Source: Planctomyces sp. (GTDB lineage: Bacteria; Planctomycetota; Planctomycetia; Planctomycetales; Planctomycetaceae). Taken from it: a DNA stretch of 40,523 nt. Location: positions 1-40,523 of the forward strand of contig JAIXUU010000103.1 of assembly GCA_027483405.1 (NCBI GenBank). Reading direction: 5' to 3'. The notes below the pieces were generated by a model. The model was not told where the DNA came from. It searched no databases and saw only the letters and a program-made list of their open reading frames with translations. Of the stretch, positions 1-40,523 are shown piece after piece (the first letter of the stretch is position 1; the number at the start of each line of letters is the position of its first letter). Position numbers and translations under genes: made by a program.

Positions 1-2151
1 CACACCGGAAAAGTGTTTGCGCTGGGTGTTTGCGGGCTGCTACAGGCCATCGATGCAGAGACCGGAAAGACTCTCTGGCAGCGCTCGATGAGTGAAGAGT
101 ACGGCATGCTTACCACTTACGGTGGCCGTACCAACTTTCCGATTGTGTTCGAGCACCTGGTCATTATCGGTGGTGTGCTGATCAACTGGGGTGAAAACGC
201 TCAACCCGCCCATCGTCTGATGGCCTTTGATCAACGCAATGGTGAACTCGTCTGGCTGGTCTCGACTAAGCTCCGACCGGAAGACACCACTTACAGCACA
301 CCCACATTTGCAGTGATTGATGGTGAAGTGCAGCTTGTGCTGGGGGCTGGTGATGGAAGCATGTACGGCTTCCAGCCACGCACTGGCAAGCAGCTCTGGA
401 ACTATGATGTCTCGCCACGAGGTATTAACACGTCGCCCATCGTGATTGGCAGCACTGTGATCTGCGGGCATAGTGACGAAAATCTCGACGACACAAAAAT
501 GGGTGCCTTGTTTGCCATCGATGCCACCAAGCGCGGCAATCTGACCAAAGCTGGAGAACTCTGGCGGAATAAAGAGCAGTATATTGGCAAGTGTGCTCCT
601 GTCGTCGTGGGTGATCGTATCTATGCGATTGACGATGGCGGGATCTTCTTCGTGGTCGATCTGAAAACGGGCAAACTGATTGGCAAGCAGAAAATTGGCA
701 CCATGGCCCGGGCGAGTGCGGTCTATGGTGATGGGAAGATTTATGCAGTGGATGCCACAGGCCGCTGGTTCACTTTTGAACCGGATGAAGCCAAGGGGCT
801 GAAGAAAGTTCACTCGATGCGGCTTGATGCCGAAGTGAATGCGTCGCCCATTATTGCCGATGGCCGGTTGTATGTGACGACCGATACGACAATGTACTGT
901 ATTGGCAGCGCCAATCCTGAAGTGACCTATGACACCATTCCGCCCGTTGCTCAGGAAGCACCTGCTGGTGCCGAAGATCAACCTGCTGCGGCGACAATTG
1001 TCCCTGCCGAAGCGGTCATGAAACCGGGGCAGAAACTGGCTTTTCAAGTTCTGCTTTACAATGCGAAAGGCCAGTATCTTCGTCCTGCTAAGGAAGCAGA
1101 GATTCAATATACGATCACTGGCCCGGGAAAAGTTGATCCCGATGGTGAATTCAGTCTTGCGACAGATACCCCCAATGCCGCTTCAGTGGTCACTGCCAAA
1201 GTCGGTGAGATCTCATCGACGGCCCGGATCCGGGTGATTCCTGATTTGCCTCTGGAGTTCCCTTTTACAGATGGCGTCGTCCCTATCACCGGGATCGGCA
1301 TGCGCTATCGGCATATTGGCGTGGATTATGACCTGTGGAAAAAGCTCTATGCCGAGAATGTGCTGGCAGCCAAGTGCTACGTGTATCTCACCACACAGTT
1401 CAGCAATCTGGGGCGAGATCAACTCAAGATCGATGACAGTACGCCTGTGCAGCCTCGAACGACCTTCTTCCGTTATCTGGGTCTGCTAGAAGAGTTGACG
1501 ACGCAGGAACTGGCTCAGGCCAAGCTGAATCCCGCGCTGGAATTGCTGCAGAAGGAAGGGGTTCTCGCCAGCTTCAAGTGGGTTGGGACTCCCGAGACCG
1601 GAGCGACTCTGGTGGTGGCTAAGGGCCCGCGGAAGGTCGAAGGGAATGGCGTGCTGTGCAAGATCACAACGATTCCCAAGGGGACACGCAGCCAGGGGTG
1701 GATTGGTCGGCCTGATATGGCCAACTACACGATCCAGGCCGATGTCGCTTCGGCTCCACTCGAAGTTTCAGCCAATGCTGACCCGAATGCCCGCATGCCG
1801 GATATCGGCATCATGAACCAGCGCTATCGAGTCGAACTGATGGGAGCGAGTCAGCAGGTGAAGGCGTACTCGTGGTATCCGCACGATCAGAAGGTGCATA
1901 TGGTTCCCTTCGCCTGGAAGCCGGACACCTGGTATACGATGAAAATGGTGGTCGATACCGTTGAGCACAATGGTCAGCCCGCATCGAAAGTCCGTGGAAA
2001 GGTCTGGTTGAAAGATCAGCCTGAGCCTGAAGCGTGGACGATTGAATGGATCGATCAGCCCGCCAATTTCCATGGCAGCCCCGGGCTGTTTGGAAATGCA
2101 AAAGACACGGAGATCTTCTTCGACAATGTGAAGGTGACTCCAAGAAGTTAA
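1..2151 (+). CDS. PQQ-like beta-propeller protein with Ig-like and C-terminal DUF1080/LamG-like domain (5' partial)
   Basis: The frame is open from base 1 (HTGKVFALGVCG...), so the gene starts upstream; a GTG at 13 is probably internal. The first ~310 residues are repeated propeller blades with the signature A-x-D-x-x-T-G-K-x-L-W (for example AIDAETGKTLW), as in BamB/PQQ-dehydrogenase-like repeats. Residues near 345-410 form an Ig-like beta-sandwich (KPGQKLAFQVLLYN). After a linker, the last ~160 residues resemble the concanavalin-like DUF1080/LamG fold and end in FFDNVKVTP. Planctomycetes encode many such secreted propellers. No catalytic PQQ-dehydrogenase residues could be confirmed, so a scaffold or polysaccharide-binding role is as likely as an enzyme. 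A second propeller gene follows after 135 bp on the same strand. The stop is TAA. Confidence 0.85.
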   Translation, partial: HTGKVFALGVCGLLQAIDAETGKTLWQRSMSEEYGMLTTYGGRTNFPIVFEHLVIIGGVLINWGENAQPAHRLMAFDQRNGELVWLVSTKLRPEDTTYSTPTFAVIDGEVQLVLGAGDGSMYGFQPRTGKQLWNYDVSPRGINTSPIVIGSTVICGHSDENLDDTKMGALFAIDATKRGNLTKAGELWRNKEQYIGKCAPVVVGDRIYAIDDGGIFFVVDLKTGKLIGKQKIGTMARASAVYGDGKIYAVDATGRWFTFEPDEAKGLKKVHSMRLDAEVNASPIIADGRLYVTTDTTMYCIGSANPEVTYDTIPPVAQEAPAGAEDQPAAATIVPAEAVMKPGQKLAFQVLLYNAKGQYLRPAKEAEIQYTITGPGKVDPDGEFSLATDTPNAASVVTAKVGEISSTARIRVIPDLPLEFPFTDGVVPITGIGMRYRHIGVDYDLWKKLYAENVLAAKCYVYLTTQFSNLGRDQLKIDDSTPVQPRTTFFRYLGLLEELTTQELAQAKLNPALELLQKEGVLASFKWVGTPETGATLVVAKGPRKVEGNGVLCKITTIPKGTRSQGWIGRPDMANYTIQADVASAPLEVSANADPNARMPDIGIMNQRYRVELMGASQQVKAYSWYPHDQKVHMVPFAWKPDTWYTMKMVVDTVEHNGQPASKVRGKVWLKDQPEPEAWTIEWIDQPANFHGSPGLFGNAKDTEIFFDNVKVTPRS

Positions 2152-2286
2152 ATGGATGGGCTTACCTGAAGGCCATTTGATCAGTCGTCAGCACGACCCA
2201 CGTCTGGCGACTCCCGACTGAAATCAATTCAAAGATTTTGCACATTCGCACAGAAATGCCTGCGGGCTCGATGATAGGAATCTCAT

Positions 2287-4068
2287 ATGACTCAACTTCG
2301 TTGGCTGACTGGTCTTCTCGGCGCCTCGTCTTGTCCTGCGGGATTGCTGGAATTGGGGCGGGCAGCCATTGCCGGCTCGTTAATGATCTCGGCAACTCTG
2401 GGTTCTGAACCATCGGGAACCAAGTTTGATCCGACGGCTGCTGCGCTGAAGGAAATTGCCACACTGAAAGTGCAGCCCAAGGATTGGCCTCAATGGGGTG
2501 GCAGCACCTATCGCAACAACACACCGGAAGGGAAGAATATTCCCAAAGAGTGGGATCTGGAATCGGGCGAGAATATTCTCTGGGCAGCCGCGCTGGGTTC
2601 ACAGACCTACGGCAACCCGGTGGTCGCCAACGGAAAGGTTTACGTCGGCACGAATAACGGATATGGCTACATCAAGCGATATCCCAAGAATGTCGATCTG
2701 GGGGCACTCGTCTGTTTTGATGAGAAAACTGGGAAGTTTCTGTGGCAGCACAGTAATCCCAAATTGCCCACTGGTCGTGTGCACGACTGGCCTTTGCAGG
2801 GAGTGTGCGCTGCGGTTTACGCCGAAGGAGATAAGCTGTGGTATGTCTCCAATCGTGGTGAGGTTGTCTGCCTCGATGCTGAAGGCTTCCACGATGGTGA
2901 AAACGATGGGCCCTATGTTTCAGAGCCCAACTCGAACAAAGACGAAGCCGAAATCATCTGGCGCGTTGATATGATGGGTCAGCTGGGTGTGTCTCAGCAC
3001 AATATGTGCAACTGCTCGATTACAGCCGTCGATGGTGTGATCTTCGTGAACACCTCGAATGGTGTGGATGAATCGCACATCAACCTGCCGGCTCCCAATG
3101 CACCCAGCTTTATTGCCCTGGATCAGGCGACTGGCAAAGTCCTGTGGACGGATGACAGTCCTGGGGCAAATATTCTGCATGGTCAGTGGTCAAGCCCTTG
3201 CCACTTTGTGCTGGATGGCCAGGCCCAGGTGGTCTTTGGCGGTGGTGATGGCTGGGTCTATAGCTTTGATCCTAAAGGTGATGGAGCTGGCAAAGCCAAA
3301 CTGCTCTGGAAGTTTGATGCCAATCCGAAAGATTCGCTCTATCTGCTGGGTGGACGGGCCACACGCAATCACATTATTGCGACTCCGGTGTACTACGATG
3401 GCTACGTGTATGTGGGTGTTGGCGAAGACCCTGAACATGGGGAAGGGCAGGGGCACCTCTACTGTATTGACCCGAAGAAACGGGGGGATGTCAGCCCGAC
3501 TCTGGCATTCGATAAAGACGGCAAGCCACTCGAAGCACGTCGACTCCAGAATCTCGAACCGAAAAAAGGTGAGGTTGAAAAGCCAAATCCGAACTCGGCA
3601 GTCGTCTGGCACTATGACCAGATCGACAAGAATGGCAACAAAAAATTCGACTTCGAAGAGACAATGCACCGCACCTGCGGCACAGTCGCCATCAAGGACG
3701 ATCTGCTCTTCGTGGCTGACTTCAGCGGTCTGTTCCATTGCCTCGATGCCAAGAAGGTCGATGCCAATGGCAAGCCTGTGGTCTACTGGGTTCACGACAT
3801 GTTTGCCGCTTCTTGGGGTTCTCCACTGATTGTGGAAGGCCGCGTCTATATTGGCGACGAAGATGGTGACATTTCGATTTTTGAACTTTCCAAAGAGATG
3901 AATCTCATCGGTGAGATCAATATGTCAAACGCGGTTTACTCGACGCCGGTGGTTGCCGGCGATGTGCTCTACATCGCCAATAAATCGACATTGTTTGCCA
4001 TCAAGGAAGGTGCCAAACTCGAGGGTGGTTTTAAAGACACCCCTCGTAACGATGAAGTGGCTGATTAA
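2287..4068 (+). CDS. secreted PQQ-like beta-propeller protein with an EF-hand-like loop
   Basis: The start ATG is preceded by AGGAA at 2276-2280 with a 6-nt spacer. The 593-aa product has a hydrophobic N-terminus (residues ~5-40), then DWPQWGGSTYRNN, the planctomycete propeller opening. Propeller repeats follow, with T-G-K-x-L-W/F motifs (CFDEKTGKFLW, ALDQATGKVLW). Between blades, residues 447-458 form a textbook calcium-loop pattern: D447, N449, N451, K453, D455, E458, with F454 at the hydrophobic position 8. Position 6 is Lys instead of the usual Gly. This suggests a secreted, possibly Ca-stabilised propeller. No enzyme activity can be assigned. Its neighbour upstream is another propeller protein in the same orientation, and an iron alcohol dehydrogenase lies 245 bp downstream. 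Confidence 0.85.
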   Translation: MTQLRWLTGLLGASSCPAGLLELGRAAIAGSLMISATLGSEPSGTKFDPTAAALKEIATLKVQPKDWPQWGGSTYRNNTPEGKNIPKEWDLESGENILWAAALGSQTYGNPVVANGKVYVGTNNGYGYIKRYPKNVDLGALVCFDEKTGKFLWQHSNPKLPTGRVHDWPLQGVCAAVYAEGDKLWYVSNRGEVVCLDAEGFHDGENDGPYVSEPNSNKDEAEIIWRVDMMGQLGVSQHNMCNCSITAVDGVIFVNTSNGVDESHINLPAPNAPSFIALDQATGKVLWTDDSPGANILHGQWSSPCHFVLDGQAQVVFGGGDGWVYSFDPKGDGAGKAKLLWKFDANPKDSLYLLGGRATRNHIIATPVYYDGYVYVGVGEDPEHGEGQGHLYCIDPKKRGDVSPTLAFDKDGKPLEARRLQNLEPKKGEVEKPNPNSAVVWHYDQIDKNGNKKFDFEETMHRTCGTVAIKDDLLFVADFSGLFHCLDAKKVDANGKPVVYWVHDMFAASWGSPLIVEGRVYIGDEDGDISIFELSKEMNLIGEINMSNAVYSTPVVAGDVLYIANKSTLFAIKEGAKLEGGFKDTPRNDEVAD

Positions 4069-4078
4069 CTTCCGGATT

Positions 4079-4137
4079 CATCGCTGGCTGGAGCAAATCA
4101 TGCCTGATTTGCGATTTCACTGCTTCAACCAGCGATG
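4079..4137. repeat. nested inverted repeat after the second propeller gene
   Basis: Outer arms CATCGCTGG (4079-4087) and CCAGCGATG (4129-4137) enclose inner arms GCAAATC (4093-4099) and GATTTGC (4106-4112). No T-run follows, so this is not a classic intrinsic terminator. It may be a transcript 3'-end structure for the propeller gene that stops at 4068. Confidence 0.4.
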
Positions 4138-4152
4138 CTTTGGAGTAGTCTA

Positions 4153-4185
4153 GGTGTTGAACAAGACGTTTTGGTGTTGAATAAG
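4153..4185. repeat. short tandem direct repeat
   Basis: GGTGTTGAACAAG (4153-4165) is repeated 20 bp on as GGTGTTGAATAAG (4173-4185), with one mismatch in 13. It lies about 130 bp before the iron alcohol dehydrogenase start and could be a paired protein-binding site or chance. Confidence 0.3.
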
Positions 4186-4313
4186 GCTCTCGTTACCACA
4201 TGAAGAGCCTGCAAGAAACTCCGGGGCAACGAAGCTGTTCTGCGCCTGAACTCCCGATGTCACCTGCGAGTGCCCACATTGCTCTTACAGCCAGCTGATG
4301 GAACTGTTCCTGT

Positions 4314-5516
4314 ATGACAACGCGCGGTCTCGGCAGCGAACTTCTTGAACCCTTTGACTATAACCCACTGACTCGGGTGGTTTATGGGCCGGGCTCAATC
4401 CTGCAACTCGGGAAGCTGGCCAGGGATTATGGTGCTTCGCGTGTGGTCCTTTTTACAGATTCTGGCATTCTGGCCACGGGTCATATCGACCGCTGTCTGC
4501 AAAGCCTGCAGGCAGCAGGTATTGCTACGACACTTTTCAGCGGTGTGCAGCCAAATCCATCCTCGGACGATGTGGATCAGGGAGTGCAGGTTGCCCGTGA
4601 AGCTCAAGCCGATTTTCTGATCGCTGTGGGCGGTGGCAGCAGTATCGACTGTGCCAAAGGGGTCAACTTTGTACTGACTGGTGGTGGCACAATTCATGAT
4701 TACTGGGGTGTGGGCAAAGCCAGAGGGCCTATGCTCCCGTTAATCGTAGCGCCTACAACTGCCGGGACAGGGAGTGAAGCTCAATCTTACGCGCTGATCT
4801 CAGATGCAAAAACGCATGTAAAAATGGCGTGTGGTGATCAACGGGCCTCATGCAAAGTGGCCATTCTCGATCCTGAGTTGACTGTCAGCATGCCACGTAG
4901 TGTGACGGCTGCGACAGGGATTGACGCTCTCAGCCATGCGATTGAATCGCATGTGACGACACGCCGCAACAGTGTCTCGCAATCCTTCAGTCGTCGCGCC
5001 TTTCGACTATTGGCACAGGCGTTACCTGTTGTGCTGGATGAACCAGCTCACCTTCCCGCACGAGGTGCAGCACTTTTGGGGGCTCACTGGGCGGGAGCTG
5101 CGATTGAGAATTCGATGCTGGGTGCGACCCATGCACTCGCCAATCCTTTGACAGCGACTTATGGCATTACGCATGGCGTGGCGATTGGCATCATGTTGCC
5201 CCATGTGATTCGATACAACGAGCCAGTCGTCGCCAACCTGTATGCGGAACTTGTCGCCTCCATGCTCTCTGATGCGAAGTTCGATCGAGCAAAGGTTGGT
5301 AAAGAATTGACTGCTGGCGAAGTTCTGGCATGCTATGTCGAACAGGTTGTCCGGCAGGCTGGCCAACCGACGAACCTGCTGGAATTGGGAGTCGAAGCCA
5401 GTCGTCTTTCAGAACTGGCTCAGGCGGCATCAGTCCAATGGACAGGAACATTCAACCCGCGGCCTGTCGATGCAGCCAGTCTTGAGGAGCTTTACCGATG
5501 TGCATTTTCCGCCTGA
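4314..5516 (+). CDS. iron-containing alcohol dehydrogenase
   Basis: This 400-aa protein has the usual length for group III (Fe-dependent) NAD(P)-linked alcohol dehydrogenases, which interconvert alcohols and aldehydes or ketones in the cytoplasm. The N-terminal nucleotide-binding half carries VGGGSSIDCAKG, the GGGS dinucleotide loop, and APTTAGTGSE. The metal ligands are visible: D204 and H208 in GIDALSHAIE, then H273 and H287 in the segment from GATHALANP to GITHG. The 14-residue spacing of the last two matches FucO-type enzymes. No signal peptide is present. The last 19 bases overlap the next gene, a secreted propeller, whose Shine-Dalgarno lies inside this coding sequence, so the two are probably translationally coupled. 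The substrate cannot be read from sequence. Confidence 0.92.
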   Translation: MTTRGLGSELLEPFDYNPLTRVVYGPGSILQLGKLARDYGASRVVLFTDSGILATGHIDRCLQSLQAAGIATTLFSGVQPNPSSDDVDQGVQVAREAQADFLIAVGGGSSIDCAKGVNFVLTGGGTIHDYWGVGKARGPMLPLIVAPTTAGTGSEAQSYALISDAKTHVKMACGDQRASCKVAILDPELTVSMPRSVTAATGIDALSHAIESHVTTRRNSVSQSFSRRAFRLLAQALPVVLDEPAHLPARGAALLGAHWAGAAIENSMLGATHALANPLTATYGITHGVAIGIMLPHVIRYNEPVVANLYAELVASMLSDAKFDRAKVGKELTAGEVLACYVEQVVRQAGQPTNLLELGVEASRLSELAQAASVQWTGTFNPRPVDAASLEELYRCAFSA

Positions 5517-6688
5517 TGACGACGTTGGTATTAAGTATCGCTGGCCTGTTGATCACAGGCTTGTCAACCTCGTCTGCCAGCGAGGTTGCACCGATTTCCT
5601 CAGTCACCAGCCCTGCAGCCGAGTGGCCCAGCTTTCGGCAGAATCTCCTTCAGACAGGAGTTGCCACGAGCACATTGCCTGAAAAACTCGAGTTAGTCTG
5701 GGAAGCTCAACTGGGTGATCAGATTGAGGCCAGTTGTGCGATTTTAGGCGGCAAGGTCTATGCACCCTGTTTATCGGGTCATATTGTCTGTCTCGACCTG
5801 AAGACCGGCCAGAAAGACTGGTCGTATCAGTCGATTGATGAGATTCCCGCGAACAGCTTTGCCCCCGGTTTCAAAGCCCCCGTCACGATTTCCAAGGGCG
5901 TGGTCTATGCGGGTGATGAAGACGGGGTGATGCATGCGATTGATGCCGCGACTGGCAAAAGAAAATGGATCTACAAGACGGAAGGTGAAATCTACAGCGG
6001 GGCTGTTGTCGTCGAAGATCGCCTGCTGTTCGGTTCTTATGATAACGCTTTGCATTGTGTCAAAGTGGAGGATGGGACGGCTTTCTGGAAGTTTGCCACC
6101 GATGGCTATGTCCATTGCACGCCGGGAATTGTCGAAAACTCAGCCTTCATTGCCGGTTGCGATGAACACCTTCGCCGGATTGATCTGCAGACCGGTAAGG
6201 AACTGTCTGTCCTGCCGCTTTCGACCTATCTGATTGCCTCGCCCGCGATTCGTGGTGATCTGCTCTATGTGGGGACTTATGCGAATGAAGTCGTCGCGGT
6301 CAACTGGAAGGAGATGAAGGTTGCCTGGCGTTACCGCCCCAGTGACAAAGAGTTTCCTTTCCATTCGTCGGCAGCGCTGGGTGAAAAAGTGCTGGTGATT
6401 GGCAGCCGGGATAAGCAGATTCATGGGATCGAAATTGCGACAGGCAAAGGTTTATGGACGACTCCGACGCGGGCTCGGGTTGACAGCAGTCCGGCGATTG
6501 TGGACCAGCGAGTTTTTGTTGGTTCCGATGATGGCAATCTTTATCAACTGGCCATTGAGAGTGGTGAAGTGCAGTGGAAGTTTAATCTCGGCAAGTCGAT
6601 TCATGCCGGCCCCGTGGTTGGTGAGGGATACCTCGTGGTGGGCTCGACATCGTCGGATGGGCGACTCTGCTGCTTTGGGAAGAAGTAG
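5498..6688 (+). CDS. secreted PQQ-like beta-propeller (BamB-like) protein
   Basis: The start at 5498 is set by GAGGAG at 5484-5489 with an 8-nt spacer; a second ATG at 5516 would give a TGATG overlap with the dehydrogenase stop but has a worse spacer. The 396-aa product has a signal peptide (hydrophobic residues ~7-25, likely cleavage near SSA-SEV) and then almost only propeller blades with the T-G-K/x-x-W signature (CLDLKTGQKDW, AIDAATGKRKW). It resembles a single eight-bladed BamB-type propeller acting in the periplasm. Coupling to the upstream alcohol dehydrogenase is unusual because one partner is cytoplasmic and the other exported. It may be a binding or sensing protein; no enzyme residues are recognisable. 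Confidence 0.87.
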   Translation: MCIFRLMTTLVLSIAGLLITGLSTSSASEVAPISSVTSPAAEWPSFRQNLLQTGVATSTLPEKLELVWEAQLGDQIEASCAILGGKVYAPCLSGHIVCLDLKTGQKDWSYQSIDEIPANSFAPGFKAPVTISKGVVYAGDEDGVMHAIDAATGKRKWIYKTEGEIYSGAVVVEDRLLFGSYDNALHCVKVEDGTAFWKFATDGYVHCTPGIVENSAFIAGCDEHLRRIDLQTGKELSVLPLSTYLIASPAIRGDLLYVGTYANEVVAVNWKEMKVAWRYRPSDKEFPFHSSAALGEKVLVIGSRDKQIHGIEIATGKGLWTTPTRARVDSSPAIVDQRVFVGSDDGNLYQLAIESGEVQWKFNLGKSIHAGPVVGEGYLVVGSTSSDGRLCCFGKK

Positions 6689-6841
6689 TTCTTCCATCGA
6701 AACCGACCAAAAGAAATGATCCCTCAATTCGCTGCTGGTGAGAGAGTGAGTTAGGGATTAGACTGCGAAACATCAACAGGTTCTGATCTGCTCAGCAGAC
6801 AGAATAGCCGCTATTTTCTGATTTAGGAGCAGTTTCACACC

Positions 6842-7492
6842 ATGATTCGCATGACCAAGGCTCTGGGCACTCTGGCCATACTCGCTGTGATGTCACTCGT
6901 CGGCACAGCGTTTTCTGTTGCAGCCGAGACAGAAGAAGGCTTTAAGCAGCTCTTTGATGGCAAGTCTTTTGAAGGCTGGAAGATCAATGAGAATCCCGAT
7001 AGCTGGAAGATCGAAGATGGTGCGTTTGTCTGCAAAGGCAATCGCAGCCACCTGTTTTATGTGGGTGATGAGAAGCCCTACAAGAACTTTGAACTGAAGG
7101 TTGATGTCTGGACAGAACCGAACAGCAATGGCGGGATCTACTTCCATACGAAGTATCAGGACACTGGCTGGCCCAAGCATGGCTTCGAGTGTCAGGTCAA
7201 CAACAGCTATAAGAGTGATCCACGCAAGACTGGCAGTCTTTATGCAGTGAAAGACGTGCTTGAAGCCCCTGCGAAAGATGGCGAATGGTTTACTGAGCAT
7301 GTCATCGTCAAAGACAAGCATGTCGTGATCAAGGTCAACGACAAAGTCGTCGTCGATTACACGGAACCTGCTGATGCCAAGCCGGGCAAAGATTTCACAC
7401 GCGTTGTCGATGAAGGGACTTTCGCACTCCAGGCACATGATCCTGGCAGTGTGGTGCGCTTTAAGAACATTCGCGTGAAGCGGCTCGACTGA
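6842..7492 (+). CDS. secreted DUF1080 (3-keto-disaccharide hydrolase-type) protein
   Basis: The 216-aa protein opens with a signal peptide (residues 1-28, hydrophobic core [15 protein letters not shown]) followed by a single DUF1080 domain: [30 protein letters not shown] and the closing [11 protein letters not shown]. Some members of this family hydrolyse 3-keto-glycosides, and planctomycetes have many paralogues. The fold is a concanavalin-like jelly roll, so carbohydrate binding is the alternative. AGGAG lies 13 nt before the ATG, rather far; an ATG three codons in is a minor alternative. It is probably its own transcript, since a 153-bp gap separates it from the propeller gene and a terminator follows. 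Confidence 0.9.
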
Positions 7493-7524
7493 TCGACGAC
7501 TTGTAAAGCCTCATGGCTTTTGAC

Positions 7525-7572
7525 AGCGAGCAGATACTTCTCTTAAGAGAAATGTCTGCTCGCTGATTTTTT
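7525..7572 (+). terminator. two-tier intrinsic terminator
   Basis: Arms AGCGAGCAGA (7525-7534) and TCTGCTCGCT (7555-7564) are perfectly complementary. The loop contains a second palindrome, TTCTCTTAAGAGAA (7538-7551). The T-run at 7567-7572 follows on the plus strand. It ends the DUF1080 transcript just before the convergent guanylyltransferase gene. The minus-strand side has no T-run. Confidence 0.85.
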
Positions 7573-7579
7573 ATGGCAA

Positions 7580-8662
7580 TCAGGCCTGTCGCTTTTCGAC
7601 TTCTGCGACGAGAGCTTTAAGCCCGGCTTCGTCACCGCGACGGGCAATCAGAGTGGCCTGAGGCGTGTGAACAATCACGAGATCTTCCACGCCACAAGTG
7701 GCAATCAGGTGTTGATCAGTCGAGTGGATGATGCAGTTGGCAGTCTCTCGACCGACATGCTGACCACGGATGACGTTGGCATGCGTATCGTGAGGGAGAT
7801 GCCGGGCGGTTGCTTCCCACGAGCCGAGATCGTCCCAGCCAAAACTGGCCCGGACAACACCCAGCCTTGGGGCATGCTCCAGGACGGCGTAATCGACAGA
7901 GATCGCGCGGAATTTCAGGAAGACTTCGTTCCATGCGGCGGGTGCCTGGAGTCTGTCAATTGCCATCAATTCATCGAGCACTGCCGAGAGATCCGGTGCG
8001 CTTTTTGAAAGCACATCGAGAAAGGTTTTCGCCTTCCAGACAAAGATCCCACAACTCCAGAGGAACGAACCGGTGCTCAAGTATTCCTTGGCTGTGGCCA
8101 GATCCGGTTTTTCGCGAAAGGAACGAACCTGATGGACACTGGGAGAACCTGTGGAATCATCGGCTGCTTCGGAGTTCAGGTGAGGGCCCATTTCGACATA
8201 GCCGTAACCTGTGGCTGGCGAGGCAGGAACAGCTCCAATCAGCACCATGCAGTCGGGATGTTCATGGACTGTGTGTGAGGCCAGTTGCAACGCCTGCTGG
8301 AAGGCTGGCACATCTTCAATCATGTGATCGCTGGGGAGGATGACCAGCGTGGCTTCCGGATCGCGCTGGGCGATTAATGCCGCAGCGACGGCGAGGCACG
8401 GTGCTGTATCGCGTGGTGCAGGTTCCAGCAATAACTGGCCTGAGGAAAGTTCGGGAAGTTGCGACAGAACCAGCTGTTGAAATGCCTCGCGGGTGGAGAT
8501 CAGCACACGTTCGGGAGGGATCAGTCCAGCCAGCCGCTGGATGGTTTGCTGGAGAAGTGTCTGTTCACCAGCCAGGGCCAGAAACTGCTTGGGGTGATTT
8601 CTCTGGCTGACGGGCCAGAATCTGACACCGCTACCTCCCGCCAGAATGACAGCATGGAGCAT
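7580..8662 (-). CDS. manC: mannose-1-phosphate guanylyltransferase
   Basis: This 360-aa nucleotidyltransferase makes GDP-mannose from GTP and mannose-1-phosphate, feeding glycan and exopolysaccharide synthesis in the cytoplasm. The start is placed at ATG 8662-8660 because the family begins MxxVILAGGSGxRxWP. Here the signature GGSGVRFWP spans residues 9-17 and PKQ residues 24-26. A 91-codon upstream extension is open but does not look like protein of this family. Other family marks are LPSDHMI, SCGIFVWKA and FGWDDLGSWEA near the C-terminus. It is the short type without the isomerase (cupin) domain found in fused ManC/AlgA enzymes. It is divergent from the response regulator across a 417-bp spacer. 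Confidence 0.93.
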   Translation of the reverse strand: MLHAVILAGGSGVRFWPVSQRNHPKQFLALAGEQTLLQQTIQRLAGLIPPERVLISTREAFQQLVLSQLPELSSGQLLLEPAPRDTAPCLAVAAALIAQRDPEATLVILPSDHMIEDVPAFQQALQLASHTVHEHPDCMVLIGAVPASPATGYGYVEMGPHLNSEAADDSTGSPSVHQVRSFREKPDLATAKEYLSTGSFLWSCGIFVWKAKTFLDVLSKSAPDLSAVLDELMAIDRLQAPAAWNEVFLKFRAISVDYAVLEHAPRLGVVRASFGWDDLGSWEATARHLPHDTHANVIRGQHVGRETANCIIHSTDQHLIATCGVEDLVIVHTPQATLIARRGDEAGLKALVAEVEKRQA

Positions 8663-9079
8663 GTTGCGAGGCCTTTTGCTTCCGAGTGCTGAAAAGTCAG
8701 TCCGTGTTCTATTCGAGCGAGCTATTCGACAAAGGCTCGATAAAAACTTCCCGTCGCCAATACGCGACACATCCCGCTCGTATGGATTAGTATGATAGTT
8801 TGTTGTGAGCAGGAACCACGCGAAAATGCACGTCACCTGATCCTGGTGAGTCCGGCAGCCACAATTCTCAGGGTCGTAGGAATTGCAACGGCAAATGATG
8901 GCCGTGCCAAGTGTTCGTTCGCACCAGCCAGACAAGATCGGTCAGGCGAAGCGTGATCGAAAAGACAGCGAGGCTACGCTTCGGCTATGATCGAAAGTTG
9001 CTGGAAAAGGATCGGCGAAGAACTGCCTCGACAACTGTATTCGAACGTCGTTCTGCCGATCCTCAAGGAGAGCTGCCAT
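8663..9079. other. divergent intergenic region between manC and the NtrC-type regulator
   Basis: These 417 bp hold no convincing gene. An inverted repeat CGAAGCGT (8947-8954) / ACGCTTCG (8976-8983) lies about 100 bp before the regulator start, next to two near-copies of TGATCGAAAG (8954 and 8989). Promoters for both genes must lie here, but no strong consensus was seen. AAGGAG at 9065-9070 is the ribosome-binding site of the regulator. Confidence 0.5.
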
Positions 9080-10654
9080 ATGAGTCATGTTCTGATTGTC
9101 GACGATGAACCGGCAATCTGCTGGGGGCTGGCGCGGCTTTGCCGTCAACTGGGTTGTACCTCGACGATTGCTGCGACAGCCGAAGAGGCACTGGAATGCA
9201 GCCGGCGTGAGAGTTTTGACGTGGTCTTTCTTGATGTTCGGCTGCCGGGGAAATCGGGGCTGGAGATACTCGAAACGATCCGGCAGCAGAGCGCTTTCCC
9301 GAGAATTATTGTGATGACCGCTTATGGGCAGCTTTCAACAGCCGTTGATGCTGTGAGAAAAGGGGCCTTTGAGTATCTGGTGAAGCCATTTTCTCTCAGC
9401 CATGTCGAACGACTGCTTGAACGGATCATTCCTGCCACCCATGCTGCATCGGCAGGAACTGATCAGGCGGAGGATTCTAAGCCCTCGTTGAACAACGCAC
9501 AAAAGCTCGACGAGAACCGATTTGAGCTGAACCCCCCTGAAGCCAAAGTGAATCAACTGGTGGGTTCTTCGCCCGTCATGCAGGAGGTTTTTCGACAGAT
9601 TGCCCTGGTGTCGGCATCTGAAGCCTGCGTACATATTCATGGGGAAAGTGGGACAGGCAAGGAACTCGCGGCCCGGGCGATTCATCATTACAGCGGGCGA
9701 GAGAAAGGGCCTTTTGTGCCGGTCAATCTGGCGGCACTGAATCCCGCATTGGCCGAAAGCGAGCTGTTCGGACATGTGAAAGGTGCCTACACCGGAGCCG
9801 ATCTCTCCCGCCGGGGAGTTTTTGATCAGGCGGCTGGCGGTACGGTTTTCCTTGATGAAGTGGCCGATATTCCGCCAGCCCTGCAGGTGAAACTTTTGCG
9901 AGCACTTGAAGAGCGTGAGATCTGGCCTGTGGGGGCGGATCAGCCTCACCGCGTCGATTTTCGGTTGATCTCAGCGACCAATCAGAATCTGCTCGATGCT
10001 GTGCGGAGTGGTCAGTTCCGTCACGATCTGTATTACCGGCTGGTGACGTTCCAGCTGGAGCTTCCTCCATTGCGTGATCGCGTGGCCGACATTCCTGATC
10101 TGGCCAGGCATTTCCTCAAGCAGGTCGCGTCCAAGAGATCCCATCTGGAATTCACCACGGAGTTTCTAGCGGCGTTGCAAGAGCGGCCATGGCATGGGAA
10201 TGTGCGGGAACTTCGCAATGCGATTGAACATGCCTTGATCATGTCGCCAGTGGCCTCACCCGCACCCTGGCATCTACCGGCAGCTATGGCACCACTTGAA
10301 GTTCCGGTCGGTGCTGCGTCGCAAGTGAATTCGGCAACCTCGCCATTTCACCAGGCCAATCCCACAGCCGAAACAAAAGGAGAACAGGATCCGCTCACAG
10401 TCGCTGTTCGGCAATGGGCGAAGACGAGGCTTCAGGAAGCGAAACTGCAGGCCAACCTCGCGATTGAAGCGGCACCTCAACTCGAAGATGCTGGATTGCA
10501 TGCCCGCTTTCTGGCTCAAGCAGAAGCGGAACTGTTTCAAACAATTCTGCATCAATGTCGGCAGAATATGTCCGAAGCTGCAAGACTTTTGGGGATTCAC
10601 CGCACGACGCTCAAGCGAAAACTCGAAGAGTTTGGGCTGATGGCTGATGATTGA
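9080..10654 (+). CDS. NtrC-family sigma-54-dependent response regulator (orphan)
   Basis: The start ATG at 9080 is fixed by AAGGAG (9065-9070, 9-nt spacer) and by the receiver domain beginning MSHVLIVDDEP. The 524-aa protein has three domains. Residues 1-120 are a receiver with D8/D9, phospho-acceptor D52, T80 and K102. Residues ~160-395 are an AAA+ activator with Walker A GESGTGKE at 188-195, the sigma-54-contacting GAYTGA loop at 235-240 (Tyr replaces the usual Phe, a common variant) and Walker B D259-E260. The C-terminal Fis-type helix-turn-helix reads SEAARLLGIHRTTLKRKLEE. It therefore activates RNA polymerase-sigma54 promoters after phosphorylation by a histidine kinase. No kinase is encoded nearby, so its signal is unknown. 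Confidence 0.94.
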   Translation: MSHVLIVDDEPAICWGLARLCRQLGCTSTIAATAEEALECSRRESFDVVFLDVRLPGKSGLEILETIRQQSAFPRIIVMTAYGQLSTAVDAVRKGAFEYLVKPFSLSHVERLLERIIPATHAASAGTDQAEDSKPSLNNAQKLDENRFELNPPEAKVNQLVGSSPVMQEVFRQIALVSASEACVHIHGESGTGKELAARAIHHYSGREKGPFVPVNLAALNPALAESELFGHVKGAYTGADLSRRGVFDQAAGGTVFLDEVADIPPALQVKLLRALEEREIWPVGADQPHRVDFRLISATNQNLLDAVRSGQFRHDLYYRLVTFQLELPPLRDRVADIPDLARHFLKQVASKRSHLEFTTEFLAALQERPWHGNVRELRNAIEHALIMSPVASPAPWHLPAAMAPLEVPVGAASQVNSATSPFHQANPTAETKGEQDPLTVAVRQWAKTRLQEAKLQANLAIEAAPQLEDAGLHARFLAQAEAELFQTILHQCRQNMSEAARLLGIHRTTLKRKLEEFGLMADD

Positions 10655-10681
10655 AATGTCACTGAATCTTGCGGGAGAGGC

Positions 10682-11077
10682 TCAGGAAGCTGCTTTGCCA
10701 GTCACTTCTTCGGGCAATCGTTGAATGCGTCCTTCACGATCGAGGCAAGCCAGCGTGCTGGTGCCGGTGGCGATTTTTACATCGCCCCGCAGGAGCTGAT
10801 ACTCGTGCTCGATCTTGCACATGGAAACCTGGGTCACAATCGTCCTTAAGGTGAGTACATCATCGTAAAAGGCAGGCGAATGGTATTGGCACCCGATGCG
10901 TGCTACCACGAGAAAAATGCCAGCGGCTTCCATCTCTTTATAAGAGCCGCCCTGAGCGCGGAGCAGTTCGATGCGGCCCATTTCAAAGTACTTGAAAAAG
11001 TTGGCATGGTGCAGAAAGCCCATCGCATCGGTCTCTGAATACCGCACGCGAATCTCAATGGTGTGTTCCTGAAGCAT
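10682..11077 (-). CDS. YbgC/4-hydroxybenzoyl-CoA-type acyl-CoA thioesterase
   Basis: A hotdog-fold thioesterase of 131 aa that hydrolyses acyl-CoA esters in the cytoplasm. The family signature is complete: VRYSETDAMGFLHHANFFKY, with the catalytic Asp of ETD near residue 17, as in E. coli YbgC. The start at 11077 is preferred because it matches the family's N-terminus and has AAAGGAG upstream, although the 12-nt spacer is long. An in-frame ATG at 11146-11144 would add 23 residues and would overlap the stop of a small upstream minus-strand ORF as TGATG; this alternative is open. The gene is convergent with the NtrC-type regulator, only 27 bp separating their stops. Substrate chain length is not predictable. 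Confidence 0.87.
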   Translation of the reverse strand: MLQEHTIEIRVRYSETDAMGFLHHANFFKYFEMGRIELLRAQGGSYKEMEAAGIFLVVARIGCQYHSPAFYDDVLTLRTIVTQVSMCKIEHEYQLLRGDVKIATGTSTLACLDREGRIQRLPEEVTGKAAS

Positions 11078-11145
11078 GCCTACAAGTTCTCCTTTCGAGA
11101 TTTCCAGTCTGCCTGAGGCGATGGAAGTCACCTCGGCACTGATCA

Positions 11146-11295
11146 TCAGGCGATCATAGAAAGTTCGACGCTGTCTGTCTCGGAACGGGGCAGACCAAGC
11201 CCTTTTTCAATCACGCTGACCAGAGGTTCGATTCCCGGCAGCTCTGCCCAAATAAATTGCTTTTGCGTGCATCTGGATGCTGGCTTTCGCAGCAT
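11146..11295 (-). CDS. possible small protein upstream of the thioesterase
   Basis: A 49-codon minus-strand frame from ATG 11295-11293 to TGA 11148-11146. Its second half reads like ordinary protein (FIWAELPGIEPLVSVIEKG) with codon use like the neighbours. Its stop overlaps an in-frame ATG of the thioesterase as TGATG, the arrangement typical of translational coupling. Against it, the ribosome-binding site is weak (AGGG 5 nt upstream), no family is recognised and the first dozen residues look non-coding. It could also be the remnant of a decayed gene. Confidence 0.25.
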   Translation of the reverse strand: MLRKPASRCTQKQFIWAELPGIEPLVSVIEKGLGLPRSETDSVELSMIA

Positions 11296-11549
11296 GATCC
11301 CTGTTCTGAAAGCCTTCGTCCATGGATTTTATGCGAACGGATGTTCCGTTATTCGTTTCAAGAAAATTTATCGAATAGTTGTAAGGTGAATCAAAATAAT
11401 GTGTTGTGGGATTCTTAAAAGTCGCTTTGTGTGGTTATCAATCCTATTCAATAATTTGATTGTGGATACAAAGTGCATGTCGGCATGTTCTTTGCAGCCA
11501 AAGTCAATTTGTTGTTTTTCCCCATTTTTCCCGTGACTGGAGTTTGAGG
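11296..11549. promoter_or_regulatory. AT-rich upstream region of the DUF1559 gene with operator-like inverted repeat
   Basis: This stretch is noticeably more AT-rich than the coding regions. It contains an inverted repeat AACGGA-TGT-TCCGTT at 11336-11350, a plausible dimeric regulator site. GGAG at 11539-11542 with a 7-nt spacer is the ribosome-binding site. No exact promoter boxes could be assigned. Confidence 0.35.
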
Positions 11550-12650
11550 ATGAAGTCTGAAGCTGGTCTTCGCCGTGGTTTTACGTTGATTGAATTGCTG
11601 GTGGTGATTGCGATTATCGCGATCCTGATTGCGCTCCTCCTGCCCGCTGTTCAGCAGGCTCGGGAAGCGGCCCGCAGGACACAGTGCCGCAATAACCTGA
11701 AGCAACTGGGCCTGGCAGTTCACAACTATGTCGACGTGTTTGGTTGCCTGCCTTCGAACCTTCGTCGCGACTCACGGGGTTGGACATCCCGTTCATGGCT
11801 CTGCGCCATTCTTCCGCAGATCGATCAGGCAGCGGCTTTCAATTCTCTCACATTTTCGGGGACCGATTTTGACAATGCATCTGGTGGTGGACCGAATCTC
11901 AACTGGCGAGTTGTGTCTTCATTGCGAGTCCCGGGCGTGAATTGCCCCAGCAGTCCCTTGCCGACGACTTACACCGCCACAGCCAGTACAGGATCGACCA
12001 CAGCCGGTGCGCCGGCCACGTACCCCTTTCAGATTTCCGACTACGTGGGAATCTCGGGTGCTTACTTTGTGCCTGGAACATCCACGATCACTTCACCCAG
12101 TTTCTTTGGCAATGGCTACAAGAATGATTCGGGGATGATCACCCAGGTGGTGGGAACGACTGGGACAACCTGGAGCGGACGCGGCCCTGTCCGTTTTGCA
12201 GATGTGATTGATGGGACATCGAATACCGTGATGGCGGGTGAAGTTTCCGATTTCTTCCGGGCTTCGAATGGCAGTCAGTGGGATGTTCGCCCGGGTTTTG
12301 AAGCCGCCGGTTATGCTTACAACAGTTCGTGTGGCTATGGCGCAACGACAGGTGTTTTCTCGGGCGGAATGCTTTCATCCGGCCGCTTTGTCGGAGCCGG
12401 GAACTTTACCAACGAAGTGACCTTTAACATTGCGATCCCGATGGCTCCGATCAATGACACCACCAACTCGGGCTGGCAGCGTTGCCTTTCCATTTCCAAT
12501 AACGGAGCACTCCGTTCGGCACATACGGGGGGAGCTCATGTTCTGTTGGGTGATGGCGGCGTTCGCTTTCTGTCTCAGAACATCGACTTTAATGGCACCT
12601 TTATGGCTCTGATGGGTAAGAGCGATTCAGCCATTGTTGGTGAGTTCTAG
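11550..12650 (+). CDS. DUF1559 pilin-like (type II secretion pseudopilin) protein
   Basis: The 366-aa product begins with a type IV pilin-like prepilin leader: RRGFTLIE, with G10 as the peptidase cleavage site, F11 the mature N-terminus and E15 the conserved Glu+5. A hydrophobic helix (LLVVIAIIAILIALLLP) and the charged QQAREAARRTQCRNNLKQLG segment follow. The body is DUF1559, and near the C-terminus H325-x9-D335-G336 is the planctomycete H-x9-DG motif. Hundreds of paralogues occur in planctomycete genomes and are thought to form surface or secretion-associated fibres. Start 11550 is chosen by GGAG and by the leader; the longer open frame to 11460 lacks a leader. A small lipoprotein gene follows, the common pairing for this family. 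Confidence 0.95.
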   Translation: MKSEAGLRRGFTLIELLVVIAIIAILIALLLPAVQQAREAARRTQCRNNLKQLGLAVHNYVDVFGCLPSNLRRDSRGWTSRSWLCAILPQIDQAAAFNSLTFSGTDFDNASGGGPNLNWRVVSSLRVPGVNCPSSPLPTTYTATASTGSTTAGAPATYPFQISDYVGISGAYFVPGTSTITSPSFFGNGYKNDSGMITQVVGTTGTTWSGRGPVRFADVIDGTSNTVMAGEVSDFFRASNGSQWDVRPGFEAAGYAYNSSCGYGATTGVFSGGMLSSGRFVGAGNFTNEVTFNIAIPMAPINDTTNSGWQRCLSISNNGALRSAHTGGAHVLLGDGGVRFLSQNIDFNGTFMALMGKSDSAIVGEF

Positions 12651-12765
12651 GTTGCGATGGATCCCTTTCGATGCTCCCGGCGGTGCCCATCAGCGGGCAC
12701 CTGACCGGAGCTGCTTTCTCATCTTGGAAATACTCCCAGGCAATTTTTCATTTCGGAAACTGTCA

Positions 12766-13167
12766 ATGTCCATTGCTTCCCTGCGGTGCCAGTTTTTGGT
12801 CGTGATGATCGGTGCGATATTCCTTGGGGGTTGTGGTGGTGCACCGACTCCCACACTGGCACCAGTATCTGGCCGGGTTTCGAAAAATGGGGCTCCGATA
12901 GCGAATGCGAATGTGACGTTCTCTCCGCTGGCCAAAGGCCGACCCTCTTCTGCAACAACGGCGAGTGATGGGTCATTTACTCTGCTCTATGTGGCCAATC
13001 AACCCGGTGCCACTTTGGGGAAGCATCGGGTCACGATTGAGTTTCCAGCAATCGCATCGAGCAACAGTCCCGATGCAGCGCCACTTCCTCCACCACCGCC
13101 GTATCTGGTTCCTGAAGAGGTCGAAGTGGTCACGGGTGAGAACTCATTCCAGTTCACGATCCCTTAA
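12766..13167 (+). CDS. small secreted lipoprotein with carboxypeptidase-regulatory-like domain
   Basis: A 133-aa protein with a lipoprotein signal peptide: a hydrophobic stretch then lipobox LGGC ending at C23. The mature part (PVSGRVSKNGAPIANANVTF...) has the pattern of a transthyretin-like/carboxypeptidase-regulatory beta-sandwich, then a Pro-rich segment and a short C-terminal strand. Start 12766 has CGGAAA upstream and gives the signal peptide directly; the frame is open further back to 12634 but overlaps the DUF1559 stop without leader features. Such small lipoproteins commonly follow DUF1559 genes in planctomycetes, so the two probably act together at the cell surface. Its exact function is unknown. 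Confidence 0.8.
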   Translation: MSIASLRCQFLVVMIGAIFLGGCGGAPTPTLAPVSGRVSKNGAPIANANVTFSPLAKGRPSSATTASDGSFTLLYVANQPGATLGKHRVTIEFPAIASSNSPDAAPLPPPPPYLVPEEVEVVTGENSFQFTIP

Positions 13168-13350
13168 ACGATTTCTGAGAGCTGCCTCGGCCACACGTGG
13201 GGTTCACATCGTTTCCAGAGAGGAGGGTCTGGAGAATTGCTGCCAGCGGGATTAGTCTGAAAGCTGAAATCTTGGTGGATACGATCTGGCAGGTCATGAA
13301 ATCAATTCGTCGATCCGCATGGCCAGGTTCCCGCTGGCGGAAGCAAACTG

Positions 13351-14673
13351 ATGTGGACGATGGAACCTCGCGCAAAAACAACTCCCTCGCGAAAAGCGCT
13401 GCGGGAACTCGTTCCACAAAACTTGCGCTATGCCCGTTTCAATCGGCATGAGATTGCGGGTTCGCTGGGGGACTTGGGGACATTTCTGCCGCTATTGGTC
13501 GGGATGTCAGCGCAGAATGGTTTGAACTTCGCCTCGGCACTCTTCTTCGCCGGTCTGTTCAACATTGTGACCGGGCTGACCTTCTCGATACCCATGGCTG
13601 TTCAGCCCATGAAAGCCATTGCAGCGGTCGCTCTGACAGAAGGGCTTACCACACCTCAGATTCTCGCGGCGGGAGCGACGGTCAGTCTCATCATCCTCAT
13701 CCTGGGATTATCCGGCGGGATTAACTGGCTCAATCGGATTGTGCCCCGCTCGGTCGTGCGTGGTTTGCAACTGGCACTGGGCCTGACACTTCTCATGAAG
13801 GGGATGCAGATGGTTTCGGCCACCAGGCAATGGTGGGGACTGGATAGCTATCTCATGGGCCTGTGCTGTGCAGTGATTGTGCTACTGCTGTTCTTCTCGC
13901 GTCGAATTCCTGCTGCATTATTGCTGTTTGGAATCGGGATGATGATCACGGTCATCCATCAGCCGACGATGTGGAAGAATCTTGGGTTGGGCCTGACATT
14001 TCCTGCCTGGTCGCCCATTGCCATCAATGATTTTGTCACGGCATTCCCGAAAGCGGCTCTCCCACAGATTCCATTGACGACGCTGAATTCGGTCATTGCG
14101 GTCTGTGCTCTTTCGGTCGATCTTTTTCCTACTCGCGCTGCCGATCCGCGCAAGGTTTCCATCAGTGTCGGCATGATGAATCTGGTGGCCTGCTGGTTTG
14201 GTGGCATGCCCATGTGTCATGGAGCAGGAGGGTTGGCAGGCCAGTACCGCTTTGGCGCCAGGACGAATGGTTCCATTCTGTTTCTGGGGGCTGTCAAGAT
14301 GCTGCTGGCGATCACACTGGGGGCCTCGCTCATGGCGATTTGCCAGTCATTTCCCCAGAGTGTCCTGGGAGTGATGCTGGCCTTCAGCGGCATGGAACTG
14401 GCGCTTGTCTGTCGTGATCAAACCAGCCGCAGCGATGCCTTTACGATGCTGCTAACGACGGGAGCCTGCCTGGGCCTCAACAACATTGCCATTGGCTTTA
14501 TGCTGGGCCTGGCGATGGCCTATTGCCTGAAACTCGGCTGGTTTCGGCTGGAAGATCGTGGTGAAGATGTTCACTCGACGGCAACACCTCTTCCGACGAC
14601 CGATGCCAGCGGATCGACACCAGACTCCTCTGATTCTGCCACTGTGAACCATTCTGCAGGGATTCGACGATGA
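13351..14673 (+). CDS. MOT1-type sulfate/molybdate transporter
   Basis: A 440-aa polytopic membrane protein with about ten to eleven hydrophobic helices. Two signatures of the MOT1 group (SLC26/SulP-related) are clear: SLGDLGTFLPLLVG near residues 34-47 and PMAVQPMKAIAAVAL near residues 77-91, plus GMPMCHGAGGLAGQYRFGAR in the second half. Members import molybdate or sulfate across the inner membrane. GGAAG lies 7 nt before the ATG at 13351; an ATG at 13360 is an alternative. There is no STAS domain, consistent with MOT1 rather than classical SulP. The C-terminal ~35 residues are polar and Ser/Thr-rich. The stop overlaps the next start as ATGA, so the downstream hydrolase is translationally coupled, although its function seems unrelated. 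Confidence 0.87.
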   Translation: MWTMEPRAKTTPSRKALRELVPQNLRYARFNRHEIAGSLGDLGTFLPLLVGMSAQNGLNFASALFFAGLFNIVTGLTFSIPMAVQPMKAIAAVALTEGLTTPQILAAGATVSLIILILGLSGGINWLNRIVPRSVVRGLQLALGLTLLMKGMQMVSATRQWWGLDSYLMGLCCAVIVLLLFFSRRIPAALLLFGIGMMITVIHQPTMWKNLGLGLTFPAWSPIAINDFVTAFPKAALPQIPLTTLNSVIAVCALSVDLFPTRAADPRKVSISVGMMNLVACWFGGMPMCHGAGGLAGQYRFGARTNGSILFLGAVKMLLAITLGASLMAICQSFPQSVLGVMLAFSGMELALVCRDQTSRSDAFTMLLTTGACLGLNNIAIGFMLGLAMAYCLKLGWFRLEDRGEDVHSTATPLPTTDASGSTPDSSDSATVNHSAGIRR

Positions 14674-15872
14674 ACCGCATCAATTCGTTTCGCTATCGCT
14701 CTATTGGATTACTGACGTTGTGCTGCAGTGGATTGTTTGCAACTGCCGCCAGCGGGCAAGCGAACTCCGAGCCGACTTCGAATGCACCAGCCGCAGCGGC
14801 TCCCTCAAGTGAGCAGAAGCCGGTCTATTTCGAGCAGGATGTGGCAGCTTCGAATCCACTGAGAAATGCCCAGGCAGCCGAGCTCGAACGCTACATTGCT
14901 CACTTGAAATCCGATACTTCGCGGCTGAATCAGATTCTCCAGCCCGATTATACCTCAATCGAGAAGTATCAGGCTTCGGTCGAACCTTACCGCCGCGCCT
15001 TTGCTCAATCGATCGGATATCCCCCGCCGGGTGCAGTTCCTGCCGAGCCGGCTCAATTCGAGAAGATCGGCGAAGATACGATCGGCATCTACTACCGCGC
15101 TATCATCCCCGTCCTGCCCGAAGTTCACGCGGAAGGAATCTATATCACTCCCAAGCATGTTTCAAAGCCGGCACCACTGGTCATTGCTATGCACGGTGGA
15201 GGTGGCTCGCCAGAAGTGGCACTTTTCAAAGGAGGAGCCAACTACCACGATATGGTGCGTGGTGGTGTCAAACGCGGTTATGTCGTGTTTGCACCGCAGC
15301 ATCTCTTTAAAGCCGATGCTTATCCTGCCGATATCCGCCGCCAGATCGACAATCGGCTCAGGCATCAGGGAACGAGCATTACGGCTGTCGAGATCGCGAA
15401 AATCACACGCAGCCTCGATGTTCTCTTGCAGCGTCCTGAAGTTGATCCCAAGCGAGTGGCGATGGTCGGGCTGTCGTATGGAGGCTTTTATACACTCGTC
15501 ACGACGGCACTGGAGCCTCGGATTCAAGTCGCGGCTTCAAGTTGCTATTACGGTGTGCAGGAGAGCCGCTATCGAGAAAATGAGCTTTCCGTCCCGAGTG
15601 ATTTCTGCTTCATGGATCGCTTTTCGCTTTTTCGCGATGATGATCTCGTGGCTCTGATTGCACCTCGCCCGCTCCATATTCAGGCAGGGAAAAAAGATGG
15701 AGTTCACCACCGGGAAGCTGGAATCGAGATGGCGCTGCGCTCAGCGAGTTACTACGAAAAACTGGGGAAGAAGACGAACTTCGAGCATCTCGTGTTTGAA
15801 GGGGGCCACGAGTTTCACGATACCAGCGCCTGGGCCTTTGTGGATCAGCATCTCCAGGGACTTTCGCGTTGA
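14670..15872 (+). CDS. secreted alpha/beta hydrolase (dienelactone/peptidase S9-like)
   Basis: The 400-aa protein has a signal peptide (residues ~11-29, IGLLTLCCSGLFATAASG) and a Pro/Ala-rich linker before a catalytic domain from ~residue 120. The oxyanion strand reads LVIAMHGGGGSPE. A complete catalytic triad can be proposed: nucleophile S269 in GLSYGG, acid D343 in GKKDGVHH and base H380 in GGHEFHD. This is the S9/dienelactone hydrolase arrangement, with unknown ester or peptide substrate. AGGGA precedes the ATG by 8 nt, and the start overlaps the transporter stop (ATGA). Planctomycetes use such secreted esterases in polysaccharide deacetylation, but that is only one possibility. Confidence 0.88.
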   Translation: MNRINSFRYRSIGLLTLCCSGLFATAASGQANSEPTSNAPAAAAPSSEQKPVYFEQDVAASNPLRNAQAAELERYIAHLKSDTSRLNQILQPDYTSIEKYQASVEPYRRAFAQSIGYPPPGAVPAEPAQFEKIGEDTIGIYYRAIIPVLPEVHAEGIYITPKHVSKPAPLVIAMHGGGGSPEVALFKGGANYHDMVRGGVKRGYVVFAPQHLFKADAYPADIRRQIDNRLRHQGTSITAVEIAKITRSLDVLLQRPEVDPKRVAMVGLSYGGFYTLVTTALEPRIQVAASSCYYGVQESRYRENELSVPSDFCFMDRFSLFRDDDLVALIAPRPLHIQAGKKDGVHHREAGIEMALRSASYYEKLGKKTNFEHLVFEGGHEFHDTSAWAFVDQHLQGLSR

Positions 15873-15998
15873 CAGACGCATCAGAGTCTTTAAGACGTCT
15901 CTATCAGTGATTTCGTTATATAGCCTCGGGTCTGCCAGACGGCATCTTTTGCTCACATCGCAGGCTTAAGTCGAGATTTTTCGGGAAGTGAGTTGAGG

Positions 15999-16934
15999 AT
16001 GTGTTTTCGTCTACTGGCCTTGATGGTTCTGTTGATTGGTCTCGTGGCTCCATCAGGAGCGGCAGAGATTGTCCCGACGTATGCGAATGTGCGATATGGG
16101 CCGCACGAGCGACAGGTGCTGGATTTTTACCAGGCCAAGTCACCAGTGGCTGGAATGAAGGAAGCGGAACCGGAAGAGACTTTTCCTGTTTTGTTTTTTA
16201 TACATAGCGGTGGCTGGAATGTCGGTGACAAGGCCCGGCCCGATTTTCTCGAACTGGCCTTGAAATCGGGTGTCTCTGTCGTCTCGATTAACTACCGGTA
16301 TATACAGCATGGAGTTGCCGGTGGGGTCAAGCCGCCCGTCAAAGCTCCTTTGGAAGATGCGGCTCTAGCGCTGCAATTCACCCGGAGTCAGGCTCAGGCG
16401 TGGAAGATTGATAAGCAGCGTATTGCGTTATGTGGTGCCTCAGCCGGTGGCTTCAGTGCGTTGTGGCTGGCCTATCATGAGGACATGGCTGATCCAAAGA
16501 GTGAGAACCCTGTTCAACGGGAATCGACGCGGGTCACCTGCGTCATGGCGTTTGTGCCACAGACGACACTCGACCTGAGTCTGGCGCGCGAATGGATCCC
16601 GAACAATAACTATGGATATCACGCCTTTGGAATCTATAACCAGGAGCAGTTTCTCAAGCAGCGGGAGGAACTTTTGCCCTTTATTCAGGAGAACTCACCT
16701 TACTCGCTGGCGACTCGCGATGACCCTCCCACTTATCTGTTTTATGGTGCTCCACCCGAGATGGGTAAACCTCAGAATGATCCGCCGCATTCTGCCAACT
16801 GGAGTGTCAAGCTGGCAGAGAAACTGCGTGCGGATGGAGTGGAGTGCGAGTTCAGCTATCCGGGGGCTCCGGATGTGGCGCGGCCCAATATCTTTGATTT
16901 CTTCAAACATCACTTGAAGGTGAAAACACCATAA
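15999..16934 (+). CDS. secreted alpha/beta hydrolase (BD-FAE/carboxylesterase-like)
   Basis: The 311-aa product starts at ATG 15999 (a TTG two codons earlier is the alternative) with a signal peptide cleaved near GAA-EIV. The oxyanion motif is FIHSGGWNVGD, corresponding to HGGGW, and the nucleophile is S148 in CGASAGG, typical of bacterial carboxylesterases and BD-FAE enzymes. The C-terminal acid region reads QNDPPHSANW. The usual last catalytic His after a G-x-x motif is not obvious, since the segment is YPGAPDVARPNIFDFF; the enzyme may use a different His or be altered. It lies 126 bp after another secreted hydrolase on the same strand. Confidence 0.85.
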   Translation: MCFRLLALMVLLIGLVAPSGAAEIVPTYANVRYGPHERQVLDFYQAKSPVAGMKEAEPEETFPVLFFIHSGGWNVGDKARPDFLELALKSGVSVVSINYRYIQHGVAGGVKPPVKAPLEDAALALQFTRSQAQAWKIDKQRIALCGASAGGFSALWLAYHEDMADPKSENPVQRESTRVTCVMAFVPQTTLDLSLAREWIPNNNYGYHAFGIYNQEQFLKQREELLPFIQENSPYSLATRDDPPTYLFYGAPPEMGKPQNDPPHSANWSVKLAEKLRADGVECEFSYPGAPDVARPNIFDFFKHHLKVKTP

Positions 16935-17040
16935 GCGAGGCTTTTTCTGGTCAGAATGATGGGCGCTATCGCGGCTATATGAAAAACCTCTGACAGAGAA
17001 ATCAGCCGGTTTTCAAGCTGGAAATCCACTATTCTGTTGC

Positions 17041-17085
17041 GGTTGACTGGCCCGGTTCCAGTTGGCTGGGTGCAGGTGGTCAACC
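17041..17085. repeat. inverted repeat upstream of the small membrane protein
   Basis: Arms GGTTGAC (17041-17047) and GTCAACC (17079-17085) enclose a smaller CCAG-TTGG-CTGG hairpin. It lies 114 bp before the next start, in a 264-bp spacer with no other visible feature, and could be part of a structured leader or an operator. Confidence 0.3.
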
Positions 17086-17198
17086 CGAGTGAAAGAAGTT
17101 TGTCCGGGCGTGGTTATCCATGCATGACGAATGACAGGTCATGATTCAGGTTCCCTTTGATCACCTGAGGCCAGTCGTTCTTAAAGAATGGATGAATC

Positions 17199-17699
17199 AT
17201 GTCTTTCATGCTTGTCTTGCATGTGCTGATCAGTCTGGTTGGAATTTTGGCAGGGTTTATCGTTGCTCAAGGATTTCTGAGCAATCGTTCGCAGAAGGGG
17301 TGGAATGCCCTCTTTCTGGCCACGACGATTGCGACCAGCGTGTCCGGTTTTCTGCTGCCTGCCGACCGATTTTTGCCTTCGCATGCGTTCGGCATCATTT
17401 CGCTGGTCGTGTTGGGTGTGGCGCTGGTGGCTCGCTATGTGAAGCATGAAGCTGGTCGCTGGCGTGCGACTTATCGAGTGAATGCACTCATTGCCTTCTA
17501 TCTCAATCTGTTCGTACTGATCGTGCAGATGTTCTTGAAGATCCCGTTCTTAAAGGCTCTTGCTCCGACACAAACAGAACTTCCCTTTGCCTTGGCTCAA
17601 CTGGCATTACTGGTCGCTTTTCTGGTTGTGACTGTGCTGGCGATCAAGAGTTCACGCCACCAGAGTGTGCCGAACGCTGTGGCTCAAGTTGTTGCCTAG
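17199..17699 (+). CDS. small polytopic membrane protein of unknown function
   Basis: A 166-aa protein made mostly of about five hydrophobic helices: near residues 2-24, 36-55, 62-82, 97-117 and 128-149. Short charged loops (SNRSQKG, KHEAGRWRATYR) separate them, and a short polar C-terminus follows. No enzymatic motif is visible and I do not recognise a named family with certainty. The N-terminus begins directly in a helix, so it may be inserted without cleavage. Its stop is 15 bp from the stop of the convergent isomerase-like gene, with no terminator between them. The ribosome-binding site is weak, so the start is chosen mainly by the first helix. Confidence 0.75.
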   Translation: MSFMLVLHVLISLVGILAGFIVAQGFLSNRSQKGWNALFLATTIATSVSGFLLPADRFLPSHAFGIISLVVLGVALVARYVKHEAGRWRATYRVNALIAFYLNLFVLIVQMFLKIPFLKALAPTQTELPFALAQLALLVAFLVVTVLAIKSSRHQSVPNAVAQVVA

Positions 17700-17713
17700 A
17701 TACTCAAAGCGAT

Positions 17714-18697
17714 TTATGCCACGGCAATGATACCCGCTTTTTCAAAGGCGGGTCTTAAGGCGGTCCAGGTGTTGGTGATGGCTTCTTTGCTGCTGAAGCC
17801 TGGTTTTGAGAAGACCTGGCTGGAAACTTCGACGCAGATTGGTCCGCGATAGCCGGCCTCCTTGAGTGAAGTGAATAACGTCGCGTAATCGGTCGCTCCC
17901 TGGCCAGGGAGGGCGAATTGCCAGCCGGTTCCAACCGGGACGTTATCCTTGACATGCACGAAGACCGAATAACGGGCCAGGGTTTTGACAGCCACATCGA
18001 TGGGGATGCGCTGTCGTTCGAGGTGGCTGTAGTCAAAGGCCAGCCGTAAATGGGGGCTGCGAATTTCGTCAAAGACGCCAGCAATCTCGTCGGGTCGCTG
18101 GAGTGCGTTCGAGATATGAGGTTTGATAGCGATCACCGCGTCTTCCGATTTCGCAAGTTCGGCCCAGCGGCCCAACTGATCGATGGCGAAGTTTTTGAGT
18201 TGCGGCCAATCTCCCGGCTTGCCACCGAGAATGGTTTCCAGCAGAGGCTGTGTCTCGGGAGAGACTTTGCGCGAGACATGGAATGCACGCTTGAGACGCT
18301 GCTCGTCTTCTGCGGCAGGGAGGTTCTGGTTCAAGAGGGGCAGGTTCTCCATGACAGCCTGCAGGTCGAGAGATTCCGCTTCGATCTGTGAGCGGATCAA
18401 CTGGCAGTCGACAGCCGACAGTTTGAGAGGATCGAACAAACCGCCCGGCAGGAGAGGAAGTTCAATCCCCCCGTAACCAGTCTCGGCAATCTGCTGGAGA
18501 GCGGCGGTTAGTGGCTGGTCAGTGACCCCATACAGACTGAAGCCGGTTTGCAGCTTCGCGGGTAAGGCCAGTTCGTTCCCTGCGGCAGGTTTTGAGAAAA
18601 GGTGGCCGAAGCCTGGGGTGGGTGGTGAGTTCAGATTCAGCAGGCAGGCCACTCCTCCCGTCAGCAGAGATTTCAGGCATTGGCGTCGGTGAAGCAT
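17714..18697 (-). CDS. Tat-exported sugar phosphate isomerase/epimerase-like TIM-barrel protein
   Basis: The 327-aa protein starts at ATG 18697-18695 (GAAGAG about 8 nt upstream; a TTG 21 nt earlier is less likely). The N-terminus [18 protein letters not shown] is a twin-arginine-type signal. The rest matches the xylose isomerase-like TIM barrel (AP endonuclease 2 superfamily): [40 protein letters not shown] and [10 protein letters not shown], with metal-ligand candidates in E, D and H positions at strand ends. Planctomycetes have many exported members of unknown sugar specificity. Export via Tat fits a metal cofactor loaded in the cytoplasm. Confidence 0.87.
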
Positions 18698-20775
<2,078 letters not shown>

Positions 20776-20921
20776 GCGAAGTTTGGTCTCCCTACGGTGT
20801 TATCGCTGCCTGCTGCTGAATGTCTTTCAGGTTCTCGGAGATCCACTGACTGTTGGTGAGCCGGGACAATTTTCAAACAAACAAGCTGGATTCAAAGCTT
20901 TTCAATAAGAGGAGAATATCG

Positions 20922-21212
20922 ATGGCCCTGAAGCCTCTGGATGATCGTGTTGTAGTGCAGCCTCTGAGTGCTGAAGAGAAGACTGCTGGCGGAATTGTTC
21001 TGCCCGATGCTGCCAAGGAAAAGCCACAGCGTGGCAAGGTTGTCGCTGTCGGCCCAGGCCGCCTGCTCGACAACGGTGAACGTCATCCGATTTCGCTGGT
21101 GGTTGGCGACGAAGTTCTCTTTGCCAAGTACGGCGGTACAGAAATCGAAGTTGACGGTGAAGATGTCAAGATCCTGCGTGAAGCCGACATCCTCGCCAAG
21201 ATTACTGCCTAG
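20922..21212 (+). CDS. groES: co-chaperonin GroES
   Basis: A 96-aa protein, the normal GroES length, forming the heptameric lid of the chaperonin chamber. The opening [14 protein letters not shown], the mobile loop [16 protein letters not shown] (GroEL-contacting GGIVL) and the closing [11 protein letters not shown] are all standard. AAGAGGAG ends 8 nt before the ATG at 20922, which fixes the start; the longer open frame to 20853 is not translated in the family. It lies between two groEL genes instead of before a single groEL as in the usual groES-groEL operon. A strong hairpin follows at 21227-21274. Confidence 0.97.
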
Positions 21213-21226
21213 TTATCATCAGCAAT

Positions 21227-21274
21227 TCGAAGTCTGGCAGGTTTTTCGGCTCGATTGACCTGCCAGCCCTTCGA
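21227..21274. terminator. strong hairpin between groES and groEL2
   Basis: Outer arms TCGAAG (21227-21232) / CTTCGA (21269-21274) stack on CTGGCAGGT (21234-21242) / ACCTGCCAG (21258-21266), 15 bp in all with a small internal loop. No T-run follows immediately, so it may attenuate, process or protect the mRNA rather than terminate fully. Confidence 0.5.
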
Positions 21275-21372
21275 CGGGATTGGCTGATCTTTTTCTGTGT
21301 TTTCACTTCAAATTGAATTGATAGTTCGCCGCCTGAATCACTGCTGCGGCTTCTCAATAAGGAATTTCTTCT

Positions 21373-22986
21373 GTGGCTAAACAACTGCTGTTTGAAGATC
21401 TCGCCCGGGTTAAGCTGCAGCGCGGCGTGGACACCCTTGCCCAGGCTGTTGCGGTTACCATGGGGCCGACAGGTCGCAATGTCATCATCGACAAGAGCTT
21501 TGGTAACCCTGTGGTGACGAAGGACGGTGTTACTGTCAGCAAGGAAGTCGAGCTGGAAGACCCGTTCGAGAACATGGGTGCCAAACTGGTCAACGAAGTG
21601 GCCTCCAAGACCAGTGATATCGCTGGCGATGGAACGACCACGGCCACTGTGCTGGCCCGTGCGATTTACTCTCAAGGTCTGCGCAGCCTCTCGCTGGGTG
21701 CAAACCCTACGGTCGTGCGTAAGGGGATTGAAAAGGCTGTCGATGCTGCCATCAAGGCCATCGAAGAGCTGGCCAAGCCTGTCGCTACCAAGCAGGAAAT
21801 CTCCCAGGTGGGAGCAATTTCTGCCAATAACGATAAGGCCATCGGTGATCTGATTGCCGACGCCATGGAGAAGGTGGGTCGCGATGGTGTGATCACTGTC
21901 GAAGAAGGTAAAGGGAACAACATTACTCTCGATCTTGCCGAGGGGATGCAGTTCGACAAGGGTTACATTTCGCCTTACTTCGTCACCAGTGCCGAAGAGA
22001 TGAAGGTGATTCTTGAGAGCGCCTATGTTCTCTTCTACGAAAAGAAGATTTCCAGCCTGCGGGAATTCGTGCCTCTGCTGGAGAAGGTCGCCCAGACCGG
22101 ACGGCCACTGCTGGTTGTGGCTGAAGATGTCGATGGCGAAGCGTTGACTGCCCTGGTGGTCAATAAGCTCCGCGGGATCCTGCAGATTGCGGCTGTCAAG
22201 GCTCCTGGCTTTGGCGATCGTCGTAAGGCCATGCTGGGTGATATGGCTGTTCTCACGGGTGGCACGCTCATTTCCGAAGACCTCGGGATCAAGCTCGAAA
22301 CTGTCGAACTGGGTCATCTGGGTCAGGTCAAGCGGGTTGAAGTCGATAAGGACAAGACCACGCTGATCGATGGTGCCGGCGATTCCGAAGCGATCAAGAC
22401 TCGTGTCGATCAGATCCGCAAGCAGATCGAACAGACCGATAGCGAATACGATCGCGAGAAGTTCCAGGAACGATTGGCAAAGCTCACCGGTGGTGTGGCG
22501 ATCATCTCCGTCGGTGCGACCACTGAAGCTGAGATGAAGCAGACCAAGGCTCGTCTCGAAGATGCCCTGCATGCGACTCGCGCTGCTGTCGAAGAAGGGA
22601 TTCTCCCTGGTGGTGGTGTTGCTTTGCTGCGAGCGATTGAAGCTGTCAGCGAAGTGAAGGCCAAAGGCGACGAAAAGATTGGTGTCGAGATTGTCACCAA
22701 GGCACTCGAAGCCCCGATCCGCCAGATTGTCACCAACTGCGGTCTCGATGGAGCTGTGGTGGCTGATGAAGTGCGCAGCCTCGGCAAGAACCATGGTTTC
22801 AATGCCCAGACTGGCGAATATGTCGATATGTACAAGGCCGGGATTGTTGATCCTGCCAAGGTGGTGAAGAGCGCTTTGCGATTCGCTTCTTCGATTGCCG
22901 GTCTGATGCTTACCACTCAGGTTCTTGTGACCAAGGGCAACGAGCCTGGTGAGAAGAAGAAAGCCATCGAAGGGGCTGTTCACTAA
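21373..22986 (+). CDS. groEL: chaperonin GroEL, paralogue 2 (no GGM tail)
   Basis: The 537-aa second chaperonin starts at GTG with AAGGAA about 10 nt upstream. Core motifs are intact: [80 protein letters not shown] and [11 protein letters not shown]. In the intermediate-domain block it is closer to E. coli GroEL than paralogue 1 is. Its C-terminus ends [14 protein letters not shown], with no Gly-Met tail. In other bacteria, paralogues lacking the tail often have altered client range or oligomeric state; that is an inference here. It is preceded and followed by strong intergenic hairpins, so its expression may be uncoupled from groEL1-groES. Confidence 0.96.
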
Positions 22987-23049
22987 TCGAGACTCAAGGC
23001 TCGACGATGAATGAACCTGTCCTGAAATGGATTGATGAATGATGCTGAA

Positions 23050-23081
23050 GTAAGCCCGACTTCAATTGAGGTCGGGCTTAC
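23050..23081. terminator. perfect hairpin between groEL2 and dnaJ
   Basis: GTAAGCCCGAC (23050-23060) pairs with GTCGGGCTTAC (23071-23081). The ten bases between can extend the stem through a T-G wobble into TCAATTGA. There is no T-run after it. It is either a Rho-independent terminator of atypical form or an mRNA processing/stability element separating groEL2 from dnaJ. Confidence 0.55.
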
Positions 23082-23196
23082 CGTATCAAATGGCGAATGA
23101 CCTGAGGCATGCCAGTATCCAAGTTGTTCAAATCTTCGGTCATGCTCCAGAGTTTTTGTAGCGGACTGAAGCCTCGATTCATCTGACCGATAAGAC

Positions 23197-24330
23197 ATGA
23201 TGACTTCGAAACGTGACTATTACGAAATTCTGGGTGTCGAAAAAACAGCGACAGCCGAAGAGCTGAAAAAGGCTTATCGGAAGCTGGCGGCGAAGCATCA
23301 CCCGGATCGCAATCCGGGGAGTGAAGAGGCGATCTACGCCTTTAAGGAATGCTCCGAAGCTTTCGAGGTGCTGTACGATTCGGATAAGCGCGCCCGCTAC
23401 GACCGCTATGGTCATGCCGGTGTTCAAGGCGGCAGTGGTGGCTTCCAGGATGTCGATGATATCTTCGGGGCCTTTGGCGACTTGTTTGGTGATATGTTCG
23501 GGGGCGGTGGCCGGCGCAGGCCTGGTGGAAATCGTGGCCGCCGAGGTTCTGACCTGCGGTCGAAACTGGTCATCGATCTTGTCGAAGCGGCTGTCGGCTG
23601 CGCTCGCGAACTTGAGATTGAAAAGCACGAACGCTGCAAAACATGCAGTGGTTCTGGTGCAGCACCTGGCAGTTCACCCGAAAAATGTGAGTATTGCGGC
23701 GGGCGTGGGCAGGTCGTGCAGTCGCAGGGCTTCTTCCGCGTTCAGACCACTTGTCCTGTATGCCGTGGGGAAGGGACTGTCGTCCGGCAGAAGTGCGAGA
23801 CTTGCCGGGGGTCGCGGTTCACACCGACCAAGGTGAGGCTCGAAGTCAAGGTTCCCGCTGGTGTCGATAACGATATGCAGCTCTGCATTCGCGGCGAGGG
23901 CGAGCCGGGCGAAGGAGGCGGGCCACCTGGCGACCTTTATGTCGATATCGTCGTGCGAAAGCACAAGCTGTTTGAACGCATGGGCCGAGATCTGGGATTC
24001 CGCCTGCCTGTCACTTATGCACAAGCCTGCCTGGGGACAGAACTGGAAATCCCGATCCTGACCGGGAAACACAATCTGGTTGTGCCCGCAGGGACACAGC
24101 CTGGCGACGTGATTCGAATTCGCGGCCACGGCATGCCCGATCCGCATTCAGGTCAGCGGGGCGATCTGCTGGTCGAAGTGCAGGTGGAAGTCCCTAAAAA
24201 GCTCTCCAAGAAGCATGAAGAGTTGCTGCGGCAGATGGCCGAACTCGACAGCAAGCAGGTCTCGCCTCATCGCAAAACCTTCTTTGAAACCATCAAAGAT
24301 CTCTTTGCAGGTGGCGACAGCAATTCGTAA
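23197..24330 (+). CDS. dnaJ: chaperone DnaJ (Hsp40)
   Basis: The 377-aa J-protein stimulates DnaK ATPase and delivers unfolded clients. Residues 7-71 are the J domain with HPD at 35-37. Residues 78-117 are Gly/Phe- then Gly/Arg-rich. Four zinc-binding CxxC repeats follow: C147-C150, C164-C167, C186-C189 and C200-C203. The fourth lacks the final Gly of CxxCxGxG, reading CETCRGSR. The C-terminal substrate-binding beta domains ([29 protein letters not shown]) complete a type I DnaJ. Two ATGs in tandem at 23197 and 23200 could start it; no strong ribosome-binding site is visible. grpE follows 140 bp downstream, but dnaK is not in the window. Confidence 0.97.
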
Positions 24331-24470
24331 TGGCTTAGTGTTAATGACGTTCCTTCAGGTCGCCATGTGGCTCACCTGGAGATTGAGTTTGACTTGAAGA
24401 ATTGATCATCGAGCGAACCGCCTGTGTTCGTCAGAACATCGGGTTTGCCAGAGAATAAGGTGCGGGAACC

Positions 24471-24992
24471 GTGAATACCGAGAACCCAGAAAACACCGAA
24501 AACACGACTGAAAGTTCGACTTCTGTGAACATGGTGCAGGCGCTGACAGAAGATCGCGATCAGTTCAAGGAGAAGTGGGCCCGTTCGGTCGCTGATCTCG
24601 AAAACTACCGCCGGCGTGTGCAGAAGGAAGCTGAAGAAGAGCGGAAGTATGGCGCTGCCACCTTTCTGCGAACCGTGCTGCCGGGATTTGATAATCTGCA
24701 GCGGGCCATTCTGGCAGCCAAATCTCCTGCGGCGAAGCTGGAAGATCTCGTCAAAGGGGTCGAGATGGTCAGCCAGCAGTTTGAAACCCTCTTTGCGGGC
24801 ATGGGGGCTGTGGTCATCCCGACGGTGGGTACACCCTTCGACCCCAATCGTCATGAAGCGATTACCCAGGTTCCCAGTGCTGACTATCCACCAATGACTG
24901 TCATTCAGGAAGTCGAGCGAGGCTTCACACTTCACGACCGCGTCATTCGACCGGCCAAGGTGATTGTCTCGGCGGCTCCGGCTGCTCAATAG
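24471..24992 (+). CDS. grpE: nucleotide exchange factor GrpE
   Basis: The 173-aa cytoplasmic co-chaperone releases ADP from DnaK. It begins at GTG 24471 (AAGG at 24457-24460). The N-terminal 20 residues are Asn/Thr/Glu-rich, then a long coiled coil (ALTEDRDQFKEKWARSVADL) and the family block ENYRRRVQKEAEEERKYG. The C-terminal beta domain has FDPNRHEAI and the closing GFTLHDRVIRPAKVIVS, the GrpE signature. It is in line with dnaJ and directly before an FmdB-type zinc ribbon gene, so the three are likely co-transcribed up to the terminator at 25395-25433. Confidence 0.96.
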   Translation: MNTENPENTENTTESSTSVNMVQALTEDRDQFKEKWARSVADLENYRRRVQKEAEEERKYGAATFLRTVLPGFDNLQRAILAAKSPAAKLEDLVKGVEMVSQQFETLFAGMGAVVIPTVGTPFDPNRHEAITQVPSADYPPMTVIQEVERGFTLHDRVIRPAKVIVSAAPAAQ

Positions 24993-25046
24993 TTGAGTCA
25001 ATTTTTCCAATTCGTCCCGGACCTGAGTCCATTCCTGAGAACGATC

Positions 25047-25373
25047 ATGCCCACCTACGAATACGCTTGTGATGCTTGCGATCATCGCTGGGAAGAGTTC
25101 CAGTCGATCAAGGCTGAACCGACGAAGAAGTGCCCATCGTGCAATAAAAAGAAAGCCCGCCGGCTGATCAGTGCGGGTGGCGGCCTGCTGTTTAAGGGCT
25201 CAGGTTTTTACCTGACGGACTACCGCAGCGAAGGCTATAAAAAAGCCGCCTCAGCCGACAAACCCGCGTCGTCGGGCGATAAGGGAAGCTCCGGCAGTTC
25301 GTCTGGCGGCAGTTCCTCGGGCGGAAGTGGTTCCAGTGGTGGCTCTTCCGGCAGCGGATCAAAGCCCAGCTAA
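25047..25373 (+). CDS. FmdB-family zinc ribbon protein
   Basis: The 108-aa protein starts at ATG 25047 with the family N-terminus MPTYEYACDACDHRWEEFQ. Cys8, Cys11, Cys29 and Cys32 form the zinc ribbon, and LLFKGSGFYLTDYR is the conserved block that follows. The last ~45 residues are a Ser/Gly low-complexity tail. FmdB-type proteins were first noted as putative regulators near formamidase genes, but their biochemical role is generally unknown. A longer frame from a TTG at 24993, one base after the grpE stop, is open but gives no family residues. It is the last gene before the strong terminator and likely belongs to the dnaJ-grpE unit. Confidence 0.9.
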   Translation: MPTYEYACDACDHRWEEFQSIKAEPTKKCPSCNKKKARRLISAGGGLLFKGSGFYLTDYRSEGYKKAASADKPASSGDKGSSGSSSGGSSSGGSGSSGGSSGSGSKPS

Positions 25374-25394
25374 ACACACAGCTGCTTACGAAAT

Positions 25395-25433
25395 AAAAAC
25401 GCACAGCCAGGTTTGCTCCGGCTGTGCGTTTTT
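25395..25433. terminator. perfect bidirectional intrinsic terminator
   Basis: The arms AAAAACGCACAGCC (25395-25408) and GGCTGTGCGTTTTT (25420-25433) are perfectly complementary over 14 bp with an 11-nt loop. Because one arm starts with five A and the other ends with five T, it can stop transcription from both sides: the folding cluster on plus, the nuclease-like gene on minus. Confidence 0.93.
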
Positions 25434-25516
25434 GATTTTCCACCAGGAATATTCGATTGTTAATAAGAACCTATGCTGTTTGCCACTTATTAAGTTATTT
25501 CGAATGACAGCAGTCT

Positions 25517-26641
25517 CTACGGTGCGGTAGACATTTGCGAGCTATCTGGGCTACCATCAGATTTTATGTATGAGCTCAGAGTGGCCTTAATTCGATCAGC
25601 AAATGAGTAGATATTATCAACGGATTCGAGGTTCATCAGTTCCTCTTCTTTATTGTCTTTGAAGAGGCCGATACGCAATTTCTGAGTGTTGTTGAATCTG
25701 AGTCTGCATATAGGTTTCCTATTGTTGTCATCAAGTAGAATTGCACAATAGCTTTGGGCGTCTCGCATGACGACACGACGAGGAGAGATCAGGTCTCGCA
25801 CGATTGATCTGACGATATGAAGGCCTTCAATTTCTTCGGAAGTGGTTACAATTGCTGGTTCCGTTTCGGTTGTAGCAATGTCGTTGGTGGCTGCTGATCG
25901 TGGGGATTCTGCGATTGTTACGCCTTCCGGTGCCATGGCCCCTTTAAGGCGTTCATTGATCTTTTCTCCGAGAAGCTGATCAAATGCCCTTTTGGTGATC
26001 AATGTAAACTGATCTTTAACTGCTGGGGTAAATCTTCGATTTCCGATGAGATCAGCGGAAAGCAGTCTCACAAAATCTTCGGAAGGGTTGGTCATCCATT
26101 CTGACAACAGCGTTTGAATTGATCGTGTGTATTTGAGATCGTTGGCTGTAGTCAGAATTGTGTCGATATCAAAAGCACTTTTTGTAAACTTCTTGAGTTC
26201 CTCAACATCTCGGTCTTTGAAATCAAGAATGTTAAACTCAAAGAAAGGCTTTTCATCCATCTTGTTTGGTTGTTCAAGATCAGTGAAGAATCGATAAACC
26301 AAACCATTCGTCAGTACGCCAAAACGTGCTTCAGTCACATGAAAGTAGCGAAACAACTGGCTGGCGTGGTTGATATGCAGATCCCCTCCACATTTCTTGC
26401 ATTCGAACAGGATGATGGGTTTCCCATCTCTTAAGATCGCGTAATCGACTTTTTCACCTTTCTTCGTACCAACTTCTGCGACCAGTTCCGGCGTCACTTC
26501 GAGTGGATCGAAGACGTTGTAGCCCAAAATCTGAATAAAGGGCATGATCATTGCGTTCTTTGTTGCCTCTTCAGTCTGAACCAATGTTTTTGTCTGGCTG
26601 ATTCGACTGGAAAGAATTCGCAACTGATCTATGAGATCCAT
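25517..26641 (-). CDS. solitary PD-(D/E)xK nuclease-like protein (type I restriction HsdR N-terminal family)
   Basis: The 374-aa protein carries, in its first ~150 residues, the N-terminal nuclease fold of type I restriction R subunits (HSDR_N_2 type). E25 sits in the opening helix, D66 in KVDYAILRDG, and E80-C-K82 in IILFECKK gives the D-x13-ExK catalytic pattern. A following block, HASQLFRYFHVTEARFGVLTNG, is typical of the family. The helicase/translocase part of HsdR is absent, and no methylase or specificity gene is nearby. Residues ~230-374 form a separate unrecognised C-terminal domain. Such stand-alone proteins are often in defence or mobile regions. The coding sequence is clearly AT-richer than its neighbours, suggesting horizontal acquisition. 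AAAGG precedes the start by 10 nt and overlaps a palindrome. Confidence 0.8.
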   Translation of the reverse strand: MDLIDQLRILSSRISQTKTLVQTEEATKNAMIMPFIQILGYNVFDPLEVTPELVAEVGTKKGEKVDYAILRDGKPIILFECKKCGGDLHINHASQLFRYFHVTEARFGVLTNGLVYRFFTDLEQPNKMDEKPFFEFNILDFKDRDVEELKKFTKSAFDIDTILTTANDLKYTRSIQTLLSEWMTNPSEDFVRLLSADLIGNRRFTPAVKDQFTLITKRAFDQLLGEKINERLKGAMAPEGVTIAESPRSAATNDIATTETEPAIVTTSEEIEGLHIVRSIVRDLISPRRVVMRDAQSYCAILLDDNNRKPICRLRFNNTQKLRIGLFKDNKEEELMNLESVDNIYSFADRIKATLSSYIKSDGSPDSSQMSTAP

Positions 26642-26654
26642 CTGAGATTTGCCT

Positions 26655-26667
26655 TTCAGTTACTGAA
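26655..26667. promoter_or_regulatory. palindrome over the ribosome-binding region of the nuclease-like gene
   Basis: TTCAGT-T-ACTGAA is a 6-bp-arm palindrome 14-26 nt before the ATG at 26641 and touches the AAAGG Shine-Dalgarno on the minus strand. A regulator or RNA fold here could control translation or transcription. Confidence 0.4.
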
Positions 26668-26710
26668 TAACGTGTTTTGATCGATCACATCGCGTTGGTA
26701 CCGATGGCTT

Positions 26711-26739
26711 GTGAACAGGATTTGAGCAAGTCTGTTCAC
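26711..26739. repeat. perfect 8-bp inverted repeat in the divergent spacer
   Basis: GTGAACAG (26711-26718) and CTGTTCAC (26732-26739) flank 13 bp. It lies between the nuclease-like gene (minus) and the DUF6714-like gene (plus), a position expected for a shared operator. No repressor gene is adjacent. Confidence 0.4.
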
Positions 26740-26898
26740 TGAATTGCGAGAAATCGTATCAGTGGACAATACTTCACGCCATGCTTTTGTGGAAAATTGC
26801 ACGAAAGCCTTGTTACGAAGCTGATCAAATCACTTATGAACGGTGAGTTTGATAATGCTGACCCAAGGTCCTAAGTGATGATTTTGAAGAGGCAGCTC

Positions 26899-27384
26899 AT
26901 GGGAAGCGAGATTCAACAGAGAGTGGACGAGTTAATCACTCAGATTGATGCTGCCTTCGATGGTGTCGTGCTGGGGGAGGGCATTAGTCTCTGGGAATCG
27001 GATGGGATTGATGATTACTGCGGGAAGAATGAACTTCAAGCACTCCGAGCGAAAGATGAGAAGATCGATTGGCGGAAGATTCCCGTTGATCATCTCAGTC
27101 ATTGCAATGCGGCTCCCTCATTTCTTGATGCTCGCGGGCTTTACTTTCACCTTCCGGCTTTCCTGACAGCAGAATTACGTCATGAGATCGACGTGGGTTT
27201 TATAGATCGACTGATCTTCGATTCCTTCGGTGCCCCGGAATTCAAAACGCTCCTGACACCATCCCAAAGGCACGCAATAATCGCCTGCATAAGCTTTTGT
27301 GTGTCGAACTACGAATCGTGTTATGATGCTGCGATCATCTCCGAGGCCATAATGAGATATAGCCTCCCTGAAAAAACGAACTGA
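26899..27384 (+). CDS. DUF6714-like protein of unknown function
   Basis: The 161-aa protein starts at ATG 26899, with AAGAGG about 7 nt upstream; an open extension of 8 codons (MMILKRQL) is possible. The central block WRKIPVDHLSHCNAAPSFLD followed by ARGLYFHLPAFLTAELRHE resembles the DUF6714 pattern, in which a predicted FLDxxGxxFYLPAFL segment is conserved; this assignment is from memory of the family and moderate. The C-terminus contains LTPSQRHAIIACISFC. There is no signal peptide, membrane helix or known catalytic motif. It is divergent from the nuclease-like gene and shares its lower GC content, so both may have arrived together. Confidence 0.6.
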   Translation: MGSEIQQRVDELITQIDAAFDGVVLGEGISLWESDGIDDYCGKNELQALRAKDEKIDWRKIPVDHLSHCNAAPSFLDARGLYFHLPAFLTAELRHEIDVGFIDRLIFDSFGAPEFKTLLTPSQRHAIIACISFCVSNYESCYDAAIISEAIMRYSLPEKTN

Positions 27385-27855
27385 GAATGACATCCCGTTG
27401 AATCTTGAGTGCTTGGCTGACGACTTCCTCTATTCGCGGTGAATAACATGGATTCCGGGATTTAACTTTGCTTTGTGTGCCCTGCTTGTGACTCGGAACA
27501 GTCCTTTACAAACAACTTTGCATGCATGCTGATTTGAGTTGTGACTGGAGAATGGGTGGCCGGAGTCAGACATCCTCGTTTGCCCCCGGGTGATTGGACT
27601 CTGATCGTTGATTGGGAACATGCTATTTAGTCAGGAAATCAAATCGCGGATGCATTTGTGCTGGTGAACTCAATTGACCAGAGGGCGGATGATGACATCC
27701 GACCCCTGCCACACTACCTGATATCAACTGTGGCGATGAAGAGCATAAAGACCACGCCCTTTCGCACTGTTTTGATTTTTGGGGCTTCAGGGCGTGCCAC
27801 CCAAAAAATGATTTCGGGTCTGTAGGGTCTATTGCCAGCGATTGATACTTGCTGG
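27385..27855. other. gene-poor spacer with an inverted repeat
   Basis: These 471 bp contain no convincing gene. An inverted repeat CACGCCCT (27753-27760) / AGGGCGTG (27789-27796) lies about 60 bp beyond the stop of the minus-strand 830-aa gene and may help end its transcript. A smaller CGGATG-ATGA-CATCCG hairpin is near 27685-27700. Nothing else was seen. Confidence 0.4.
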
Positions 27856-30348
27856 CTATCGGGAGCGGCCTTTGGGTGTTATGGGGTTGCTACGGCCTGG
27901 ATTGGTGGGATTGTTGGCGGGGCTGCGGGTGGTGATGATGGGGCGGGGTTTGGGGAGTTTCCACTTCGGGTTTTCTTTCACCCGCTGGGTCGCCGCTGTT
28001 AGTTGAGTCTTGTCACCGGCGGCGGGTTTTACTCGCACCGGGCGTGAAGGCTCGCGCACGCTCAATCGCGGAGTATCGAAGCTCTCGCGGTATTCGAACT
28101 TGCCGTCGAAGCCACCCGCTTTCGTTAACGAGAGCATGAAGCTGGTGGCATCGGGGGAAAAGGGGTCGGCCTGCAGGCCATTGCGCGCTGCTGCTGTGGG
28201 TTCGGTCGCGTGATCAAGCGGCACCAGGTACAGAAACTCGCTGTTATCTCGCGGGTCATGCGAAACAAATCCACCCCAGGGACGTGTTTGAGAGGGCTTC
28301 TCCGGGTCGAAGAGTTCGACGCGAATGGCCTGACCAGCGGCATCACATTCGATGAAGAGCAGGCCCATTTCGATTTCGTGGTCCCGGTCACTGTAGTTGC
28401 CCAGATATCGTTTGCCAGCACTGCAAGCTGCCAGCAGATCGGTCTTGCGTTTCTTGATAATCTCTTCTCGCACATCGCGAGGATTGGCGAGAATCTTGCG
28501 AATTCTCTGGGCCGATGGCGAACCCTCGGGAAGTTCGGTCAGCAGAGGTTCCAGGTAGAGCGACAGCATTTCGCGAGCCCGCTCTTCCATGGAAACGGGG
28601 GGCTTGGGAGTTCCCTTTTTGTCGGAATCTTTTCCAGTCGTGGAAGATTTTGGCTTGGTGGTCGAGCTTTTGGCTGTCGCCCCCGTGGCCTCAAAGGGAT
28701 ACATCGAACTGGCCAGCGTGATTTCGGCACCTTCAATGAGAGCGGGCACGATTTTCTGCAGCCGCTCGGGAATGCTGATGGAGGTCGCGTTCTGTTTCCC
28801 TTCGTTGGCCCAGACAGTGAGTGTGAGTTTCACGACGCCGCACATATCGGGAAGTTCGAGATTGGGGGCCGCGTTCATTCCCCGGCCGTCGGGAAACTTG
28901 GGGACGTAATAGCGTTTGCCAGTCCCCACCAGATCGGGGAAGAGGATGGTTGAGAGTTCGACTTCTTCGCCCTGCTTCCAGCGGGGAATGTAGTAGACGT
29001 GCCGGGTGGTGGGCTGGGGCAGTGTCGAGAAGTGGTGAAAATCGACAGCGAACGTCACATGCTGCAGCTCTTTGCCAGAGACATTGCGAGCGAGATATTT
29101 GCCCTGGAAAAACTCGGAGAAGCCCGTGGGCCAGTAGTTATCAAGGAGCAGCCGATCAAACGGTTTTTCCTGAGGGACAAACCGCACGTTGACTAAGGGA
29201 CGCGATGAAACCTGGCCACTGAAGCGGTCTGCCATCGCGGGGAGGAGTTCTTTCCAGCTGGCAGCTTTGGCCTTCTGGAGCATGATGAACTTCTGGCGTT
29301 CGATGCGATTGCGGATCATGTCATTCGACGTTCCCTGAGCCATGAGCATCTGGCCCATCGACAGATAGGCGACAGTCGGGTTGTCGTCGACTTGAACGTT
29401 CTTCTGCACCCACCGGCCAGCCCCTTCGTCATAATACTCGTAGGTTTCAGTATGGGTGTAATCGCCACGCTCGGCCCTTGCGAGTTGAGCTTTGGCACTG
29501 GCTAACGACTGGTCGCGGCCCTGAACGGCTTTATCGAAGAGGCTGCTCGTTTTCTGATCGTAGGTGACGAGATGGTGAGCCGCTTTCTGGAGGGCTGGCT
29601 CGCTGCTGTTCTTTTCGATGGTGCTCATCATTTCGGGGATAACTTTGGCGACGACATCGTTGCCGGAAAGGGCGTAATCGTTCGAGAGAACTTTGGCCAG
29701 TTCGGCATAGGCGGATTGTGCTTTGTTTTTGGTGGCTGGGTCGGGCTGAGGAGGTTTCGGCATCAGTTTGGGATCGGGCGGTACGTAAGCACCAGGGGGG
29801 ACTCCATCGCCTCCCACCATGTATGGGGCTGGCCCCTGAGCGACGACGACACCCGCAGCCCGCCGTTTGTTGTGTTCGGTACAGAGGTCTTCGAGGTATT
29901 TGCGGGCCTTGGCCTGGGGTAATGCTCCAAACCGGTTCAATTCGATATCCAGCACCGCAATCGGTGGTTTCTCGAGGAATTTGCCGCCGGGATTATCGGT
30001 TGCGTTCTTGAGCGGGCGGACAATCTCGCGACCTTTCTGGTCTTTGCAGAGGTAATAGTAAAGCTCGGGGTGGTTGTGCATCGCGTTAGCGACATTGAAG
30101 ACCAGCTGTTGATCACTCAGCGTGAATTCCGTGGGGATAACATTTCCGGGAGGTTTGGACTGTGCCCAGGCATGGGGGCAGGGAGACCAGATTCCCGCCA
30201 GAGACAGGTTCCATAACAGACAGGCGATGAAACTGTAGAGTCGGAAAACCTGGACAAAGCCAGTCCGACGGGAATAGAGCGGCTGGTGCCGGGATACGGC
30301 CATTTGTGGCGAAGATGGGGAGATGATCATTGGCTGTCGATCAGTCAT
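27856..30348 (-). CDS. large secreted planctomycete protein of unknown function
   Basis: The 830-aa product has a late hydrophobic segment (about residues 36-55, LYSFIACLLWNLSLAGIW) and AWA-Q near residue 63, consistent with an uncleaved anchor or long signal peptide. Starts at M7 and M16 are alternatives; AAGGG lies ~12 nt before M1. The mature part has a segment EFTLSDQQLVFNVANAMHNH, a Pro-rich stretch (PDPKLMPKPPQPDP), a middle region with YEYYDEGAGRWVQKNV, a Ser/Thr/Lys low-complexity segment (~residues 555-590) and a basic, Pro-rich C-terminus. I do not recognise a family or catalytic motif. It is divergent from the 778-aa lipoprotein gene; both are exported proteins of unknown role. Confidence 0.75.
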   Translation of the reverse strand: MTDRQPMIISPSSPQMAVSRHQPLYSRRTGFVQVFRLYSFIACLLWNLSLAGIWSPCPHAWAQSKPPGNVIPTEFTLSDQQLVFNVANAMHNHPELYYYLCKDQKGREIVRPLKNATDNPGGKFLEKPPIAVLDIELNRFGALPQAKARKYLEDLCTEHNKRRAAGVVVAQGPAPYMVGGDGVPPGAYVPPDPKLMPKPPQPDPATKNKAQSAYAELAKVLSNDYALSGNDVVAKVIPEMMSTIEKNSSEPALQKAAHHLVTYDQKTSSLFDKAVQGRDQSLASAKAQLARAERGDYTHTETYEYYDEGAGRWVQKNVQVDDNPTVAYLSMGQMLMAQGTSNDMIRNRIERQKFIMLQKAKAASWKELLPAMADRFSGQVSSRPLVNVRFVPQEKPFDRLLLDNYWPTGFSEFFQGKYLARNVSGKELQHVTFAVDFHHFSTLPQPTTRHVYYIPRWKQGEEVELSTILFPDLVGTGKRYYVPKFPDGRGMNAAPNLELPDMCGVVKLTLTVWANEGKQNATSISIPERLQKIVPALIEGAEITLASSMYPFEATGATAKSSTTKPKSSTTGKDSDKKGTPKPPVSMEERAREMLSLYLEPLLTELPEGSPSAQRIRKILANPRDVREEIIKKRKTDLLAACSAGKRYLGNYSDRDHEIEMGLLFIECDAAGQAIRVELFDPEKPSQTRPWGGFVSHDPRDNSEFLYLVPLDHATEPTAAARNGLQADPFSPDATSFMLSLTKAGGFDGKFEYRESFDTPRLSVREPSRPVRVKPAAGDKTQLTAATQRVKENPKWKLPKPRPIITTRSPANNPTNPGRSNPITPKGRSR

Positions 30349-30677
30349 TTCAGATTTTCACCCTTCAAATGGCCGAACTGGGCGTATCACATTGAGTGAA
30401 TCAACTCTGGAGGGAGTCTCACTTCGTATAGTGCGAAAACCACTTGCGCATGATGCCAGAAATTTTCCGGATGTGTGTGTGAGAACTTTTTCGGGCAGGT
30501 GACGATCGAGCACTTTTCATCCATAATTCATGATTGGCCAGTACTTATGGCAAGTGGATCATGTGCGAAGAAGCGGGGATCCGGTTATCATTCTGGCGTT
30601 CTCAATGACAAGCAACCATGACAGAGAGCCCGTGAGCTGTGGGTGATCTGGATCGAAATTTTCGCAGGACTTTCAGC
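30349..30677. promoter_or_regulatory. divergent promoter region, 830-aa gene / CPPC lipoprotein
   Basis: This 329-bp spacer must carry both promoters. AGGA 8 nt before 30678 is the lipoprotein's ribosome-binding site. No clear promoter boxes, palindromes longer than 6 bp or small genes were recognised. Confidence 0.35.
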
Positions 30678-33014
30678 ATGTCGTTTCCGATTGATCGATC
30701 ATCGTCGAGCTTCCAGTGGGCATGGCTACTGCTTTTCGGGCTGGTTGTGGCCAGTTTCACCGGCTGTGGCAAGAAAGCCGAAGTGGCGGAAGCGGGTAAA
30801 GAGGCCACCAAGGCTGAAGAAGCTCCCAAGCCAGCGGTGCAGATGCGGGAAAAAGTCACGGTGCTGGATGGTCGCTGGATGGTCATCTTTACCGAGCAAC
30901 GTAAAGACTTCATCGTGGGGTTGTGGGATCTTGATCCCAAGGCGGATCCTCAGGTGAAGGTGTTCGAAGATCTCAAGATTCTGCAGAACGCATCGATTCT
31001 GTCGTCGAAAATCGATGGCGATCAGATGACGGTCGAGCTTCAATTGGCTGGCAATCAAAAAGCTTTACTTGAAGGCAAACTGCAACAGGGTGTGTTTTTT
31101 GGCACGCTGACCACAGAACCTGCGGGGATCGCCTTTGTGCGTATGTTCCCCGTTAGTGCGGAGATGGAAACTGCTAAGGAGTTGCGGAATTCCCTCCCCA
31201 CGATTGGAACTGAGCAGTTTAAGCAGGCTTCCGAAAGCAAAGCTCCCGTGACCAATATGTGGTCATTGGCGACTCAGGCCCCGCAACTTCCCGTCAGTTT
31301 TGAGGCGATGACGGCGATTCTGGCCCAGATGTCGCAGATGAGCGATATGAAATGGACTGCCGAAAAGTTTGCCGATTTTGAGAAGGATTATCTGGCCATG
31401 GCCGCCATCTGGGGGCCGCGGATGGAATTGACAGCCCGCGTGAATCTTGCCATGCAGCTCACGATTCAGAGACTCTACCCAGACCGGGCAATGGAACAGT
31501 TTGCTGCCGCTGAGAAACTGAACCCGAATCAGCTGATGGCCGAGCAATTGAAGATTGGCCGCCGGGCACTGGATATGGTGATTGCGCTCGAGGCGATTAA
31601 CAAAGAAGGTCCGGAAGCGGAAAAGGCGGCTAAGGATCTGCAGACCTTCCTGGCGATTGAGCCTTACAACCCGGAACTGCTCGATGCACTGGCTGAGTAC
31701 AGCCTTAAGACCAACCAGAACGAAGAGGCCATCAAGTATCTATCGAGCATTGTGGCATTGCCGCAGTTGGAATCGATGATTCTCAGTGCTCGGTCACGCC
31801 AGGGAGTTCCTGCTGGCCAGCCGGGCCCGCGTGAGAGTCTGATCAAGCTGTGGAAAAGCAGCCATAACGATGCGATCGATGGCCTCGATGAGATGCTGCA
31901 AAAGCTGTATGACTCGACGTTGGAGTCTCTCCGCAAAGATTCGATGAAGCTGATCCCGCCGGTGACACTCGTTACCGGTCATCATGTCCCCCTGATTGAA
32001 TCGTTTACAGGCGTGGGTTGTCCACCCTGTTTAGGGGCGTCGTTGGCGCTGGAATCACTGGTCGAGACTTATCCCATCCCGGCGATCGCTGTGCTGCATT
32101 ACCATCTGAATATCCCCACGCCCGATCCGTTAACGACTCAGGATGGGGAGGATCGGTTTGCCTACTATAAAGGCGAGGCGGCTCCATCACTGTTTGTGGA
32201 TGGTCGATTTGTCCCTGGGGTGGGAGGCATTCTCCAACATGCAGCAATGTCCTATGCCCGGCTGCGTGGAGAAGTGGATGCCGCCCTTCAGGAAAAAGCC
32301 CAGGTTTTGGTTACCGCTAAGGCCAAGGTTGAGAATGGGGAGTTGACGGTTTCGGCGGGTGCAGATTCCCAGACACTCCCTGAGGAGCGTGATCCCCTGC
32401 GATTGCGGGTGGCACTGGTCGAAAATACTGTCACGCTGCGAGCTCCGAACGGTCTCGTTGAACATCACTTTGTTGTCCGAAGACTGCTGGGTGGTGCCAA
32501 AGGGACTGGTCTTAAAGGAGATGAACTCAAGTATTCCACCTCGATGACGATGGCAGATCTGAAGCAGGGGCTGGAAGACGGGATTGCCGAAATCGAACAG
32601 AACCGCAGCGTGAAGTTTGAGATCAAACCTTTGCTGCTGGAAGGGCTTTCGGTGGTGGCGTGGGTGCAGGATGATTCGAACAAGCGGGTGCTGGGTTCTG
32701 TGATTGTGCCTGTCGAAGGGAGTGGGGAATCGAAACGTCGATCTTTGCCAGCTGCTGTTCAGAATGTCGAAGCCGCTGCTCCGGCGGGGAATCGTCCAGA
32801 GGTCAGTAAGCCAGAAACCACTCCGGCTCCAGCGGTGTCGCCAGCCACTCCAGCAGAACCAGCGGCTGTTGACCTGCCAAAGAGTGAGACACCCAAGTCC
32901 GAGGCACCAAAACTCGATACCCCTCAAACAGAGGCGCCCAAATCGGAAACACCCGAGGCGTCGCCACCGGCCAACTCGAATCCTCCCGCGTCCAGTGAAT
33001 CGGGTCGAGATTGA
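30678..33014 (+). CDS. lipoprotein with helical repeats and thioredoxin-like CPPC domain
   Basis: The 778-aa protein starts at ATG 30678 (AGGA upstream). A hydrophobic segment, LLLFGLVVASFTGC, ends in a lipobox-like SFTGC. A beta-rich region (~50-170) and a helical region with TPR-like spacing (~180-400, including PYNPELLDALAEYSLKTNQN) follow. The centre has a thioredoxin-fold element, FTGVGCPPCLGAS, with C448-P-P-C451 and a strand IPAIAVLHYHLN, as in Omp28/DUF1223-like thiol proteins. The last ~70 residues are Pro/Glu/Ser/Lys/Thr low complexity. CPPC suggests a disulfide-active or metal-binding role at the cell envelope; this is an inference. It is divergent from the 830-aa gene. Confidence 0.8.
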   Translation: MSFPIDRSSSSFQWAWLLLFGLVVASFTGCGKKAEVAEAGKEATKAEEAPKPAVQMREKVTVLDGRWMVIFTEQRKDFIVGLWDLDPKADPQVKVFEDLKILQNASILSSKIDGDQMTVELQLAGNQKALLEGKLQQGVFFGTLTTEPAGIAFVRMFPVSAEMETAKELRNSLPTIGTEQFKQASESKAPVTNMWSLATQAPQLPVSFEAMTAILAQMSQMSDMKWTAEKFADFEKDYLAMAAIWGPRMELTARVNLAMQLTIQRLYPDRAMEQFAAAEKLNPNQLMAEQLKIGRRALDMVIALEAINKEGPEAEKAAKDLQTFLAIEPYNPELLDALAEYSLKTNQNEEAIKYLSSIVALPQLESMILSARSRQGVPAGQPGPRESLIKLWKSSHNDAIDGLDEMLQKLYDSTLESLRKDSMKLIPPVTLVTGHHVPLIESFTGVGCPPCLGASLALESLVETYPIPAIAVLHYHLNIPTPDPLTTQDGEDRFAYYKGEAAPSLFVDGRFVPGVGGILQHAAMSYARLRGEVDAALQEKAQVLVTAKAKVENGELTVSAGADSQTLPEERDPLRLRVALVENTVTLRAPNGLVEHHFVVRRLLGGAKGTGLKGDELKYSTSMTMADLKQGLEDGIAEIEQNRSVKFEIKPLLLEGLSVVAWVQDDSNKRVLGSVIVPVEGSGESKRRSLPAAVQNVEAAAPAGNRPEVSKPETTPAPAVSPATPAEPAAVDLPKSETPKSEAPKLDTPQTEAPKSETPEASPPANSNPPASSESGRD

Positions 33015-33263
33015 TCGGGAGTCTGGGCTGGTTGCCACAACCTCGCTTTCGAAAATCCTTGGACGGAATTCGAAACAATTTAATTCTATTAATGGCCCGA
33101 GAGTTGCTCATGTGATCTTTTGAGCCGGTTGTCGTGTCCTGAAACAAGAATTCATGCGGAACTCCCCTCGGCAGATGAGAGGGATCAGGAGTATGATTCT
33201 TAAAGAGGCGAGACCGTTTTGCTGGTGAATTTCGTCAGGAAGACCATTCACTTGAGGTTGGCG

Positions 33264-34688
33264 ATGCTCGGACAAATTTCCCGCTCATCTCGACAGAATT
33301 TGCAGGGCGAAACCTGGATGTACCGCTCTGGCTGGAGCTTTACGCATTGTTACGGTGCTGCATCATCGGCAGTGCAAAGCTCGATCAATACTGCATTTTG
33401 GGCAAGCTGGACAGCTTTCTGTGTACTGCTATTCGCTCTTTGCGGGCCGAATCTGAGAGATTTGCCTGCCGCCGAGATTCCGGAGACTGTGGGTTCGCTG
33501 ATGATCATTGGCGGATCGGAGCGGTTTGATCAGCGGGAGTATTGGGAAGAGATTGTGAGGCTTTCCGGAGGGCCGGGAAGTCGGATCGCGATCCTTCCTC
33601 TGGCGACTTTCGACCCGATAAGAAAGTCGAAATGGGTGGCTGAGGCGATTGAGGCCGCTGGAGGAGAGACGGTCACCTTGCCGGTGGCGTGGCGGCAGAT
33701 GTCTCGTTCGCCGCGCGAAGCAGCAGCTGATCCTGATGTTTTGGCACTCGTGCGGGAAAGTAGTGGAATTTACATTCTGGGTGGCTCGCAGGATCGAATT
33801 ATCCGCGGGCTCCATGGTGAAGATGGAGAACCATTGCCATTACTGGGTGCGATTCACGACCTGTACCGCCGGGGAGGTGTGGTCGCGGGAACGAGCGCTG
33901 GTGCGGCTGTGATGAGCAAAGTGATGTATCGCTCGGCCAATTCTGTGCTGGATACCTTGCTCACGGGAGTCACGATGGGCCGGGAACTGGGAAATGGCCT
34001 GGGGCTGCTGGATGAGCGGTGGTTCGTCGAGCAGCACTGTCTGGTTCGCGGACGCTTTGCCCGCTCGCTGGTTGCCATGCACTCCGAAGGGATTCGCTAT
34101 GGGATTGGCGTGGATGAGAATTCGGCAATTGTGGTCCGAAATGGGAAAGATGTCCGCGTTCTGGGCTATAAAGGTGCTCTGGTGATGGATCTTTCCCAGG
34201 CCACGACTGAAAAGGCCTTAGGACGTTTTAACCTCTCCAATGTGAGGCTGACATATCTAGATCGAGGTGATCGTTTTGACCTTTTGACGCTGGAAGTGAC
34301 ACCTTCGCAGCAGAAGCTGGATGATGAGTTTCTGGATCCGAACTCACCCGATTTTCGACCGGCTCACCGCAGACGACTCTTCTTCAACGACATTCTCGCC
34401 AATATGGCGGTCGCCGATCTGATGGGCGAACTCATTGACAGTACACAGCAGGAAGCAATTGGCCTGGCCTTTGATGGTGGTCGAGCGAGGTTCGAAGCGG
34501 TCGATGGCTTTGAGTTCCGCTTTTCGCGGGATGAACGCAGTCGCGGCTGGTATACCGAAGCGTTTGGTGGTGATGACTACACGGTCGAGAATATCCGTCT
34601 CGATATCCAGCCGATTCGGCTGACAGGCCCGTTGTATCAAAATTTCCAGCAGGCACCGGTGGCTGAAGCCTCATTCACTGCCGACTGA
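33264..34688 (+). CDS. secreted cyanophycinase-like S51 peptidase
   Basis: A serine peptidase-like protein of 474 aa from ATG 33264 (GAGG 7 nt upstream); ATG 33318 and a TTG at 33219 are alternatives. A hydrophobic segment (AFWASWTAFCVLLFALC) is an export signal. The catalytic domain has LMIIGGSERFD, YILGGSQDRI, the nucleophile S211 in GTSAGAAV, and WFVEQHCLVRGRFARSL, matching the D/EQH-x-x-x-R-x-R-x-R-L block of cyanophycinases, then GIGVDENSAIVV. Cyanophycinase cleaves the Asp-Arg polymer cyanophycin to dipeptides. No cyanophycin synthetase is nearby, and export suggests use of external polymer or another isoaspartyl substrate. About 150 C-terminal residues are an extra domain. Its last 18 bases overlap the convergent hpt. 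Confidence 0.87.
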   Translation: MLGQISRSSRQNLQGETWMYRSGWSFTHCYGAASSAVQSSINTAFWASWTAFCVLLFALCGPNLRDLPAAEIPETVGSLMIIGGSERFDQREYWEEIVRLSGGPGSRIAILPLATFDPIRKSKWVAEAIEAAGGETVTLPVAWRQMSRSPREAAADPDVLALVRESSGIYILGGSQDRIIRGLHGEDGEPLPLLGAIHDLYRRGGVVAGTSAGAAVMSKVMYRSANSVLDTLLTGVTMGRELGNGLGLLDERWFVEQHCLVRGRFARSLVAMHSEGIRYGIGVDENSAIVVRNGKDVRVLGYKGALVMDLSQATTEKALGRFNLSNVRLTYLDRGDRFDLLTLEVTPSQQKLDDEFLDPNSPDFRPAHRRRLFFNDILANMAVADLMGELIDSTQQEAIGLAFDGGRARFEAVDGFEFRFSRDERSRGWYTEAFGGDDYTVENIRLDIQPIRLTGPLYQNFQQAPVAEASFTAD

Positions 34689-35219
34689 TGCGGTGAGAGT
34701 GGGAGCCGATTTCTCATCGAAAATGCAGATTTCGGGCAGGTGGCGATATTGGCCATTAAAGTCGAGTCCATAGCCCACGACGAATTCATCAGGGATCTGA
34801 AACCCGAAGAAATCTGGCTTGAGATCAACATCGCGGCGGGCCGTTTTCCAAAGCAGGACCAGGGTGCGCAGCGAGGCGGGCGAAAGCAATTGAACTTCTT
34901 TGGAGATTCGCTCCAGGGTGCGGCCAGTGTCGAAAATGTCATCCACAAGTAGCACATGTCGATGGCTGAGATCGGGGAGCCCCATGAGATCTGTCACCAG
35001 TGCACGAGCCGAAGTGGTCGCACCGCGATAACTGCTGGCGCGGACAAACGCCACTTCGTGAGGGATGGAAAGTTCCCGCATGAGATCCGCCACGAGAATG
35101 ACACTTCCTGTCAGGATGGCGACCACAGTGAGCGGCTGGCCGGCGTATCTGTGTGAAATCTCTGCACCAAGTTCGCGGACTCGCTGTTGAATCTCGGCTT
35201 TGGAGAGAAGAACTTGCAT
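34671..35219 (-). CDS. hpt: hypoxanthine phosphoribosyltransferase
   Basis: The 182-aa purine-salvage enzyme transfers ribose-5-phosphate from PRPP to hypoxanthine or guanine. ATG 35219-35217 is chosen because the family begins here (MQVLLSKAEIQQRV); the frame is open upstream to 35315 but reads as non-protein. Motifs: VVAILTGSVILVADLMREL, VRASSYRG, the PRPP loop VLLVDDIFDTGRT at 89-101 with the acidic D93-D94 pair, and the base-binding FVVGYGLDFNGQYRHLP at the C-terminus. Length and motif spacing are standard. The 3' end overlaps the cyanophycinase gene by 18 bp on opposite strands, so antisense interference at transcript ends is possible. Confidence 0.96.
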   Translation of the reverse strand: MQVLLSKAEIQQRVRELGAEISHRYAGQPLTVVAILTGSVILVADLMRELSIPHEVAFVRASSYRGATTSARALVTDLMGLPDLSHRHVLLVDDIFDTGRTLERISKEVQLLSPASLRTLVLLWKTARRDVDLKPDFFGFQIPDEFVVGYGLDFNGQYRHLPEICIFDEKSAPTLTASVGSE

Positions 35220-35443
35220 GGACAAAGACTTTCTCGAAGGACGATTGTCGGCGTTTTGAAGCAACCCGGGTCTCTTGTTAACTCGGCTGTGGGCCCACAC
35301 ATTCCGGTTGTTCAACTGATGTTATGCTGTGGCGGAACTGTACTGTAGCGGCGGGTGCGATTTCGCGGGAAAATCTCCCTTGCGAATGTCGTAAGATCGC
35401 TCGAAGTCAAGACAGCATGCCGGAAATCAAGAGGCGATGAGCA

Positions 35444-35668
35444 ATGTCCGACGGTGAAGATCCGCGTGTTTACTTTGCGGCTGAGCGTACACTCCTCGCG
35501 TGGATTCGCACGGGGCTGGCAATTGTGGGGATGGGGTTTGTGCTGGCGAGGTTTGGAGTTTTTCTGCAGTTGCTGCACCGGCAGGAGGCTGTCAGGCCCG
35601 GGGCCGGTTCGTGGTTAGGGTTGGGAATGGTGGCTCTGGGAGCCTGGACGTTTGCCATTGCGGGATGA
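35444..35668 (+). CDS. DUF202 (YidH-type) membrane protein, N-terminal part before in-frame TGA
   Basis: The 74-codon frame starts at ATG 35444 with AAGAGG at 35429-35434. DPRVYFAAERTLLAWIRTGL is the signature of DUF202 proteins, small inner-membrane proteins of unknown function, followed by helix 1 (IVGMGFVLARFGVFL) and helix 2 (SWLGLGMVALGAWTFAIAG). It ends at TGA 35666-35668, in the middle of the family architecture, which normally has three helices. The same reading frame continues directly after the TGA as the missing part (see next entry). The whole gene would be 154 codons, 35444-35905, with one internal stop. Confidence 0.8.
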   Translation: MSDGEDPRVYFAAERTLLAWIRTGLAIVGMGFVLARFGVFLQLLHRQEAVRPGAGSWLGLGMVALGAWTFAIAG

Positions 35669-35905
35669 CAGCACTTTCGCTTCGTGCAGAGTTTATCACC
35701 TCAGGAAAAGCCGAGAACCTGGGGCCTCCATTACGGTCTCGTTCTGGCCGGTGCGCTGTCGCTCATTTCGCTTTTACTGGCAGCTTATCTGCTCCTCTCA
35801 CAAGGTGACGCTTCGCCCGAGCAGGTCGAGCCACCAAAGAAAGCCCAGTCACCTGTGGTCTCAGCTTTATCATCGACAGAGATGAGCACACAGATCCTCG
35901 GGTGA
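35669..35905 (+). pseudogene. in-frame continuation of the DUF202 gene after TGA
   Basis: Directly after TGA 35666-35668 and in the same frame, the sequence reads QHFRFVQSL then a polar linker and helix 3 (GLVLAGALSLISLLLAAYLL), which is exactly the expected C-terminal third of a DUF202 protein. Family members often have an aromatic or polar residue before the xHxRF/RxVRxL block, so TGA probably replaced TGG (Trp). GTG 35684 could be a restart but has no ribosome-binding site. Possibilities are a recent nonsense mutation, a base-call error, leaky UGA readthrough, or a functional two-helix protein. Coding quality beyond the TGA shows no decay. Confidence 0.7.
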
Positions 35906-36050
35906 CGCATGTCGCTTTGAGGTTACAATGCCTAAACAGGTTACTCACCTGATGCTTCAGAGATGTGACCTGATTGCAAAAGTGCTCGGGCGAGCCTGTC
36001 CAAAAAATGTTGAACCCCACGTTTCAAGTTGTGATTGATCGATTGAAAGA

Positions 36051-37139
36051 ATGGCCCCAACACCCCTGCTGACTGTGAATGATCGAGGTCTGTACTGCGA
36101 GGCGGGTGATTTCTATATCGATCCATGGCGAGCTGTGCCCAAGGCGATCATTACCCATGCTCATGGAGATCATGCGCGGCGGGGAATGGGCTCTTATCTG
36201 ACGGCGAACGAAGGGCTGCATGTACTGCGTACTCGTATGGGAGAGGATGCTCTCATCGAAACAGTGGGCTATGGCACCGAGTTTTCGATGGGGCCAGTCA
36301 AAGTTTCATTGCATCCTGCCGGTCATATCCTCGGTTCGTCGCAGGTTCGAGTGGAGTACAAAGGAGAAGTGTGGGTGGTCTCGGGTGATTACAAGGTTTT
36401 CCCGGATCGAACCTGCACGCCGTTTGAACCTGTGCGTTGTCATACGTTCGTGACGGAATCGACCTTCGGCATGCCCATCTATCGCTGGCCCGATCCTGCC
36501 GTTGTCGCCAGTGAGATCAACACCTGGTGGCGCGAGAATCAGGCGGCAGGTCGTACCAGCGTGCTCCTGGGCTATGCTCTCGGGAAAGCCCAGCGGCTGA
36601 TTTCATTATTGGATCCATCGATAGGGCCCATTTATACCCATGGAGCCGTTGAGAAGCTCACTGCCGATTATCGGCAAAGTGGAATTGAGTTACCGGCCAC
36701 AGAGCAGGTGGTGGGTCATCCCAAAGGCGTCGAGTGGTCGCGTGGGATTGTCATCGCGCCACCCTCCGTGCAGGGAACGGTCTGGTTAAGAAAGTTTGGC
36801 GATGTCTCGATGGCTTTTGCTTCCGGCTGGATGACGATTCGCGGAACACGCCGACGGCAGGCCATGGATCGTGGTTTCGTCGTTTCGGATCATGTCGACT
36901 GGCCCGAATTGCTGTGGGCGATTCAGGAAACAGGTTGTGAACGGGTGCTGGCGACACATGGATCAGTGGCCATTCTTGTCCGCTGGCTGCGAGAGCAGGG
37001 TCTTCAGGCAGATGCTCTACAGACACAGTTTGCTAGTGAAGAAGACCCTGTTGTTGGGGAAGAAGACCCAGCTGAGCAGGAGCCTGTCCAGAACGCTGAG
37101 TCAAAAATTGATCTGCCAGATGAACAGGGTGCGGATTAA
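36051..37139 (+). CDS. ligase-associated-type MBL-fold DNA exonuclease
   Basis: The 362-aa protein belongs to the metallo-beta-lactamase/beta-CASP group found with bacterial ATP-dependent DNA ligases (Lig-associated exonuclease, related to Artemis/Ysh1). The metal motif HAHGDH is at 36-41. Other marks are PAGHILGSSQV, VVSGDYKVFPDRTC, the beta-CASP-like FVTESTFGMPIYRW, ASGWMTIRG and SDHVDWPELL. The C-terminal ~40 residues are an acidic tail (EEDPVVGEEDPAEQEP). In most genomes it sits beside an ATP-dependent ligase and a DEXH helicase; neither is in this window, so it is separated or works alone. The ribosome-binding site is weak, and the ATG is chosen by the family N-terminus. Confidence 0.88.
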   Translation: MAPTPLLTVNDRGLYCEAGDFYIDPWRAVPKAIITHAHGDHARRGMGSYLTANEGLHVLRTRMGEDALIETVGYGTEFSMGPVKVSLHPAGHILGSSQVRVEYKGEVWVVSGDYKVFPDRTCTPFEPVRCHTFVTESTFGMPIYRWPDPAVVASEINTWWRENQAAGRTSVLLGYALGKAQRLISLLDPSIGPIYTHGAVEKLTADYRQSGIELPATEQVVGHPKGVEWSRGIVIAPPSVQGTVWLRKFGDVSMAFASGWMTIRGTRRRQAMDRGFVVSDHVDWPELLWAIQETGCERVLATHGSVAILVRWLREQGLQADALQTQFASEEDPVVGEEDPAEQEPVQNAESKIDLPDEQGAD

Positions 37140-37607
37140 GTCGGCTCCCAGGAGACAACAGGGCGTTGTTGGTTGCGAAGACAGGTTTGCCCAGAGCTGC
37201 AAGCATGGCACACAGAAAGCAGGGCACATAGAGCGCCATCATTTCATGGAAAGCGTATAAGTTGCTGCTCGGAGTCGACTGGGTTTCTGTACAGAAGGTG
37301 CGGCTGGAGCAGCCGTTACAATGTATCTCTTGTGGAATTTACCAATTGTTCGGTCTCTGCCGGAGAGGTGACCGCTTATGAGTAAGTGCGGGCTGGTGGA
37401 TAACACACTTCTCGACTTCATCAATAGAACAAACGTACCCATTTTGCCAAACTTCCTGGGCAGCCCCTCGTTTCGGTATTCAATCCCGAGTAAGATCTTT
37501 GTGGAGCACGGGTACTCCTCGTGTGCTGAATCCTCTCAGTGTGAACACCTTATGAGGCGTTCCATTTGGGCTCTGCAAGCGGACTTCACGTGGTGAAACA
37601 GATACCT
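37140..37607. other. long spacer before the DUF116-prenyltransferase gene, with possible leader ORF
   Basis: Within these 468 bp, a hairpin CGGTC / GACCG with inner CTCT / AGAG lies near 37351-37375. GGAGAGG at 37362-37368 is followed, 9 nt on, by ATG 37378, opening a 72-codon frame to 37596 that ends just before the next gene. Its product looks like no known family, so it could be a leader peptide or chance. No other feature was seen. Confidence 0.35.
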
Positions 37608-39497
37608 ATGTCGATGACTTCTACGCCGGCATCACAAGTTATTGTTCCCGTTGAGGAGCATCCCGAAGCCGATAAGCCCAAACGCCGGAGCACGGCACAA
37701 TTCAAATTCGTTCCGGAGACGCTCGCGCATCGCGAGAAGATCCGCTCTGATGCGGTGGCTTTTGGAAAGACACTGGATCGCTCGAAGCCATTCACCCGCA
37801 ACCAACTGGAAGCGATGGCGCGGGAGATGCTTGCCAGGCATGGTGAGCCCGAGAAGTTTCTGGGCTTTGCCATGGTGATGCTGGGGAACGTCTTCTGGCG
37901 CGAACAGTTTCTGGCCATTCCTTTTGAGCGGCGGATGCTGCTGTTGCCTCACTGTTTGAAGCATGCCGAAGGATGTCCGGCCGATTACGATGAATTTGGT
38001 CTGGATTGCGAACGCTGCGGTGCCTGTTCGATTGCAGATTACAAGGTCAAAGCCGAACAGCTGGGCTACAAAGTGCTGGTGGCTGAAGGCTCGCCGATTG
38101 TGCTGAAGATTATCGTCTCCGGGCATATCGATGGCATTCTGGGAGTGGCCTGCCTGAATGTGCTGGAGAAGGCCATCGACAAGGTGCTGATTGCCGGCGT
38201 CCCTTCGTATGCGGTGCCGCTGCATTCGGGTGATTGTAAAAATACGACGCTCGACGAATCCTGGGTCTGGGAATGCCTCGATAAGTATGAGCCATTGCCC
38301 GATCATAAAACGCGCAGCTTTGTGCCCTTGATGCGGGCCTCGAACCGGGCCTTTGATGAACATTTCGAAACGCTGACTCAACCCATTCGCACGGATGGAC
38401 TCAAAGGTGATCGAGTGAAAGCAGCTGGCGGAGCTGACACTCACGATCAATTGTCACCACTGAAGTTTACTGAGACGGTGGTGCTCGACTGGCTGCAGCA
38501 TGGGGGGAAGCGGCTGCGGCCTTTTATCACCCTGGCGGCCTACGATGCCTTGACCGGTGCTGCCGGGCTGACGGCTGATCATCAGGATCAGGCCCTCGAA
38601 TACCCACCGGCTGTCAATCGTGTGGCCATGGCCATCGAAGCTTTTCATAAAGCCTCGCTGATACACGATGATATTCAGGACAACGACCAGTTCCGTTATG
38701 GCAAAGAAACTTTGCACAGGCAGTATGGTGTCGGGCCGGCCATTAATCTGGGTGATCATTTGATTGGGGCAGGTTATCGACTGGTTTCTGCCTCACGAAA
38801 AGAGCTGGGTGCTGAAGTCGCTGCCGACATTCTCGATGCGTTCTCGGCAGCTCATATGAAGCTGTGCGAAGGGCAGGGAGCTGAGTTACAATGGTCACGT
38901 TCTGGCCGACATGATCTGACTCCTGCTGAAGCGATGAAGATCTATGCGCTGAAGACCTCGCCGGCGTTTGAAGCTGCACTGTATGCCGGCATTCGCATGG
39001 CGGGGCCGGTGGATGACTACGCCGAAATGATCACACAGTTTTCGCGTCATTTAGGTGTGGCATTCCAGATTCTGAATGATCTGGGTGACTGGCTGGGTGA
39101 TGACCACAACAAGCTGGTGGCTGGTCAGGATGCTCAGTCAATGCGACCGACGCTCTTGTGGGCCATGGCTTGGGAAGCGGCGGCGCCTGCTGATCGCGAA
39201 GAGTTGCTGCGAGTGGCCAGTTCGACTTACAGCCCGCATGCGAAATTCGAAGCCTTCAAGCGGGTTTTTGAAAAGCTGGGGATCTTCACCAAAGCTCAGA
39301 CTCTGGTCGAAAAATCGCGAGCCCGGGTGGAAACTCTTGCCGACAGTGTCCATCCCGATCCGTTGCGGGAGCTGCTCTATTTCGTGATCGACACCGTCCT
39401 CTCGGAAGAGCATTTGCCCGCCGCACCGGCACCTGTGGTTGTTTCGATGGATACTGTGCGTAAACCCGTCCTCCATCAATTGCAGGTCAACGCCTGA
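37608..39497 (+). CDS. DUF116-polyprenyl synthetase fusion protein
   Basis: A 629-aa two-domain protein. The N-terminal half (~30-270) is DUF116, with [17 protein letters not shown] and a Cys-rich CERCGAC; C116, C123, C134, C137 and C140 are candidate Fe-S or zinc ligands, followed by [14 protein letters not shown]. The C-terminal half (~280-600) is an all-alpha trans-prenyltransferase with GGKRLRPF, first Asp-rich motif DDIQD (D354, D355, D358), and second motif NDLGD (N490, D491, D494), joining IPP to allylic diphosphates. Small residues A349 and S350 before the first motif suggest product longer than C15. ATG 37608 is assumed; an earlier TTG is open. The function of DUF116 is unknown; fusion suggests it acts with isoprenoid synthesis. 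Confidence 0.88.
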
Positions 39498-39670
39498 GAA
39501 TTGTGGTCGCTTTGTTCATGACATCCGCGAACGAGACATCCGTCCGTTTCATCAGGATCGTTGATCGATTGCCACGCCTCCACCAATCGGCCATGCTGTG
39601 GCTTTGAGATTGTCACCACCTTGATCGGGAACCTTTGTGCCGATCATTGCCCGAGAGCCGAGCGTTCTGC

Positions 39671-40523
39671 ATGAGATGGTCACCTCCACTGGCACCTGGC
39701 GTTGCCGAAGCGATTCCTTCACCTGCTCTGATTATTGATCTCGATGCAGTTCGAGAGAATCTTGATCACATGCTGGCGGTGAGTGGTGGGCCGGAACGAC
39801 TCCGACCGCACTGCAAAACTCACAAGATGCTGGAACTTTCGAAGCTGGAAGTCGCGCGGGGAATTCGTCGGCACAAAGCGGCCACGTTTGCTGAAGCCGA
39901 AATGCTGGCGCGAGCTGGTGCTACTGATGTGCTGCTGGCTTATCCATTGGTGGGGCCGAATTTGCGCCGGGCGGCGGAGTTTCGTCATCGCTTCGCAGGA
40001 ACAAAGCTGACAGTGCTGGCTGATGATGCCGGGACACTCGATGCCATGTCCGAGATGACCAGCACGGCAGGGATCACACTGGATGTGCTGCTCGATTTGA
40101 ATGTGGGGATGAACCGGACGGGGATTGATCCCCGCTTACCCGAAGCGGTTGGTCTTTATCAGAAACTGAAGGCCTTACCTGGCCTCAATGCGGCTGGCCT
40201 GCATGTTTATGATGGCCATTTGCATCAGACGAACATTGAAGAACGTGCTGCTTCCGTAAGGCAGGTCTGGGAAATGGTGCAGCAGTTTCGCGAGCGTCTG
40301 CGTGCTGTAGATATTGAAGTCGGTCAGATTGTCTGTGGAGGGACGGGGACGTTCGATTTGTGGAGCCAGGTTGACGATCCCGCGATTGAACTGAGCCCCG
40401 GGACATGTGTGCTGCACGATTGGGGGTATGCACTCAAGTTTCCAGAGATGAATTATCGAGCCGCAGCCTTTGTTCTCAGTCGAATTATTAGTCGGCCAAC
40501 GAATGATCGCTTGACGCTCGATC
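39671..40523 (+). CDS. D-threonine aldolase/D-serine dehydratase-like PLP enzyme (3' partial)
   Basis: A frame from ATG 39671 stays open to the end of the window (284 codons seen). It is the alanine-racemase-like fold-III PLP family: PSPALIIDLDAVRENL, then RPHCKTHK with the PLP lysine at K49, followed by AATFAEAEMLARAGATDVLL and LDVLLDLNVGMNRTGI. Later come GLHVYDGHLHQT and VCGGTGTFDLW, the phosphate-binding region. Family members cleave D-threonine to glycine and acetaldehyde or dehydrate D-3-hydroxy amino acids using PLP and a divalent metal. The metal ligands lie in the missing C-terminus. Upstream, 173 bp separate it from the prenyltransferase gene; the ribosome-binding site is weak. Confidence 0.88.
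   Translation, partial: MRWSPPLAPGVAEAIPSPALIIDLDAVRENLDHMLAVSGGPERLRPHCKTHKMLELSKLEVARGIRRHKAATFAEAEMLARAGATDVLLAYPLVGPNLRRAAEFRHRFAGTKLTVLADDAGTLDAMSEMTSTAGITLDVLLDLNVGMNRTGIDPRLPEAVGLYQKLKALPGLNAAGLHVYDGHLHQTNIEERAASVRQVWEMVQQFRERLRAVDIEVGQIVCGGTGTFDLWSQVDDPAIELSPGTCVLHDWGYALKFPEMNYRAAAFVLSRIISRPTNDRLTLD

Follow-up and report, generated by a model that had tools for sequence, protein, structure and literature searches.

A probable recent nonsense mutation in the only DUF202 gene of a Planctopirus draft genome

When a reading frame is broken by a single in-frame TGA and then runs on undisturbed, is the gene dying, is the base wrong or is the codon read as an amino acid? This question is raised by a gene of the DUF202 membrane-protein family in the window, which is the whole contig C99 (40,523 nucleotides) of a Planctopirus species or strain, and for which a sequence-only reading had offered a nonsense mutation, an assembly error or UGA readthrough. 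Our comparison with related genomes points to a recent nonsense mutation (TGG to TGA) at Trp75 of the genome's single DUF202 gene (probability roughly 0.7). The genome of the window (G000) is a draft of 5.36 Mb in 487 contigs with an estimated contamination of 2.74%, and it was compared with three congeneric genomes, namely the finished genome of a sister species (G001), G002 and G003.

Layout of the interrupted gene

The frame consists of 153 codons, 74 of them sense codons before the TGA and 78 following it in the same frame, and it ends at a conserved terminal TGA (35903–35905) which is followed by C. The first 74 residues carry the conserved N-terminal motif of the family (DPRVYFAAERTLLAWIRT) and score 54.3 bits (1.9e-14) against Pfam DUF202, above the gathering score of 23.4 bits, so that the proposed DUF202 N-terminus was found as described. 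With an X placed at the stop the full frame reaches 57.8 bits and the match extends beyond the stop. The TGA is the single interruption, and a three-way DNA alignment with two congeners showed no indel and comparison with the congeners no frameshift or other lesion, in agreement with the earlier claim that neither frameshift nor decay follows the stop. The same reading had expected a third transmembrane helix in the continuation. A hydrophobic helix is indeed present there, but our hydropathy script gave only two clear helices in the intact orthologue (residues about 16–45 and 93–121), the second one lying after the stop position, and the segment between them stayed below the cut-off used.

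A weak profile match to Vtc1 of the VTC complex (structures such as 7ytj, 8i6v and 9umg; E 0.002–0.003) covers the first 33 positions. It is limited to this N-terminal stretch and a polyphosphate function is without support here.

Table 1: Coordinates of the interrupted gene (window positions) and of further features in the same genome.
Feature	Location	Strand	Remark
DUF202 (PF02656) membrane-protein gene, interrupted	35444..35905	+	two congeners carry an intact 153-aa orthologue
In-frame TGA, followed by C	35666..35668	+	from TGG (Trp75) via one G-to-A transition
Predicted 74-aa product of termination at the TGA	35444..35665	+	conserved DUF202 N-terminal part
Continuation after the stop	35669..35905	+	conserved QHFRFV motif and last hydrophobic helix; 97–98% identity to congeners
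Uma2-family gene	G000:C1:208-789 (L095)	minus	in-frame TGA for TGG, codon 60
MauE-like membrane-protein gene	L110:17055-18398 (G000:C242)	minus	TGG-to-TAG relative to G001, codon 343
Dense array of 22 divergent tRNA genes	L068 (G000:C337) 5631-8382
Further tRNA-Trp	L068 (G000:C337) 3189-3259		2.4 kb from the 22-tRNA array
Six more tRNA genes, separate contig	L069 (G000:C375) 2427-3424

The site in congeners and in the taxonomic family

The orthologues in G001, G002 and G003 (98%, 97% and 59% protein identity) have the same length and are open throughout, including the C-terminal hydrophobic helix that is cut off by the TGA at codon 75 in the window gene. This supports the reading that the continuation belongs to the gene. 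All three have an in-frame TGG at the site, as the suggested replacement of a Trp codon had predicted, and TGA occurs in the window genome only. Thus, the TGA is a derived G-to-A change, a stop where the congeners have a sense codon. In more distant relatives the residue aligned to the stop is W, C, Y, I, L, V, A, R or K and, judging from these alignments, it is not strictly conserved.

A search for the TGA in relatives had been suggested, and among the 53 DUF202 stretches which we collected from 43 genomes of the taxonomic family the window gene alone has an internal stop, the other 52 stretches from 42 genomes showing none. A contig collection, searched for the TGA allele by protein and by DNA pattern, gave no hit, although the collection may omit near records. 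DUF202 is patchily distributed, being present in 43 of 170 family genomes and in 18 of 58 genera, which indicates that it is dispensable. No second DUF202 match was found in the window genome, and a sole copy of a gene with such a distribution makes a loss plausible.

On the branch leading to the window genome nine bases of the gene have changed: five substitutions are synonymous, one creates the TGA, and the remaining three affect two codons of the C-terminal tail. This pattern fits a recent stop, but it has little power to distinguish between a real mutation, an error and readthrough. Across the window we counted 652 substitutions on this branch and 759 on the G001 branch, with G+C to A+T changes forming the larger class on both (288 of 652 and 334 of 759, respectively).

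Other nonsense changes, stop usage and the tRNA set

For a base rate we aligned about 298 kb of the draft with G001, comprising about 210 coding-like ORFs. We counted three mid-gene nonsense changes in the draft (the DUF202 TGA, a TGA in a Uma2-family gene and a TAG in a MauE-like gene) and none in G001, where the sorting into mid-gene stops and start extensions is our own reading of the flagged list. Most other flagged stops were set aside as over-extended starts or as antisense ORFs in which non-synonymous changes outnumber synonymous ones. The Uma2 and MauE-like lesions are both Trp-to-stop changes in accessory genes; the Uma2-family gene is apart from its TGA 98% identical to the G001 orthologue, and its orthologues are open in all three congeners. 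The mixture of TGA and TAG argues against a reading specific for TGA and fits pseudogenisation or sporadic draft errors better.

TGA is the commonest stop in the window, ending 13 of 27 conserved genes including the DUF202 gene itself, and release factor RF2 is present in the genome with two loci above the prfB cut-off. A first look at the tRNAs scored 150 of 213 candidates, and ARAGORN was then run on the loci with tRNA matches. No UCA, CUA or UUA anticodon was called among the tRNA genes of the loci examined, the scanned tRNA arrays included, so that we obtained no candidate for a suppressor tRNA, and a weak tRNA-like match on contig C124 received no ARAGORN call. The main tRNA-Trp(CCA) is normal, with a 5-bp anticodon stem, A9 and G24 (in our own numbering). 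UGA reading has been linked to the tRNA-Trp changes A9C and G24A and to a top-unpinned 4-bp anticodon stem (PMC13092985), and thus the main tRNA-Trp lacks the suppressor features named there. A second, array-borne tRNA-Trp(CCA) is degenerate, its anticodon stem being mismatched at the loop end; both G001 and G002 have matches to the region holding this gene, and also to parts of the tRNA array region. Neither selB (best match 99.8 against a cut-off of 242 bits) nor tRNA-Sec (46.1 against 47 bits) was found above cut-off in the genome, and ARAGORN identified the locus of the best tRNA-Sec match as tRNA-Ser.

Weighing the explanations

A sequencing or assembly error at this base, with TGG in the true gene and its frame intact, is possible but on the whole unlikely. 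It would suit a draft of 487 contigs with its estimated contamination, and two observations that count against a nonsense mutation speak for it, as the absence of decay after the stop is equally expected under a base error (or under readthrough) and the excess of three nonsense changes over none in a finished genome has the direction that draft errors would give. The numbers behind this asymmetry are too small to decide and leave room for such errors. Against an error stand the lack of a frameshift or another stop in some 30 conserved window genes (flagged stops near other ORF starts sit in upstream start extensions), the distance of 4.9 kb between the site and the contig end, and the number of branch-specific substitutions, which is not raised relative to G001.

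In Escherichia coli, UGA terminates weakly when the next base is C. A near-cognate tRNA-Trp might read this UGA and yield enough useful full-length protein, and since the codon descends from Trp such misreading would restore the ancestral protein; the intact downstream frame and the mismatch in the array-borne tRNA-Trp would be compatible with it. We nevertheless regard this as very improbable, because the gene's own conserved end is likewise TGA followed by C, the array-borne tRNA-Trp region is shared with two congeners which both keep TGG, the similar MauE-like lesion is a TAG, and neither a UCA anticodon among the tRNA genes examined nor a main tRNA-Trp with suppressor features was seen in a genome that keeps RF2 and whose commonest stop in the window is TGA. 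The absence of an in-frame UGA from the other 52 family stretches is also unlike conserved readthrough, and the retained stop function of TGA, the RF2 loci and the lack of a UCA-anticodon or top-unpinned 4-bp-stem tRNA-Trp among the tRNA genes examined are unlike a reassignment of UGA to Trp. Still more doubtful is the wider notion that this species usefully decodes UGA-C as Trp, in which case a planctomycete with the standard code would tolerate Trp-to-UGA changes in its accessory genes; if true, the Uma2-family gene would be another instance. Selenocysteine insertion can practically be dismissed: the UGA is the sole one in frame and the frame goes on, but tRNA-Sec and selB both fell below cut-off and the aligned residue is Trp in the congeners, with Cys in one more distant relative.

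A nonsense mutation is therefore the explanation we favour. One changed letter would end translation after 74 residues and leave a truncated membrane protein without its last helix, which is probably non-functional, and the gene would be an early pseudogene, too young for the rest of its frame to have decayed. While the comparison shows the change itself, its derived state, the lack of further lesions and the patchy occurrence of the family, we infer that the base is real and the function lost. Here a dispensable gene has lost a Trp codon to a single transition, while the sister species keep the gene intact and the downstream frame is undecayed. This resembles ordinary nonsense mutations and young bacterial pseudogenes, and we found no feature in which it differs from them. 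The lesion looks like a dispensable gene being lost in the ordinary way (or like a wrong base in the draft), and not like a new reading of the code. Whether it is a nonsense change confined to one species, in a gene that can be spared, or a base error, it carries little weight in itself. It may serve as a checked case of how a young pseudogene looks, with an in-frame TGA before an intact downstream frame, in which sister-species comparison, stop usage and the tRNA set together weigh against recoding.
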